Shown here piece by piece: positions 1 through 64,000 of a stretch of 64,000 nucleotides of DNA; positions within the stretch are counted from its first letter, which is position 1; each line of letters opens with the position of its first letter. Origin of the DNA: Halpernia frigidisoli. Its GTDB lineage: Bacteria; Bacteroidota; Bacteroidia; Flavobacteriales; Weeksellaceae. The stretch covers positions 248,001-312,000 of the forward strand of contig NZ_FOQT01000001.1 in NCBI RefSeq assembly GCF_900113805.1, read 5' to 3'. Both the position numbers and the translations under genes were made by a program. Below the pieces are notes generated by a model, which saw only the letters and a list, made by a program, of their open reading frames with translations, was not told where the DNA came from and searched no databases.

Positions 1-497
1 CCAGATAAATTAGTGTAAGTTGTACGACATTATAATATTTTAATGCAAACTTAAAATTGTATTAATGACAAAAAAAGCGTTGGTAATCAACGCTTTTTTT
101 TTGTAGAAATGAAGGTGCTTTGAGTATATCTTCGTAGAACTCAATAGAGGCTTATTTTAATTAAAATCAGTTAATTATCTATTAATAAATACTTATTAAA
201 TGGAATAAATAACACCTAATCTGATTCTAGATTTTTAAAAAAGGGGCTCCGTCTAATAGCAATGAATTTTAATCTTTTTTTTTAAATTTCATAAAACGCA
301 ATATTAATAAGGGTTTAGTAACAGGTAATTTCTTTAAAAGATAAAACGAAAATTCGTTTTTGATAATTTTTAGTCAAAATTAGAGATTTTAATTTTAAAT
401 CTTCATTTATAGTAAAAAACTAAACGTAATTTTTGAAAGTTCCTGTAAATATTTAATTTTTAGAATAGAAATTGATAAAATTGTCCACTTCGTTTGT
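1..497. other. Non-coding left edge of the window
   Basis: I see no convincing gene in this stretch. It contains a strong terminator hairpin (70-102) that would serve a plus-strand gene lying left of the window. It also has a short palindrome (AAAACGAA at 343-350, TTCGTTTT at 353-360) followed by a T-rich stretch. The rest is A+T-rich sequence beyond the 3' end of the transposase gene and probably includes one end of the insertion element, whose exact border I could not fix. Confidence 0.5.
70..102 (+). terminator. Rho-independent terminator
   Basis: A perfect stem with arms at 70-82 (AAAAAAAGCGTTG) and 88-100 and loop GTAAT is followed by a T run to 102. The A-tract on the left means it could work in both directions. 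It probably ends transcription of a gene outside the window. Confidence 0.8.
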
Positions 498-1871
498 TTA
501 TGGGCATCCTTTACTACAAACAAAATTTTTATTGGTTGCAATTCGTTCTTTATTTAATTTCGCAAAGAAGATTTTAGTGTCTTTTAATTTCGGGTTTTCA
601 TAAATCTCGTCTGGTGTGTATATTTTGTGAAAATAGTGGGGCTTTACACCGTTATATTCTAAATAAGATTTATCCACATGATTTTTCAATTCAAATGAAA
701 CTACTTTATTCTGTTTCAAAAAAGTTTGTTTCAAAATTCGGTTATTTCCTTCGATCAAACTATTTGAAAAAAGCACGTCTTTTAATGCAACTTTTTTGTG
801 AATGCCTACCTTACAGTCAATAATAAATTCATGAATTGTAATATTGTTGTTTTCACTTCCGCCATCTACAATCAAATCTAATTTTTGCGTGTCAATTTTT
901 AAATCTTTTTTCTGTAAAAATTGCTCATCAATCGCACGTTTTAAACTCTTTAATCTTATCGCTCCAGAAAGTTTTTCACTCACATCCCAATCCAAAACCT
1001 TTCTCGAGAAATTGTCCATCAAAGTGTAAATGAACATCATTTTATTGTCCGTGGTTTTGTATCTCGTAACATCCATGTGCCAAATTTCATTCGGCTTTTC
1101 TGCTCTTATAGAAATTCGCTTTCGCTTTTGGTAAAATTTCTTACGCTTCAATCCGAACCCCAAAAGTTTTGCATAATGATACCAACTTTGTCTGGACATA
1201 GAAATTTTGCCGTCTTTCACGCCTTTTCCCCAAACAGAGCCGCTGCTCCAATGAAGATACTTTTTATCCGCCAATAACAATTTCATTATATGGATTTCCT
1301 TTTGGCTAATTTGTCGGCTAACTCTTTTGTAACACATCCAAATCAGAGATTCCTTACATTCATATTTCTTCATTTTTTGCCATTGCCCAAATTGATTTGA
1401 TGAGATTTTTAAAAATTTTAAAACCACACTTTTGTTTTCCGAAATCTCTATAAATTTTGCAATAAAAGGGGTTAAAATTCTATAATTGGTTTTAATGAAA
1501 TTTTGAAATTTTTTCTCACCAAAGAGATTTATAATGCTCAAGTACAGCCTGCCAAATGAAAGAAATAGTTGTCTGCTTTTTTGCAACCGCATATCTGCAA
1601 TTATTTTCAGGTCTTCTAATGTGCATTGAGCCACTTCTTCAAATTCCGTCCCGGAATAATGAGCAGTATCTTTATTTTTCCAATAAACCGAAGTACTTCT
1701 GGGTATTTTTTCTAAATACGTTTCTGGGAAAATCTGCTTTTCAATCCCCAAGGAAAAGCAAAGTTTGATGTTGGTGTGGTAGGAAGTATAGGTCTGTGGC
1801 ATATAATTTCTGTTTGATTGTACAGTAATATTATGATTAAATTTTAAAACCTTGCTTGTAAATAATTTCAA
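498..1871 (-). CDS. DDE-type transposase (rve integrase core) of an insertion sequence
   Basis: This is a putative transposase carrying an rve/DDE catalytic domain in its C-terminal half. The candidate acidic triad is D267 (in IWHMDVTRYK), D336 (in LIVDGGSEN) and E374 (in SLIEGNNRILK); the 37-residue D-E gap is close to the DD(35)E pattern. The N-terminal half is basic and helical, as expected for a DNA-binding region, and the C-terminus ends in a CSKGCP motif. The frame opens at a TTG codon; an ATG 23 codons in (complement of 1800-1802) is a reasonable alternative start. The gene is unbroken, so the element may be active. I could not identify terminal inverted repeats or a target duplication, so the IS family is left open. 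Confidence 0.85.
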   Translation of the reverse strand: MKLFTSKVLKFNHNITVQSNRNYMPQTYTSYHTNIKLCFSLGIEKQIFPETYLEKIPRSTSVYWKNKDTAHYSGTEFEEVAQCTLEDLKIIADMRLQKSRQLFLSFGRLYLSIINLFGEKKFQNFIKTNYRILTPFIAKFIEISENKSVVLKFLKISSNQFGQWQKMKKYECKESLIWMCYKRVSRQISQKEIHIMKLLLADKKYLHWSSGSVWGKGVKDGKISMSRQSWYHYAKLLGFGLKRKKFYQKRKRISIRAEKPNEIWHMDVTRYKTTDNKMMFIYTLMDNFSRKVLDWDVSEKLSGAIRLKSLKRAIDEQFLQKKDLKIDTQKLDLIVDGGSENNNITIHEFIIDCKVGIHKKVALKDVLFSNSLIEGNNRILKQTFLKQNKVVSFELKNHVDKSYLEYNGVKPHYFHKIYTPDEIYENPKLKDTKIFFAKLNKERIATNKNFVCSKGCP

Positions 1872-2144
1872 TAATTTTTATCAAAAATTATTAGTTTTTA
1901 ATTTTAATGCAAATATTACTATTATGATTTTTTTTAATTATTCGTAAAAGCATAAAATCTAGTTTCAAGGATATATCGCTAAATAAATACTATTTAGAAG
2001 TTTGGCTAATAAAATTTTTAAGACTAATCTTAGTTTTTTTGAGAATTCGATTCTTAAAACTATTGTACAATGTGTTCAAAAAAATATTATTATTGCGAAA
2101 GAAATAATAGCCACCATTTTAGCCACCCTTCAAAAAATAAAATA

Positions 2145-2166
2145 CTGCTAATCAAAAGATTAGCAG
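2145..2166 (-). terminator. Terminator-like hairpin beside a tRNA 3' fragment
   Basis: A perfect 9-bp stem, CTGCTAATC (2145-2153) and GATTAGCAG (2158-2166), has an AAAA loop. On the minus strand it is followed by a T-rich run (complement of 2131-2144). It lies just downstream, on the minus strand, of the tRNA-3'-end-like sequence, as a native tRNA terminator would. Confidence 0.6.
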
Positions 2167-2174
2167 CATTTAAA

Positions 2175-2195
2175 GTACCCGGTGCCGGATTTGAA
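2175..2195 (-). other. tRNA 3'-end fragment, possible attachment-site remnant
   Basis: Read on the minus strand, this sequence has a T-loop consensus (TTCAAAT), a T-stem 3' half (CCGGC), a 7-base acceptor strand (ACCGGGT) and a discriminator A. The 5' T-stem and the rest of the tRNA are absent and replaced by a run of T. A tRNA 3' end left without its body is the usual footprint of tyrosine-integrase insertion into a tRNA gene. No intact tRNA with the matching 5' acceptor (ACCCGGT) is present in the window. Confidence 0.4.
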
Positions 2196-2282
2196 AAAAA
2201 AAAGATCTGTAATATATAGAAAGTAGTCCGCAAATAAGACAAATCACATTTCTGTAATGCGATATATATCACTTGAACTTTA

Positions 2283-2290
2283 TATATTTG
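2283..2290 (+). promoter_or_regulatory. TAnnTTTG promoter-like box upstream of the PLD-like gene
   Basis: TATATTTG matches the Bacteroidota -7 consensus TAnnTTTG. It lies about 110 bp before the open frame that enters the PLD-like gene. In DNA this A+T-rich a chance match is quite possible. Confidence 0.3.
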
Positions 2291-2499
2291 TTACAAGCCG
2301 TGAAGGTTGAGATAGTACTAGGTTTAAATATCAAATGGTTTTAAACTCTTTCTATAATTCGATATAGAGGTTTAAATTTACTTTATCTTTCGATACTAAT
2401 TAATTATTTTCTATTTTATCTTACAGCGAAAAGAAAAACAAATTACTGAACAAAATTAATTATGAAGTTTATACACCTTTAGAGATTTCCTCCAAAATA

Positions 2500-3276
2500 A
2501 TGACTTTGATAGAAGATGCAGAGGAAGAAATCATTTTAGTTTCGCCTTATGTTTCAATTTCTGGTTGGACAAAAATGAAAAAATGCTTAGAAAGAGCAGT
2601 TAAAAGAAATGTAAAAATCACATTTTTTGCAAGGGAAAATGCAAAGCAAGATTTAAGTTTTATAAAGCAAATAGGAATAAATCTAATTCTTGTAATGGAT
2701 TTGCACGCAAAATTATATTTGAATGAGAATTGCGGCATCATAACCTCTCAAAATATAAGTCAATATTCAGATACTAATTCAATTGACATAGGTTATGTGA
2801 CTGAAAATATTAGTGAAAGGAAGGAATTGATAGATTTCATAAAGAAGTATGTGGGAAGTATTGATCCTGAAAAAAAAGATTCGATTGCTGAAAAAATCGC
2901 GCAAAAAGATATTGTGGAGAAAATTGAATTAGGTGAAATCGAAGTAGAATACCTCTATAATCGCTTACGTACAAAATATCCTTATTGCAAATTTAAAAAA
3001 ACTTCAACATACGTTTTTTGCGGTGATATTTTAAGTTTTGCAGATGTTATGATAGATAATGAATTAACAATTAAATTTAGAAATAGTTCAATGAATTTTG
3101 AGAAAACACTAAGTAAATTCGAAACATTTAATTTTAAAAATTATTCTTTAGAAAGACTTTCAACGCACAAAACATTTTACTATATAACATTCATTCCGGA
3201 TAATAAATCAGATTTTAAGAAAATTGTCGAGGATATTTTGGAGATAATTAGATTAATTTTAAAAAGTGATATTTGA
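2500..3276 (+). CDS. Phospholipase D-like (HKD) nuclease-family protein, 5' end probably lost
   Basis: Residues 1-120 resemble the single-HKD PLD nuclease fold: a hydrophobic strand (IILVSPYVSIS), then H69-x-K71 in DLHAKLYLN and S83-x-N85 in ITSQN. Single-HKD proteins act as dimers and usually cut DNA or phospholipid bonds; the substrate here is unknown. The C-terminal half (about 125-258) is not recognised. The frame is open for 32 codons upstream of this ATG (from 2404) and reads like protein (for example NKLLNKINYEVYTPLEISSK), but contains no ATG. The original start was therefore probably removed by rearrangement, or a rare start codon is used. Being next to a DUF262-HNH gene and a STAND NTPase suggests a defence role, which is inference only. 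Confidence 0.7.
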   Translation: MTLIEDAEEEIILVSPYVSISGWTKMKKCLERAVKRNVKITFFARENAKQDLSFIKQIGINLILVMDLHAKLYLNENCGIITSQNISQYSDTNSIDIGYVTENISERKELIDFIKKYVGSIDPEKKDSIAEKIAQKDIVEKIELGEIEVEYLYNRLRTKYPYCKFKKTSTYVFCGDILSFADVMIDNELTIKFRNSSMNFEKTLSKFETFNFKNYSLERLSTHKTFYYITFIPDNKSDFKKIVEDILEIIRLILKSDI

Positions 3277-3395
3277 AGAAACTTTAGAAATTAAAATATT
3301 CCAATATTTTATTCCCCCAATTTTTTTTGCAGTATGTAAGACAAAAAGAAATAAAACTATTAATTAGATAAGTTTAAAAAACAAAAAATAATAAA

Positions 3396-4796
3396 ATGCC
3401 ATTTAATCCCAAAACTGAATACACAATAGTTCCAACTGAAATAAGCATAAAAGATTTCTTTGAATATAAAGAAGATTATGTTACAAGACCATCATATCAA
3501 AGAAAAGCGGTGTGGAACAAGAAAAAAAAATTAAGCCTTGATTGATAGCCTTTTTAGAAGATATTATATTCCCAAGTTGGTAATAAGAGAAGTACGTAAA
3601 AATGAATCAACTACAGTAAGTGAAATTGTTGATGGTCAACAAATAATAACCACTGTGCAAGACTTCTTTGACAATAAATATTCGCTGCCAAAGAGTTTAG
3701 CCGATTTAGGAGATAATTTGGCAGGGAAGTTTTATAAAGATTTGGATACAGACATTAAAAAAAAATTTATTGACAAAGCATTAAAATTTCAAGCGGATAA
3801 AATTCAAAACATTGAAATACCGGATAACGTTGAGCATCAGATAATAGCAACAGATATTTTTTGGAGACTTCAACAAGGAGAATCTTTAAACTATATGGAA
3901 ATTGCACATGCCCAAATATCAAGTTTAAGTAGAAATTTTATCGTAAAATATTCAGATGATTTGACTTTTGATTATGATGAATATAAACCAATAGACGAAA
4001 ATCCAGACAAGTTGCCATTTTTCAAATTATTAGATGTTGATAATGATAGAATGAAACATTTACAATTTTTAGCCAGGTTCCTACTGATTGAAAATGAAGG
4101 TGGTTATGCAGATTTAAGTGATAAGAAAATAACAGAATTTATCAATGAACATAAAAATATAAAGGGAATTGGAGACTATTCTTTCGAAGATACCAAAATA
4201 GCAATTGCTGTAAGGAAAAATCTAAGTACATTCTATAATATTTTTAAGAATGATTTTATGATAGATGAAAATAATGGTATAAAAGAATTTTCTACGGAGT
4301 ATTTCATTATTTCAATATATATGCTGATACGCCATTTAAGAATGTTTTATGTTTTAGATGAAAAAAACTCAAGAACGAGTTAAAGATTTTTGTTTATTAT
4401 TTTTAAGAGAGATGGAAAACTTATGATGAAGGCACAGATATGGATTTGCTAACTTTTAGTAATAGAAGACAACAGGGGGAAACGGATTTAGAATCAAGAG
4501 ATATAATTTTACGCCAAATATTTTTCAAGTATTTTTCAGATAATAAGTTTGAACTAATAGAAAATGATACTAGTAGAGCTTTTTCAGAATTACAAAGAAT
4601 ATTGATTTACAGAAAAGGCAAAGGACTTTGTCAGCAATGTCTGAGAGATGGACTTTCAGAAAAAGAAGCATCAGTAAGTTGGTCTAAATATCAAGCAGAC
4701 CATGTTTCACCACATTCAAAAGGTGGAAAAACTGAAATCGAAAATGGAGAGTTGTTATGTTCTCATCATAATTTGTCTAAAGGAGCGAAAGTTTAA
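3396..4796 (+). pseudogene. DUF262 (GmrSD/ParB-like) + HNH endonuclease gene broken by three frameshifts
   Basis: The reading starts at ATG 3396 (MPFNPKTEYTIVPTEISIKD), enters a DUF262 N-terminal domain (RPSYQRKAVW), and must shift frame near 3536-3540 to continue as SLIDSLFRRYYIPKLVIREV. It shifts again in the A7 run at 4361-4367 (DEK-TQERVKDF) and near 4407-4412 (LRE-WKTYDEGTD). It ends in an HNH domain with CQQC, DH, PHSKGG and HHN motifs. Intact relatives are DUF262/HNH proteins of the GmrSD-like type, several of which restrict modified or phage DNA. Besides the frameshifts, the conserved DGQQR motif reads DGQQI (ATA at 3643-3645), losing the arginine. All three shifts correct by removing one base, so either this is a decayed gene or the assembly has small insertions. 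The pieces 3538-4383 and 4440-4796 are open separately. Confidence 0.8.
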
Positions 4797-4825
4797 TTTG
4801 TAATTACTATCAATACTAATTAATT

Positions 4826-5104
4826 ATGAAAAAAAAATATACAAAACAAGAATTTGAAAATCTAGATTTTGACAACAAATGTGCAATATTTGAAACCGTA
4901 CTTACAGACGATTATTTTAGTGGGCAAGAAAAAATAAACTTCTATTTTGATGGTGATATAAATATTAAAGTTTTATCACCAACACCAAAAGAAGAACAAG
5001 AAAGGGAGGATAGAGAATTTAAAGTACTATTGGATAAACTTACTATCAAACTTTTTAGAAGTAATGAGTGGATTGAATTAGATATTGATGAAATTCTAAA
5101 ATAA
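4826..5104 (+). CDS. Small hypothetical protein upstream of the STAND NTPase
   Basis: This 92-residue charged protein has no signal peptide or membrane segment and no domain I recognise. It begins MKKKYTKQEFENLDFDNKC and has an acidic middle (PKEEQEREDREFK). It sits 26 bp upstream of the giant STAND gene on the same strand and 29 bp after the broken DUF262-HNH gene, so it is probably co-transcribed with the STAND gene. Composition matches the island rather than the flanking housekeeping genes. A partner or regulator of the STAND protein is possible, but nothing in the sequence proves it. Confidence 0.6.
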   Translation: MKKKYTKQEFENLDFDNKCAIFETVLTDDYFSGQEKINFYFDGDINIKVLSPTPKEEQEREDREFKVLLDKLTIKLFRSNEWIELDIDEILK

Positions 5105-5130
5105 ATTTTTTAATAAAAACTTCTACTTAA

Positions 5131-8100
5131 ATGAAACAACTCGGAGAAATATCTGCAATCGTTGGTTACAATAAACAATTTGAGGTTTGTGCCATTGAAA
5201 TATATGAAGAATTATTAAACAATAATCTCGAATGGATAGAATTTGCAAGTGCAACTGCAGGTAAAATTGATGATGTACTAATAGGATGCAAAGATTACAT
5301 CAAGGCATTTCAAGTTAAAGATGTAAGTTCAAATCTAACGTATAGTAATTTAACAACACCCAAAAAAAATGCGGGCAAAAGCATTATTGAAGGATGTTTT
5401 GAAGGATGGAAAAATTTAAAAGGAGAATATTCGGAAGTTATTTTGGCAAAATACATATCTAACGAAAAAGCATCTACTAAGGATAAAATTGATTTATACA
5501 AAGGAGATATAAAACCTTCATTTTCTAATTTTTTAGATTGTTTTTGGAACTATTTAAAAAGTTATCCATTGGACACTTTGGAGGAAAATTGGATACCTGT
5601 GTTTAATAATTTAAAAGATATGTGCCATGCGGAAGATGAAGAATTTATTCATTTTATAAAATCTTTCACATTTGTAACAGACAATGAGTATAATGTTCAA
5701 GAAAAGATATATGATTATAATTCTTTTCAGCGAGAAAAAGATATTGATAAAATTTCAAAAAATATTTTCAAACTCATTGGCACTAAAGGAAATAAAAAAT
5801 ATAATAAAAGAGAATTACTTTCTGAATTCAATTTGTTAGAAAGATATGAAACTTATTTTCAACATTCTTTTTTTGTAGATGAGGAACATTATCAACCAAT
5901 AACCGAAACACTTCGAGAATTAAATGATGTTATTGATAAAAATACAAAGGGATATATAGCAATCATTGGTAACGCTGGTTCAGGTAAATCTACATTATTG
6001 ACAAAATGGATAGATGTTGATAGGGATAGAGTTTTAAAATACTATGCTTATGTTAATAGCGAAATGGATTACGACTTTGGATATAGAGGGGAGGCAAAAA
6101 TATTTCTCAAAGATTTACTAATTCAAATAAGAGAAAACTCTTTTTCCATCCAAAAGGAATTGCCTGCAGAAAATTTAGAAGAACTTCAAAAACAACTGTC
6201 TAATGAATTGAAAAATTTACAGAATGATGGAAAGAAAACATATATCATAGTTGATGGATTAGACCATATTGAAAGAGAACAGAACGTTACTAAAAGTTTG
6301 CTTGAAATACTTCCAAATCCTGAAAATATTCCTGACAATGTATATTTTATTCTTGGTAGTAGAACTATAGTTAATTTAGATAATCTACCGGATAAAATTA
6401 AACTTTCACTGAAAAACAATAATTCAATTGTATTTATTAAGCCATTAACTATTCAGCAAATTAAAAACATTACAGATTCCTATGACATAGAATTAGAAGA
6501 ATATCAATTAACTGAACTAAAAGATAATACTCTAGGACACCCATTATTTTTAAGATATACAATTGAAGAATTAATTAAAATTCCAGTAGAAAAATATGAG
6601 GAGTTTATTTCGCAAAAAAGTTTTTCTGGAGATATCTATGATGAATATAATATTTTTTGGAATAAATATAATTTAGAAGAAAAATTTACTGATATTTTAG
6701 GAATCATTTCAAGATTTAGATATTCTTACATTGATATAAATTTATTACCCTTATTTCAAAATGATAAAAGTGTTTTACAAAAAATAAAAAACTTATCAGA
6801 ACATTATTTTTATAAAAATGGAAATATTTGGCAATTTTTCCATAATAGTTTTAAAGAATTTTTAAAAGAAAAAACTTCGGAAAATTTCCTGCTAGAAGAA
6901 TATGATGAAAAAATAAACATAGACTTTCACAAAAAAATATATGAAGTAACAAAAAATATAAACTCTGATTACAAGTATAATATACTGTTTCATCTTTACC
7001 ATGCAAAGGATTATCAATTACTTGTTGAAAGTTCAAATCAATCTTTTTTTAGAGAACAATGGTTTGAGTTTAGAAACTACAAGAAAATTTTGGAAGACAT
7101 AAAACTTTCTGCTGAATCAAGTTATTTTGTAAATGATACAGTAGCATTAATGGATTATTTTCTTTCTTATTCTGAAATTAGCCAGCGAGGAAACAACTTT
7201 CATATTAGTAATTATTACTCAATTTTTCTCAAAGTTGGAAAAATAGATATTGCAAATTCTTTCATATTTAATAATTTTGAATTGCTTGTTTCCAAAACTA
7301 AAGCGCTTGATTATGCAATTGAGTTATTTAAAGTTGGAAATATTGAGTTATCCCAATACTTGCTTAAAAAAGCAGAACCAGATTACATTTTAAATATATC
7401 TAAAAGGGTTTCACCAAATCGTAATGACAGAAATGAATTAACTGACACAGATGAAGTTGAGTTGGTTGTAAAATGGGCAGTACTTTCTTGTATATATTTT
7501 CCCATAGATGAAATTTTGGATAGAATAAAGGTAATCCAAGTTGAAGTAGAAGAATATGGTAGAAAGGAGAGAAGAAATATTGTACACGAAACTTTAGACC
7601 AGTTAAAAAATTTAATTTTTGAAATTGGAGATAAACAAAAATTGAAAGAACTAAATCAGTCATTGGAAAGAATTACTGATTTAGATATGTTTTATTTCTA
7701 CTATGATGTTGTTTTTGAACTAGAGCCAGAAGAGGAGTTATATCAAACTAGTTTGAGTAAATTAATAAACTGGGATGAAACACAAAACAATTCTAAAAAT
7801 AGAAGATTATCAATAATAGAGGCAATAATTAATAAGGATATTGCAAAAAGTTTAGAATATTTTAATAAACTTATAACTCCTTTAGAAATAATTGCAGATA
7901 AAGTAAATACTGAATATTTATCAAGAGATTATTTGTTATATATCTATGATTACTCTAGACTTTATTATATTGGAACTAAAGAATTTTCGGTTGAGTCGAA
8001 AGTTTTAATACCAAAAAATGAAAAGTCAATAGTATCGTCATTTTACAATGAGTTTGCTGAATTAGGAAAATGTTATGCTTATTTATATTATGATAATCCA

Positions 8101-11100
8101 GATGCATCGAAAGGATTTATTTTTCGTATAAATCAGATTCTTGGATATTTTCATCATCAAATAACAGATTACGAATACGAATATACAATACAAGAAAATA
8201 AAGTTAATCTTGTAAGTTTAATTATAAGAAATAGTGAATGGATTTCGCAAAATTTTTTACAAGATATTTTAGAACTAGTTTCAAACGAATGGGCAAATAA
8301 TAATAAATTTTGGAAAGATGATGAGAAGCAAAAGATAATTGATGTTGTGATTGACTTTGACACAGAAAATATTTGGTGCGTAAATGAATTAAATAAAATT
8401 GATGATTATATTTTTGATAGCGTTGATAATTATGCACAAATAGAAAATGGTGTTAAGCAAATAGAATTGTGGAGTAAATTAGAGATGATAAATGAGGCTT
8501 ATAAAATTCTAGAACAATTAATGGAAGTTTCATTTAGTATCAAATATGAGAAGGATTATCAGTTGGATTATTTGTTAAATTGGAATTTAAAGAATGAAAT
8601 GATTGAAATTCAAGAAATTGGATTTATAATAAAATCTTTAAAATCAATAAGTTATAGTACTAATTATGCAAATAAAACACCCGCTGAAGAAATTTTAAAA
8701 TCTTTATGTAGTTTTGGAAATGGTTTTGAAGTTTTTAAGTATTTGTTGTTTGAAGGGCAGGTTAATTTTGGAACTTCTTTAAATATTTCACTTAACTACT
8801 TACTAAACAAACTACCAAGTCAAAAAACTTTAATTGTAAAAATTTTCTCTAGAATTATTTTAAATTTTGATGATGGAAATTCTGCAACTTCAGATTTTAT
8901 TAAAACAATGTTTAATAATGAAATAGATGAAAACATTGTTAAAACTTTAATTAATGAAATTAAAATTTATTCTATAGTTGAAAAAAGAACTGACTATTTA
9001 ATTGAATTAAAGAAATATTGTAATGATAGGAATATGCCTTTAGAAAATCTTGAATTAGATTATAGTGAAAAAGCAAAAGATAGATATTCTTCTAATGATG
9101 ATTATCAAAATTTAAAACTTAAAGATGGAAGATCATTACAAAAAAGTGAGGTTTCCGACATTGCAATTTCTTTTGATGAACTAATTAACTTAATGGAAAA
9201 TGAAAATTCTAACAGTTATTTTAAATGGTCTGAAATTTTAAATGGTGTTTTACCAGTTCTTACATTACAGCAGATTGAAATAATAATAGAGAAAAAATCT
9301 TTTGATAGTGTTGAATTAACTTCAATAGCCCAAGGAATTTATAATCATTTTGGGGATAAAATATATGTTAAAAGTTTAATTCAAAAGGCATTAGACAAAT
9401 CAAAAACTTCAGGATGGCAAGTTTATTATGATGGAGGTAGTATAATTAAACCTTTAGAATTACTAAAAATAGTTGATGATTCAGAAGCACATATTGCATT
9501 CAAAAAATTTGCAGAAAATATAGAATTTGTGAATTTTGGAAATGGGTTTTCAAATAATATAGATGATATTTTCAAAATTTTTGATAATGATTTTACTTAT
9601 AATAAATACCATCCTGTTATAAGTGAGTATCTAAAAGAACTTTTAAAAAATAGTTATCGTAATACTGACATTCCTGATCTTGAAGGAAATTTGGAACCTG
9701 AAGATTTCCTTTTAAAAACTATTCAGTTTTTATTCGAGTTCCCTTCCTATTTTGATGAAATATTAATTGAGATATTAGCAGAAGAATTAGTACAAATTAA
9801 ATCAATTGTCACACAAATACTTGCCTTTTTAAACAAAAGTAAAATGGAGTGGCAATATATAAGTTTATTAGCGACAATTAGTTTAGTGGATGTGGAATTT
9901 ACCCGAAATTATCAAAACGGCATACTTAATATTTACAATCATCCAAGATTTGATTTACATTTAATTGCAGAAAGGATTTTAGATAGGCTTAATTTTGATT
10001 ATGCTAGTCTAAATAGGCCAAATACCTTAAAAATTCCTCTAACCTATACCATAGAACTTAATTATAAACCAGAATTGGTAATCTCCGATAAGATTAGAAT
10101 GAAAAGGCTTGACCAAACAGGATATTTAAGAAATACCAATGATCCATTGGAATACTGTCATCTATATCTTAATGAAATCAGTAAGATATCTAGAGAATCA
10201 GGGTTTGAAAAAGTTAATATTGCATATAGAATAATGAATTTGGGTAATTCAAATTTTACTCAACCTTCTTGGTATAGGGGATTATCTGAAAAAGAAATAA
10301 GAGATATTTATGAATATAAATTTGATCTAAAAATTTCTTACAAAAGACCACAATATCAAAAAGTTTGGTGTGGTCTAATGATGGTTTTAAAGGAATTACT
10401 AGACCTTGAAATAATTAGTTACGAGTTAGCATTCGTAATAGGAGATAATTTTGATGAAAGTATTTCTCAAATTCAAGTTCAACCAAAACCACTATTTATA
10501 CCATCTATATTAAAAAAAGATGATTATGCACCTTATGCAGAAGTAGGATGGGTAGATAAACTTGATAATGAATACTTAACTAAAAATACAATATTTAATG
10601 TTTCTGAAAATTTATTTATCCTGGAAGAAAACACTTTTATTGAAGGACAGGGTGATGGTCTAACATTAGAAAGAAGACAAGCCTTTGTTGATTTTAATGA
10701 ATTTAAGAATAATTTGCAATATACCTTGATTTTTAATTCTTCAAATAAACGCCACATATTAGATTACGAATCGATACAAATTCAATCACTTTGTTTTTTT
10801 AATTGGTCATGGTATTCCTTTAATAAAAAAATAAACTGGTTAGCATTTAACCCAATGATTGCTCACGATTTGGGTCTTAAATTAAGTGCTACTGGAAATT
10901 TTAGATGGTTGGACGAGAATGGAATAACTGTTATTGAATCTATATTTTGGAAAAGTAATGATTTATCAAATAAAAGTAGAAATCTACATTCTGAATCTGG
11001 ATACGGATGGTATGTTACGATTACAAATGACGGTATAAGCCGATTAAAAAATATTGGTATAAATACTCTTTACCAACACACGAAAATTTTTAGAACTATG

Positions 11101-11178
11101 AAATTCAAACAAAGAAACTACGGAACAGAAATAGATGAGGAGAATAGTGAGTTTGATATAAGAATTATTAGTTTATAA
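5131..11178 (+). CDS. Giant STAND NTPase with N-terminal PD-(D/E)XK (Cap4/DUF4297-like) nuclease domain, Avs-like
   Basis: This 2015-residue protein has three parts. Residues 1 to about 200 look like a Cap4/DUF4297-type nuclease: an opening GYNKQFEVCAIEIYEELL helix, acidic residues near E37 and D47-D48 (KIDDVLIG), and a Q61-x-K63 pair (FQVKD), matching a D...QxK core. Residues about 270-580 form the NTPase: Walker A GNAGSGKS (280-287), Walker B IIVDGLDHI (372-380), sensor-like SRT (410-412), GHP motif (469-471), and a winged-helix end with FFHNSFKEFL from 569. The remaining 1400 residues are mostly helical, repeat-like sequence becoming more strand-rich after about 1630, where such proteins carry their sensor. 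In Avs/STAND defence proteins, phage-protein binding to the sensor region drives oligomerisation and activates the effector. That this one does so is inferred from architecture and island context. The gene is intact and very A+T-rich. I cannot assign it to a named Avs type. Confidence 0.8.
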   Translation: MKQLGEISAIVGYNKQFEVCAIEIYEELLNNNLEWIEFASATAGKIDDVLIGCKDYIKAFQVKDVSSNLTYSNLTTPKKNAGKSIIEGCFEGWKNLKGEYSEVILAKYISNEKASTKDKIDLYKGDIKPSFSNFLDCFWNYLKSYPLDTLEENWIPVFNNLKDMCHAEDEEFIHFIKSFTFVTDNEYNVQEKIYDYNSFQREKDIDKISKNIFKLIGTKGNKKYNKRELLSEFNLLERYETYFQHSFFVDEEHYQPITETLRELNDVIDKNTKGYIAIIGNAGSGKSTLLTKWIDVDRDRVLKYYAYVNSEMDYDFGYRGEAKIFLKDLLIQIRENSFSIQKELPAENLEELQKQLSNELKNLQNDGKKTYIIVDGLDHIEREQNVTKSLLEILPNPENIPDNVYFILGSRTIVNLDNLPDKIKLSLKNNNSIVFIKPLTIQQIKNITDSYDIELEEYQLTELKDNTLGHPLFLRYTIEELIKIPVEKYEEFISQKSFSGDIYDEYNIFWNKYNLEEKFTDILGIISRFRYSYIDINLLPLFQNDKSVLQKIKNLSEHYFYKNGNIWQFFHNSFKEFLKEKTSENFLLEEYDEKINIDFHKKIYEVTKNINSDYKYNILFHLYHAKDYQLLVESSNQSFFREQWFEFRNYKKILEDIKLSAESSYFVNDTVALMDYFLSYSEISQRGNNFHISNYYSIFLKVGKIDIANSFIFNNFELLVSKTKALDYAIELFKVGNIELSQYLLKKAEPDYILNISKRVSPNRNDRNELTDTDEVELVVKWAVLSCIYFPIDEILDRIKVIQVEVEEYGRKERRNIVHETLDQLKNLIFEIGDKQKLKELNQSLERITDLDMFYFYYDVVFELEPEEELYQTSLSKLINWDETQNNSKNRRLSIIEAIINKDIAKSLEYFNKLITPLEIIADKVNTEYLSRDYLLYIYDYSRLYYIGTKEFSVESKVLIPKNEKSIVSSFYNEFAELGKCYAYLYYDNPDASKGFIFRINQILGYFHHQITDYEYEYTIQENKVNLVSLIIRNSEWISQNFLQDILELVSNEWANNNKFWKDDEKQKIIDVVIDFDTENIWCVNELNKIDDYIFDSVDNYAQIENGVKQIELWSKLEMINEAYKILEQLMEVSFSIKYEKDYQLDYLLNWNLKNEMIEIQEIGFIIKSLKSISYSTNYANKTPAEEILKSLCSFGNGFEVFKYLLFEGQVNFGTSLNISLNYLLNKLPSQKTLIVKIFSRIILNFDDGNSATSDFIKTMFNNEIDENIVKTLINEIKIYSIVEKRTDYLIELKKYCNDRNMPLENLELDYSEKAKDRYSSNDDYQNLKLKDGRSLQKSEVSDIAISFDELINLMENENSNSYFKWSEILNGVLPVLTLQQIEIIIEKKSFDSVELTSIAQGIYNHFGDKIYVKSLIQKALDKSKTSGWQVYYDGGSIIKPLELLKIVDDSEAHIAFKKFAENIEFVNFGNGFSNNIDDIFKIFDNDFTYNKYHPVISEYLKELLKNSYRNTDIPDLEGNLEPEDFLLKTIQFLFEFPSYFDEILIEILAEELVQIKSIVTQILAFLNKSKMEWQYISLLATISLVDVEFTRNYQNGILNIYNHPRFDLHLIAERILDRLNFDYASLNRPNTLKIPLTYTIELNYKPELVISDKIRMKRLDQTGYLRNTNDPLEYCHLYLNEISKISRESGFEKVNIAYRIMNLGNSNFTQPSWYRGLSEKEIRDIYEYKFDLKISYKRPQYQKVWCGLMMVLKELLDLEIISYELAFVIGDNFDESISQIQVQPKPLFIPSILKKDDYAPYAEVGWVDKLDNEYLTKNTIFNVSENLFILEENTFIEGQGDGLTLERRQAFVDFNEFKNNLQYTLIFNSSNKRHILDYESIQIQSLCFFNWSWYSFNKKINWLAFNPMIAHDLGLKLSATGNFRWLDENGITVIESIFWKSNDLSNKSRNLHSESGYGWYVTITNDGISRLKNIGINTLYQHTKIFRTMKFKQRNYGTEIDEENSEFDIRIISL

Positions 11179-11184
11179 CTAAAA

Positions 11185-11204
11185 ACACCCAGAGAATTGG
11201 GTGT
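11185..11204 (+). terminator. Hairpin just after the STAND gene
   Basis: A 7-bp stem, ACACCCA (11185-11191) with TGGGTGT (11198-11204), starts seven bases after the stop codon. No T run follows, so termination would be weak. Confidence 0.4.
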
Positions 11205-11251
11205 AAAATTGGGTGGTATTAATATAACTTACTGATAAACAGTACTATTTG

Positions 11252-11338
11252 TAGAGAGGATGGGATTCGAACCCACGGTACAGTTGCCCGTACACTAGCT
11301 TTCCAGGCTAGCTCCTTCAACCACTCGGACACCTCTCT
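11252..11338 (-). tRNA. tRNA-Ser (anticodon GGA)
   Basis: The 87-base gene folds into a full class II tRNA. The acceptor is AGAGAGG/CCTCTCT, the D-arm region reads TGTCCGAGTGGTTGAAGGA, the anticodon stem is CTAGC/GCTAG with loop CTGGAAA (anticodon GGA), there is a long variable arm, and the T arm is GGGTTCGAATCCC. No CCA is encoded. Its 3' end faces the accessory island, a usual position for integration hot spots, but its 3' end does not match the tRNA-like fragment at 2175-2195. Confidence 0.95.
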
Positions 11339-11372
11339 GATTTGAAGACTGCAAAAGTAGGATATTTTATTG

Positions 11373-11397
11373 AAACCTAAAAATTGATATTAGGTTT
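11373..11397 (-). terminator. Weak hairpin after the asparaginase gene
   Basis: AAACCTAA (11373-11380) pairs with TTAGGTTT (11390-11397), between the asparaginase stop and tRNA-Ser. There is no clean T run on either strand, so this is only a candidate terminator. Confidence 0.3.
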
Positions 11398-11433
11398 AAA
11401 TTAAAAAATCAAAATTTAATCTAAAAATGGAAA

Positions 11434-12450
11434 TTATTCAGAAATTTCACCGCGAAGATTTCTTTCAAAATTTTCACTAAATGTTCCACTATAATTAGGA
11501 TTATCAAGTAAATGCATTGCTTTAGTAATGGCGCTTTCCGCCGTAATATCGGTTCCGCTGATGGCGCCAACTTCTGTGAAAACATTACTATTGTTATATT
11601 TTCCGATGGTGACGCCGCCCGAAATACATTGCGAAACAACCACTATTTCAGTTCCATTTTCGCGAAGTTGTTGAAGCGTTTTTTTAGTTTTTTCGGTGTT
11701 AAAAATAGTTCCTGATCCGAAAACCTGAAGTATTAAAACTTTCATTTGAGGCAACACATGAAAATGAGAAACCTGCATTCCTGGGAAAATTCGCCAAAAT
11801 AAAACATCTTGTGAAATATTGAGATCTGCCGAAAATTTTTCATCTTTATCAGCCCGGAAAAGTTGCTCTTTTTCTATATTTAAATGAACACCTGATTGCC
11901 CTAAAATCGGATAGTTTGGACTTTGATACGCATCAAAAAACTCTGCGGAATATTTTAAACTTCGATTGCCTCGTAAAAGTTTATATTCAAAATAAAGCGC
12001 TACTTCTTGCAAAACGGCTTCATCATTTTCATATAAACTGGTGTAATATAAGCTTGTTAAAAGATTTTCTTTAGCGTCCGTTCGCAGATCACCGATCGGT
12101 AGTTGTGAACCTGTTAAAATGACGGGTTTTCTTAAACCTTTTAACATAAAACTCAATGCTGAAGCCGTGTAAGACATGGTGTCAGTTCCGTGAAGAATTA
12201 AAAAACCATCAAATTTCTCATAATTTTTCGAAATATAATTGGCGATAATTTTCCATTCTTCCGGTCCCATATCTGAAGAATCCAAAGGGATTTTGAAAGG
12301 ATGAACGGAAACTTCACATTCCAAAAGTTTCATTTCAGGTATTTTCTCGAAAATATTTTCAAAATTAAATGCGCGCAAACTACCCGTTTCATAATCTTTT
12401 TCCATGCCGATCGTGCCACCAGTGTAGATGAGAAGTACTTTTCTTTTCAT
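11434..12450 (-). CDS. ansA: Type I L-asparaginase
   Basis: This enzyme hydrolyses L-asparagine to aspartate and ammonia. The N-terminal TGGTIG motif (T10-G15) carries the nucleophilic threonine T13, and HGTDTM (87-92) carries the second catalytic Thr-Asp pair. PVILTGSQLPIG further on is also typical. The length of 338 residues is normal, and the lack of a signal peptide fits the cytoplasmic AnsA type rather than periplasmic type II. It is a single gene with its own upstream region; the start context on the minus strand (TAATTTTAG then GCGCATG) has a near-match to the TAnnTTTG box, so the mRNA may be nearly leaderless. Confidence 0.93.
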   Translation of the reverse strand: MKRKVLLIYTGGTIGMEKDYETGSLRAFNFENIFEKIPEMKLLECEVSVHPFKIPLDSSDMGPEEWKIIANYISKNYEKFDGFLILHGTDTMSYTASALSFMLKGLRKPVILTGSQLPIGDLRTDAKENLLTSLYYTSLYENDEAVLQEVALYFEYKLLRGNRSLKYSAEFFDAYQSPNYPILGQSGVHLNIEKEQLFRADKDEKFSADLNISQDVLFWRIFPGMQVSHFHVLPQMKVLILQVFGSGTIFNTEKTKKTLQQLRENGTEIVVVSQCISGGVTIGKYNNSNVFTEVGAISGTDITAESAITKAMHLLDNPNYSGTFSENFERNLRGEISE

Positions 12451-12604
12451 GCGCTAAAATTAGACATTTTAAATCAAGAACAAAGAATGAAGAACAAAGA
12501 GTTAAGATTTAAATTTTTAAATTAAATTTTGCTAAAAACTAAAAACTAAAAACTAAAAGGTATAACTGACAATTATCAACTATTAACCAACAACTAAATT
12601 TCCT

Positions 12605-12612
12605 TACTTTTG
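12605..12612 (+). promoter_or_regulatory. TAnnTTTG promoter box for the J-domain gene
   Basis: TACTTTTG matches the Bacteroidota -7 consensus and ends 17 bp before the TTG start of the J-domain gene. Confidence 0.5.
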
Positions 12613-12629
12613 CTACTCAATTAAAAGTT

Positions 12630-13274
12630 TTGAAAGATTATTATTATTTTCTCGGTGTTTCTGCAAATTCTTCAGACGAAGAAATCAAAAAAGCTTACCG
12701 GAAATTATCTTTAAAATACCATCCTGACAAAACGGACAACGACGAATTCTTCGAAAACCGTTTTAGAGAAGTGCAGGAAGCCTATGAAACTTTAAGCAAT
12801 CATGATTCACGAAAAATTTATGATGCTAATTTTTCTTTGCCTAAACAAAATACGCGTAACAATTTGCCACCTTATATTAAAACTTTTTCGGCAAACAAAA
12901 TTCGGGTAAAAAAAGGCGAAGAGGTGATCATTACGTGGCAAACCCAAAATGCAGATGTCGTTAAAATTTTACCTTTTGGCCTAGAAAAATCTTACGGCGA
13001 AAGAACTTTTAAAATAACAGAATTTGTTGACGGCAAGTTTCAGATCTTGCTTCACGCAATGAATTCTTCCGTTCAAAAAACCGTTGTGAAAGGAATAACG
13101 ATCATTGAAGTTTTTGAAAACGACAGAGAAAAAATAAAATCTGAGGTTCAGGATTTACTTAAACCTCAAAAAAAATCTGCTCGAAATCCATCAGGTTCAC
13201 CAAAAATTTTCAGGTATTTGCTGATAGTTTTTATCTTAATTATGCTTTTATTTTTTGTTTTAAACAATTTTTAA
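12630..13274 (+). CDS. J-domain (DnaJ-class) protein with C-terminal membrane anchor
   Basis: Residues 1-65 form a J domain with the HPD motif at H31-P32-D33, which stimulates the ATPase of DnaK-type Hsp70. The middle (about 80-165) is a strand-rich region I do not recognise. The last 20 residues (YLLIVFILIMLLFFVLNNF) form a membrane segment, so the J domain would face the cytoplasm. There are no Cys-rich or C-terminal DnaJ domains, so this is a specialised co-chaperone. The start is TTG: no ATG lies in frame upstream, and the J domain begins immediately after it. Confidence 0.85.
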   Translation: MKDYYYFLGVSANSSDEEIKKAYRKLSLKYHPDKTDNDEFFENRFREVQEAYETLSNHDSRKIYDANFSLPKQNTRNNLPPYIKTFSANKIRVKKGEEVIITWQTQNADVVKILPFGLEKSYGERTFKITEFVDGKFQILLHAMNSSVQKTVVKGITIIEVFENDREKIKSEVQDLLKPQKKSARNPSGSPKIFRYLLIVFILIMLLFFVLNNF

Positions 13275-13410
13275 TAGCAATAATTTACCTTTAAATTTTC
13301 TTCTATACTATTGATAAATATCATCTATTTAAATAATCAGATGTTGCCGACTCACTTGAAAATTCGTAATTTTACGAACCTACATTCAACAAAAAATATC
13401 GTAAAATAAT

Positions 13411-16272
13411 ATGAACACACAGCAGTTTGTTAATCGCCACATTAGTCTAAACGAAAGTGATACACAGGAAATGCTCAAAAAAATTGGCGTTTCTGATATT
13501 TCAGAATTAATTTCTCAAACCATTCCGGATTCTATCAGATTAGAGAAAGATCTCAATATTTCTGAGCCGCTTTCAGAATATGAAATGCTGGCACATTCTA
13601 AAGAATTGGCGTCAAAAAATCTGATATTTGATAATTATATTGGTTTTGGTTACCACAACGTTATTTTGCCTTCTGCTATTCAAAGAAATATTTTAGAAAA
13701 CCCAAGTTGGTACACTGCTTACACGCCTTATCAGGCGGAAATTGCACAAGGAAGACTGGAGGCACTTTTAAATTACCAGACTATGGTAGTTAGTTTAACA
13801 GGTTTGCCAATTGCAAATGCATCACTTTTAGATGAATCTACGGCGGCTGCAGAAGCGATGCACATGTTTTTTGAAAGTAGAAGTAAAGATCAGAAAAAAG
13901 GGGAAGCAATTAAATTTTTTGTGTCAGATTTGGTTTTGCCACAGACAATTTCAGTTTTAAAAACTAAAGCAAAAGGTTTAGGAATTGATGTGATCATTGG
14001 CAACCATAAAAATCACCAGTTTAACGAATCCTATTTCGGAGTTTTACTTCAGTATCCAGGAAAGAATGGTGGCATTTTAGATTACACGGAAAATATAAAA
14101 TCTTATAAAGAACACAATTTACAAGTCGTTGTGGCTTGTGACCCGATGTTTTTAATTAAAGCAAAATCGCCCGCAGATATGGGCGCAGATTGCGCGGTGG
14201 GAACTTCGCAACGTTTCGGAATTCCGATGGGTTACGGCGGTCCTCACGCAGCATTTTTTGCATGTAAAGAATCTTACAAAAGAGATATTCCGGGAAGAAT
14301 TATTGGTGTTTCTCAGGATATGTACGGAAAACGTGCGCTGAGAATGGCTTTGCAAACGCGCGAACAACACATTAAAAGAGAAAAAGCAACTTCAAATATT
14401 TGTACCGCGCAGGTTCTTTTGGCGGTTATGGCCTCAATGTATGCTGTTTATCATGGACCAAAAGGTTTAAATTTTATCGCCGACCAAATTCATTTTAAAA
14501 CAATTGCTTTAAAAGAAGGTTTATTGGCTTTAGGATATGACTTGGTCGAAGAGCCAATTTTTGACACGGTAAAATTCAGAATGCATCCGGAAGATAAAAA
14601 TGCATTGATGTTTTTAATGCGCGACAGTAAAATCAATTTAAATTATTTTTCAGAAGGTTTCGTAAGTGTTTCTTTAAATGAAACTTCTACAATGGCGAAA
14701 CTTCAGCGCTTGTTTGACGCTTTTGCGCAATTCGTAGATAAGCAAAGTTTTAAATTAAAGTTGCGTGAAGAAGTTCAGATTCCGGCTGAAATTTTGCGTA
14801 AAGACGAAATTTTAACGGAAGATGTATTTAATTCTTACCATACCGAAACAGAATTAATGCGTTACATCAAAAGACTGGAACGTAAAGATCTATCCTTAAC
14901 GGATTCTATGATCTCGCTTGGTTCTTGTACCATGAAACTGAATGCAGCGACAGAAATGTTGCCAATTTCCTGGGCAGAATGGGGAAGTGTGCATCCTTTT
15001 GTACCTACCGAACAAGCAGGAGGTTATCAGGAAATGATTAAAGAACTTGAAAAAGATCTCTCAGAAATTACTGGTTTTGCAGGAACTTCTTTACAGCCAA
15101 ATTCTGGTGCGCAAGGTGAATATGCAGGTTTAATGGTGATTAGAGAATATCAAAAATCAATTGGCGAAGGTCATAGAAATATTGTATTAATTCCACAATC
15201 TGCCCACGGCACAAATCCGGCTTCCGCGGTTATTGCCGGCGGAAAAGTGGTAGTTGTGAAAAATTTGGAAAGCGGAGAAATTGATTCTGAAGATCTGAAA
15301 GCAAAAGCAGAAATGCATAAAGAAAATCTTTCTGCAGCAATGATCACTTATCCCTCAACTTATGGTGTTTTCGACGAAAACATTAAGGAAATCACCAAAA
15401 TAATTCACGATAACGGCGGTCAGGTTTACATGGACGGCGCGAATATGAATGCTCAGGTTGGTTTCACAAGTCCGGGGAATATTGGCGCGGATGTTTGCCA
15501 CTTAAATTTACATAAAACCTTCGCAATTCCTCATGGTGGCGGCGGTCCGGGTGTTGGTCCAATTTGCGTTGCGGCACATTTGGTTCCTTTTTTACCGACC
15601 AATGCAAATATTAAAGTGGGGACAAAACAATCAATTGACGGTATATCCGGTGCACCTTATGGTTCGGGTTTAATTTTAAATATTTCTTATGCTTATATTA
15701 AAATGCTTGGAACTTCAGGTTTAATGAAAGCCACAGAACATGCGATTTTAAATGCTAATTATTTAAAAGAAGTTTTAGGCGAACATTTTCCAATTCTTTA
15801 CGTTAATAAAAAAGGTAGAGTTGCGCATGAATGTATCTTAGATTTCCGACAGTTTAAAGCCATCGGAATTGAAGTAGTTGATGTAGCAAAACGTTTGATG
15901 GATTATGGTTATCACGCACCGACAATGAGTTTTCCTGTTGCCGGAACCATGATGATCGAGCCAACAGAATCTGAAAGCAAAGAAGAAATGGATCGTTTTG
16001 CAGCGGCTTTAATTTCCATTAAAAAAGAAATTGATGAGGTAGCAAATGGCGATGCAGACGAGAAAAATAACGTCCTAAAAAATGCACCACACACAATGGA
16101 ACTGGTAATTTCCGACAATTGGGACAAACCTTATTCCCGTGAAAAAGCGGCTTATCCATTAGATTGGGTTCGCAGTAGAAAATTCTTCGCCTCGGTTTCC
16201 AGAGTTGATGATGCTTTTGGTGATAGAAATTTGGTTTGCACCTGCGCGCCGATTGAAAGTTATATGGAATAA
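13411..16272 (+). CDS. gcvP: Glycine dehydrogenase (aminomethyl-transferring), P protein of the glycine cleavage system
   Basis: This PLP enzyme decarboxylates glycine and passes the aminomethyl group to the lipoyl arm of GcvH. At 953 residues it is the fused, homodimeric form, with both halves present: an N-terminal half (MLKKIGVSDISELI) and a C-terminal half with the PLP lysine K702 in LNLHKTFAIPHGGGGPG. Glycine-rich GGGGPG and ISGAPYGS are also typical. Other gcv genes are not adjacent, which is common in Bacteroidota. A strong terminator follows at once. Confidence 0.97.
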   Translation: MNTQQFVNRHISLNESDTQEMLKKIGVSDISELISQTIPDSIRLEKDLNISEPLSEYEMLAHSKELASKNLIFDNYIGFGYHNVILPSAIQRNILENPSWYTAYTPYQAEIAQGRLEALLNYQTMVVSLTGLPIANASLLDESTAAAEAMHMFFESRSKDQKKGEAIKFFVSDLVLPQTISVLKTKAKGLGIDVIIGNHKNHQFNESYFGVLLQYPGKNGGILDYTENIKSYKEHNLQVVVACDPMFLIKAKSPADMGADCAVGTSQRFGIPMGYGGPHAAFFACKESYKRDIPGRIIGVSQDMYGKRALRMALQTREQHIKREKATSNICTAQVLLAVMASMYAVYHGPKGLNFIADQIHFKTIALKEGLLALGYDLVEEPIFDTVKFRMHPEDKNALMFLMRDSKINLNYFSEGFVSVSLNETSTMAKLQRLFDAFAQFVDKQSFKLKLREEVQIPAEILRKDEILTEDVFNSYHTETELMRYIKRLERKDLSLTDSMISLGSCTMKLNAATEMLPISWAEWGSVHPFVPTEQAGGYQEMIKELEKDLSEITGFAGTSLQPNSGAQGEYAGLMVIREYQKSIGEGHRNIVLIPQSAHGTNPASAVIAGGKVVVVKNLESGEIDSEDLKAKAEMHKENLSAAMITYPSTYGVFDENIKEITKIIHDNGGQVYMDGANMNAQVGFTSPGNIGADVCHLNLHKTFAIPHGGGGPGVGPICVAAHLVPFLPTNANIKVGTKQSIDGISGAPYGSGLILNISYAYIKMLGTSGLMKATEHAILNANYLKEVLGEHFPILYVNKKGRVAHECILDFRQFKAIGIEVVDVAKRLMDYGYHAPTMSFPVAGTMMIEPTESESKEEMDRFAAALISIKKEIDEVANGDADEKNNVLKNAPHTMELVISDNWDKPYSREKAAYPLDWVRSRKFFASVSRVDDAFGDRNLVCTCAPIESYME

Positions 16273-16294
16273 ATTAGAAATTAAATTTTATAGA

Positions 16295-16326
16295 AAATCC
16301 CTTTCGGTGACGAAGGGGATTTTTTT
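16295..16326 (+). terminator. Rho-independent terminator of gcvP
   Basis: A 12-bp stem (16295-16306 with 16311-16322, one G-T pair, loop GTGA) is followed by T6. It lies 23 bp after the gcvP stop. Confidence 0.88.
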
Positions 16327-16350
16327 CTTTTTGTCAAAATTTTTATTTTA

Positions 16351-16418
16351 CGCTGGCGCAAGCATCTTGCTTGTGCTCATTGGTGAATACGAGCGTGACG
16401 CCCGCACAAGCAAGGGAT
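16351..16418. repeat. REP-like palindromic element
   Basis: Arms CTTGCTTGTGC (16366-16376) and GCACAAGCAAG (16404-16414) are perfect inverted copies. They enclose a G+C-richer core unlike the surrounding DNA, and the left flank (CGCTGGCGCAAGCATC) adds a near-repeat of the arm. The element sits between two convergent genes, as mobile or RAYT-type REP elements often do. Only one copy is seen here. Confidence 0.6.
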
Positions 16419-16427
16419 GTTATGTTT

Positions 16428-17324
16428 TTAATCGGTTAATGTTAGTTCCATAGCAAGAATACAGTAACTATTTGTATTAGTCGTTATATCTTTAATCACT
16501 GGCTCCCAATTGTTACCTCTAAAAATTTTTGTCTTATTTTCATCCTGATTTAGGATAGTTCCGAACGAAGGAGAGTATGATTTGCCTAACAGTTTTTCGC
16601 TACTATTTTTAGTGGTATATTTATATTCATATAAATTTTTTTGATTTTTGATCCAATCTACAGCGATAAAAATTCCACTTTGAGGAATTGTGACATTTGT
16701 GAATGATAAATCTACCTCAGTTTTATGTTTACCTTTTTTTGCAATTCCAATAATGTTTTTGTTATATAATTCATTCGAAGGATTACCATAATTATCAACC
16801 GAATAAACTCTAACGTTGAATATTGCATTTTCCACATTGCTTTTGGTTAAAATTTTTATCTTTTTCAAAAATTTATTTTTGTAAGATTTGTTTCCAAAGA
16901 ATTTTCCGATTATCCACGATGAATTTTGTGTCGCAGATAATCCATAGTATTGATTGATTTTGGATGCTTTAAATTCGTCAAGCAGTATTTCATTTTGGTT
17001 TTTTCTTTTAAATAGAATAACTTCTTGCAATAGTTTTTCTTTCGGAATAAGTTCTATTGTAGAATTGTTTTGCGTTAAATCAAGTCTGATTTTTTCATAT
17101 CCCACAGCGTTTATTAAAACTTGAGATTTCTTTTCAAAAAAGAAATTTCCTAAAGAATCAGATGACGTTCCGAAATCACTATTTTGAGATTTTATGTTAG
17201 CATAAATGACCGGTGTTTTATCAATGCCGTCAATCAGCAAAAACTTAGAAAGTTGTGCATTTACGAAAAATGTGTTTAAAACGAAAAATATTAATATTAG
17301 ATGTGTCTTCATAAAATGTTGCAT
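16428..17324 (-). CDS. Secreted carboxypeptidase-regulatory-like domain protein
   Basis: An N-terminal signal peptide (LILIFFVLNTFFVNA) leads into a CarboxypepD_reg-like beta-sandwich (residues about 25-90: VIYANIKSQNSDFGTSSDSLG, then VLINAVGYEKIRLDL). The remainder is strand-rich and unassigned. Such proteins in Bacteroidota are exported and often sit at the cell surface; no enzymatic residues are visible. The called start is MQHFMKTH; the second Met, four codons in, gives a more usual signal peptide. It lies about 100 bp from the GLPGLI gene on the same strand, so the two may be co-regulated. Confidence 0.7.
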   Translation of the reverse strand: MQHFMKTHLILIFFVLNTFFVNAQLSKFLLIDGIDKTPVIYANIKSQNSDFGTSSDSLGNFFFEKKSQVLINAVGYEKIRLDLTQNNSTIELIPKEKLLQEVILFKRKNQNEILLDEFKASKINQYYGLSATQNSSWIIGKFFGNKSYKNKFLKKIKILTKSNVENAIFNVRVYSVDNYGNPSNELYNKNIIGIAKKGKHKTEVDLSFTNVTIPQSGIFIAVDWIKNQKNLYEYKYTTKNSSEKLLGKSYSPSFGTILNQDENKTKIFRGNNWEPVIKDITTNTNSYCILAMELTLTD

Positions 17325-17424
17325 TATGTTTTGTGGCTTTGCGATGGTGTCGCTTAGAATCTAAAATATTTAAACTTGCGAAAATATCTTAATATTGCAA
17401 AACCGATGTTATAAGATGTTTCTT

Positions 17425-18252
17425 CTAGTCCTCTAATTCAATCGGATTAAATCCATTCTTCCTCGTTTCATTTTTTCTCGGTTTTTCTTTTTGGTCGTTG
17501 AAAAATTGAGTGCCCATAGACTCAAATTCGTGTTTAGCATTCGCTTTAAAATTTTCCTTTGCTTCAATTAAGTCTTTGCTTGTGGTTATTTTCGCATTTT
17601 TATAATATATTCCACTTACTGATACAAGTTTGCCCTTCAATTTGGAACTTGGTATTGATCTTACCAATTCAAAATCGTAATCTCCAGTTCTATCAGTTAT
17701 TTTGACAATCAAACCTGGTAGGCCGCTAAATTTATAAGGACCATAGGGAAAGGGGATTTGGGTTGAATACCAGGCAATCCAATCTCTTCCTTTATATCTT
17801 ACTTCTGCTTTTTCACAAACAATTGAATTAATGACTTTAGTTTCATCAATCAGATTCCATTTATCGATTATTGGGGTCGTATATGTTAATAAAGTCATTC
17901 CTACTGTCGTGTAATATTTAAAGTCATCATTTGTTTGGATGATTACATAACTTGATGATTTCAGGGATGAAAGATTTGTCAAATCAATCTTTGCATTTCC
18001 TTTGTTATATTCTGTAGTAAAAAGCGAATCAAATTTTAACTTGTTTTCACTGATGAAAAATGCGCGTCTGTCACTTATTTGAAGTGAAAAAAGTTCCTTG
18101 TAGACGTAATCTGGACTTAAACTATTGGGTTTACATTGAAGCAAATAAGTGAATTTACCCCGTAGAGAGTCATTTTTAGAAGTCTGGGAAAAAGATAATG
18201 AGAAGAATAATAAAAATATAATTTTTAGAATTTTGCATTTTTTTGAATTCAT
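17425..18252 (-). CDS. GLPGLI family protein
   Basis: The family signature FSGLPGLIVKI is present, followed by DRTGDYDFEL. GLPGLI proteins are secreted Bacteroidota proteins of unknown function. I place the start at the ATG at 18252 (MNSKKCKILKIIFLLFFSLSFSQ), which gives a clean signal peptide; the frame is open 13 codons further to 18291, but that extension would put a charged hydrophobic mix ahead of the signal. WNLIDETKVINSIVCEKAEV in the middle is also typical. The C-terminus (NETRKNGFNPIELED) matches the usual family ending. Confidence 0.88.
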   Translation of the reverse strand: MNSKKCKILKIIFLLFFSLSFSQTSKNDSLRGKFTYLLQCKPNSLSPDYVYKELFSLQISDRRAFFISENKLKFDSLFTTEYNKGNAKIDLTNLSSLKSSSYVIIQTNDDFKYYTTVGMTLLTYTTPIIDKWNLIDETKVINSIVCEKAEVRYKGRDWIAWYSTQIPFPYGPYKFSGLPGLIVKITDRTGDYDFELVRSIPSSKLKGKLVSVSGIYYKNAKITTSKDLIEAKENFKANAKHEFESMGTQFFNDQKEKPRKNETRKNGFNPIELED

Positions 18253-18442
18253 AAAAAGTAAATTAAGAAGAACCGCCCAAAGTGAGCACAAACTATATCT
18301 GAACGATTGATTGATTTTTATTTTAGATTAAAATGGTGAATCAAAACTTGATCTATTTGAAATACAAGTGATGATTGTGGTTTTTAAGGTTGCCAAGTTT
18401 AAATAGCGATTATCTTTAAAAATGTCACTAATTCGAGAAGTG

Positions 18443-18607
18443 TTATCCCATTTTCCAGCGCGTATCTTTCAAATCCTTCTGTTCTTCTTTAGTCAAAAAA
18501 GTCCACCAACGTCCAATATGTTTTGATCTACCAATTAATTCTGCGACCGCAAAATAAATTGCGCAAAATAATATAATTGGAATAACTATATCGTATCGAG
18601 TATCATA
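18443..18607 (-). pseudogene. Possible remnant of a small membrane protein gene
   Basis: Within the 585-bp gap between the GLPGLI gene and mazE, a 54-codon open frame on the minus strand reads like a small membrane protein: a hydrophobic segment (IVIPIILFCAIYFAVAELIG), then GRSKHIGRWWTFLTKEEQKD and a basic end. The GRSKHIGRWW motif recalls small membrane proteins of this group. No ATG is available and a stop precedes the frame directly, so it is probably a 5'-truncated remnant. The rest of the gap (to 18836) shows only the mazEF control region. Confidence 0.35.
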
Positions 18608-18798
18608 TTACTGTTTTTTGAGGTGAAGTATAAAAATTTCCAACAACTAGTTTATGTGCTCTATTAATGAAATAAATACACCGATTTTTGTAAAGTTTTG
18701 TCTCACGTTTTTTAATTTTTTATAACTCAAATATAGTAATAATCTTAATATTTAAAAGTTTAGAATTAAAAATAATTACAGCAAATGAATAACTAACT

Positions 18799-18817
18799 GT
18801 TATAATTTTGTTATAAC
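18799..18817 (+). promoter_or_regulatory. Putative mazEF operator and promoter
   Basis: GTTATAA (18799-18805) is repeated as the perfect palindrome GTTATAAC (18810-18817), and a TAATTTTG box (18803-18810, TAnnTTTG) lies between and overlaps both. The site is 20 bp before mazE. An antitoxin-bound operator covering the promoter would explain the layout, as in other autoregulated toxin-antitoxin operons. Confidence 0.5.
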
Positions 18818-18836
18818 TTTACTAAAAATTAATTTT

Positions 18837-19088
18837 ATGACCACAAAATTGAGAAAAATAGGAAATTCTTCCGGTATTATTTTAAGTAAAATAATTTTAG
18901 AAGAACTGAATATTGAACCTAAAGATGAATTAGAATTGATTGTTGAGGACGGCAAAATTTTAATTCAAAAAATAACCGAGCCAAGACAAAACTGGAAAGA
19001 ACAATTCTTAAAAGCCGGTTCTTTGAAAGATTTTGATAATGAAATGACTTTCTCAAACAAATTTGACGAAGAAGAATGGACGTGGTAA
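18837..19088 (+). CDS. mazE: MazE-like antitoxin (AbrB/SpoVT swapped-hairpin fold)
   Basis: The N-terminal 45 residues form an AbrB-type DNA-binding hairpin (LRKIGNSSGIILSK, then DELELIVEDGKILIQKI). The C-terminal tail is acidic and ends FDEEEWTW, the usual toxin-neutralising part. At 83 residues the length is normal. Its last codons overlap the toxin start by 13 bases, giving translational coupling. It would bind MazF and repress its own operon through the palindromes upstream. Confidence 0.88.
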   Translation: MTTKLRKIGNSSGIILSKIILEELNIEPKDELELIVEDGKILIQKITEPRQNWKEQFLKAGSLKDFDNEMTFSNKFDEEEWTW

Positions 19089-19402
19089 AAAGATTTGAAA
19101 TTTATTTCGTAGAATTTGATCCCACAAAAGGTTCAGAAATAAATAAAACCAGACCGGGCGTAATTCTCTCGCCAAATGAAATGAACGACGCATTAAATAC
19201 AGTTATCATGTCACCTTTGACTACTTCTTTAAAAAATTATCCGTCGCGGGTAAACTGTAAAGTGAAGGGAAAAGACGGTCAAATTGCATTAGACCAACTT
19301 CGCTGTGTTGATAAATCGAGATTGAAAAATAAACTGGCAAAATTATCCGAAAATGAACAATCTGACGTTTTTGAAGTTTTGAAAAAAATGTTTTCTTTAT
19401 AA
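19076..19402 (+). CDS. mazF: MazF/PemK-family endoribonuclease toxin
   Basis: The MazF fold is clear: KRFEIYFVEFDPTKGSEINKTRPGVILS at the start (with the KxRPG-type active-site arginine), TVIMSPLTTS in the middle, and GQIALDQLRCVDKSRL near the end. MazF toxins cut single-stranded RNA at short sequences. The length of 108 residues is typical. Overlap with mazE places it in a two-gene operon. Its cleavage specificity cannot be read from the sequence. Confidence 0.92.
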   Translation: MDVVKRFEIYFVEFDPTKGSEINKTRPGVILSPNEMNDALNTVIMSPLTTSLKNYPSRVNCKVKGKDGQIALDQLRCVDKSRLKNKLAKLSENEQSDVFEVLKKMFSL

Positions 19403-19414
19403 TGCATTCTTTAT

Positions 19415-22393
19415 TTACTTTAAAGCCGGTTTCATTTTATATTCTTCCCAAAGCACTTCAAGACTTTTCCCCGTATTTTTCTTCCAGAAATCTGGCGTGT
19501 AATTATTATTCCTCGCATCACTATCTAATTTTATAATTAAATTTTTGTCATAATTTTGAGTGAGCCAAACAAAGAATCTTGCGGTAATTCGGTAAGAATT
19601 ATCAAAATTATTTTCTGGTTTTAGATCGGGCATTTTCCAATTTGCTTTTTCGTTATTCACGCCTTCCGTCGCGCGGACATAATCTGCAACGCCTTCTGTA
19701 AGCCAATTTGGGATTTTTTCATCTTTATAATTTTGAACGATGTGCATCAATTCGTGTGTGATTACATCCAAATCTTAGGGGTTTTTTGCAAACCATTCCG
19801 GGTTAAATGTGATGATGCCGTTGTCAGTTTCCGCCACGCCTTTATAATTTTTATCAATAACGAAGGTGACTTTTTTCAAAGAATTTTTGTTGTATTTATG
19901 TATAAGTTTTGGATATTGCAGAAAATACATATCTACAAATCTTTGCTTATAAGCATTTGTAAAAACCGAATGATTATCGATCAACATTAATGAAAGATCG
20001 CCTTTTGTTTCATTAATGATTTGATTTTTAAACATCGAACGATCTGAAGTTGTCGTCTTTTGATTTAGTTCTTTATAAATTGGTTCATTTTTAGAGAAAG
20101 AATAAGGCAGATCGCTGTCCGAATATTTTCTATTTTCATTGGGTTTTACGCCCATTTCAAAATCTAAAGTTCCACCTTTTAGCATTTCGAAATGATTTAA
20201 AAATGTCTTAGAATAATTTTTTCCATTAAATTTTTGAGAAGAAATGTATTTATTTTCAGCACTGTTTTTTGGCGCGTTAATGACAAACTTTTTACCATTT
20301 TCAAAAGTCAAAGTTATTTTTTTAAATAGTGGCGCACCAATTACGTATTCGGGTGTAGCGGGACAAACTGGATAAAATCCCATCGCAGAAAAAACATACC
20401 AGGCGCTTGTTTGGCCATTATCTTCGTCGCCGCAATAGCCATCCGGCGTGGGTTGATACATTCTGTTCATTGTTTCCCGCAGCCAGTATTGCGCTTTGTA
20501 AGACTGTTCCGCATAATTATAAAGATAGATCATGTGTTGAATGGGCTGATTGCCGTGGGCATACTGTCCCATATTTGCGATCTGCATTTCCCGAATTTCG
20601 TGAATGGTTCCGCCGTAATAACTGTCGTCAAAATCCGGCGCCATAGAAAAAACGGAGTCCAGCATTTTTGCAAAAACTTTTTTTCCGCCCATTAAATTTT
20701 GTAATCCATTGATATCATGAAAAACGCTCCATGTGTAATGCCACGCGTTTCCTTCCGTAAAAGCATCGCCCCATTTTAGCGGATTAAATGGACTCTGAAA
20801 AGTGCCGTCAAAATTTCTTCCGCGCATTAAATTAGTTGATTTATCGAAAACGTTTTTATAATTCAGCGCCCGTTGTGCATATTTTAATTTAATGCTTTTA
20901 TTAATGTTTTTATCTTTTATAAACTGATAAATACTGAAATCATCGTAAGCATATTCTAATGTTCGTGCAGCATTTTCATTGATATTCACATCATAAGGAA
21001 CGTAGCCAATTTTATTATAATAATCAACGCCAAATCTTCCAACTGCGCTCATCGGGCCTTCCTTATTGGCACCATTTTCAAGAGCATTCCATAAAATTTC
21101 AGTGTCCTGATCCGGAATTTTTTTAATAAAAGCATCCGCCACGACCGACGCAGAATTATTACCTATCATAATATCCGAAAAACCCGGACTGCTCCATTCC
21201 GGCAAAAATCCGCCTTCCCGATAATCATTAGCCAAACCTTGCTGCATTTCTGAACTTATTTTCGGATTTAATAAATTAATTAAAGGATATAAAGCGCGAA
21301 AAGTATCCCAAAAACCGGTTCCGCCAAACATATAGCCGTTCTCAATTTTCCCATTATAAGGTGAGTAATGTACAATTTTCCCGGTTGCATCTTTTTCATA
21401 TAATTTGTTTGGAAATAAAGCAGTTCTGTAAAGGCAACTGTAAAATGTTCTGGTCTGTTCGTCTGTTCCGCCTTCTACCAAAGCTTTTCCTAAAATATCA
21501 TTCCATAACTGATGTGTTTCTTTTTGAACTTCTGTAAAAGTTTTATTGCCGACTTCCCTTTTTAAATTGAGTTCCGCTTGTTCTAAACTGATGAAAGATG
21601 ACGCCACCTTTGCGGTCACAATTTGATTTTTTTTAGTAATATTAAAACCAACCACCGCGCCGGAATGCTCGCCCGTAGTTTCAAGTTGACCTAATAATTC
21701 TTCTTTTTGCCAGGTTTTCATTTCGGAAAAAGGCGTGTCAAAAGTGATGACAAAATAATTGGCAAAATTTTCCAGTTTTCCTCGTCTGTAATATTTATTG
21801 TAACCGATAATTTTATTTTCTGAAGGAATTATTTTAACATGACTTCCTTTGTTAAAAGCGTCCAAAACCACATAAGAATCTGCTTTTGTGCCGAAAGTAA
21901 ATTTAAAAATTGCCGCTCTTTCAGTCGGTGTAATTTCTGTGGTAATATTGTAATCAGCGAGATAAACGCTGTAATAATCTGGTTTGGAAATTTCAGATTT
22001 GTGGCTGAACCAACTTTGTCTTTCTTCTTCTTTAAATTTTAATTTTCCTGAAATTGGCATTAAGGAAAAAACACCATAATCGTTCATCCACGGACTTGGT
22101 TGATGAGTTTGTTTAAATCCACGGATTTTTTCTTCAGAATATCTGTATTGCCATCCATCGCCATTTTTCCCGGTCTGCGGCGTCCACATATTCATTCCCC
22201 AAGGTGTGGAAATTGCGGGATAAGTGTTTCCGTTAGACAGATCTGGTTTAGAAAATGTGCCCATTAATGGATTGACGTATTTTACCAGGTCTTTTTCCTG
22301 CGCAAATAAAATGGAATTTGAAAATAAGGAAGAAATAAAAAGCAGTGATAATTTGAAACTTTTCGTCATTGGATTGGATTTAAAAACAGTCAA
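19415..22393 (-). pseudogene. GH92 alpha-mannosidase fused to a basic secretory protein domain, split by an in-frame stop
   Basis: Residues 1 to about 790 are a GH92 exo-alpha-mannosidase: signal peptide (ATG at 22369 preferred, SLLFISSLFSNSILFAQ), VNPLMGT, FWDTFRALYPLINLL, and the CGDEDNGQTSAWYVFSAMGF motif near the general acid. From about 795 a plant-type basic secretory protein (BSP) domain begins (VFTNAYKQRFVDMYFLQY). After NPEWFAKNP comes TAA (19775-19777), and then the same frame continues as DLDVITHELMHIVQ with the HExxH-like zinc motif and runs to 19415. One base change (for example GAA or AAA to TAA) thus separates most of the BSP domain. The GH92 part may still be made and active; the 118-residue tail lacks its own credible start. 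Whether the lesion is real or a sequence error cannot be decided here. Confidence 0.85.
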
Positions 22394-22585
22394 TATTTTG
22401 CTAAAGTACTAAAAATACAAGTCAAACTTTAAGAAAGGAAAAGAACTTAAAAATTGTTTTAAAACATTGAAAATTTAAATTTTATGATGGAAAATCTAAA
22501 ATAATACCTTCTATATCAATTCAGTTAATATTATTACATTATTAAATTTTAATTTCATTATATTGTCAACTACAAAATATAAAAG

Positions 22586-23497
22586 ATGGATCTGAACACG
22601 ATGTCTGGTTTAATATCAGGAAAACTCACAAACTGGACTGAAGCACTTATCAAATTGCTTCCAAACATCATTTTGGCAGCTGTCATATTGGTGCTTGGCA
22701 TTTACATTTCTAAGTTTGTACGCAAAATATCTAGGAAAATTATTGGTAAAGTTTCCTACAACGTCACTTTGAATAATCTTTTCAGCTCCATCATTTATCT
22801 AGTGGTAATGGGCGTTGTTATCTTCACTGTTCTCACTGTTTTACAGTTGGATAAAGCGGTAACTTCGATTTTGGCGGGTGCGGGAATTTTAGGTTTGGCT
22901 TTGGCTTTCGCTTTTCAGGATATTGCTTCAAATTTCATGTCGGGAATTTTTATTTCTTTCAGAAAACCTATAAAAGTAGGAGACATCGTGAAATTGAAAG
23001 ATTATATGGGAAAAGTGATCGAGATCAATTTGAGAGATACGGTGATTCAGACTTTTGAAGGGCAAACGATTATAATTCCTAATAAAGAGGTTTACCAAAA
23101 CGCAATTGATAATTATTCTTTCATCGCTAAACGTCGCTTAGATTTAAAACTTGGCGTTTCTTATGGTGATGATCTGGCAAAAGTTCAGGAAATTACTAAA
23201 AAAGCAGTTTCTGATCTGGAAAATCGCGCTATGGAAGATGAAATTACCGTTTTCTTTGTAGAATTTGGCGACAGCTCGATCAATTTATCCTGTAGAATTT
23301 GGTTAAATTCCTCAGAACAACCAGTTTTCGTAAAGGCAAGAAGCGAAGCGATCATGAAGATAAAAGCAGCGTATGATGCAAATGATATCATGATTCCGTT
23401 TCCGATCCGTACTTTGGATTTTGGAATAAAAGGCGGTACAACGATGACGGAAATGCCGGTCGCTTTTTTAAGTAAATCTGAGAATAGCGGTGATTAA
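22586..23497 (+). CDS. MscS-family small-conductance mechanosensitive channel
   Basis: This is an inner-membrane channel opening under membrane tension. There are three membrane helices (about 22-44, 62-85, 90-115); the third is Gly/Ala-rich (ILAGAGILGLALAFAFQDIASNF) as in the MscS pore helix. The beta domain follows (VGDIVKLKDYMGKVIEINLR, FEGQTIIIPNKEV), then the C-terminal alpha-beta domain. At 303 residues it is close to E. coli MscS. The gene stands alone, upstream of dgt on the same strand. Confidence 0.93.
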   Translation: MDLNTMSGLISGKLTNWTEALIKLLPNIILAAVILVLGIYISKFVRKISRKIIGKVSYNVTLNNLFSSIIYLVVMGVVIFTVLTVLQLDKAVTSILAGAGILGLALAFAFQDIASNFMSGIFISFRKPIKVGDIVKLKDYMGKVIEINLRDTVIQTFEGQTIIIPNKEVYQNAIDNYSFIAKRRLDLKLGVSYGDDLAKVQEITKKAVSDLENRAMEDEITVFFVEFGDSSINLSCRIWLNSSEQPVFVKARSEAIMKIKAAYDANDIMIPFPIRTLDFGIKGGTTMTEMPVAFLSKSENSGD

Positions 23498-23552
23498 ATG
23501 TTTGCTTTAATTATTTCTTTTATTTAAATTTTTAGCTCAGATTATTTTTAAA

Positions 23553-24911
23553 ATGACTTCACTCAATCAACTTTTTACCCATCAAAGAACAGGGAATCAT
23601 TCTGTGGTTTCGGCTTCAAGAACAGATTTTCAAAGGGATTTTGACCGGATTATATTTTCTTCTGCATTTAGAAGACTGCAAAATAAAACACAGGTTTTTC
23701 CTTTGCCTGGAAGCGTTTTTGTGCATAACCGATTGACGCATTCTCTGGAAGTTTCATCTGTGGGACGAAGTTTGGGAAGTTTAGCGGGCGAATTTATAAC
23801 TGGAAATTTTTCTGGAGATTTAAATGAAAATTCTAAAACTTTTTACCAGCATAATTTAAGCAACGTAATTGCCGCTGCTTGTTTGTGCCATGATGTTGGA
23901 AATCCTGCTTTTGGACATTCCGGCGAAGACGCCATTGCCAGTTATTTTGAAAAAAATGAGAAAGATTTAAAGCAAAAATTTAACGAAAAAGAATGGGCAG
24001 ATCTTATTAATTTTGAAGGAAATGCCAATGCAATCCGTGTTTTAACACACCAACAAAAAGGAAAAGATGTTGGTGGAACTCAATTGACTTTTACAACTTT
24101 AGCGAGTATCGCAAAATACCCTTGTGAGGCAATCGCCAGGAAAAAAGGATTTGTAAACCGAAAGAAATTTGGCTTTTTTCAAAATGAAAAAGAAACTTTT
24201 CAGGAAATGGCAAAATCGACCGGAATTTTAGAAGAAAATAATGAACCTTTAATTTATAAAAGACATCCCTTCGTTTGGCTCGTAGAAGCGGCGGACGATA
24301 TTTGCTATAATATTATTGATATGGAGGATGCGCACAGATTGGGCATTGTTTCGACCTCAGATTGTGAAAATCTATTTTTTGATTTAATAAAATCTGAAAA
24401 TCAAAATACCGATAGAGTAGAGGAAAAATTAAAATTTATCACCAACTCCAATGAACGGATTTCTTATTTGCGCGCAAAGGTCATTAATGCTTTAATAAAT
24501 CAGTCTTTGCATTTGTTTAAGTCAAATTTTAATGAAATTTTAGATGGCACTTTAAACGAAGCATTATTGGATATTTACCGAAAAGAAAATCCAACTTTAC
24601 AGGAAATTGAACGGTTTTCTATTAAAAAAATTTATAATCACAAAGCAGTTATTGAAATTGAAAATGCTGGTTATAATGTGATGTATGAGCTTTTAAATCA
24701 TTTTATTCCGACGGTTTTAAAATCAAAAGATAAACAAAAATCTTATGATAAAATGGCTTTAAAGCTTTTGCCTGAACAGTTTGTTTACAATGAAGGTAAA
24801 GATTATGAAAAAGTTTTGGGCGTTTTAGATTTTGTCTCTGGCATGACGGATAATTATGCAACGGATCTTTATCGAAAGATAAAAGGAATCGATATTGGAA
24901 TGACGATGTAA
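23553..24911 (+). CDS. dgt: Deoxyguanosinetriphosphate triphosphohydrolase (dGTPase)
   Basis: This HD-domain enzyme removes triphosphate from dGTP (and often other dNTPs). Metal ligands are visible: H63 in NRLTHSLEVSSVGR and H113-D114 in CLCHDVGNPAFGHSG, with a later aspartate in AADDICYNIIDMEDA. The 452-residue length fits the long dGTPase group of Bacteroidota. It lies 55 bp after the mscS stop and 59 bp before the SPFH gene, all on the plus strand. Some dGTPases also deplete dNTPs during phage infection, but this one sits in a housekeeping context. Confidence 0.93.
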   Translation: MTSLNQLFTHQRTGNHSVVSASRTDFQRDFDRIIFSSAFRRLQNKTQVFPLPGSVFVHNRLTHSLEVSSVGRSLGSLAGEFITGNFSGDLNENSKTFYQHNLSNVIAAACLCHDVGNPAFGHSGEDAIASYFEKNEKDLKQKFNEKEWADLINFEGNANAIRVLTHQQKGKDVGGTQLTFTTLASIAKYPCEAIARKKGFVNRKKFGFFQNEKETFQEMAKSTGILEENNEPLIYKRHPFVWLVEAADDICYNIIDMEDAHRLGIVSTSDCENLFFDLIKSENQNTDRVEEKLKFITNSNERISYLRAKVINALINQSLHLFKSNFNEILDGTLNEALLDIYRKENPTLQEIERFSIKKIYNHKAVIEIENAGYNVMYELLNHFIPTVLKSKDKQKSYDKMALKLLPEQFVYNEGKDYEKVLGVLDFVSGMTDNYATDLYRKIKGIDIGMTM

Positions 24912-24970
24912 AATTAGATTATCAGTTTAAAATTCCATATCTTTAGAATTAATATTTAAAATAAAACACC

Positions 24971-25906
24971 ATGTACGCTTTACCAATAATTGGCTTTTTC
25001 CTTTTAATCACACTTTTCGCTTCTTTTTTTACCGTAAAACAGGAATCTGCAGCAGTTGTGGAACGTTTAGGTAAATTTTTAAAAGTTTGCGATTCAGGTT
25101 TGCACTTGAAAATCCCTTACATTGATCAAATTTCTAAAAGATTGAATCTTCGTATTCAGCAATTAGATGTGATGATCGACACTAAAACTTTGGACAATGT
25201 TTTCGTTAAAATGAAAGTTTCTGTTCAGTATCAGGTTATTAGAACCAATGTAAAAGATGCTTACTATAAATTAGAAAATCCTGAAAATCAAATTACATCT
25301 TATGTTTTTGATGTTGTTCGTGCGGAAGTGCCAAAAACCCGTCTGGATGATGTTTTTGTAAGAAAAGATGATATTGCGAACGCCGTTAAAAATGAATTGC
25401 AGGAAGCGATGCAAAGTTATGGTTATGATATAATTAAAGCTTTAGTAACGGATATCGATCCTGATGAACAGGTGAAACACGCAATGAACAGAATTAATGC
25501 CGCGGAACGTGAAAAAACCGCCGCAGAATATGAATCTGAAGCACAAAGAATTAGAATTGTTGCTGTTGCAAAAGCTGAGGCAGAATCTAAAAAATTGCAA
25601 GGACAAGGTATTGCAGATCAAAGAAGAGAGATTGCGAGAGGTTTGGAAGAGTCGGTAAGAATGCTGAACGGCGTAAACATTGGTTCTCATGAAGCATCTG
25701 CATTAATAGTGGTTACACAGCATTATGATACGTTGCATTCGATCGGATCGAGTAACAGAAGTAGTTTAGTTCTCCTTCCAAACACACCGACGACCGGAAC
25801 TTCGATGTTAAATGATATGATGACAGCAATGATCTCAGCTACGAAAGTTGATGAACTCGACAGGGGTAAACTTCCACCAGCGCCAAAAGATCACTTGCAT
25901 TCTTAA
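24971..25906 (+). CDS. SPFH/band-7 domain protein (stomatin/prohibitin-like)
   Basis: One N-terminal membrane segment (ALPIIGFFLLITLFASFF) is followed by a band-7 domain (AAVVERLGKFLKVCDSGLHL, IDTKTLDNVFVKMKVSVQYQ) and a coiled, Ala/Glu-rich region (ERE KTAAEYESEAQRI, AKAEAESKKLQGQG). These proteins form membrane-bound oligomeric rings and organise or control membrane proteases. No NfeD partner is adjacent. A strong two-way terminator follows. Confidence 0.9.
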   Translation: MYALPIIGFFLLITLFASFFTVKQESAAVVERLGKFLKVCDSGLHLKIPYIDQISKRLNLRIQQLDVMIDTKTLDNVFVKMKVSVQYQVIRTNVKDAYYKLENPENQITSYVFDVVRAEVPKTRLDDVFVRKDDIANAVKNELQEAMQSYGYDIIKALVTDIDPDEQVKHAMNRINAAEREKTAAEYESEAQRIRIVAVAKAEAESKKLQGQGIADQRREIARGLEESVRMLNGVNIGSHEASALIVVTQHYDTLHSIGSSNRSSLVLLPNTPTTGTSMLNDMMTAMISATKVDELDRGKLPPAPKDHLHS

Positions 25907-25920
25907 AATTCAAAAATAAA

Positions 25921-25955
25921 AAAAAACGCTCAAATTATTTTGAGCGTTTTTTTTT
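25921..25955. terminator. Bidirectional rho-independent terminator
   Basis: A perfect 14-bp stem (25921-25934 with 25939-25952, core CGCTCAAA, loop TTAT) has an A-tract on the left and a T-tract on the right. It lies between the convergent SPFH and LptF/G genes and can serve both. Confidence 0.9.
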
Positions 25956-25968
25956 ATTTTTAAAAATT

Positions 25969-27423
25969 TTACTGGTATCTCTCGTGTTCTTTTCTTTTGG
26001 AGAGAAACGAAATAAGAGGTTTGAAAAAACTTTTATACTTCTCTGCATCAAATACCTGTGAATCTGTTAAAGCTTTATAAGTAAGCCAAACTCCGAAAGG
26101 AAATAAGACTATATTTGGAAGCCACGCCGCTGTGTAAGGGTTAAATTTCCCTGTCCAGGCGAGGTTTTCTACCGTAAGATTTATTACGTAAAAGATTATA
26201 AAAACTATAATCGCCATTACAACCGGTAATCCCAAACCACCTTTTCTTATTATCGAACCTAAACTGGCGCCAATTAAAAAGAATATTATGCAGGTAAAAG
26301 AATAGGCAAAAATTCTTTGCTGATACATCACAACACGGCTGTAATATTTTATTGTTTGTAATATTTGATCCTGTTTTCCAACATTTACATTTTTTAAATT
26401 CTGGATTTTGGTATAAGCAGAAAGCAAGACATCAAGCTTATTTTTTTCTTTTACAGTGTCAAGTTTTATTTGCTGAACTACAGGTTTTTTACTTTTTACT
26501 ACATCAACATAGCTGATATAATTATTTGTCTGACTAACAAATTCATCGCCAATTCCGCTAAAATTCACCTTATTGTCTTTCCTGTTTTGAACAATTGTTT
26601 TGTTAAGTTGGGTAAAATTTTCAAAACGATAATCATCTGTAATTTTTTGATCTTCCAGTGCATTTTTTATTAATTCGCTGATATCAAAATGTGAAACCAA
26701 AGTGTCAAATTTTATAGACTGGTCAGGCTGTTTTTGTCGTTCACGGTAATCTTTATTGCTGATATTATCATCAAAAATATAACCGTCGTAAAGCACCAGT
26801 TTCAGATAATTTTTATCTTTTCCAGGTGTGAATTTTCCGCGTTTTGCAACAATTGATTGTTGATCTTCGTATGAATTGGCTTTTTTATGAACGAAAACTC
26901 CTTCAATTCTTTCTCCTTTTTCACCGGTAATTTTGTCAAATTTCACTTGAAAACCGGGTATTTGATCGATGAACTGTCCCGGCGTGAAGTTTAAAGCAGG
27001 TTTTGTAGCAGCAATATTATAAAACATATTTTTCGCCTTTCGCTGAAAATCGGGGATAATATTGTTTGAAAAAAAGAAGAGTAAAACAGCTAAAAATGAG
27101 ACCGTAAAAAATAGGGGAAGCATAATTCTGGTCAGAGAAATACCCGCAGCTTTCATCGCAGCAAGCTCATACTGTTCACCCAAAGTCCCAAAAGTCATTA
27201 TCGAAGAAAGTAGTATTGTCAAAGGCAAAACAAGCGTTATTACACTAACTCCCATATAAAAAAGGAGTTTTAAAATTTCCCAGTAGCTTAAACCTTTACC
27301 CAAAAACTGACCGAGTTGAATCCATATAATATTGACAATGAAGATAAAAAACAGCACACTGAAAATAAAAATAAAGGGCCCGAAAAAAGTTTTAATGATA
27401 TACCAATCCAGTTTTTTAAACAT
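25969..27423 (-). CDS. LptF/LptG-family permease (YjgP/YjgQ)
   Basis: This is an inner-membrane subunit of the ABC machine that pulls lipopolysaccharide toward the outer membrane. Three membrane helices lie at the N-terminus (to about residue 130, including FIFSVLFFIFIVNIIWIQLGQ) and three at the C-terminus (about 375-460), with a large periplasmic beta-jellyroll domain between them. The EQYELAAMKAAGISLTRIM coupling helix that docks on LptB is clear. At 484 residues it is longer than E. coli LptF/G because the periplasmic domain has an insert, which is common in Bacteroidota. The start ATG (27423) lies only four bases after a TAAATTTG box, so the mRNA may be leaderless. Confidence 0.92.
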   Translation of the reverse strand: MFKKLDWYIIKTFFGPFIFIFSVLFFIFIVNIIWIQLGQFLGKGLSYWEILKLLFYMGVSVITLVLPLTILLSSIMTFGTLGEQYELAAMKAAGISLTRIMLPLFFTVSFLAVLLFFFSNNIIPDFQRKAKNMFYNIAATKPALNFTPGQFIDQIPGFQVKFDKITGEKGERIEGVFVHKKANSYEDQQSIVAKRGKFTPGKDKNYLKLVLYDGYIFDDNISNKDYRERQKQPDQSIKFDTLVSHFDISELIKNALEDQKITDDYRFENFTQLNKTIVQNRKDNKVNFSGIGDEFVSQTNNYISYVDVVKSKKPVVQQIKLDTVKEKNKLDVLLSAYTKIQNLKNVNVGKQDQILQTIKYYSRVVMYQQRIFAYSFTCIIFFLIGASLGSIIRKGGLGLPVVMAIIVFIIFYVINLTVENLAWTGKFNPYTAAWLPNIVLFPFGVWLTYKALTDSQVFDAEKYKSFFKPLISFLSKRKEHERYQ

Positions 27424-27427
27424 GCGC

Positions 27428-27435
27428 CAAATTTA
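27428..27435 (-). promoter_or_regulatory. TAnnTTTG promoter box of the LptF/G gene
   Basis: On the minus strand TAAATTTG ends four bases before the ATG. This spacing would put transcription start at or next to the start codon. Confidence 0.5.
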
Positions 27436-27441
27436 AACAAA

Positions 27442-27468
27442 AAGCCTCAAAGTTTTACTTTAAGGCTT
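27442..27468. terminator. Terminator between the LolA-like and LptF/G genes
   Basis: The stem AAGCCT-C-AAAG / CTTT-A-AGGCTT (27442-27452 with 27458-27468) has one mismatch and a TTTTA loop, with T-rich sequence on both outer sides. It lies just after the LolA-like gene on the minus strand and shows that the LptF/G gene is transcribed separately. Confidence 0.75.
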
Positions 27469-27492
27469 ATTTTTTAACAGAATTTATAAAAT

Positions 27493-28149
27493 TTAAAGTT
27501 CTGTAATGATATAATTTTTATAATTGTTCTTATTGAAAGAAAACATGTCGGAAGCAAGTTTCTGATTTTCTTTATAATCAGTGATCGCGATTACAGAAAT
27601 ATTGTTATCTTTTGAAAATTGCTCAAGCTTCACCAATTGATTTTTACCTGAATTTACATAAAGATAAACGTATTTTAAACCATTGTTTTTTGTTGGTGTC
27701 AATTGTATCTTATCCGCACTGATTCCATTTACTGCGATTTTTCCAACATATTTCACGTTATAATTTTTGTTGTAAGATTCCAGATAATTTAGCGGAGAAA
27801 ACATTGCTTCGTCGCCATTTGGTTTCGCAATCGTCACTTCATGGTCTGCTTCGCTGATATTATAGATTTTACTTCCGTCAAAAATCTGTTCAGATCCCAT
27901 TATTTTCAGTTTATATTTATCGCTCTGGCTATAAAAAATCCCTGGTTCAGTTTTCGTGACCTTGCCGTTGCCTGATCCGTAAATAAACTTAAAATAAGAA
28001 TTTTGATCAGATTTGTAATTTTTGGTTACAGCATCTAAAAGTGATTTTGACTTTGCATCAATTTTCTGTGCCGTAGCAAATCCTGCAAAACTTAGCGCGA
28101 AGATTGAAAGCGTTATTTTATTTAAAAATCTCATAATTTTTGGTTTCAT
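27493..28149 (-). CDS. LolA-like outer-membrane lipoprotein carrier
   Basis: This looks like a periplasmic chaperone that carries lipoproteins from the inner to the outer membrane. It has a signal peptide (ITLSIFALSFAGFATAQ), then the LolA-type half-barrel pattern (SYFKFIYGSGNGKVTKTEPG, IFYSQSDKYKLKIMGSEQIF, DGSKIYNISEADHEVTI). The length (218 with signal) is normal for the family. The likely start is either MKPKIMRF or the inner MRFLNK, five codons on. It lies downstream of ftsK on the same strand, an arrangement often seen in this phylum. Confidence 0.85.
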   Translation of the reverse strand: MKPKIMRFLNKITLSIFALSFAGFATAQKIDAKSKSLLDAVTKNYKSDQNSYFKFIYGSGNGKVTKTEPGIFYSQSDKYKLKIMGSEQIFDGSKIYNISEADHEVTIAKPNGDEAMFSPLNYLESYNKNYNVKYVGKIAVNGISADKIQLTPTKNNGLKYVYLYVNSGKNQLVKLEQFSKDNNISVIAITDYKENQKLASDMFSFNKNNYKNYIITEL

Positions 28150-28294
28150 AATTTAGATTAGGAAAGTTTCAATAAGTTAAACCATTGTTTAATGTTAGTG
28201 AAATCTGTCAGTCCAATTTCAAAAAGTACGCCAAGAAATCATGAATTTGAAAATCAGGACATTATTTAGAAGCAACACAATTTTGCATTTTCCG

Positions 28295-28375
28295 AAAGTC
28301 CGTCCCGCTTTCCGTTGCAATCTTTTATAAAATTTTTCAAAATTTATAGAAGGATTTCCACTTCAATCGGGGCTA
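28295..28375. repeat. Flavobacteriia-type intergenic dyad repeat
   Basis: The left block (GTCCCGCTTTCCGTTGCAATC) and right block (GGATTTCCACTTCAATCGGGGC) form an imperfect inverted pair around an A+T core. Blocks of this kind recur between genes across Chryseobacterium and Flavobacterium genomes (recalled, not searched). It lies in the 287-bp gap between the ftsK stop and the LolA-like start, where no gene is seen. Confidence 0.6.
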
Positions 28376-28436
28376 TTTTTGAAGATTATTTTTAAGTTTG
28401 AAATTAAGAAAAAATTTAATTTCCTAAAATCTAAAC

Positions 28437-30857
28437 CTATTTCCTCAATTCTTCCAAGAAATTATCCAGCGAATGCAGATCAGAAATTTGAACTTCTCTG
28501 GCTTTTGCACCATTAAATCCACCAACTATTCCACACGCTTCCAACTGATCCATAATTCTTCCTGCGCGGTTATAGCCCAGTTTTAATTGTCTCTGCAACA
28601 TAGAAGTTGAACCTTGTTGAGTCGAAACAACAATTCTTGCTGCGTCTTCAAAAAGCACATCTTTTTCATTTGGATCAAATGCGCCAACGGTAGAAATAGT
28701 TTCATCCGCAGAATATTCCGGCAACATAAAAGCACTTGCGTAACCTTTTTGCTCGCCTATAAAATCTGCCAATCTTTCAACTTCAGGTGTATCTACAAAC
28801 GCACATTGCAAACGCAAAATCTCATTTCCATTAAAATAAAGCATATCGCCTTTTCCAATCAATTGATCTGCGCCTGGAGAATCTAAAATCGTTCTGGAAT
28901 CAACACTTGAAATTACACGAAACGCAGCTCTGGCCGGGAAATTTGCTTTTATCATTCCGGTAATTACATTCACGGAAGGTCTTTGTGTGGCCACAATTAA
29001 GTGAATTCCGACGGCTCTTGCGAGTTGCGCCAAACGGGCGATTGGTTGTTCCACTTCTTTTCCTGCGGTCATAATTAAATCTGCAAATTCATCCACTACC
29101 AAAACGATGTAAGGCAAATAACGGTGTCCATTTTCAGGATTTAATTTGCGTTGGGAAAATTTACTGTTATATTCTTTTATATTTTTACAAAAAGCATTTT
29201 TAAGCAGATCGTAACGTTGATCCATTTCAACGCAAAGTGAGTTTAAAGTGTTAATAACTTTATGTGTATCAGTAATAATTGCATCTTCACCGTCTGGAAG
29301 TTTTGCTAAATAATGGCGTTCAATTTTAGAATAAAGCGACAGTTCCACTTTTTTCGGATCGACCATTACAAATTTTAATTCGCTCGGGTGTTTTTTAAAT
29401 AAAAGCGACGTTAAAATCGCGTTGATTCCCACAGATTTTCCTTGTCCTGTTGCACCTGCCATTAACAAATGCGGCATTTTTGATAAATCTGCCATAAAAA
29501 CTTCATTGGAAATTGTTTTGCCAAAAACAACCGGCAGATCCATATCCGTATTTTGAAATTTCGCCGAAGCAATCACGGAACGTATAGAAACCATCGTCGG
29601 ATTTTTTCGTGGGACTTCAATTCCAATTGTTCCTTTTCCGGGCATTGGTGCAATAATTCTAATTCCCAAAGCGGAAAGATTTAAAGCAATATCATCCTGT
29701 AATTTTTTCACGGCAGAAACGCGAATTCCCGCTTCCGGAACGATTTCATATAAAGTAACAGTTGGTCCAATTGTCGCTTTTATTTCAGCAATTCCGACGT
29801 TAAAAGTTTTAAGTAAACCGACAATTTTATTTTTATTTTCCTCTAATTCTTCCTGATTAACGTGGATTTCTTCCGGTCCATAATCTTTTAAAAGATCAAT
29901 AGTTGGCATTTGAAATTTCGCTAGTTCTAAACGGTGGTCGTATTCGCCATGTTTTTGAACTAAATCCTGCGCTTTTCTATCGTATTCATTTAAATCTTCT
30001 TTTGGAATTTCCACTTCAAATTTAAAATTGTCTTCTTTTTCTGTTATCTGTGGTTTTTCAAAAGTAACCGGTGCAGAAGTAAATGAAGTTTGATTAGGTG
30101 TTTGAATTGGTTCAATATCACTCGTTACGTTTAAATTTAAAGGTGTCTGAAAAGATGTGTTTTGAACAGCAAATTCTTTCTCAACTAATTTTTCCTCTTC
30201 ATTTTCTATTTCTAGTTCTTCGTCTGCTTCAAATTTTTCTGAGGATTTTGGCATCATACTTTTAACCCGACCCAAAGTATTGTCATTTAAATCATTAAGT
30301 TTAGATTTAACGTTTGTCGGATTCAGGTTAAATTCAAGCACAAAATAAAGACCGATGCTCACTAAAAGTACCATCCATAAACCGAAAGTTCCTATGATTG
30401 AATTTAAAAAATCCATGATCTGAAAACCATAAACACCACTTAAAACACCTGAACCGCCGGTTACAGCACCCATAAAAACGGGTATCCAGCAAATGAAAAA
30501 TAAAGAATGGCCAAATGTTTTCCAGGGTTTAAAATAATTTTTTTTCATTATTAAAAGTCCGGTAACCAAACAGAGAAATGCCACAATAAAAGCGGCAATA
30601 CCAAGACTTTCGAAAATGAAAAAGTTGCCGAGCCAGTCACCTATTTTACCAAAAACATTGGTAGATTTTATCGTTTTATCGAGTAAAGTTCCCGCCTGAC
30701 TTTGATCACTTTTCCATTTCATTAAATAAGAAATGAATGAAAATGTAAGAACTATGGAGATTACACTAAATAAAACACCGAAAAAAATCCGTGGTTTTGA
30801 AAGGATCTTTGAAGATTGAGAATTGGTTTGGCCGGTGATTTTAGTTTTTTTTTCCAT
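28437..30857 (-). CDS. ftsK: DNA translocase FtsK/SpoIIIE
   Basis: This septum-located motor pumps chromosome ends apart during division. There are four membrane helices in the first 190 residues, an acidic linker (about 200-300), then alpha and beta motor domains with Walker A GATGQGKSVG (K474) and Walker B IVLVVDEFADLIM. A C-terminal winged-helix gamma domain ends it (STSMLQRQLKLGYNRAGRIMDQLE), the part that reads orientation sequences. At 806 residues the linker is short, as usual in Bacteroidota. Confidence 0.96.
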   Translation of the reverse strand: MEKKTKITGQTNSQSSKILSKPRIFFGVLFSVISIVLTFSFISYLMKWKSDQSQAGTLLDKTIKSTNVFGKIGDWLGNFFIFESLGIAAFIVAFLCLVTGLLIMKKNYFKPWKTFGHSLFFICWIPVFMGAVTGGSGVLSGVYGFQIMDFLNSIIGTFGLWMVLLVSIGLYFVLEFNLNPTNVKSKLNDLNDNTLGRVKSMMPKSSEKFEADEELEIENEEEKLVEKEFAVQNTSFQTPLNLNVTSDIEPIQTPNQTSFTSAPVTFEKPQITEKEDNFKFEVEIPKEDLNEYDRKAQDLVQKHGEYDHRLELAKFQMPTIDLLKDYGPEEIHVNQEELEENKNKIVGLLKTFNVGIAEIKATIGPTVTLYEIVPEAGIRVSAVKKLQDDIALNLSALGIRIIAPMPGKGTIGIEVPRKNPTMVSIRSVIASAKFQNTDMDLPVVFGKTISNEVFMADLSKMPHLLMAGATGQGKSVGINAILTSLLFKKHPSELKFVMVDPKKVELSLYSKIERHYLAKLPDGEDAIITDTHKVINTLNSLCVEMDQRYDLLKNAFCKNIKEYNSKFSQRKLNPENGHRYLPYIVLVVDEFADLIMTAGKEVEQPIARLAQLARAVGIHLIVATQRPSVNVITGMIKANFPARAAFRVISSVDSRTILDSPGADQLIGKGDMLYFNGNEILRLQCAFVDTPEVERLADFIGEQKGYASAFMLPEYSADETISTVGAFDPNEKDVLFEDAARIVVSTQQGSTSMLQRQLKLGYNRAGRIMDQLEACGIVGGFNGAKAREVQISDLHSLDNFLEELRK

Positions 30858-30870
30858 AATGCAAGTGGGG

Positions 30871-30878
30871 CAAATTTA
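30871..30878 (-). promoter_or_regulatory. TAnnTTTG promoter box of ftsK
   Basis: TAAATTTG on the minus strand, 13 bases before the ftsK ATG. Confidence 0.5.
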
Positions 30879-30964
30879 ATATTTTTTACTGAAAATCCTT
30901 AAATTATCTGATTAATATCAAGCTTAAAAAAGGCAAATTATTAGTCTATCTTAATTATCATGCT

Positions 30965-30972
30965 TATTTTTG
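30965..30972 (+). promoter_or_regulatory. TAnnTTTG promoter box of ccsBA
   Basis: TATTTTTG lies 18 bp before the ATG at 30991. It overlaps the TTG codon at 30970, which argues against using that TTG as the start. Confidence 0.55.
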
Positions 30973-30990
30973 TTGTCAATTATTTTTCTT

Positions 30991-33900
30991 ATGAATAAAA
31001 TCCAGAGTATTCTGATTTCTACCAGAACAATGGCCGTTCTTTTATTATTGTATGCCTTTTCAATGGCTTACGCTACATTTCTTGAAAATAATTACGGAAC
31101 GCCTGCAGCAAAGGCTTTGATATATGAGGCGAAGTGGTTTGAGTTGATCATGGTACTTTTGATTTTAAATTTCATTGGTAATATGTTCCGATACAGACTT
31201 TTTCGCAGAGAAAAATGGTCTGTTTTAGGATTTCACCTGGCTTTTGTTTTTATCTTTATTGGCGGTGCATTAACGAGATATGTGAGTTTTGAAGGACAAA
31301 TGCATATTCGTGAAGGTGCAACCAGCAATGAAATTATAACAGATAAAAATTTTTTTAAGATACAGATCGGTGAGCTTGGCGAAGATTTAAGTTATCCCGA
31401 AGTTCCTTATATGATGATCCCGGATGCAGCGCGTGAAAATTCTTATATTGGTAAAATTTCGCCACATAATTTTAAGGCCTCTTATGATTACCACGGTAAA
31501 AAAGTTTCAGTAAAGCAGCTTTCATACATACAACGGAAAAAAGACAGTTTGCTAATTTCTCCAAATGGAGCAGATTATCTTCATATCGTCACAGCTGGTG
31601 AAACCGGAAGACAAAATTTATACTTAAAATCTGGTGACGCACAAAGTTTAAATGGGACATTAGTTACCTACAACAGAGCAATTGACGGTGCGATTGAATT
31701 TAATGATACAAGCGGAACGATGCTTATAAAAACACCTGAAGATGCGGCATTTATGACGATGCTTACGCAAAAAACAGGTTCTACTAAGAAAAATGAATTT
31801 CAACCACTTGTATTACGAAGCTTATATACCATAAAAGATCTTAAATTAGTATTGCCAGAACCGGTAAGAAAAGGGAAACTTATTCAGCTTGAAGGTGATA
31901 AAATGAAAGATAAAAACCTGAACGATATGCTAAGTGTAGAAGTTCAGGGGCCAAAAACCAAACAGAATGTGCAGCTTTCTGTGGAAAAGGGAAATCCTAA
32001 TGCTTACAAACAAATTACCATTGACGGTTTAAATATTATTTTAGGTTATGGACCAAAAATTTACAACACGCCGTTTTCCTTAAAACTGGATAAATTTGTA
32101 ATGGAAACTTATCCGGGAAGTTCCTCACCTTCAGCGTATGAATCACACGTTCAGGTTGTTGATAAAGGCAAATCTGAGCCCTATAAAATTTATATGAATC
32201 ATGTTTTAAACAATGACGGTTACCGTTTTTACCAGTCCAGTTTTGATCCTGACAGAAAGGGAACAATTCTTTCCGCAAATCATGATTTTTGGGGAACTCA
32301 GGTCACTTATTTAGGATATAATCTTTTATTTTTAAGTTTATTTTTAACATTATTCTGGAAAGGAACACACTTCTGGAAATTACATAAAAACCTTAAAGCG
32401 GTAAAAAGAAAAAAAATGACAATGTTAGTGCTGTTACTTTTTTCTTTTGGCTTAAATGCTCAGAAAATTGAAACACATTCCACCACCGATGGAAGCAGTG
32501 AAAATATTCATTCAAGCGCAGACGGACATAATCATGGCGAAGCGGATCTATTAACTTCTCAAAATCCAGATGTTGAACAAAGGGTAGTTGGTCCATTAAA
32601 AACAGCTCAGGTCATTACAGCAGATGCTATTATTTCCAAAAATCACATTGATAAAGCCCACGCGGATAAATTTGGTTATTTATTAGTTCAAAATTATGAA
32701 GGCCGAATTGTTCCGATCAATACTCAGGCACTCGATGTTTTAAGAAAATTATACAAAAAAGACGAATTTAAAGGGAGCGACGGTAAATCTTTGACAGCAA
32801 ACCAATGGTTTCTTTCCATAAATACAGATACACCGAGTTGGACAATGGTTCCGATGATTTTTGTTGGTCCTAAAGGTGGCGATCTTTTGCAGAAAAAAAC
32901 AAAAGCCAACGAAGAAGGTTATACGACATTGATGTCAATGTTTCCTTCTGATGGCGCAGGAAATCTACACTATGTTTTAGAAGAAGATTATAATGCAGCT
33001 TTTAGGAAAAAACCGGGCGATCAAACTAATTATGATAAAGAAGTAATTGCAGTAAATGACCGCGTTCAGGCATTTAATGAATTTTTTAGCGGTCAGTTCA
33101 TGCGAATTGTACCGGTTCAAAATGATCCAAATAACACCTGGCATTCCTGGTTGGATAAAACCATGGAACCTGATGAAGTTTCACAAAAAGTGATGGGACC
33201 CTATTTTTCTTCGGTTTTAGATGCCGAACAGACCGGAGACTGGAGTAAAGCAGATTCAGAATTAAAAACGCTTTCAGATTATCAGCAGTTATGGGGTAAA
33301 AATGTTTCGCCGTCTGCTTCTAAAGTTAAGCTGGAAGTTTTTATGAACAAAGTGAATCTGAATTTTAAACTTTTAATTTTCTATACCCTTATTGGAAGTT
33401 TGCTTTTGATTCTAGGTTTTGTAGAGTTATTTAAACCAAATAAAATTTTAAATAAAGTAATAAAAGGATTTATTTATCTGGGTGTTGCAGGTTATATTTT
33501 ACACTTTTTGGGATTAATTGCAAGATGGTATATTTCGGGACATGCACCTTGGAGTAATGGTTACGAAGCTATTATATTTATTTCGTGGGTAGGAATTACT
33601 GTAGGTTTGGTCTTTTATTTCGGTTTGGGAAGACCAAATTTAAAGGAAATAAGCGCAGCAAATTCAGCAAAATTGATTGATACTTCGAACGCTTCAAATG
33701 CTTTAATTCCTGCAGCAGGATTTATGGTTGCGGTTATTATGATGGGATTTGCGCATGGCGGTTCGGCTTTGGATCCGCAGATTACGCCACTTGTTCCGGT
33801 TTTAAAATCTTACTGGCTGATCATTCACGTGGCAATTATTACTTCAAGCTATGGCTTTTTTGCTTTGTCAATGATCATTGCAGTGATCACTTTGGTTTTT

Positions 33901-34356
33901 TATATTATTTCAAACAAAAAACTTTACGATTTCCACCACGATACGACTTTAAAAGAATTAACCATTGTTTCTGAAATGTCACTTACCGTTGGACTTTTTG
34001 CTTTAACTGTCGGAAATTTCTTAGGTGGAATTTGGGCAAATGAATCCTGGGGAAGATATTGGAGCTGGGATCCGAAAGAAACCTGGGCATTTATCTCAAT
34101 TATGGTTTATGCTTTCGTTTTGCATATGCGTTTAGTTCCAGGTTTGCGGAGCAGATGGGCTTTTCACGTAGCAGCAATGTTTGCGTTTTGCTCGATGGTG
34201 ATGACTTATTTTGGTGTAAATTATTATTTGTCTGGTTTGCATTCTTATGCGACGGGAGATCCGATTCCGGTTCCGGTTTGGGTTTATCTCGGACTTGGAT
34301 TTATGCTCGCTCTGTCGATTGCTTCTTATATAAAATTTAAAATTTTAAAAAAATAA
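30991..34356 (+). CDS. ccsBA: CcsBA-type cytochrome c biogenesis protein (ResB-CcsA fusion)
   Basis: This protein exports heme and attaches it to apocytochrome c (system II). The N-terminal ResB/CcsB part has membrane helices near 10-80 and a large periplasmic domain to about 440. The C-terminal CcsA part (about 790-1120) has six or more helices and the WWD heme-handling region (SWGRYWSWDPKETWAFI). Between them a hydrophobic LVLLLFSFGLNAQ stretch looks like a signal peptide, followed by a His-rich spacer (HSSADGHNHGEAD) and a second periplasmic domain. I start at ATG 30991 (MNKIQSILISTRTM) rather than the upstream TTG because a promoter box covers the latter. At about 1121 residues it is a fused form typical of Bacteroidota. 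Confidence 0.92.
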   Translation: MNKIQSILISTRTMAVLLLLYAFSMAYATFLENNYGTPAAKALIYEAKWFELIMVLLILNFIGNMFRYRLFRREKWSVLGFHLAFVFIFIGGALTRYVSFEGQMHIREGATSNEIITDKNFFKIQIGELGEDLSYPEVPYMMIPDAARENSYIGKISPHNFKASYDYHGKKVSVKQLSYIQRKKDSLLISPNGADYLHIVTAGETGRQNLYLKSGDAQSLNGTLVTYNRAIDGAIEFNDTSGTMLIKTPEDAAFMTMLTQKTGSTKKNEFQPLVLRSLYTIKDLKLVLPEPVRKGKLIQLEGDKMKDKNLNDMLSVEVQGPKTKQNVQLSVEKGNPNAYKQITIDGLNIILGYGPKIYNTPFSLKLDKFVMETYPGSSSPSAYESHVQVVDKGKSEPYKIYMNHVLNNDGYRFYQSSFDPDRKGTILSANHDFWGTQVTYLGYNLLFLSLFLTLFWKGTHFWKLHKNLKAVKRKKMTMLVLLLFSFGLNAQKIETHSTTDGSSENIHSSADGHNHGEADLLTSQNPDVEQRVVGPLKTAQVITADAIISKNHIDKAHADKFGYLLVQNYEGRIVPINTQALDVLRKLYKKDEFKGSDGKSLTANQWFLSINTDTPSWTMVPMIFVGPKGGDLLQKKTKANEEGYTTLMSMFPSDGAGNLHYVLEEDYNAAFRKKPGDQTNYDKEVIAVNDRVQAFNEFFSGQFMRIVPVQNDPNNTWHSWLDKTMEPDEVSQKVMGPYFSSVLDAEQTGDWSKADSELKTLSDYQQLWGKNVSPSASKVKLEVFMNKVNLNFKLLIFYTLIGSLLLILGFVELFKPNKILNKVIKGFIYLGVAGYILHFLGLIARWYISGHAPWSNGYEAIIFISWVGITVGLVFYFGLGRPNLKEISAANSAKLIDTSNASNALIPAAGFMVAVIMMGFAHGGSALDPQITPLVPVLKSYWLIIHVAIITSSYGFFALSMIIAVITLVFYIISNKKLYDFHHDTTLKELTIVSEMSLTVGLFALTVGNFLGGIWANESWGRYWSWDPKETWAFISIMVYAFVLHMRLVPGLRSRWAFHVAAMFAFCSMVMTYFGVNYYLSGLHSYATGDPIPVPVWVYLGLGFMLALSIASYIKFKILKK

Positions 34357-34362
34357 AAGAAG

Positions 34363-34393
34363 ATCCTGAAATTTAATTTTCAGGATTTTTTTT
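34363..34393 (+). terminator. Rho-independent terminator of ccsBA
   Basis: ATCCTGAAA (34363-34371) pairs with TTTCAGGAT (34378-34386), followed by T7, immediately after the ccsBA stop. Confidence 0.9.
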
Positions 34394-34570
34394 GCTTTAA
34401 ATTCTATTTCAAAAATCGATTGTTAAGATTTTTATCTTCTTCCGATAAATAGTCAGTGTCATAAAACTATGTTTTAAAAATTTTATTTTTAAAAATTGTA
34501 CTGCATTTTCAAAATCTAATTTTTTTTCATTTTGTTGAAAAAATTCGTTTTAAGAAATAATTTTTTTTAA

Positions 34571-34578
34571 TATTTTTG
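34571..34578 (+). promoter_or_regulatory. TAnnTTTG promoter box of the molybdenum hydroxylase operon
   Basis: TATTTTTG lies 44 bp before the ATG of the first subunit gene and after the ccsBA terminator, so it probably drives all three subunit genes. Confidence 0.55.
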
Positions 34579-34622
34579 TGTAGATAACTTTAGGATTTAT
34601 TTAATAAAAATTCAATTCAATT

Positions 34623-35114
34623 ATGCAGACCGAACAATTAGTCCATAATATAAATTTAAAGATAAACGGAAAACCACAAAATATTGAGATAGAACCGTGG
34701 GTTTGTCTTTTAGATGTTTTGCGTGATCACTGTGATTTAACAGGTACAAAGAAAGGCTGTGATCATGGGCAATGTGGTGCTTGTACCGTAATTGTGGATG
34801 GAAAAAGGGTTCTTTCCTGTCTGACTTTAGCTGTTAGCAAGCATGGTTCTGAAATAAAAACGATAGAAGGAATCGCGAATGGAGAAGATCTTCATCCTGT
34901 GCAAAAAGCTTTTATAGAGCACGATGCTTTTCAATGCGGTTATTGTACACCAGGTCAGATCTGCAGCGCAGTTGCAATGCTTGAGGAAGGAAAGGCACAA
35001 ACGCGTGAAGAAATTCAGGATTCAATGAGCGGAAACCTCTGCAGATGCGGAGCTAACAGTAATATCATCGATGCAATAATGGACGTTAAAAAAAATCATT
35101 ATGAACAACTTTAA
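34623..35114 (+). CDS. paoA: Molybdenum hydroxylase, 2Fe-2S subunit (PaoA/CoxS-like)
   Basis: This small subunit passes electrons from the molybdenum centre to FAD. The N-terminal plant-ferredoxin-type 2Fe-2S site is in GCDHGQCGACTVIVDGKRVL plus SC, and the C-terminal helical 2Fe-2S site has FQCGYCTPGQ and GNLCRCGANSNI. At 163 residues it is typical but has no Tat signal, unlike the periplasmic E. coli PaoA, so the complex is probably cytoplasmic. It overlaps the next gene by 14 bases. Confidence 0.9.
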   Translation: MQTEQLVHNINLKINGKPQNIEIEPWVCLLDVLRDHCDLTGTKKGCDHGQCGACTVIVDGKRVLSCLTLAVSKHGSEIKTIEGIANGEDLHPVQKAFIEHDAFQCGYCTPGQICSAVAMLEEGKAQTREEIQDSMSGNLCRCGANSNIIDAIMDVKKNHYEQL

Positions 35115-36123
35115 ATATCTAAAGATTTCTAATTCTGAAGAAGCGCTTCATAATATTTCTAATCTGCAAAATTCAAAATTTTTAGCTGGCGGTACAAATT
35201 TGATAGACCTTTGGAAATATGATCTTTTGAATCCTGATACTTTAATAGACATTAATGAATTGCAGGACTTGACCACGGAAAATGAAACTGCAGATGGTAG
35301 TTTTTTTCTTGGAGCTTTGCTTACAAATGCAGAAACAGCTCATCATCCTGTAGTTGAAGAAAAATACCCTTTGTTATCCAGATCTATTTTAGCTGGTGCT
35401 TCCGCACAAATAAGAAACAGTGCCACAAACGGTGGAAATTTACTCCAAAAAACAAGGTGTTATTATTTTTATGATGCTGCTTTGCCATGTAATAAAAGAA
35501 ATCCGGGCTCTGGTTGTCCCGCAATAGAAGGCTCTAACAGAATGCACGCTATTTTAGGAACCAGTGAAAAATGTATTGCTGTTTTTCCTTCAGATATGTG
35601 TGTTGGTTTGGCTGCTTTGGAGGCGGTAATTCAGGTAAAAGGTTTAAATGGTGAACGACTTATAAAATTTGAAGATTTTCATACTCTACCAGGAGAAACG
35701 CCGGAAATAGATAATACATTGGCAGAAGATGAACTAATTACGGGTATCATTTTACCAAAAGAGGGTTTTGCGGAAAATTTTTCTTATTTAAAGTTAAGAG
35801 ATCGTTCTTCGTACGCATTTGCTCTAATAAGCGTAGCAACTGGTTTAAAACTGGAAAACGGACTTATAAAAAAAGCGAGAATTGCCTTAGGTGGCATTGC
35901 TCATAAACCCTGGAGAGTGAAAGAAGCAGAAGATTTTCTTATCGATAAAAAACCTGATGAAGAAAATTTCCGGACAGCAGCAGAAATGATCATCAAAGGA
36001 GCAAAAGGTTTCGGTGATAATGATTTCAAAATAGAATTGTCAAAAAAAGCTATTGTTAGAAACTGTTTAATGGCATTAGATCCAACAGAATCTCAAAGAC
36101 CGGGCGCTAAACCTGCATTATAA
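35101..36123 (+). CDS. paoB: Molybdenum hydroxylase, FAD-binding subunit (PaoB-like)
   Basis: A CO-dehydrogenase-type FAD domain (FLAGGTNLIDLWKYDLLNP, SAQIRNSATNGGNLLQKTRC) is followed by CO_deh_flav_C. The insert with C-x-YY...PCNKRNPGSGCPAIEG matches the extra 4Fe-4S cluster site known from PaoB, which sets this enzyme apart from plain xanthine dehydrogenases. At 340 residues it is normal. The gene is packed between the small and large subunits (overlap upstream, 5-bp gap downstream), clearly one operon. Confidence 0.9.
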   Translation: MNNFKYLKISNSEEALHNISNLQNSKFLAGGTNLIDLWKYDLLNPDTLIDINELQDLTTENETADGSFFLGALLTNAETAHHPVVEEKYPLLSRSILAGASAQIRNSATNGGNLLQKTRCYYFYDAALPCNKRNPGSGCPAIEGSNRMHAILGTSEKCIAVFPSDMCVGLAALEAVIQVKGLNGERLIKFEDFHTLPGETPEIDNTLAEDELITGIILPKEGFAENFSYLKLRDRSSYAFALISVATGLKLENGLIKKARIALGGIAHKPWRVKEAEDFLIDKKPDEENFRTAAEMIIKGAKGFGDNDFKIELSKKAIVRNCLMALDPTESQRPGAKPAL

Positions 36124-36128
36124 TTACC

Positions 36129-38366
36129 ATGGAAAAATTAAAGCAAATAGGAAATCCCCTAAGCAGACTGGAAGGCGTGCAAAAAGTAACAGGTTCTGCA
36201 AAATATTCCGGCGAATATAATGTGCCAAATTTATTGCAGGGTTACATTGTTAACAGCACCATAACTAAGGGAAAAATTATCGAAATTGATGAAAAAGCTG
36301 CAAGATCGCTGAAAGGTGTAATAGAAATATTTTCCCACAAAAAAAGACCAAAATTAGCATGGTTTGATATTATGTATTCTGATATGGATGCGCCACAAGG
36401 TGTTCCACTTAAACCGTTGTACAACGATGAAATTTTTTATAATGGACAACCAATTGCTTTAGTCGTTGCAGAAACTTTTGAAATCGCGCGTTATGCAGCA
36501 TCATTAATTGTTGTAAAATATGAAGAAGAGACTTTTAAAACTGATCTTATAACAAATTTAGATTTGGCAAGACCTCCAAAAAAGGGACTTCTTCAACTAA
36601 TTATGCCTACGCCGGAAATCAAAAGAGGAGATTTTGATAAGTCTTACAGTAATTCAAATTCACAATATCAGGGTCAGTTTATCCATCAGGAGCAACATCA
36701 TAACCCTTTGGAATTATTTGCAACGACAACAGTTTATGAAGGAGATGGTAAAATTACCGTTTACGATAAAACACAGGGAACAAATAACTGTCAGGTTTAT
36801 ATCGGCAATGTTTTTGGTTTGCATTATAAAGATGTACGCGTAATCTCAACTTATGTAGGTGGGGGATTTGGTTCTGGTTTGCGCCCACAATATCAGGTTT
36901 TTATGAGCGTAATGGCATCTATTGCATTAAAAAGAAACGTACGCGTTACAATGGATCGTGCGCAGATGTTTACATTTGGTTATCGTCCTAAATCTGTTCA
37001 GAATACAAAGTTTGCGACTGATAAAGATGGAAAAGTGGTGGCGCTTTATCATCAGGCGTTATGTGAAACTTCTCAGTATGAAGATTATTCAGAGAATATT
37101 GTGAATTGGGGAAATATTCTTTATCCGGCAGAAAATACCAAAACAGATTATCAATTAGTTCCTTTAGATAATTCTTCACCATTGGATATGCGGGCTCCTG
37201 GCGGAAGTACGGCGATGCATGCCATCGAATCCACTATTGATCAGCTATCTTATCAAAATAATATTGATCCTCTGGAATTTAGAATTCTTAATTATTCTGA
37301 ACGTGATGTAAGTACAGATAAGCCTTTCTCCAGCAAGGAACTAATGCAATGTTATCTTCAGGGCGCTGACAAATTTGGGTGGAATGACAGAAATCCAGCA
37401 CCAAGATCTACTAAAAGAGGGAAAAGACTTGTAGGAACAGGTATGAGCTCTGGAATTTGGGAAGTTATGACGATCCCAACCCGTGCTTCCGCAGAAATTG
37501 ATGCTGAGGGAAAATTAACGGTAAAAAGTGCTGTGACCGACATTGGAACGGGTACCTTAACGGTAATGACACAGATTGCCTCTGACAGTATGGGCGTTGA
37601 TATTGAAGATGTAAATTTTATTTACGGAGACAGCTCGCTTCCGTTATCGCCTATACAAGGCGGTTCTTACACAACCGGAATTTTAGGTTCGGCTGTAAAA
37701 GCTGCTTGTAATAAATTACAGAAAACCTTATTTAAAATTGCAAAAAAAATGGACAACTCACCATTTTTATCCAGCAAGTTTCAGGATGTGGAATTTCAAG
37801 GTGCTGAAATATTTTTAAAAAATGACAATTCTAAAAAAATCGCATTTGTAGATATTGTCGCTTTTAATGGCGGAAAAAATATTAAAGAAAAAAAGTTTAA
37901 TTCACTTAATAATTCAAAGAAAAAAAAATATACCAGTGCTGCTCACAGTGCCGCTTTTGTAGAAGTAGAAGTGGATGAAGAATTGGGTGTTATTACTGTG
38001 ACGCGTGCTTTAACAGCGGTCGCAGCGGGGAAAATAATAAATCCTAAAACTGCTGCAAGCCAAATAAAGGGCGGTATGATCTGGGGAATAAGCAAGGTTT
38101 TATTTGAAGAAACACTTACGGATCATAATTTTGGAAGACATCTTAATACTAATTTAGGTGAGTATCATATTCCCACGCATGCCGATGTTCATCAATTAGA
38201 TGTAATTTTTGTGGAGGAAAAGGATGAGATCATAAATGAACTTGGTATAAAGGGAGTGGGAGAAATTGGTCTTTGTTCTATGTCGCCGGCAATTGCAAAC
38301 GCCATATACCACGCGACTGGTAAAAGAATGAACAACCTGCCGATCCATTTTAATGAACTTATTTAA
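36129..38366 (+). CDS. paoC: Molybdenum hydroxylase, molybdopterin-binding catalytic subunit (PaoC/XdhB-like)
   Basis: This subunit holds the molybdenum cofactor and oxidises the substrate (aldehydes for PaoC relatives; the actual substrate is not readable). Visible motifs are TYVGGGFGSGLRPQYQ (Mo-pterin contact), MRAPGGSTAMHAIES, QGGSYTTGILGSA and the catalytic glutamate in KGVGEIGLCSMSPA near the C-terminus. At 745 residues it fits the PaoC/YagR branch. No XdhC/PaoD insertion chaperone gene follows, so the maturation factor must be elsewhere. Confidence 0.92.
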   Translation: MEKLKQIGNPLSRLEGVQKVTGSAKYSGEYNVPNLLQGYIVNSTITKGKIIEIDEKAARSLKGVIEIFSHKKRPKLAWFDIMYSDMDAPQGVPLKPLYNDEIFYNGQPIALVVAETFEIARYAASLIVVKYEEETFKTDLITNLDLARPPKKGLLQLIMPTPEIKRGDFDKSYSNSNSQYQGQFIHQEQHHNPLELFATTTVYEGDGKITVYDKTQGTNNCQVYIGNVFGLHYKDVRVISTYVGGGFGSGLRPQYQVFMSVMASIALKRNVRVTMDRAQMFTFGYRPKSVQNTKFATDKDGKVVALYHQALCETSQYEDYSENIVNWGNILYPAENTKTDYQLVPLDNSSPLDMRAPGGSTAMHAIESTIDQLSYQNNIDPLEFRILNYSERDVSTDKPFSSKELMQCYLQGADKFGWNDRNPAPRSTKRGKRLVGTGMSSGIWEVMTIPTRASAEIDAEGKLTVKSAVTDIGTGTLTVMTQIASDSMGVDIEDVNFIYGDSSLPLSPIQGGSYTTGILGSAVKAACNKLQKTLFKIAKKMDNSPFLSSKFQDVEFQGAEIFLKNDNSKKIAFVDIVAFNGGKNIKEKKFNSLNNSKKKKYTSAAHSAAFVEVEVDEELGVITVTRALTAVAAGKIINPKTAASQIKGGMIWGISKVLFEETLTDHNFGRHLNTNLGEYHIPTHADVHQLDVIFVEEKDEIINELGIKGVGEIGLCSMSPAIANAIYHATGKRMNNLPIHFNELI

Positions 38367-38501
38367 AACAAAAAATATCAGGTAATAGTTTTATTTATCA
38401 TTTAATCTATAAGTAAAAAATTCATGATTTTAATGGCTTAATTTTAGATGCTTTTCGCTTTTTATAAAGTCTCAAACTAAAATTAAAAGCCAAAGTTTTT
38501 T

Positions 38502-41393
38502 ATGGATAAATTTAAAAATTTAACATTAAAAGTTCTGAAATGGATCGGTATTTCTGTGGTTTCAGTTTTATTTTTAATGTTTATAATTCCTCTTTTATTT
38601 CCGGGAACTATTTCTCAGCAGGTAAAATTGATCGCCAATAAACATCTTGCAGCAAAATTAGATTATAAGAAAACGCATCTCACTTTTTTTAAACATTTTC
38701 CCTCGCTTACGGTCACCATTGATGATTTGCTTTTAAAAGGTTCCGCGCCTTTTCAGCAGGACACTTTATTAACGGCAAAAGAAGTTTCTGCAGGAATTAA
38801 CTTAAAAGATCTTATTTTTAACAGAACAGTTAAGATCGATGAAATATACATTACAGATTCTTACGCCAATGTTTTTGTAAATTCAAAAGGCCAGGCTAAT
38901 TATAATGTTTACGTTTCTACACCGAGCAATAAACCGGCAGATTCCACAGGCAAAGGCGCTTCCATTAAACTCGACCTTATCAAATTTGAAAATATCCATC
39001 TTAAATACATCGACCAAGCCGCAAAAATTTTAGTCGATGCAAAAGGTTTAAATTATACCGGAAAAGGCGGTTTTAGTAAAGATGTTTTTGATCTTGATAC
39101 AAATCTGGATATTAATACTTTAGATTTCAGCTTAGACAGAATTTATTATTCTCAGCAGAAAAAAATTCACGCTGATTTAATTACAAGAATTAATACCAAC
39201 GCGTTGACATTTGTTTTAAGAAAAAATGAATTGAGGATCAACGAATTACCTTTAAAATTTACCGGCTTTTTTAGTATTTTAAAAGAAGGATATGATCTTA
39301 ATATCAACGCAGCTTCCGAGAAAACGACCATTCGTGACATGATTTCCGTTTTGCCGCCGCAATACTTAGATTGGGGAAAAAATTCGAAAATTGAAGGTAA
39401 CAGTGATTTTTTCTTTAGTTTGAAAGGAAAATTTATCCCATCAAAAAATCTTAAACCGAATTTGAAAGCCAGTCTTTTAGTTAAAGATGGTTTTGTTTCC
39501 AGCGGAGGTGCGCAGGTTCCGATGAAAAATCTGAATATGGATCTTTCTGTCGATTTGCCGTCTTTAAATACTGACAATTTAGGTTTAAACTTAAAGAATT
39601 TAATGTTCGATCTGGGAAAAAATAATAATTTCCGTGCGGTTGTAAAAACAAAGGGTTTAAAAGAAATGCAGATCAATGCAGATATAAAAGGTGCCTTAAA
39701 TTTACAAACATTGCAGCAGACTTTAGGTTTAGAAAATATTCAGATGAAAGGTTTTATAAATACGAATATCCAATCAAATGGTATTTTTAATTTAGATAAA
39801 AAATTGTTTCCCATTACAAAAGGATTTATAACATTAAAAGAAGGTTTTCTTAAAACAAAATATTATCCAAATCCCGTTCAGAATATCAATATCGATGCGA
39901 AAATTAATAACACGGATGGCACTTTTAAAAGTCTGGGTGTAAATCTAAATCCCTTTAAGTTTGATTTTGAAGGAAATCCCGTCTTTGTAACCGCAGATTT
40001 GCAAAATTTTGAAGATCTTTTATATAAAGTTACTGCGAAAGGAACTCTAAACGTGGGAAGAATTTATAAGGTTTTTGCCAAAAAAGGCCTCGATGTTTCG
40101 GGTTTAATTATGGCAAATTTATTTTTAGATGGTAAACAAAGTTATGCAACAACCGGTCAATACAGCAAACTTAATAACAAAGGGACATTAATTTTAAAAG
40201 ATATAAAAGCCACCACAGAATATCTACCGAAATCATTTTACATAAAAGAAGGAAATTTTCAGTTTGAGAATGAGAAAATGTGGTTCAGGAAATTTAATGC
40301 AACTTATGGAAAATCTGATTTTGCTTTAAACGGCTATCTTTTAAATACAATTAATTATTTTATAGAGAGAAAAGGGACGCTTCATGGGAAGTTTGTGATG
40401 AATTCCAATTATATTTTAGTTGATGAATTTATGGCGTTGCAAAAAGGTGATAATACTAATAAATCAATTGAAGTTGATTATGCCAAAGCTGAAAATCCTA
40501 AAAGCAGCGGCGTGGTTATCGTACCAAAAAATCTCGACGTAAGTCTGGAAGCGAATGTAAAAAAAGTAGATTTTAAAGGTTTAAATTTAAATGATCTGAA
40601 AGGTTTAGCGTCAATTAGCAAAGGACAGGTTTATTTAAAAAATACAGATTTCAATATCATTGGCAGTAAAATGAATGTTGATGCGCGTTATCAGGATGAA
40701 ACACCTTTGACCGCAAATTTTGATATCGCTTTAAAAGTTCAGGATTTTAATGTTCAAAGAGCTTACAAAGAAATCGAAATGGTGCGGAAAATGGCGACCG
40801 CGGCAAAAGATGTGAAGGGAATTGTTGCCATAGATTACAAATTAAAAGGTGATTTTGATAAAAATATGACGCCTATTTATCCGTCCTTAGAAGGTGGTGG
40901 TTTGGTAAATCTTAGAGATGTGGAAGTCAAAAATCTGAAAATGCTTTCAACTGTTGGAAACAGTATTGGTGCAAAAGCCTTTAACGATCCCGACATGAAA
41001 GGTGTTAATATCGAAACGCATATTTCAAAAAATCTCATTCATATCGATGAATTTACCTTTAAAGTTTCGTTGCTTCGACCTACGATCAGTGGGACTAGTA
41101 GTTTTAATGGACTTTTGGATCTGCAAATCCGAGTTGGACTTCCGCCCGGCGGATGGATCGGTTTCCCGATCGTGGTGACTGGAACTCAGGCTGATCCTAA
41201 AATTAAAATTTTTAGCAAAACAGGACAGGGAATTGTGGACGCTTTATATAATACAAAGTCAAACAAAGTGATTCGTCAGGAAAAAAGGGCAGAAAAAAAA
41301 TCCAGGAGACAGCAAAGAAGAGATCAGGAAGCACAGGAAAAGAAAGCGAAAACTGCTGAAAATAAAATTTCGACGGACGTAAAGAAAAAATAG
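38502..41393 (+). CDS. AsmA-like protein
   Basis: One N-terminal membrane helix (ISVVSVLFLMFIIPLLF) anchors a very long, strand-rich periplasmic domain of repeated beta pairs, as in AsmA/TamB-type bridge proteins that take part in lipid transport or outer-membrane assembly. The AsmA C-terminal region is near 780-900 (AFNDPDMKGVNIETHIS, PPGGWIGFPIVVTG). The end is a highly basic tail (REEKRAEKKSRRQQRRDQ-like). At 963 residues the size is usual for Bacteroidota. It stands 36 bp before the SemiSWEET gene. Confidence 0.85.
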   Translation: MDKFKNLTLKVLKWIGISVVSVLFLMFIIPLLFPGTISQQVKLIANKHLAAKLDYKKTHLTFFKHFPSLTVTIDDLLLKGSAPFQQDTLLTAKEVSAGINLKDLIFNRTVKIDEIYITDSYANVFVNSKGQANYNVYVSTPSNKPADSTGKGASIKLDLIKFENIHLKYIDQAAKILVDAKGLNYTGKGGFSKDVFDLDTNLDINTLDFSLDRIYYSQQKKIHADLITRINTNALTFVLRKNELRINELPLKFTGFFSILKEGYDLNINAASEKTTIRDMISVLPPQYLDWGKNSKIEGNSDFFFSLKGKFIPSKNLKPNLKASLLVKDGFVSSGGAQVPMKNLNMDLSVDLPSLNTDNLGLNLKNLMFDLGKNNNFRAVVKTKGLKEMQINADIKGALNLQTLQQTLGLENIQMKGFINTNIQSNGIFNLDKKLFPITKGFITLKEGFLKTKYYPNPVQNINIDAKINNTDGTFKSLGVNLNPFKFDFEGNPVFVTADLQNFEDLLYKVTAKGTLNVGRIYKVFAKKGLDVSGLIMANLFLDGKQSYATTGQYSKLNNKGTLILKDIKATTEYLPKSFYIKEGNFQFENEKMWFRKFNATYGKSDFALNGYLLNTINYFIERKGTLHGKFVMNSNYILVDEFMALQKGDNTNKSIEVDYAKAENPKSSGVVIVPKNLDVSLEANVKKVDFKGLNLNDLKGLASISKGQVYLKNTDFNIIGSKMNVDARYQDETPLTANFDIALKVQDFNVQRAYKEIEMVRKMATAAKDVKGIVAIDYKLKGDFDKNMTPIYPSLEGGGLVNLRDVEVKNLKMLSTVGNSIGAKAFNDPDMKGVNIETHISKNLIHIDEFTFKVSLLRPTISGTSSFNGLLDLQIRVGLPPGGWIGFPIVVTGTQADPKIKIFSKTGQGIVDALYNTKSNKVIRQEKRAEKKSRRQQRRDQEAQEKKAKTAENKISTDVKKK

Positions 41394-41428
41394 GATTTTT
41401 AGAAGATATTAAATATTAAGAAAAAGAG

Positions 41429-41686
41429 ATGGATGAAAATATTTTGGGTTTAGTAGCTGGTGCGATTACGTCAGTCGCGATGTTGCCGCAATTAATAAAA
41501 GTTTTAAAGGAAAAAGATGTAAAAGATCTGTCGCTCGTGATGATTTTGACCTTGATCTCAGGTTTGTCACTTTGGGTTTGGTATGGTTTTTTAAAGGATG
41601 AATTGCCAATTATTTTATCTAATGCATTTGCGGTTTTGGTAAATATCTGTCTTTTGATATCTTACATTATTTACAGAAAAAAATAA
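41429..41686 (+). CDS. SemiSWEET-type small transporter
   Basis: The protein has 85 residues with three membrane helices and the PQ motif P20-Q21 in AMLPQLIKVLKEKDV. SemiSWEETs form dimers that carry sugars; the substrate is unknown here. A conserved tryptophan (SLWVWYGF) and asparagine (LSNAFAVLVN) in the helices match the family. Its closeness to the AsmA-like gene (36 bp) suggests joint transcription without implying shared function. Confidence 0.85.
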   Translation: MDENILGLVAGAITSVAMLPQLIKVLKEKDVKDLSLVMILTLISGLSLWVWYGFLKDELPIILSNAFAVLVNICLLISYIIYRKK

Positions 41687-41807
41687 TAATTTAACTAAAA
41701 TCATTTTTAATATTTTCAGTTATTTAAAGAGCTAATTATCAGATATTAAATAATTTAAATCATTAAAAATGGGACGTATCAATATCTTTTCATTTTAAAA
41801 AAAAGCA

Positions 41808-41815
41808 TATCTTTG
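41808..41815 (+). promoter_or_regulatory. TAnnTTTG promoter box
   Basis: TATCTTTG lies 24 bp before the ATG of the CorC-family gene at 41840 and probably also drives clpS. Confidence 0.55.
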
Positions 41816-41839
41816 CAACTAATTATTTATAATTTCTAA

Positions 41840-43198
41840 ATGGACCCCGACAGTTTCGTCAAGATCTTAATAGCCATTCTTTTAGTGCTGCTGAATGGTT
41901 TTTTTGTTGCAGCAGAATTCTCAATAGTAAAAGTCCGGTATTCGCAAATTCAGCTGAAAGCAGCTGAAGGAAACAAGATGGCAAAACAGGCTGAAAAGAT
42001 CATAAAAAATCTTGATGCTTATCTTTCTGCCACTCAACTCGGTATCACTCTGGCCTCGCTGGCTTTAGGTTGGGTTGGTGAAAGTGCTTTACACGATATT
42101 TTTTTAAGTCTATTTCACACTTTCAACATCAATTTAGCGGAAACGACCATTACAACTGTTTCTGTCATTTGTAGTTTTTTGATCATTACGATTATGCACA
42201 TTGTTTTTGGGGAATTAATTCCAAAATCCATTGCGATCCGAAAATCAGAATCAACTACTTTTTTCATAGCAGCGCCATTAAGAATTTTTTACAATATTTT
42301 TCGTCCTTTTATTTGGTTGATGAACTCTTTGTCAAACTTTTTTTTAAGGTTAATGAAAATTCATCCGGCTTCAGAACAGGAAATTCACTCAACAGAAGAA
42401 CTGCAGTTATTGGTGAAACAATCTGCTGCGGGTGGAGAAATTGAGGAAGAAAATTACGAGATCATTAAAAATGCTTTTGATTTTACAGACCATTCCGCAA
42501 AACAGATCATGGTTGCGCGACAAAACATTTTAAGTATTGATTTTGAAGATACTTTAGAGGAAATTATGGATATTATCATGGCAAGTGGTTATTCCAGAAT
42601 TCCGGTTTATGAAAATTCTATTGATAATATTATCGGGATATTTTACACCAAAGAAATTATCCGGGAATTTGTTAAAAGAAAGGGTGAACTTTCTCACGAC
42701 GATCTTAAAGGCTTAATGCGCGAACCTTTTTTCGTGGTGGGAAGTAAAAAAATCTCAGATCTACTTAAAATTTTTCAGCAGAAAAAACAGCATTTGGCAA
42801 TTATTATCGACGAATTTGGCGGCACAGAAGGTGTTATCACTTTAGAGGATATTTTGGAAGAACTGGTTGGTGAAATTCAGGATGAAGAAGATGATGAAGA
42901 GACGATCGTTGATAAAGTTGGTGACAATATATTTTGGGTTCAGGCGACGCAGCCGTTAGAAGAAATTAATGAATATTTGCCGAAAGAACTTCCTGAAGAA
43001 GGTGATTTTAATACTTTATCGGGTTTTATAATGCACTTTTTAGGAGATATTCCGGAAGAAAATCAAGAGTTTGAAATCGAAGATTATCATTTTAAAATTC
43101 TTAAGATGAAAAATATGAGCGTGGAATTGGTAGAATTAACTTTCGAACCAATAGCACAGGATGAAATTTCACTTGAAGATATCAATACCAATATTTAA
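41840..43198 (+). CDS. CorC/HlyC-family (CNNM) transporter or membrane CBS protein
   Basis: A DUF21 membrane domain (about 1-200, four hydrophobic segments) is followed by two CBS domains (about 210-330; MVARQNILSIDFEDTLEEIM, AIIIDEFGGTEGVITLEDIL) and a C-terminal CorC_HlyC domain (about 350-440). Relatives are linked to magnesium or sodium export; some are annotated as hemolysins without good reason. Its stop overlaps the clpS start by one base (TAATG), so the two genes are translationally coupled. A second member of the family lies at 52492-53784. Confidence 0.88.
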   Translation: MDPDSFVKILIAILLVLLNGFFVAAEFSIVKVRYSQIQLKAAEGNKMAKQAEKIIKNLDAYLSATQLGITLASLALGWVGESALHDIFLSLFHTFNINLAETTITTVSVICSFLIITIMHIVFGELIPKSIAIRKSESTTFFIAAPLRIFYNIFRPFIWLMNSLSNFFLRLMKIHPASEQEIHSTEELQLLVKQSAAGGEIEEENYEIIKNAFDFTDHSAKQIMVARQNILSIDFEDTLEEIMDIIMASGYSRIPVYENSIDNIIGIFYTKEIIREFVKRKGELSHDDLKGLMREPFFVVGSKKISDLLKIFQQKKQHLAIIIDEFGGTEGVITLEDILEELVGEIQDEEDDEETIVDKVGDNIFWVQATQPLEEINEYLPKELPEEGDFNTLSGFIMHFLGDIPEENQEFEIEDYHFKILKMKNMSVELVELTFEPIAQDEISLEDINTNI

Positions 43199-43506
43199 TG
43201 ACTTTTTTTCCTTTAAATATCAAAGATTATGAAAGTCCAAAACGCGAATATGAGGAGGATGTCGCGGTCTTGGAAGACCAAAGTTTTGAAAACAAACTGG
43301 TAGTTTACAACGACGATGTTAATACATTTGATTACGTAATTTCATGTTTGGTGGAAATTTGTGGGCACACTTTAGAACAAGCCGAGCAATGCACAATGTT
43401 GATCCATTACAAAGGAAAATGCCGTGTAAAGACTGGAAGTTTGGAGAAATTGTTGCCAATGCACCAAAAATTGTTGTCCAGAAGTTTGACAAGTGAAATA
43501 GAGTAA
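43198..43506 (+). CDS. clpS: ATP-dependent Clp protease adaptor ClpS
   Basis: ClpS docks on ClpA/ClpC and brings N-degron substrates to ClpP. The hallmark VVYNDDVNTFDYVI (N38, D39, D40) and the later HTLEQAEQCTMLIHYKGKC are present. At 102 residues it is complete. It overlaps the CorC-family gene by one base. Confidence 0.93.
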   Translation: MTFFPLNIKDYESPKREYEEDVAVLEDQSFENKLVVYNDDVNTFDYVISCLVEICGHTLEQAEQCTMLIHYKGKCRVKTGSLEKLLPMHQKLLSRSLTSEIE

Positions 43507-43561
43507 ATTTCAGTATTAAAATTTACTAAATAATCTTAATTATCCTAAAAGGAAATTTTTA

Positions 43562-44209
43562 CTAGTTTTCTCTCTTTAAAGTTTTAATATTATCAATTAA
43601 CTGTTGCATTTCCAAAGTTAATGTACCATTGTAAATTCCCCTTATTCTTCTGTTTTTGTCTACTAAAATAAAATGTTCTGTGTGTAAAAACTCCGTGCTG
43701 TCCTTGCTAAAACCGATATCTTCTTCTGCGAAATAAGATTTTCTGGCAATTTTATAAATCTCACTTTTATTACCTGTCAGGAAATTCCAGTTTTTAGTCT
43801 TAATATTATATTTGGCTTTAAATTGTTTTAAAACTGACGGCGTATCGATCCACGGAGTAACAGAAAAAGACAAAAATTGAATATTTTTATCACTTATAAA
43901 GTAATCGCTCACAGTCTTCATATTTTTGGTTATCGTTGGGCAAATACTTCCACATGATGTAAAAATAAAGTTAGCAATATGAATTTTTCCATTTAGCGAT
44001 TTTTCATTTATAACCGTTGAATCTTGATTCAATAAGCTAAAATCGGCAATCTTGTGTGTGATTGTTTTTTCAATTTCATTTTTACCAGTGATAAATACGG
44101 GCGTAAATGTAGGTTCATTGTATTATGGCAAAGACAAAGAATTTTTTTTGTCACCCGTACAACTTAAAATTAAAAAACTACCTAACAGTAAACACGCTAT
44201 CCGATACAT
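43562..44209 (-). pseudogene. SCO1/SenC-family protein with in-frame stop
   Basis: The original gene begins at the ATG at 44209: MYRIACLLLGSFLILSCTG, a lipoprotein signal with Cys17. After LSLP at codon 29 comes TAA (44123-44125); in the same frame the sequence continues YNEPTFTPVF into the thioredoxin-like SCO domain, with CGSIC (copper-binding CxxxC) and the later histidine in EFLHTEHFILVD. Related proteins have Tyr-Tyr at this point, so TAT or TAC to TAA is the simplest explanation. The piece after the stop opens only with a TTG (44032) and would lack its signal. SCO proteins deliver copper to cytochrome oxidase. The intact frame overlaps the upstream MORN gene by 32 bases. Confidence 0.85.
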
Positions 44210-44771
44210 TTTTGCAATTTTTGGTTCCTAATAATCCATATCTTTTTCCACTTATGATCACGTAGTTTGCGCGGATTTTGCCGTTATCATACCATAGTTT
44301 TTGCGGGCCTTCTTCCTGCCCATTTTTATAAGTGGCTAGATGAATTAGTTTTCCAAGGTTGTTCCATTCCTTCATTTCATCTTCATAAATATCATTTTTG
44401 GCTAAAAATTCAAATCTTTTATAACCATTTTCCCAGAAAGCAATCTGTTTTCCCTCCTTTTTTCCTTTAAAATAGAAACGCATTTCCATTAAATTTTTAT
44501 TGCCAAACCATTTTTTTGAAACACCACTCTGTAAACCTTCATAGTAACTTTCAAAAGATAGTGTATCATTTCTATTTTCATCTAATCGATACAGAAAGCC
44601 TGAAAACAGCTGATGATTTACAAATAATGTGTCATTTTTTAACTTCAAATTTTCATCGTTTGCATTTTTATAGATCTTTGGAATTTTTTTGATTACAATA
44701 TCTTTCTCCGCACTATTTTTTGAGCAGGAAATGAACAATAAAAATAAAATAAAATACCTGAAAATTTTCAT
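44178..44771 (-). CDS. YwqK/MORN-repeat lipoprotein
   Basis: The lipoprotein signal is MKIFRYFILFLLFISC (Cys16). The body has several MORN-variant repeats (SFESYYEGLQSGVSKKWFGN, RFYFKGKKEGKQIAFWENGY, ATYKNGQEEGPQKLWYDNGK), the pattern of proteins often labelled YwqK-family antitoxin; function in Bacteroidota is unknown. It sits between a YHYH gene and an SCO gene on the same strand with near-zero spacing (it starts where the YHYH frame ends), so the three form an operon. It is the only member without a lesion. Confidence 0.8.
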   Translation of the reverse strand: MKIFRYFILFLLFISCSKNSAEKDIVIKKIPKIYKNANDENLKLKNDTLFVNHQLFSGFLYRLDENRNDTLSFESYYEGLQSGVSKKWFGNKNLMEMRFYFKGKKEGKQIAFWENGYKRFEFLAKNDIYEDEMKEWNNLGKLIHLATYKNGQEEGPQKLWYDNGKIRANYVIISGKRYGLLGTKNCKNVSDSVFTVR

Positions 44772-45558
44772 TATTGTGTGACAGTTCCTGGAGTTCCATA
44801 GTAGCCATTACCATTAAGATAAGGCGCATCCACTGTAAAATGATAGTGATAAATTCCGTTCGGAAAATCTTTAGTGGCGTGAATATGTCCGTGATAAACG
44901 TCAAGCTGACTGTTTGTTACAGTACTTCCATTTTCTTCCTGTGGCCCGTAAACAGGAAAACCATCTAAAAGAAATCCCAATAATCCTGATTTTGTGGTTT
45001 TTACGGTTGTTAAATATACAGGTTCGACATGGTAATGGTATTGTCCCGTCGCTTGAGGATGTCCATAATTTTGATCAAAACTTTCAATTTCATTAGTTAG
45101 AGCCTGATTATTTGGTTCTGCGTATTGATTGTAAAAAGGAATACCATTTAATGAAACACCGATTGCGCCAAGAGGCGTGCGGCATGATTTGTAGCTTCCT
45201 TTGGATTTACGGGAATTTTAAAAGTCAGATTCTGAGAAATGATCAAATTTGGATTTTTTTTAAATGTATTTCCTCCAAAAGTAGTTCCGCTAAAATTTTC
45301 GTATAAGGCATTATTTGCAGGATAATATATGCTTTTATGATCTGGTAAATCATTTGTTTTTATGGTAATAAATGTGCCATCACTGCTCATACTTGTAGCG
45401 CCATAAATTTTGGCATAAACTGTCGGAATCTGAGTTGAAGTTGGTAATGTAGAAACCTGTCCAGTTTCATTGCCACTGCTACAGGATGAAATAATGAAAA
45501 ATACAAAAGTGCCAAATGAGCAAAAATAGCTTTTGTTTTTAATTGAAGTCATGTTCAT
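44771..45558 (-). pseudogene. YHYH-domain lipoprotein with a one-base frameshift
   Basis: The first frame (45558 to about 45180) carries a lipoprotein signal (FGTFVFFIISSC) and runs to EATNHAA. There the frame breaks: restoring one base near 45176-45182 (GCCGC-ACGCCT) gives EATNHAATPLGAIGVSLNGI, which continues through FYNQYAEPNNQ, the QYHYHVEP motif, FLLDGFPVYGP, VYHGHIHATKDFP and IYHYHFTVDAPY to the stop at 44771. YHYH proteins are secreted Bacteroidota proteins of unclear role, probably metal- or copper-linked given the histidines and the SCO neighbour (inference). The deletion does not sit in a long homopolymer. Confidence 0.85.
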
Positions 45559-45733
45559 TAGTTTTCGGTTTGATTAATCTTTTAAAGAAAAGTTAAAACT
45601 AATATTAAAATAATCTTCAAATACTATTATTTATAATTAGCGAGTACATAAATTTATATCAGTTAGAATTTAAATATTTTTTTTTGGCATCATAATGGGC
45701 TATACTTTTGAAATAATTTTATAATTAAATATT

Positions 45734-46168
45734 ATGAAAAAAATAATTGCACTCATCGCATTCATTGGAACATTCTCATTCGCTTCTGCGCAATCAAATT
45801 ACTACAATGATTATCAAAACAGCATTTCAGGTGTTAATTGGCAATCTGTTGCTACAGACTTACTTTTAAGTACACAGCAAAGCAGTCAGTTAACATCATT
45901 AAATAACAGATATCCAGATTACAATTCTTGGGACAGCCATTATAAGAGTAATCCAAATGGATGGAGAACAGACAGAAATGCTGAGATCCAGAGAATAATG
46001 GGACCAACAAAGTATAAAAAGTTTAAAAATAAAAACTACAAAGGTCAAAATCCTGTTGCTGTTTATAACAGAAACAAAAATAACTATAAATCCAAAGGAA
46101 AATCTTACAGTCACGAGCAACGTGAAGGTCATGGGAATAAAAAAGGCCATGGAAAGGGAAAACATTAA
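45734..46168 (+). CDS. Small secreted protein with His/Lys/Gly-rich tail
   Basis: A signal peptide (IIALIAFIGTFSFASAQ) is followed by a short helical domain (about 20-95: VNWQSVATDLLLSTQQSSQL, IQRIMGPTKYKKFKNKNY), resembling small Bacteroidota periplasmic proteins of no known function. The tail (about 110-144) is rich in Lys, Gly, His and Asn and ends HGNKKGHGKGKH, which could bind metal or polyanions. It stands alone with its own terminator. Confidence 0.65.
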   Translation: MKKIIALIAFIGTFSFASAQSNYYNDYQNSISGVNWQSVATDLLLSTQQSSQLTSLNNRYPDYNSWDSHYKSNPNGWRTDRNAEIQRIMGPTKYKKFKNKNYKGQNPVAVYNRNKNNYKSKGKSYSHEQREGHGNKKGHGKGKH

Positions 46169-46180
46169 TTAAAATATATA

Positions 46181-46210
46181 AAAAAAACCTGCATTTTGCA
46201 GGTTTTTTTT
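46181..46210 (+). terminator. Rho-independent terminator
   Basis: The stem AAAAAAACCTGCA (46181-46193) pairs with TGCAGG plus T-tract (46197-46210), with a TTT loop. It lies between the small secreted protein gene and the convergent uvrA gene and may serve both. Confidence 0.9.
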
Positions 46211-46231
46211 ATTTTTAAAATCAGGTAGAGC

Positions 46232-49015
46232 TTATAGTTTTTCCGCGATATAGCGCGCGGTTTCACTTACTTTATCTTTCGCCAATTCTTCAGGTGTTCC
46301 TTTGAAGACAACTTCACCACCATATTTTCCGGCTCCCGGACCAATGTCAATGATATAATCAGCAGATTTTATAATATCCGGTTGGTGTTCAATAACGATT
46401 ACAGAATGTCCTAATTCAATTAAGGCTTGAAGCGAAGTCAGTAATTTATTAATATCGTGGAAATGTAATCCTGTAGAAGGTTCATCAAAAATAAATAAGG
46501 TTTTATCGGTCGTATTTCCTTTAACTAAAAACGACGCCAATTTCACACGTTGCGCTTCACCGCCAGAAAGTGTGGAAGAACTTTGTCCCAATTGCAAATA
46601 TCCCAAACCAACATCCTGCAAAGGTTTCAATTTGGTGACAATTTTTTTCTGTTCATTTTCTGTAAAAAACGCAATACTTTCATCAACCGTCATATGCAGA
46701 ATATCCGAAATATTTTTTTCGTCAAAACGGATCTCAAGGATTTCATCCTTAAATCTTGTACCGTGACAAACTTCACATTCCAGTTCAATATCTGCCATAA
46801 ACTGCATCGAAACATTGATCACACCTTCACCTGTACATTCGTCACATCTTCCGCCATCGACGTTGAAAGAGAAATGTTTTGGCTTAAGATTCATCATCGC
46901 AGACATTTTCAGTTTAGAAAAAAGATCGCGAATATCGTCGTAAGCCTTTAAATAAGTTACCGGATTTGAACGACTCGATTTCCCTATTGGATTTTGGTCA
47001 ATCAGTTCAATGTTTTTAATTAATTTTTCAGGAAAAGTCACAGAATCGAAATCGGTTTTTTTACCGCCCATTTCCAATTCTAATTGAACACCTGTTGTTA
47101 AAACCTCCTTCATCAAAGTTGATTTTCCACTTCCCGAAACCCCGGAAATCACCACCAAACTTTCTAAAGGAATGTCAACATTAATATTTTTTAAATTATT
47201 TTCTCTTGCGCCTTTTATTCTGATAAAATCTTTGGCTTTTCGTCGTTTTGTTGGCACTTTTATTTCAAGTTCGCCCGTTAAGTATTTTGAAGTTAAAGTA
47301 TTTGCTTTTTTAATTTCTGCATAATCACCAGCGAAAACCAGATCACCGCCCAAATATCCGGCTTCCGGACCAATGTCAATAATATAATCCGCCGCTTTCA
47401 TCACGTCTTCATCGTGTTCTACGACAATCACCGTGTTACCTAAATCGCGCAGATTTTTTAAAACTTTTATTAAATTTTCTGTGTCTTTAGAATGCAAGCC
47501 GATCGAAGGTTCATCTAAAATATAAATACTTCCCACCAAAGAACTTCCCAGCGAAGTCGCGAGATTAATTCTTTGAGATTCCCCACCAGAAAGCGTACTT
47601 GAAGTCCTGTTAATTGTTAAATATCCCAAACCAACTTTCGTTAAAAATTCTAATCTCGACGTGATTTCGTAAAGTAATCTTTTAGCAATATCCGCATCGT
47701 GTTGGTTTAATTTTAAACTTTTAACTAAAGGAAGAAGTTCATCCAAAGGCAATTCGATAAATGACTGAATATTATGACCATCAATTTTCACCCATTCCGT
47801 TTCCGGGCGCAATCTGTAACCTTCACAAGTCGGGCAAAGCGTCTTCCCACGGTATCTGGAAAGCATTACGCGGTATTGAATTTTATATAAATTGCCTTCC
47901 AACATCTTGAAAAAGTTGTCAATTGTTGGTTCATCTTTCGTTGCTTTTCCTTTCCACAAAAACTTTTTCTGTTCTTTCGATAGTTCAAAATAAGGTTTGT
48001 GAATCGGGAAATCTTTATTTTTTTTAATGAAAGCCAGTTTCCATTCTTTCATGGAATCGCCGCGCCACGCTGCAACTGCGTCTTCAAAAACGGATAAATT
48101 TTTATTTGGAATCACTAAATCTTCGTCAATACCAATCACTTTTCCGTAACCTTCACAAGTTGGACAAGCGCCAAAAGGATTATTAAAACTGAAATAATGA
48201 ACGGTTGGTTCGTTAAAAACGATTCCGTCTAACTCAAATTTATTTGAAAATTCTTTGGTTTCAGAATTTTTTTCATTTTTTAAATAACAGTAACCGCGAC
48301 CTTCATAAAATGCCATTTGGATTGAATCTGCCAATCTTTGAAGAAAATTTTCATCGTCTTCATAAGTAAAACGGTCGATAACCAAATTAATGACGGCATC
48401 TTTTTCTGGCTCAAAACCGAAACTTTCCAGATCTTCGATTCCAACCACATTTCCCGCAACTTCCAAACGCGTGAAACCTGCCATTTTTAAGATCTTAAGT
48501 TGCTCTTTAAATTTTTCTACTTCAAAAATTAGTGGCGCGCTTAAAGTAAAAGTCGGCGTATTTTTAGCATTTTGGATAAAATCAATCACGTCAGATACGC
48601 TGTCTTTTTTCACTTCCGCACCAGATTCCGGCGAAAATGTTCGTCCAACTCTGGCAAATAAAAGTTTTACATAATCGTAAATTTCTGTAGAAGTTCCAAC
48701 AGTTGAACGTGGATTTGAAGAAATCACTTTCTGCTGAATTGCGATTGACGGTGCTAAACCTTTAATGTCATCAATTTTCGGTTTCTCTAATTTGCCTAAA
48801 AATTGCCGCGCATAAGAACTCAAACTTTCCACATAACGCCTTTGTCCTTCGGCATAAATTGTGTCAAAAGCAAGCGAAGATTTTCCACTTCCGGACACGC
48901 CCGTAATAACGATTAATTTGTTTTTAGGAATAAGAACGTCAATGTTTTTGAGATTATTGAGGTGCGCATTCTTTACGAAAAGATATTTTTTGATGTCGAT
49001 TTCTTCAGTAGTCAT
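46232..49015 (-). CDS. uvrA: Excinuclease ABC subunit A
   Basis: This is the damage-sensing ATPase of nucleotide excision repair. Walker [10 protein letters not shown] lies at 39-47 and again in the second half ([15 protein letters not shown]); two LSGGE signatures ([20 protein letters not shown]) and the zinc sites ([26 protein letters not shown]) are all visible. At 927 residues it is a full-length, classical UvrA. A TAATTTTG box ends seven bases before the ATG, so the mRNA may have almost no leader. Confidence 0.97.
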
Positions 49016-49022
49016 AAGAGTA

Positions 49023-49030
49023 CAAAATTA
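49023..49030 (-). promoter_or_regulatory. TAnnTTTG promoter box of uvrA
   Basis: TAATTTTG on the minus strand, seven bases before the uvrA ATG. Confidence 0.5.
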
Positions 49031-49132
49031 ACGATTTTAATCTTTATTTTGGCTTGAAAAGGAAATGGTAAATGTTAATGTTTTATTTAAAAAATTAATA
49101 AAAAAATATCTATTTATTAAGAATATGTTAAT

Positions 49133-49140
49133 TATATTTG
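49133..49140 (+). promoter_or_regulatory. TAnnTTTG promoter box of the TonB-dependent receptor gene
   Basis: TATATTTG lies 87 bp before the receptor ATG. The leader in between shows no riboswitch that I can recognise. Confidence 0.45.
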
Positions 49141-49227
49141 CGCTGAAATTTTTTAGAAAAATGCTTGAGAGAGAGTGTTTGTCATTCTAAAGAAATATTT
49201 ACGATTTTATAATTAGAGTTAAAATTT

Positions 49228-51042
49228 ATGATTACAAAAGTTAGTTTAGTTTCATTTTTAAGTTTTTTCGCAATCTTTTCAGCGCAGCAAAAACAATCAG
49301 ACATAGATGAAGTTTATGTGCAGGGGAAGTTTTTAAATCTTCCGGTTTCAAAAATTAATGAAAATATTACCATCATTACAAAAGCCGAAATCGAGAAATC
49401 ACCGGCTAATAGTATTGATGAATTGTTGCAGTTAAACACTGGTTTAGATATTAGAAGACGCGGTTCAAATGGCGTTCAGTCCGATGTTTCTGTCCGTGGA
49501 AGTTCTTTCGAGCAGGTTTTAATTTTAGTAAATGGCGTTAGAATGAACGACAGTCAAACCGGTCACAATACTTTAAATATTCCTTTTGATCTGGATTCAG
49601 TTCAGCAAATTGAAATTATAAAAGGTCCGGCCGCGCAACGCTATGGCAACAATGCTTATGCAGGCGTTATTAACATCATTACCAAACCTTTAGCCGAAAA
49701 ATCAGTGAAAATTTCTGCAGAAGGCGGCGATTATAAATCTTATGATCTTGGCGCTAATGCTAATATAGGAAATGAAAAGTTTTCAAATTTATTTCAGATC
49801 CATTCTTCGGCATCAGACGGTTACCGTCACAATACGGATTACAAGATCAATAATTTTTATTACCAGAATAATCTAAAAATTAAAAATGGTGCGTTGAGTT
49901 TACAAGCAGGATTTTCAGAAAAAAAGTTTGGCGCCAACGGTTTTTATTCTTCACCAAAAGCAACAGAACAATATGAGGAAACGCAGGCTTCAATTGTGAG
50001 TATTTCGGGACGTCAAACTTTTGATAAATGGGATTTTAATTCAAATATTTCCTGGCGCCGCGGTCAGGATCTTTACTTATTTAACAGATATAAACCGCAA
50101 ATATATAGGAATTTACATTTGGGAAATAATATTAGCGGCGATTTTAATACTTCTTATCATTCAGGTTTTGGCGTAACAGGTTTGGGCGTTGCTTTGCGAA
50201 AAGAGATTTTGGTCAGTAATAATTTGGGCAGCAGAGAACGTTTTGTTTCTCAGTTATTCTTTGAACATCATTTTTCTTTGTTAAATGATAAATTGGCCAT
50301 TTCCCCGGGAATTTCTTATGCGAATTATTCCAAAGAAGGTAACTTTTTTTATCCAGGTTTAGACGCAGGATTTACTTTTAATGAAAACCATAAAATTTAC
50401 GGAAATATTTCAAAAGTTCACCGCGTTCCGACTTTTACAGATCTGTATTACACGAGCGGAACTGAACAAGGAAATGCGGATCTAAAACCAGAAAGCGCGG
50501 TTTCTACAGAAGTTGGTTATCAATTTAAAACCGATAATTTCCTTGCAAAAACCAGTTTTTTTACCAGAGATTCTGATAATTTAATTGATTGGGCAAAAGA
50601 TACGCCCGACGCAAAATGGACTGCAAGAAATATTGGAAAAGTATATTTGCAAGGCGTAGAAGTGGAAATTAAGCAAAATTTTTCCGGCTTTTTTAAATCA
50701 TACAGTTTGGGCTACACTTATCTGGATAATCAACAAAAAGATTCTGACACAAGGCTTTCCCGCTATAATTTAGAAAATCTAAAGCACCAATTTGTCGCGA
50801 CTTTGGAAAATAAATTTCTAAAAAATTTCACTAATGTCTTAACTTACAGATATAACGAAAGAGTCAATTTAGGAAGTTATAATTTGATTGATGAAAAACT
50901 AAATTATCACTTTAACGATTTTGCCGTTTATGTTTTAATTAATAATTTAACCAATTCAAAATACATTGAAACAAGTTTAGTTCCGATGCCGGGAAGATGG
51001 TTTCATGTAGGTTTGAGTTATAAAATTAAATTTTCTAATTGA
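49228..51042 (+). CDS. TonB-dependent outer-membrane receptor (BtuB-like size)
   Basis: A signal peptide (VSFLSFFAIFSAQ) is followed by a TonB-box-like stretch (DIDEVYVQGK) and a plug domain (IITKAEIEKSPANSIDELL, VSVRGSSFEQVLILVNGVR, IKGPAAQRYGNNAYAGVINI), then a beta barrel ending in aromatic-rich strands (PMPGRWFHVGLSYKIKF). At 604 residues it is small, like vitamin B12 or small siderophore receptors, rather than a SusC. There is no SusD or periplasmic partner next to it. The ligand is unknown. Confidence 0.9.
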   Translation: MITKVSLVSFLSFFAIFSAQQKQSDIDEVYVQGKFLNLPVSKINENITIITKAEIEKSPANSIDELLQLNTGLDIRRRGSNGVQSDVSVRGSSFEQVLILVNGVRMNDSQTGHNTLNIPFDLDSVQQIEIIKGPAAQRYGNNAYAGVINIITKPLAEKSVKISAEGGDYKSYDLGANANIGNEKFSNLFQIHSSASDGYRHNTDYKINNFYYQNNLKIKNGALSLQAGFSEKKFGANGFYSSPKATEQYEETQASIVSISGRQTFDKWDFNSNISWRRGQDLYLFNRYKPQIYRNLHLGNNISGDFNTSYHSGFGVTGLGVALRKEILVSNNLGSRERFVSQLFFEHHFSLLNDKLAISPGISYANYSKEGNFFYPGLDAGFTFNENHKIYGNISKVHRVPTFTDLYYTSGTEQGNADLKPESAVSTEVGYQFKTDNFLAKTSFFTRDSDNLIDWAKDTPDAKWTARNIGKVYLQGVEVEIKQNFSGFFKSYSLGYTYLDNQQKDSDTRLSRYNLENLKHQFVATLENKFLKNFTNVLTYRYNERVNLGSYNLIDEKLNYHFNDFAVYVLINNLTNSKYIETSLVPMPGRWFHVGLSYKIKFSN

Positions 51043-51065
51043 TTTAAAGATTAAGTGGATATCGA

Positions 51066-51140
51066 CTCGCAGATTTTATAGATTTGGCAGATTTTTACTA
51101 ATTTAAAGTATTTATCTGCGCTATCTGTAAAATCGGCGAG
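51066..51140. repeat. Intergenic dyad repeat of the CTCGCAGAT family
   Basis: A 27-base left arm (51066-51092) and right arm (51114-51140) are inverted copies with only a few mismatches, around an A+T core. It lies between the TonB receptor and dnaN. A related copy is at 63811-63886, sharing the ATCTGC...ATCTGTGTAATCTGCGAG-type arms. Confidence 0.65.
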
Positions 51141-51270
51141 ATTTTGAAAGATACTTTGTTAACTTGCCAATTATGTTAATATCTTTAAATGATTTTCATT
51201 GTTGTTGATAACTTTTTCAATCTAACATTATTTAACCAAAATTGGCTTTTCATTTTTAAAGTCAAATCGT

Positions 51271-51278
51271 TATATTTG
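51271..51278 (+). promoter_or_regulatory. TAnnTTTG promoter box of dnaN
   Basis: TATATTTG lies 18 bp before the ATG at 51297. It falls inside the longer open frame that begins at 51189, so that extension is unlikely to be translated. Confidence 0.6.
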
Positions 51279-51296
51279 TCAAATATTAAAATCTTT

Positions 51297-52427
51297 ATGA
51301 AATTTATAGTTTCCAGTGGCGAATTGCAAAAGGCTTTACAGATCGTAAGCGGCGTAATTTCGACTTCTCAATCCAGACCAATTCTGGAAAATTTTCTTTT
51401 TGATTTAAAGGAAAATACCTTAAAATTGACCGCCTCAGATGGTGAAACCACTTTAATTACTTCGCTTGAGGTAAAATCTGACGACGAAGGTAAATTTGCA
51501 GTTCCTGCGAAAATTTTTCAGGATTTTGTTAAAACTTATGGCGAACAGCCTTTAACGCTTTCTGTGAAAGAATCTGAAGATGGAAACGGAAGTTTGTTGG
51601 AAATTTTAGACGAAAAAGATAATTTTGCTGTCGCTTTAGACAACGCTGAAGATTATCCGGATATTCCTGAATTTGAGTCTTCACAAAGTATCACAATGCC
51701 TTCAGGAATTTTATCTGAGGCTTTGGCAAATACACTTTTTGCAACGAGTAATGATTCGCTTCGTCCCGTAATGACGGGTGTTCTGTTCCAATTTAAAGAA
51801 GATGAAACCAATTTCGTTTCTACAGATTCTCACCGTTTGGTAGTTTACAAAAGAGAAGATTTGGTAAATGCAGAGCCGATGGAGTTCATTATGCCGAAAA
51901 AACCATTGTCAATTTTCAAAAATATTTTGGCTAATTCTAACGAAGATGTAGCAATTGATTTTAATGAAAATATGGCGAAATTTACCTTCGGAAATAACAT
52001 TTGGATTTGTCGTTTGATCGATGGAAAATATCCAAATTATACAGCGGTAATTCCAAAAGAAAATCCGAATGTTTTGACAATTAACAGAGGACTTTTATTG
52101 AGCGCAATAAGAAGAGCGTCCATTATGTCGAATAAATCGACGAACCAAATCAGGTTTAAATTATCCGGCAATATTCTTCACCTTCACGCAGAAGATACAG
52201 AATATGCGAACAAAGCAGATATGCAGATTCCGTGTGATTACAATGGCGAAGATATTAATATTGGTTTCAGTTCTAAATTTTTAACGGAAATGCTTTCTGT
52301 TTTAAATTCTGACGATATCACGATGAAAATGTCCCAACCAAACCGTCCCGGAATTATTGAACCAGTTGATGGTTTAGAAGATAACGAACATATTTTAATG
52401 CTTTCTATGCCAGTAATTGGGATGTAG
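51297..52427 (+). CDS. dnaN: DNA polymerase III sliding clamp (beta subunit)
   Basis: This is the ring-shaped clamp that keeps the polymerase on DNA. The start chosen (MKFIVSSGELQKALQIVSG) matches the family and lies just after a promoter box; the frame is open 36 codons upstream but that part is hydrophobic and unrelated. Three clamp domains are present (SRPILENFLFDL; SLRPVMTGVLFQF; GFSSKFLTEMLSVL), with the usual LMLSMPVIGM end. It has 376 residues, a normal length. It is not next to dnaA or gyrB, as is common in this phylum. Confidence 0.96.
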   Translation: MKFIVSSGELQKALQIVSGVISTSQSRPILENFLFDLKENTLKLTASDGETTLITSLEVKSDDEGKFAVPAKIFQDFVKTYGEQPLTLSVKESEDGNGSLLEILDEKDNFAVALDNAEDYPDIPEFESSQSITMPSGILSEALANTLFATSNDSLRPVMTGVLFQFKEDETNFVSTDSHRLVVYKREDLVNAEPMEFIMPKKPLSIFKNILANSNEDVAIDFNENMAKFTFGNNIWICRLIDGKYPNYTAVIPKENPNVLTINRGLLLSAIRRASIMSNKSTNQIRFKLSGNILHLHAEDTEYANKADMQIPCDYNGEDINIGFSSKFLTEMLSVLNSDDITMKMSQPNRPGIIEPVDGLEDNEHILMLSMPVIGM

Positions 52428-52454
52428 AATTATAACAAATATTTTAATAAGATT

Positions 52455-52480
52455 GAGATTTGAGATGTATTTCAAATCTC
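52455..52480 (+). terminator. Hairpin after dnaN
   Basis: GAGATTTGA (52455-52463) pairs with TCAAATCTC (52472-52480), followed by TTCTTATTT. It is a modest terminator between dnaN and the next gene. Confidence 0.55.
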
Positions 52481-52491
52481 TTCTTATTTAA

Positions 52492-53784
52492 TTGAAAACA
52501 GTAATGGAACTTATAATTATTTTTGCTTTAGTTTTACTGAACGGCGTTTTTGCAATGTCTGAAATGGCCTTGGTCTCTTCCAGAAAATTTAAGTTAGAAA
52601 GCGCTAAAAACCACGGAAATGCAGGTGCGAAATCGGCACTTGAACTTTCTAAAACACCTTCCAGATTTTTATCGACCACGCAGATCGGAATCACCTTGAT
52701 CGGAATTATTTTAGGATTTTACAGTGGCGACGCGCTTACAAATCATTTTGCGGCTATTATTTCAAAAATATCATTTTTAGCACCATACGCAAAACAAATT
52801 TCCGGTCCGGCAATTATTATTTTTATTACTTATTTATCAGTTGTTTTCGGTGAACTTTTCCCAAAACAAATGGGAATGATTTTCCCGGAAAAAATTGCCA
52901 TTTTGGTTTCCAGACCGATGACCATTTTGGCTAAAATTGCGTCGCCATTTGTTTGGTTATTGACCAGCAGCAACACTTTGCTAATGCGTTTATTTGGCAT
53001 TAAAAAAAATATCAACAGCCACGTTTCTGAAGATGAAATAAAATCAATTATCAGAGAGAGTGCTAAAGGTGGTGAAATTGACGATGTAGAGCAGAATATT
53101 GTAGAACGCGTTTTTGAGTTGGGCGATACAAAAGCAAGCAATCTTTTTACACATAAAAACAATTTGACTTTCTTCGATTTTAATGATTCTTATGAGGAAA
53201 TTATTAAAAAAATAAATGGAGATCCGCACACCGCATATCCGGTTTCAGAAAATAGAAATACGGACGATGTAAAAGGAATTGTCTTAATTAAAGATTTTTT
53301 TTTCTATTCTAAAGAAAATGAATTTAATTTAAAAGATTTCATAAAATCACCAATTTACGTTTCCGAAAATACGAGTGCCTACAAAATTTTAGAAAATTTT
53401 CGACAGAGCAAAATTCATTTCGGAATTGTGATTGACGAATATGGAATTACGCAGGGCATGATAACAATGGATGATGTGATGGACGCATTGGTCGGCGATA
53501 TGTCTGACGAAGAAAAAAATGAATATAAAATAATAACAAAAACAGAAAATTCCTGGGAAGTGGATGGACAATTTTCACTTCGTAATTTTTCAAAGGAATT
53601 TCCGATCAGTATTAATGATGATATTCTTCAAAATATCCAGACCGTTGGCGGCTTCGTGACGCATTACTTTAAAGGAATTCCGACGGAAGGTGAGAAGGTG
53701 GATTACGAAAATTTCGAGTTTGAAATTTTGAGTAAAGACAACCAGAGAATTGACAAGATTTTAGTTAAAAATAAAACGACTTAA
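52492..53784 (+). CDS. CorC/HlyC-family (CNNM) membrane CBS protein, second copy
   Basis: The architecture is the same as that of the gene at 41840: DUF21 membrane domain (1-190), paired CBS domains (about 200-325; YGITQGMITMDDVMDALVGD) and CorC_HlyC domain (to 430). The frame begins at TTG 52492 (MKTVMELIII); the ATG four codons later (52504) is the more likely start. Its stop overlaps the pheT start by one base (TAATG), so the two are coupled. The two paralogues are clearly diverged. Confidence 0.87.
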   Translation: MKTVMELIIIFALVLLNGVFAMSEMALVSSRKFKLESAKNHGNAGAKSALELSKTPSRFLSTTQIGITLIGIILGFYSGDALTNHFAAIISKISFLAPYAKQISGPAIIIFITYLSVVFGELFPKQMGMIFPEKIAILVSRPMTILAKIASPFVWLLTSSNTLLMRLFGIKKNINSHVSEDEIKSIIRESAKGGEIDDVEQNIVERVFELGDTKASNLFTHKNNLTFFDFNDSYEEIIKKINGDPHTAYPVSENRNTDDVKGIVLIKDFFFYSKENEFNLKDFIKSPIYVSENTSAYKILENFRQSKIHFGIVIDEYGITQGMITMDDVMDALVGDMSDEEKNEYKIITKTENSWEVDGQFSLRNFSKEFPISINDDILQNIQTVGGFVTHYFKGIPTEGEKVDYENFEFEILSKDNQRIDKILVKNKTT

Positions 53785-56180
53785 TGAAAATTTCAAATAA
53801 TTGGCTTAAAGATTTTATAAGCACCGACTTAAATACAGATAAAATTAGCGAATATCTTACGGATATTGGTTTGGAAGTGGAAGGTGTAGAAAAATTTGAA
53901 AATATAAAAGGCAGTCTTGAGGGAATTGTTGTGGGCAAAGTTTTGACCTGCGAAAAACATCCAAATGCCGACAAATTAAATATCACAAGCGTAGATGTTG
54001 GAGGTCCAGAAATTCTTCAAATCGTTTGCGGCGCGCCAAATGTTGCTGCTGGGCAAACTGTTCCAGTTGCGGTTGTTGGTACAAAATTGTACGATAAATC
54101 CGGAAATTCTTTTGAAATAAAAAAGGCAAAAATCCGCGGTGAAGTTTCTGAAGGAATGATCTGCGCGGAAGACGAATTGGGTTTAAGCGACGACCACGGC
54201 GGAATTATGATCCTAAATGAGGATTATAAAAAAGGTGAATTATTCTCAAAATATTTTGATATTTCGAAAGATGAGGTTTACGAAATTGGTTTAACGCCAA
54301 ATAGAACCGACGCGATGTCGCATTATGGCGTTGCGCGGGATTTAAATGCGTTTCTGTCAAGCAACCAGTTGAAATCTGATTTTCAAAAATTAGTAGTTGA
54401 AGAACCAACAATTTCCGGAAGTCACGATTTTCACATTGAAGTTGAAAATGCAGAACTGGTTCCAAGATATTTAGGTGCGGTGATTGAAAATATTAAAATT
54501 TCAGAGTCTCCAAACTGGTTGAAAGACAGATTAAAAGCTATTGGTTTAAACCCAATAAATAATGTTGTCGATATTACAAATTATATTCTTCACGGATTTG
54601 GTCAACCTTTGCACGCTTTCGATGCGGCAAAAATTAAAGGCAATAAAATTATTGTTGGAAGTTTAAAAGAAGGAACAAAATTCTCCACTTTGGATGGAAT
54701 TGAACGCACTTTAAATGGTGTGGAAATCATGATAAAAGATGGCGATCAAAATCCGATGTGCATAGCGGGGGTTTTTGGTGGCGCCAATTCTGGGGTTTCG
54801 CCGGAAACCACAAAAATCGTTTTAGAAAGTGCTTATTTTAATCCAGTTGCGATTAGAAAAGCCGCTAAATCTCATGGTTTAAATACTGACGCATCTTTTA
54901 GATTTGAACGCGGCGTAGATATCAATAAAGCGAGAAAGGCATTATTGGTCGCAGTAAAAATGATTGAGGAAATTGCTGGCGGAAAATTAGTTGGTGAAAT
55001 TTTAGAATCTTATCCGAAGAAAATTGAGAACAGTTACGTTGTTTTTCGTTATTCAAAATTGGATCAGATCTTGGGAATGAAAATTCACCGGGAGAAAGTT
55101 AAAACAATTTTAAAATCTTTGGAAATTGAAGTTTTAAATGAAATAAATGATGGTTTAGAACTTTCGATTCCAACTTACAGAGCAGATGTGACGCGCGAAA
55201 TCGACGTTATAGAAGACATTTTGAGAATTTATGGTTACAATAAAATCAATGTTCCGGAAAAATTTTCTTTTTCGCCAGTCGCTTTAAATCTTGACGATCA
55301 GGATGCTTTGGAAAATTCGTGGGCAAGAACGCTCCAAAGTCAGGGTTTTAATGAAGTGATGAATAATTCTTTGCGTTCCGTGAAAGATGAAACCAATGCG
55401 GTAAAATTATTAAATCCTTTAAGTGGTGATCTGGCTTTTATGCGTAAATCACTTTTGGAAGGACTTTTAGAAAATGCAGCGTACAACATTAACAGGAAAA
55501 ACGCAGATTTAAAATTCTTTGAACTGGGTAAAATTTATCACAAAAAAGAGAAATATGAAGAGCGCAAACAACTGGCATTTTTAGTAACAGGAAGAAATCA
55601 TGCAGAAAACTGGACTTTGCCAAAATCTGCAACCAATTTCTATTATTTAAAATCTTATGTTACGCTTTTACTGGATAAATTAAAACTGACTTATCAGGAA
55701 TTGCCTTTAGATGATCCCCGCTTTTCAGAAGGTTTAGAATTGATTTCAGAAGGAAAAACTTTGGCAAGATTAGGAAAAGTTTCAGTAGAAAATTTGAAAG
55801 ATTCTGATGTAAACCAAGAAGTTTTCTATGCAGAAATTGAACTTGAAAATTGCGAGCACTTAAGAGTAAAAGATAATTTTAAATTTATTGATATTCCGAA
55901 GTTTAATAAGATCAGAAGAGATCTGGCTTTGCTTTTAGACAAGCAGATTTCTTACGCAGAACTCCATACATTAGCCAAGAAAAATCCGTCAAAATTCTTA
56001 AAAAATATTAATCTTTTTGATGTTTATGAAGGACAAAATTTGCCGGAAGGAAAAAAATCTTATGCTTTAAGTTTTGAATTGTTGAATGAAGAAAAAACCT
56101 TGGAAGAAAAAGATATTTCTGAAGTGATGAATGCTTTGATCAATTCTTTTAAAAAGGAATTTAATGCGGAATTGAGGTAA
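53784..56180 (+). CDS. pheT: Phenylalanyl-tRNA synthetase beta subunit
   Basis: This is the non-catalytic partner of PheS, with editing activity. An N-terminal EMAP-type tRNA-binding domain (about 40-150; EKHPNADKLNITSVDVGG, KAKIRGEVSEGMICAEDELG) is followed by B3/B4 editing, B5 (HREKVKTILKSLEIEV), a pseudo-catalytic domain and a C-terminal FDX-ACB domain (RRDLALLLDKQISYAEL). At 798 residues it is normal. pheS is not adjacent. It is translationally coupled to the CorC-family gene. Confidence 0.96.
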   Translation: MKISNNWLKDFISTDLNTDKISEYLTDIGLEVEGVEKFENIKGSLEGIVVGKVLTCEKHPNADKLNITSVDVGGPEILQIVCGAPNVAAGQTVPVAVVGTKLYDKSGNSFEIKKAKIRGEVSEGMICAEDELGLSDDHGGIMILNEDYKKGELFSKYFDISKDEVYEIGLTPNRTDAMSHYGVARDLNAFLSSNQLKSDFQKLVVEEPTISGSHDFHIEVENAELVPRYLGAVIENIKISESPNWLKDRLKAIGLNPINNVVDITNYILHGFGQPLHAFDAAKIKGNKIIVGSLKEGTKFSTLDGIERTLNGVEIMIKDGDQNPMCIAGVFGGANSGVSPETTKIVLESAYFNPVAIRKAAKSHGLNTDASFRFERGVDINKARKALLVAVKMIEEIAGGKLVGEILESYPKKIENSYVVFRYSKLDQILGMKIHREKVKTILKSLEIEVLNEINDGLELSIPTYRADVTREIDVIEDILRIYGYNKINVPEKFSFSPVALNLDDQDALENSWARTLQSQGFNEVMNNSLRSVKDETNAVKLLNPLSGDLAFMRKSLLEGLLENAAYNINRKNADLKFFELGKIYHKKEKYEERKQLAFLVTGRNHAENWTLPKSATNFYYLKSYVTLLLDKLKLTYQELPLDDPRFSEGLELISEGKTLARLGKVSVENLKDSDVNQEVFYAEIELENCEHLRVKDNFKFIDIPKFNKIRRDLALLLDKQISYAELHTLAKKNPSKFLKNINLFDVYEGQNLPEGKKSYALSFELLNEEKTLEEKDISEVMNALINSFKKEFNAELR

Positions 56181-56217
56181 GACTTTAATTGTTTAATTTT
56201 AACAAAAATAATAAATT

Positions 56218-56625
56218 ATGAAAAATATACTTTTAGCATTTTGCGCAGTAATTTTATTGGCGTCTTGTTCGTCAGTCAACGGTTTAAAATCTAAATCCGG
56301 AGCAAGTCAGGCTTCCTTAAACAATTCAAGTTGGACTTTAGCAACGGAAGTAAAAGGAACTGCGCCTACTTTATTAATAAGTGGCGACAGAATTTCTGGA
56401 AATGCAGGTTGTAATAATTACTTTTCCACGGAAATTAATTTAGATCCAACGGCGGGAAATTTTAGTGTAAAAAATATTGGCTCAACCAGAAAGATGTGTG
56501 ACAATATGGATGTTGAAACCAACTTCCTGAAAATGCTTGATGCAACTACAAAATATGTGGTTAAAGACAACGTTCTTGAACTTTACAAAGATAATTTGTT
56601 ATTGTTGAGATTTAATAAAATGTAA
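56218..56625 (+). CDS. META-domain lipoprotein
   Basis: The lipoprotein signal is MKNILLAFCAVILLASCSS (Cys17). It is followed by a META domain (SSWTLATEV, ISGNAGCNNYFSTEI, FSVKNIGSTRKMCDNMDVET, FLKMLDATTKYVVKDNVLEL), as in HslJ-like heat-shock or novobiocin-resistance proteins. At 135 residues it is complete. It lies 37 bp after pheT; co-transcription is possible, with a terminator after it. Confidence 0.85.
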   Translation: MKNILLAFCAVILLASCSSVNGLKSKSGASQASLNNSSWTLATEVKGTAPTLLISGDRISGNAGCNNYFSTEINLDPTAGNFSVKNIGSTRKMCDNMDVETNFLKMLDATTKYVVKDNVLELYKDNLLLLRFNKM

Positions 56626-56674
56626 ACAGATCTAAGATTTTAGAACCAAGAATCAAGATTTAAAAATCAAAAAT

Positions 56675-56711
56675 AAAAAAAGTGCAGAAACTAATTTCTG
56701 CACTTTTTTTA
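56675..56711. terminator. Bidirectional rho-independent terminator
   Basis: The core stem AGTGCAGAAA (56681-56690) pairs with TTTCTGCACT (56695-56704), extended by A6/T6, with a CTAA loop. It lies between the convergent META and CocE genes. Confidence 0.92.
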
Positions 56712-56746
56712 TTTAAATCTGACAACTATCAAGTGACAACCGTCAA

Positions 56747-58609
56747 CTATTTTATCACGTCTACTTCTAATTTACTATCGCCATAAATTTTAATGAACGC
56801 TTTGGTGTAATCTGCTTTTGTAGCAAGATTTACATTTGGAATGTATTTCTGCGGATTAACCGTAAATAAAGGAAACCAAGTGCTTTCAATTTGTACTTGT
56901 ATTTTATGTCCTTTTTTGAAGGTGTGCATTACGTCTTGCAATTTAAAATCAACCGCTGTTTTTTGGTTTGGAACCAATGCTTCAGGTTTTTCAATAGAAT
57001 TTCTAAATCTTGCAGGCATAATTTCACTTCTTACCATTTGGTGGTAATTCTGCAAAATCACATTTGGTTTATCTGCATTTTCTGGTTCATTATCTGGATA
57101 AACATCAATTAATTTTACAATAAAATCGGCGTCATCTGAAGTGGAAGAAATGTTTAATTTTGCCATTAATTCCCCACCAAAAGTAACATCATCATTTAAC
57201 ACATCCGTTGTAAAAGTTGCCACATCAGGTCGCATTTCTGCAAACCGTTGGTCTTCACTCATGTAATTTCTTGGAGTGAAACCATTTAGATCTTTCAGAT
57301 TTTCTGAGCTAATAACTGGTTTTGAAGGATCACTGTAATATTCTGTGGTCGTTTGTGAAGGCTCCATTTCTATTTTATTATTCACAAAATAGAAATCTGT
57401 TTTCTTTGCATCTGGTGAAGGATATTTTGCGAATTCATGCCATTTCTTTGAACCAGTGTCAAATAATATTGCTTCAGGAAGTCCTGCATCTTCTTTCGTA
57501 TTTCCTTTTAAATAATGAGCGAAAAATTTTGTTTCAAGATTTTTTTGGTAATAAGTCGCAATACTGTCACCAAAATAAATATCGTTATGATAGGCTTTTC
57601 CAGTTTCTCTTCCCCACGCACCATGAGAAAAAGGTCCCATCACGAGCGTACTTTTGGCTTTTGGAGAACTTTTTTCGATTGCTTTATAAATGTTTAATGG
57701 TCCGGAAAGATCTTCCGCATCAAACAAACCACCCACAACTAAAACCGCCTGATTGACGTTTTTAAAATGAGGCAATAAATTTCTTTCCTGCCAAAATTGA
57801 TCATAATTAGGATGGTACATAATTTCCTGCATGAAGAAATTATTTTTATAAAATTTATCAACACCTTCTTTCAAAGTGCCCATGTCGGTGAAAAATTTCA
57901 GACCATCATTAGAATACTTTTTTATCATCGTGTCACCGTACCAAGCTTCTGTAGTTGGTTTAGTTTTTTGAATTCCAAAAACAGGAAAAGTTCTGAAATA
58001 TCCTAACAAAAATCTTCCGTTGTGTAAAAAATCATCATTCCAAAAATTTGAAATTGGTGCTTGTGGCGAAGAAGCTACTAAAGCAGGATGATTTGACAAA
58101 ATCCCAACTGCAGTATAAAATCCCGGATAAGAAGTGCCGTATTGCCCAACTTTACCATTATTATTTTGAATATTTTTTACCAACCAGTCAACTGTGTCGT
58201 AAGTATCGGTACTTTCATCTACATCTTTCTTGGTTTTATGTTCCACTTGCGGCGTCATATTCGTCCAGTTTCCCTCGCTCATGTATCTTCCGCGAACATC
58301 CTGATAAACGTAAATGTAGCCATCTTTCATCATAAATGGATTTGGACCAAGACGTGTCGCAAATTTATCTTCACCGTAAGGCGCAATGCTGTAGCAGGTT
58401 CTTTGCATCACCATAGGATATTTTTTACTTTTGGAAATGTCTTTTGGTGTATAAACAGAAGTAAATAATTTTACGCCGTCACGCATTGTAATGTACATTT
58501 CTTTTTTGGTGTAATGATCCTGAACATAAGGATCTACCGCTCTTTTTTGGTCTTGTGAGAAACTAAAAACAAAGACAAAAAGAAGAAAAGCTGAACTGAA
58601 TTTTTTCAT
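56747..58609 (-). CDS. CocE/NonD-family hydrolase (X-Pro dipeptidyl-peptidase S15-like)
   Basis: This is an exported alpha/beta hydrolase of the group that includes cocaine esterase, glutaryl-7-ACA acylase and alpha-amino-acid ester hydrolase. The signal peptide (SSAFLLFVFVFSFSQ) is followed by a catalytic triad: S160 in YGTSYPGFY, D297 in GGLFDAEDL and H329 in GPFSHGAWG. The C-terminal jelly-roll domain (from about 420) is present (VTFGGELMAKLNISS; KKGHKIQVQIESTWFPLF). At 620 residues it is normal. The substrate cannot be read from the sequence. Confidence 0.9.
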   Translation of the reverse strand: MKKFSSAFLLFVFVFSFSQDQKRAVDPYVQDHYTKKEMYITMRDGVKLFTSVYTPKDISKSKKYPMVMQRTCYSIAPYGEDKFATRLGPNPFMMKDGYIYVYQDVRGRYMSEGNWTNMTPQVEHKTKKDVDESTDTYDTVDWLVKNIQNNNGKVGQYGTSYPGFYTAVGILSNHPALVASSPQAPISNFWNDDFLHNGRFLLGYFRTFPVFGIQKTKPTTEAWYGDTMIKKYSNDGLKFFTDMGTLKEGVDKFYKNNFFMQEIMYHPNYDQFWQERNLLPHFKNVNQAVLVVGGLFDAEDLSGPLNIYKAIEKSSPKAKSTLVMGPFSHGAWGRETGKAYHNDIYFGDSIATYYQKNLETKFFAHYLKGNTKEDAGLPEAILFDTGSKKWHEFAKYPSPDAKKTDFYFVNNKIEMEPSQTTTEYYSDPSKPVISSENLKDLNGFTPRNYMSEDQRFAEMRPDVATFTTDVLNDDVTFGGELMAKLNISSTSDDADFIVKLIDVYPDNEPENADKPNVILQNYHQMVRSEIMPARFRNSIEKPEALVPNQKTAVDFKLQDVMHTFKKGHKIQVQIESTWFPLFTVNPQKYIPNVNLATKADYTKAFIKIYGDSKLEVDVIK

Positions 58610-58644
58610 AGATTATAAAATTTCCACTAATTTATAATTAATTT

Positions 58645-58815
58645 TTTGGGCATGTCCTTTTTCTTGCGACTATTTTCGCAAAAAAGTTAGATTTCTAAAT
58701 AGAAAAACGTCGGTCTTCGGCTCCAATCTTTTTTTATTGCTTTAGAAATGTTTTTTAAATTGGTCATTTAGTTTTTAGCAATAAAAAAAGGATTTCTACC
58801 TGCGCCCTCATGCAG
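58645..58815. repeat. Flavobacteriia-type intergenic dyad repeat with variable core
   Basis: Outer blocks GGGCATGTCC (left) and CTGCGCCC (right), with inner blocks CGGCTCCAATCTTTTTTTAT/TGC and GCAATAAAAAAAGGATTTC, build a nested inverted structure. Wording of this type (GGGC...CC ... GGATTTC...GCCC) recurs in this bacterial group, recalled from memory. It fills most of the 276-bp gap between the CocE gene and the acidic small protein gene, where no gene is seen. Confidence 0.6.
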
Positions 58816-58834
58816 GATTTTTCATAAAAATAAA

Positions 58835-58860
58835 AAAAGAACCCATTTCTGAGTTCTTTT
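58835..58860 (-). terminator. Terminator of the acidic small protein gene
   Basis: AAAAGAAC (58835-58842) pairs with GTTCTTTT (58853-58860); on the minus strand the stem is followed by a T-rich tail. It lies just after the stop at 58886. Confidence 0.7.
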
Positions 58861-58885
58861 TAATTTTTTGAAGTTTATTTAGAGA

Positions 58886-59131
58886 TTATTCTCCGTCTTC
58901 ATCTTCTTCGTCATATTTGGCTAATTCGTCATCACACCATTTGAAAGCCTGCTCTACAACTTTCGTAGCTTCGTCTGCCATTGATTCTTCATCATCGCCT
59001 TCTAAATCGTCGAACCATTCTACTTCTTCCTCTTCAACGTTTAAAACGAATCTTGGATATTCTGTGTGTACCACGTATAAATCTTCCGGATTGTCGGAAT
59101 TATCCGCTAATAAAAACTTTGGTAATTTCAT
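58886..59131 (-). CDS. Small highly acidic conserved protein
   Basis: This 81-residue protein has an ordered start (MKLPKFLLADNSDNPEDLYV, VHTEYPRFVLNVEEEEVEW) and an Asp/Glu-rich rest. It has no signal peptide or membrane part. Proteins of this shape are conserved without known function in Flavobacteriia (recalled). It stands alone with its own terminator, between two dyad repeats. Confidence 0.75.
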   Translation of the reverse strand: MKLPKFLLADNSDNPEDLYVVHTEYPRFVLNVEEEEVEWFDDLEGDDEESMADEATKVVEQAFKWCDDELAKYDEEDEDGE

Positions 59132-59217
59132 TGTTTTATAATTTTAATTTCGGGGCAAAGATAAGAATTTCCTTTTAAAATTTAATTTAAAATAGATTAA
59201 CTTCTTATTATAAAATT

Positions 59218-59312
59218 TCCTGCGCCCTGGCCTGAGTGGAACTCCTTTTTTATATTTTCTGCGCCAGCCGAAATATAAAAAAGAGTGGGAACGGAGGACA
59301 GATACAGGCGCC
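59218..59312. repeat. Palindromic intergenic repeat
   Basis: CCTGCGCCC and a long A+T arm (CCTTTTTTATATTTT) on the left match GGCGCCC and AAATATAAAAAAG on the right around a small G+C-rich apex (CTGCGCCAGCCG). It lies between the acidic small protein gene and the 3-hydroxybutyryl-CoA dehydrogenase gene. The outer blocks resemble those of the repeat at 58645, the inner ones differ. Confidence 0.6.
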
Positions 59313-59317
59313 CTAAA

Positions 59318-60211
59318 CTATTTTAAAAATGCTTTAGAGACTTTTTCTGCTTTTTTACTTTCAGAATAATCATAAAATCCTTCCCCAGATTTCACACCTT
59401 TTTTGCCCGCCATCACCATATTTACCAATAATGGATTTGGTGCGTATTTTGGATTTTTAAAACCGTCGTGCATAACGTTTAAGATCGCCAGACAAACGTC
59501 AAGTCCGATAAAATCTGCCAGTTGCAAAGGTCCCATAGGATGCGCCATGCCAAGTTTTATCACGGTGTCGATTTCTTCCACACCTGCAACGCCGTTGTAA
59601 AGTGTTTCTATGGCTTCGTTGATCATCGGCATCAGAATTCTGTTGGCTACAAAACCGGGATAATCATTGACTTCCGTAGGTGTTTTGTCTAAAGTTTTGC
59701 TGAGTTCAAAAATGCTGTTAAAAGTTTCCTTTGAAGTGGAATAACCTTTAATTATTTCTACCAGTTTCATAATCGGTACGGGATTCATAAAATGCATACC
59801 GATCACTTTTTCCGGCCGGGTAGTTGAGGCAGCAATCTGAGTGATGGAAATTGAAGATGTATTTGTCGCTAAAATGCAATTTTCAGGTGCAAATTCATCC
59901 ATTTGCTTAAAGATTTTTATCTTTAAATCAAGATTTTCTGTTGCCGCTTCTACAATTAGGTCGGCAGTTTTTGTAACCTCGTTTAAATCAGTTGAAAGAA
60001 TGATGTTTTCTAAAGTTTTGTTTTTATCATCTTCAGAAATTTTTTCTTTTGCGACCATTCGGTCAAGATTTTTTGAAATCGTGGCAAGACCTTTTTCTAA
60101 ATTTTCTTTTTTTACATCAACCAAAGTGACTTTAAAATTTTTCTGTGCAAAAGTGTGGGCAATTCCGTTTCCCATTGTTCCGGCGCCGATCACGACTATG
60201 TTTTTGAGCAT
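59318..60211 (-). CDS. 3-hydroxybutyryl-CoA (3-hydroxyacyl-CoA) dehydrogenase
   Basis: This NAD(P)-dependent enzyme interconverts acetoacetyl-CoA and 3-hydroxybutyryl-CoA or acts in fatty-acid oxidation. The Rossmann motif GAGTMG (9-14), the catalytic histidine in IGMHFMNPVPIMKLVEII, and PGFVANRILMPMINEAI of the C-terminal domain are clear. At 297 residues it is the short, monofunctional form (Hbd/PaaH type). It is followed by the M23 peptidase gene 15 bp away on the same strand, with no obvious link in function. Confidence 0.92.
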   Translation of the reverse strand: MLKNIVVIGAGTMGNGIAHTFAQKNFKVTLVDVKKENLEKGLATISKNLDRMVAKEKISEDDKNKTLENIILSTDLNEVTKTADLIVEAATENLDLKIKIFKQMDEFAPENCILATNTSSISITQIAASTTRPEKVIGMHFMNPVPIMKLVEIIKGYSTSKETFNSIFELSKTLDKTPTEVNDYPGFVANRILMPMINEAIETLYNGVAGVEEIDTVIKLGMAHPMGPLQLADFIGLDVCLAILNVMHDGFKNPKYAPNPLLVNMVMAGKKGVKSGEGFYDYSESKKAEKVSKAFLK

Positions 60212-60226
60212 AACTATTTTTATATT

Positions 60227-61045
60227 TTAATAATTTTTAAGATAAGATTTTTTTTCCAATAAATATTCACCTGTCGAGTTGGAAGTTCTAAATTTTGTTT
60301 TAATAAATTCACGGTCTTTATCCATTCTATTTAGAAAAACTGCAAAATGCAAATGCGGACCAGTTGACCAACCCGTGTTTCCGCTATAACCAAGAAATTG
60401 TCCTTTTTTGATTTCGTCGCCAACATTTACTTCTACGCCATTTTGTTTCAAATGTAAATATTCCGCAAAAGTGCCGTCCGGCTGTAGAATTAAGATATAA
60501 TTGTTGTATTTCGCACAGTCTTTTGAATTGCAATTGGTATTATTTCTTTCTTCCGTTGCGACTACTTTTCCCTCTCGCGCCGCAAAAATCTTCTCGCCAA
60601 CTTTAAAATTGAAATCTAATGCCGCCTGATTCATGTGAGAAATTTTCCCGTTATAACCTTGAAAAATACTGTAAGATTTATTGCTGTCAAAAGGAAGATC
60701 ATAAACGTAATTTTCGTCATAACTTGTCTGCGTAATATCGCCAAAAGTATATTTGCTGCTCGTGCTGTAACCAAATTTTTTATTGGCAATAATCGGTGTC
60801 AGTTTAGCAACCAAAAATCTTTTAGTTTGTGCTGGTATCACAACAATTTGATTATTTGCTAAAGAACTTTTCATATTGTCTAAAGTAAAAACTAAAGATG
60901 CAGACATTGGCATTAATTCCAGATTTTCTGCGTATAATTCAAAAGAATTTGGAAGTTTTTCTGTAAAATATTTTATTGTTCCCACGCTTTGCGCTGAGGC
61001 GAAGAAAGGAACAAAAATGAGAATATAGAGAATTAATTTTTTCAT
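60227..61045 (-). CDS. M23-family (LytM) metallopeptidase
   Basis: The signal peptide (LILYILIFVPFFASAQ) is followed by an N-terminal strand-rich domain and a C-terminal LytM domain with all zinc ligands: H137-x6-D144 (HMNQAALD) and HLH at 231-233, plus H198 in EYLHLKQNG. This looks like an active enzyme that cuts peptidoglycan cross-bridges, rather than a degenerate activator such as EnvC. At 272 residues it is complete. It lies 3 bp from the beta-lactamase stop, so the two are likely co-transcribed. Confidence 0.9.
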   Translation of the reverse strand: MKKLILYILIFVPFFASAQSVGTIKYFTEKLPNSFELYAENLELMPMSASLVFTLDNMKSSLANNQIVVIPAQTKRFLVAKLTPIIANKKFGYSTSSKYTFGDITQTSYDENYVYDLPFDSNKSYSIFQGYNGKISHMNQAALDFNFKVGEKIFAAREGKVVATEERNNTNCNSKDCAKYNNYILILQPDGTFAEYLHLKQNGVEVNVGDEIKKGQFLGYSGNTGWSTGPHLHFAVFLNRMDKDREFIKTKFRTSNSTGEYLLEKKSYLKNY

Positions 61046-61048
61046 TTT

Positions 61049-61927
61049 TTAATTGAAATGATCGAAAGTTAATTTAGAAATATCAGCAATCATTTTGCAA
61101 TTTACTTCTTCCGTTTCTTTGGAGTTACTCACAAAAACGCAGATTGCATAATGATTTCCGTTCGGTAAAGTTACAATTCCCATATCGTTTTCTGCGCCGG
61201 TTATACCTGCATTATTTTTTCCAGATGAGCCGGTTTTGTGTGCAATTATAATATTTTCCGGTAAAAAAGCGATGAGTTTATTTGTTCCGGTAGAAGTTCC
61301 GATCATAATTTTCATTAAAAAATCGGTAGAAGATTTTGAAACAATTTTACCTCCGTGAAAATCTTTTAAAAGTTTTACGATAGAGTTGGTAGAACTATAA
61401 TTTTCATATTGTGCCTTCCAGTCTTGATGCATTTCTTCTTCGTTAAATTTAATTTGAAAATCTTTCACACCTTTGGAATTTATAAAACCCTGAACGGTTT
61501 TTGTGCCGCCTATCAGTTTTAACAAAATATCACAACCGTTATTATCACTTTGTGCAACGGTATATTTAATGATTTCCGCTAATGTTAATTCCACATTTCC
61601 ATTTGGATATTTTTCACGAATCGGGCTCCATGTATTTTCTAGAAGATCTGTTTTTTTAACTAATATTTTTTGGATTAAATCTAATTTTCCTTCATCAACC
61701 AAGTTTAAAACCGCCAAAGCAATATGAAATTTAAAAACACTTTGCATAGGCAAATGCTTTTCGCCATTCATATTTAAGACAAAAGGTTTATCAATTCCCA
61801 AAATAGAAACACCAACAGTTGCGTTTTTTCCAGCAATTATTTTATTAATTTGAGATTCTAAATCCTCCTTTTTTTGTGCGCAGGAAGTCGTAAAAATTAT
61901 TATAAATAAGTAGAGTAGGTTTTTCAT
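61049..61927 (-). CDS. bla: Class A beta-lactamase (subclass A2)
   Basis: This serine beta-lactamase is probably lipid-anchored (MKNLLYLFIIIFTTSC, Cys16). Active-site motifs are S63-V-F-K66, S127-D-N129, the omega-loop glutamate in FNEEEMHQDW (about 163-165) and K231-T-G233. The EEEMHxDW form, instead of ExELN, marks subclass A2, which includes CIA, CGA, CME and PER enzymes known from Chryseobacterium-like bacteria. It is chromosomal, flanked by housekeeping-type genes, with no mobile element nearby, so it looks intrinsic. The drug spectrum cannot be read reliably. Confidence 0.92.
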   Translation of the reverse strand: MKNLLYLFIIIFTTSCAQKKEDLESQINKIIAGKNATVGVSILGIDKPFVLNMNGEKHLPMQSVFKFHIALAVLNLVDEGKLDLIQKILVKKTDLLENTWSPIREKYPNGNVELTLAEIIKYTVAQSDNNGCDILLKLIGGTKTVQGFINSKGVKDFQIKFNEEEMHQDWKAQYENYSSTNSIVKLLKDFHGGKIVSKSSTDFLMKIMIGTSTGTNKLIAFLPENIIIAHKTGSSGKNNAGITGAENDMGIVTLPNGNHYAICVFVSNSKETEEVNCKMIADISKLTFDHFN

Positions 61928-61936
61928 TGTAATAAT

Positions 61937-62899
61937 TTAAGAAATCATCTTCACAATTTCCAACGCCACTTTCAACGCTTCAGTTCCGTCTTCCAGACTC
62001 ACTTCTACATTTTTATTTTCGGTGATAGAATCTGCAAAACTTTCTAGTTCATCTAAAATTGCGTTATTTGGTGTAATTGGCGGATATTCAAACAGGATCT
62101 GGTTTTTTTCACCTTCTGCATTTTCAATGATCATATCAAAATCACTTGGATTTTCCGGCGCTTCCTTCATGCGAATTACTTCAGATTTTTTCTCTAAAAA
62201 GTCAACAGAAATATAAGCGTCTTTCTGGAAAAAACGTGATTTGCGCATGGCTTTCATAGAAATTCGAGACGTTGTTAAATTCGCAACACAACCGTTTTCA
62301 AACTCAATTCTCGCATTACAAATGTCCGGTGATTTTGAAACCACTGAAACGCCGGAAGCGTGAATAACTTTAACTTTTGATTTTACCAAACTGAGCAAAA
62401 TATCCAGATCGTGGATCATTAAATCTAAAACTACAGAAACATCAGTTCCGCGCGGATTAAATTCTGCCAAACGGTGAATCTCAATAAACATCGGATCTTT
62501 GATGTAATCTTTTGATCCAATAAAAGCAGGATTGTATCTTTCAACATGACCAACTTGCGCTTTTATATTATATTCTCTGCATTTAAAAAGAATTTCTTCC
62601 GCTTCCTTTAAATTTTGAGTCACCGGTTTTTCAATGAAAAAAGGAATTCTATGTTCGATGGCTTTCATGGCGTAATCATAATGATAAACTGTCGGCGTTA
62701 CAATATCAAGCATTTCGATTTCCGCCAAAAGATCTTCGAAATTTTCAAAATATTTGTAGCCAAATTCTGCTTCTATTTTTTTCCCGTTTGCCACATCTTT
62801 ATCGTGAAAACCAACCAAATTATATTTTTCAGATTGGTTCAATAATTTTAAATGAATTTTACCCAAATGACCTGCGCCAACTAAACCTGCATTCAACAT
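61937..62899 (-). CDS. Gfo/Idh/MocA-family NAD(P)-dependent oxidoreductase
   Basis: A Rossmann motif GAGHLG (8-13) is followed by the family EKP motif (FFIEKPVTQN) and HDLDILLSL, with the C-terminal alpha/beta domain (EFENGCVANLTTSRIS). At 320 residues it is complete. Members act on sugars, inositols or related compounds; the substrate is unknown. It lies 9 bp before the beta-lactamase gene on the same strand, so it may be the first gene of a run of four (oxidoreductase, bla, M23, dehydrogenase). Confidence 0.87.
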   Translation of the reverse strand: MLNAGLVGAGHLGKIHLKLLNQSEKYNLVGFHDKDVANGKKIEAEFGYKYFENFEDLLAEIEMLDIVTPTVYHYDYAMKAIEHRIPFFIEKPVTQNLKEAEEILFKCREYNIKAQVGHVERYNPAFIGSKDYIKDPMFIEIHRLAEFNPRGTDVSVVLDLMIHDLDILLSLVKSKVKVIHASGVSVVSKSPDICNARIEFENGCVANLTTSRISMKAMRKSRFFQKDAYISVDFLEKKSEVIRMKEAPENPSDFDMIIENAEGEKNQILFEYPPITPNNAILDELESFADSITENKNVEVSLEDGTEALKVALEIVKMIS

Positions 62900-63045
62900 A
62901 GAAAATTTATTTTTTTAAGTTTTGTAAAGATAATAATTAGTTGATAGTTGTCGGTTGTCCGTTGTCGGAAAAACTTAGAAATTATGGAATAATAATTCTT
63001 ATCTCGAAAATTAACAGGCAAATTGCAAGATAAAACTGGAATCTT

Positions 63046-63053
63046 TATATTTG
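63046..63053 (+). promoter_or_regulatory. TAnnTTTG promoter box of pcm
   Basis: TATATTTG lies 86 bp before the GTG start of pcm. The leader in between carries a CAACTATCAACTGACAACC-like run. Confidence 0.45.
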
Positions 63054-63139
63054 TTAATCATTCAATTTGGTAAATGATTTTTTATTGTTAATCCAAATGT
63101 AATATACTCACAACTATCAACTGACAACCAACAACTAAA

Positions 63140-63790
63140 GTGACGGACTCTTTTGTACATAAAGGCAAGCGAAAATTTTTGGTAGAATATCTGAGGAATA
63201 AAATCGGGATTTCTGATGAAAATGTTTTAAATGCAATTAATGAAGTGCCTCGCCATCTTTTTATCCAAAGTATTTTTGAAGAATTTGCCTACGAAGACCG
63301 CGCTTTTCCAATTGCTTCGCATCAAACTATTTCTCATCCATCGACAGTTGCCGAACAAAGTGAACTTTTAGAATTGAAAAAAGATGAAAAAGTCATGGAA
63401 ATTGGCACTGGTTGCGGTTATCAAACCATGGTTTTAATGAAAATGAATGCTTTGGTTTACACAGTCGAAAGACAAAAAGATTTGTTTGAATATTCTAAAA
63501 ATAAATTACGAGAATTGCATTCTAGACCAAAATTCCAAAGTTTTGGTGATGGTTTTGCCGGACTTCCAACTTTCGCACCTTTTGATAAAATTTTAGTGAC
63601 TTGTGGCGCAGAAAATTTGCCGACAGAACTTTTACATCAATTAAAAATTGGTGGAAAAATGGTTATTCCAATGGGAAAAACTGACGAACAGATTCTTTAC
63701 AGATTTACAAAAGTTTCAGAAAAAGAAATTCATAAAGAAGCATTTGGCGCGTATAAATTTGTGCCAATGCTTGGAAATACAAATATTTAA
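63140..63790 (+). CDS. pcm: Protein-L-isoaspartate O-methyltransferase
   Basis: This enzyme repairs damaged aspartyl residues by methylating L-isoaspartate with SAM. The SAM motif EIGTGCGYQT (87-96), the upstream region PRHLFIQ...AYEDRAFPIASHQTIS and the later KILVTCGAENLP are typical. At 216 residues it is complete. The start is GTG at 63140; no ATG is available near, and the N-terminus reads normally from there. Confidence 0.92.
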   Translation: MTDSFVHKGKRKFLVEYLRNKIGISDENVLNAINEVPRHLFIQSIFEEFAYEDRAFPIASHQTISHPSTVAEQSELLELKKDEKVMEIGTGCGYQTMVLMKMNALVYTVERQKDLFEYSKNKLRELHSRPKFQSFGDGFAGLPTFAPFDKILVTCGAENLPTELLHQLKIGGKMVIPMGKTDEQILYRFTKVSEKEIHKEAFGAYKFVPMLGNTNI

Positions 63791-63810
63791 AATCACAATT
63801 GTGAATTTTT

Positions 63811-63886
63811 TTTCTCTCTGATTTATTTTATTTGGCAGATTTTAATTTAAAATAAATCTGCATCATCTGTGTAATCTGCGAGAGAA
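63811..63886. repeat. Intergenic dyad repeat, second copy of the CTGCGAG family
   Basis: The left arm (from 63811, TTTCTCTCTGATTT...GGCAGATTT) and right arm (about 63853-63886, AAATCTGC...ATCTGCGAGAGAAA) are imperfect inverted copies. They share ATCTGC and ATCTGYGAG blocks with 51066-51140. It lies between pcm and the next gene. Confidence 0.55.
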
Positions 63887-63923
63887 AAATATTAGTTTTT
63901 TGAAATAAATAAATAAAATCAAA

Positions 63924-64000
63924 ATGAAAATATTCCTAAATAAAGCCATTCCACAAGTGGGAATGAAAATTTTAAATGATTCAAACAACGAAATTATCAT
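63924..64000 (+). CDS. 2-hydroxyacid dehydrogenase, N-terminal fragment (cut by window end)
   Basis: ATG 63924 opens MKIFLNKAIPQVGMKILNDS, the start typical of D-isomer 2-hydroxyacid (glycerate/glyoxylate) dehydrogenases, which often begin MKIFLNRPIP. Only 25 codons are in the window, so neither the NAD motif nor the catalytic residues can be checked. Confidence 0.6.
   Translation, partial: MKIFLNKAIPQVGMKILNDSNNEII

Follow-up and report, generated by a model that had tools for sequence, protein, structure and literature searches.

The window, a stretch of 64,000 nucleotides from Halpernia frigidisoli, encodes a GH92 mannosidase joined in one frame to a basic secretory protein (BSP) domain that is cut by a single in-frame stop codon. 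On the best explanation of the data, the fusion is uncommon but real, and the lesion in it is of an ordinary, recent nonsense kind: with a probability of about 0.7, the lineage of the window would have gained horizontally a GH92-BSP fusion like those seen in Lacibacter and its kin, and a single nonsense change would later, and recently, have struck within its BSP domain. An earlier sequence-only reading had anticipated the fusion, the loss of the zinc site, and a whole GH92 part, all of which stand, and intact relatives of the fusion exist; the probable horizontal origin, the position of the stop inside the BSP domain, and the absence of decay after it had not been foreseen.

The interrupted reading frame

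The gene occupies positions 19415-22369 (-) as one reading frame from an ATG, with a single interruption, a TAA at 19775-19777, which is the sole stop within 984 codons before the normal frame end; around it, the frame reads ...NPEWFAKNP*DLDVITHELMHIVQ... The previous claim that this codon lies midway in an otherwise continuous frame is borne out by the frame, the stop, the Pfam domains, and the relatives. As for the span then given, 19415-22393, its 19415 end holds, and 22393 is a mechanical TTG start that gives way to the ATG at 22367-22369, the beginning of a signal-peptide-like N-terminus (judged by eye). The open frame left by the TAA (19778..22369, minus strand) encodes 864 aa, comprising this N-terminus, both GH92 domains, a linker, and the N-terminal lobe of the BSP domain. 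The GH92 part corresponds to residues 1-755 (20105..22369, minus strand), and the BSP lobe, still joined to the GH92 product, to residues 788-864 (19778..20008, minus strand), a segment that aligns to eight intact fusions from other bacteria. The TAA itself (minus strand) stands at residue 865; in the BSP model described below, this is between one helix (87-92) and the helix of the active site (99-109). The codon is followed by 119 codons for the C-terminal part of BSP (19415..19774, minus strand), with the HExxH motif and an invariant downstream Glu, and then by the normal terminal stop; translation of this part is not expected.

Pfam searches place PF17678 (2.4e-64) and PF07971 (1e-162) upstream of the TAA and PF04450 (1.3e-21; profile positions 105-207) downstream. 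Read through the TAA, the sequence matches PF04450 with 81.7 bits (cut-off, 23.8) over profile positions 53-207, with one TAA inside; because this match begins at profile position 53, the stop falls inside the BSP domain and not between two domains. Both parts share a single open frame in each of the eight fused relatives, and the alignment of the window with these runs through the TAA without a change of frame, which argues that the joining is not due to chance. The TAA was also considered as the boundary of two independent genes, an option rejected since the codon lies inside the BSP fold and the eight relatives are open there.

The GH92 part that remains

The GH92 domains score far above their curated cut-offs (PF17678, 217.9 bits versus 34.5; PF07971, 542.8 versus 24.6). 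The best solved match, 2wvx (BT3990), covers query residues 26-761 with 1060 bits and spans both domains, and the TEGN and GDEDNG motifs, which presumably hold the catalytic residues of GH92, are identical in the two proteins. The window product thus resembles GH92 exo-alpha-mannosidases of the 2wvx type over both domains, with the motifs kept, but differs from 2wvx in bearing a C-terminal BSP remnant, and the match to the solved chain stops short of that remnant. The GH92 enzyme is therefore predicted to be intact, and the product would probably be secreted and retain alpha-mannosidase activity, which in GH92 is calcium-dependent and of the exo type. The genome contains two further GH92 frames, with 37% and 32% identity. 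In one of these paralogues, on contig C2, a flagged TAG hinted at a second broken gene, a candidate that was rejected; the ORF is complete, with 758 aa, and ends at this TAG.

The BSP domain and its active site

Residues H102, E103, H106, and E122 are invariant among 36 aligned BSP sequences, headed by that of the window read through the TAA (position 95), and all of them come after the stop; E122 may be the third metal ligand. The stop at residue 865 precedes HELMH, so that HExxH is absent from the ordinary translation product, in line with the sequence-only reading that the mannosidase would be left and the zinc site dropped. The peptidase site is accordingly not expected in the product of the window fusion, its peptidase function would be lost, and the leftover BSP lobe is likely to be unfolded or trimmed.

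An AlphaFold model of the read-through BSP domain (mean pLDDT, 92.5) has as its best Foldseek match Lugdulysin of the M30 family (1.9e-5), and in VIA-align the Z scores of M1 aminopeptidases reach 15.5 (205 aligned residues, rmsd of 3.8). The predicted fold is thus of the gluzincin type, related to those of M1 aminopeptidases, M30 peptidases, and clostridial collagenases, although identity in the listed VIA-align matches is 10-18%, and likeness of fold is no proof of function. At the sequence level, the PDB has no match to the read-through BSP part up to an E value of 1. The post-stop DNA matches the BSP family PF04450 (Pfam name "Peptidase of plants and bacteria"; PRp27 and PR-17 in plants) and includes its HExxH, but the domain of the window differs from the family in being fused to GH92 and cut ahead of that motif. 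A profile search revealed no other PF04450 match in the same genome. For plant PRp27, labelling by a hydroxamate probe is reported to need the HExxH motif and immunity to be independent of it (PMC9322406); another paper describes BSPs as frequently having substituted HExxH sites (PMC3650047). Motif-independent immunity and substituted sites together mean that peptidase activity in the BSP family is not settled.

Intact fusions in other bacteria

The sequence-only reading had proposed a search for the intact fusion in relatives, against the alternative that the two parts are always separate genes. Uninterrupted GH92-BSP fusions with the order and frame of the window are present at eight loci (L034, L035, L036, L175, L176, L177, L178, and L180), some of them closely alike: L176 and L177 are 99% alike, and L034 and L175 are 94% alike in GH92. 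One more locus, L181, is the Lacibacter locus again and is not counted. Three of the fusions, from Lacibacter luteus, Flavisolibacter longurius, and Chitinophagaceae UBA4857, come from a set of 80 loci, selected among 478 confirmed stretches of genome contigs that were found with a query containing both parts. The five others (L175, L176, L177, L178, and L180) come from genomes of a single family, taken to be Chitinophagaceae because two genomes of this family (G954 and G801) share contig places with the loci of Lacibacter luteus (L034) and Chitinophagaceae UBA4857 (L036). Two 745-aa frames among the matches in this family did not show both domains together in the fetched DNA.

Separate neighboring genes are more common than fusions. 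A BSP match is present in 34 of the 80 kept loci, a figure that is biased because the query held both parts, and in only 3 of these 34 are GH92 and BSP in one frame; among the 30 best BSP loci in Chitinophagaceae, out of 57 match rows, 7 are one-frame fusions. In the 31 unfused loci of the 34, GH92 and BSP are separate frames on one strand, within 100 bases of each other in 25 cases (measured between open frames), with BSP after GH92 in 6 loci and ahead of it in the rest. Six separate BSP frames inspected by eye have a signal-like start of their own that is absent from the fused ones, which makes fusion by loss of a short gap plausible. Our literature search found no paper joining GH92 with a basic secretory protein, and none joining the plant basic secretory protein with Bacteroidetes; the fusion may be recorded elsewhere.

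The surroundings of the fusions vary. At four loci (L034, L175, L176, and L177), a second, divergent GH92 gene comes directly after the intact fusion, and its open frame overlaps that of the fusion; at L036 and L178, a second GH92 gene follows the fusion after about 1.2 and 0.7 kb, respectively, and in the window, none follows it. A fusion of the reverse order, with BSP ahead of a different type of GH92, is found at L179 (3980-6949, plus strand), and in L119 it is preceded by a SusD-like ORF (judged by eye).

Association of BSP with GH92

When the query lacked the GH92 domain, BSP matches were found in 48 of the 294 Chitinophagaceae genomes (57 match rows). Among the 30 best loci from these rows, GH92 is located within 1.5 kb in 25; apart from the one-frame fusions, a separate GH92 gene lies nearby in 18 of the remaining 23, and in 14 of these 18 loci every match is on the same strand. 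In a sample of the whole phylum, a BSP match is present in 11 of 395 genomes, including that of the window, and of the 11 loci besides the one in the window, 4 have GH92 nearby, two of them in Chitinophagaceae. Outside that family, this leaves 2 of 9 loci, so that the GH92-BSP link is strong in Chitinophagaceae and weak in the small outside sample.

The occurrence of BSP genes beside or inside GH92 genes suggests a working partnership and, on the basis of genomic association only, points to a possible joint attack of the two on glycoproteins. A broader proposal is less likely than not: in Bacteroidota, bacterial BSP might serve GH92 mannosidases as their peptidase partner, working with them as one secreted unit on mannosylated proteins and fused to them more than once (as GH92-BSP and, in L179, as BSP-GH92), with the unit in the window losing the peptidase. 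Fusion and gene order in some Bacteroidota tie BSP, a family whose action as a peptidase is poorly established, to GH92. This tie names mannosylated protein as a BSP substrate to test, and the intact fusion and the truncated form offer a natural pair for testing the partnership.

Age and reality of the stop

Conservation after the stop was assessed in 85 rows, including the window, with fifteen loci that repeat others left out; tblastn rows starting after residue 45 or ending before residue 200 of the BSP query, as well as duplicates, were dropped. Downstream of the TAA, the window keeps 39 of the 42 columns conserved at 90% or more, and the three departures (I for V, V for I, and F for Y) are conservative, each being found in other rows. 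At the 80% level, it keeps 46 of 54 post-stop residues, the fifth lowest value of the 85 rows, a rank that could be explained by its long branch. Identity to L034 is 42/77 (0.55) before the TAA and 70/119 (0.59) after it; the respective values for L176 are 0.52 and 0.56. In simulated drift, the probability of no new stop together with at most 3 of 42 columns changed is 0.136 at 0.05, 0.0185 at about 0.08, and 0.005 at 0.10 substitutions/site, and the dS values of two flanking genes to the sister genome G001 are 0.84 and 1.11. With no decay after the stop, and with the simulation set against the flanking dS, the stop is either recent or a base-call error.

The latter reading, in which the TAA stems from wrong base calling or assembly and the fusion is intact in the organism, is unlikely. 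It fits the lack of decay and the fact that the frame has no other stop in its 984 codons, but the assembly, in 11 contigs, has a completeness of 99.5%, and frameshifts, the more common kind of assembly error, differ from the lesion seen here. The same conservation of the second half, along with a TTG one codon past the TAA, might be taken to mean that both halves are made and used, through readthrough of the TAA or a restart at that TTG. This we regard as highly improbable, as a restart product would have neither a signal peptide nor the N-terminal lobe, the TAA lies within the fold, and all eight fused relatives are open at its site.

Origin of the gene

A GH92 tree of 96 rows was built from the 80 loci (L034-L113), five of L175-L180, ten of the 29 fetched loci from the window's own family, and the window. 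It places the window in a six-row set with fused L034, L175, L176, and L177 and the unfused Arcicella locus L040 (SH-aLRT, 100), while the ten own-family rows form another set, also with support of 100. By identity, the nearest GH92 is that of Arcicella (69%); the window, L040, and the fused rows meet in a fork without a settled order, and no end branch in the tree is longer than that of the window (0.57). The Arcicella gene bears on the idea that the domain loss was adaptive, with the lineage shedding the peptidase half because GH92 alone suffices. It belongs to the same six-row set and ends shortly past the GH92 part, and no BSP was seen in the fetched DNA of the 29 own-family GH92 loci besides the window (L005-L033). 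However, L040 may represent the pre-fusion state, and a lone lesion without decay is indistinguishable from drift, making adaptive loss quite unlikely.

Horizontal acquisition of the fusion followed by a recent nonsense change agrees with the distribution of the gene. PF04450 is present in 2 of 320 genomes of the family, that of the window and G253, where it is free-standing. In G001, the only further genome of the genus examined, nothing matches the window protein. G001 keeps the flanking genes (95% for gcvP and 87% for an HD-domain gene) and has two other ORFs between them; the window proteins from 16428 to 23497 have no match in the fetched G001 stretch. Given the rarity of BSP in the family and the absence of the gene from the sister genome, the fusion was probably acquired horizontally. 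Composition gives no clear sign of transfer, GC3 of the three segments of the gene being 0.30-0.33, compared to 0.24-0.37 in 17 other segments.

A MazE/MazF-type toxin-antitoxin pair (18837-19402, plus strand) lies convergent with the fusion gene and 12 bases from its end, within the interval in which the window and the sister genome differ. Farther away, at 2500-11178 (plus strand), the window has a possible defence island that adjoins tRNA-Ser (11251-11338) and includes a STAND-type ATPase of 2015 aa that partially matches Avs1b (1.4e-23); among neighbors of this ATPase, there are partial matches to a type II restriction enzyme (2.1e-09) as well as to MkoB (8.8e-07) and NsnA (1e-16).
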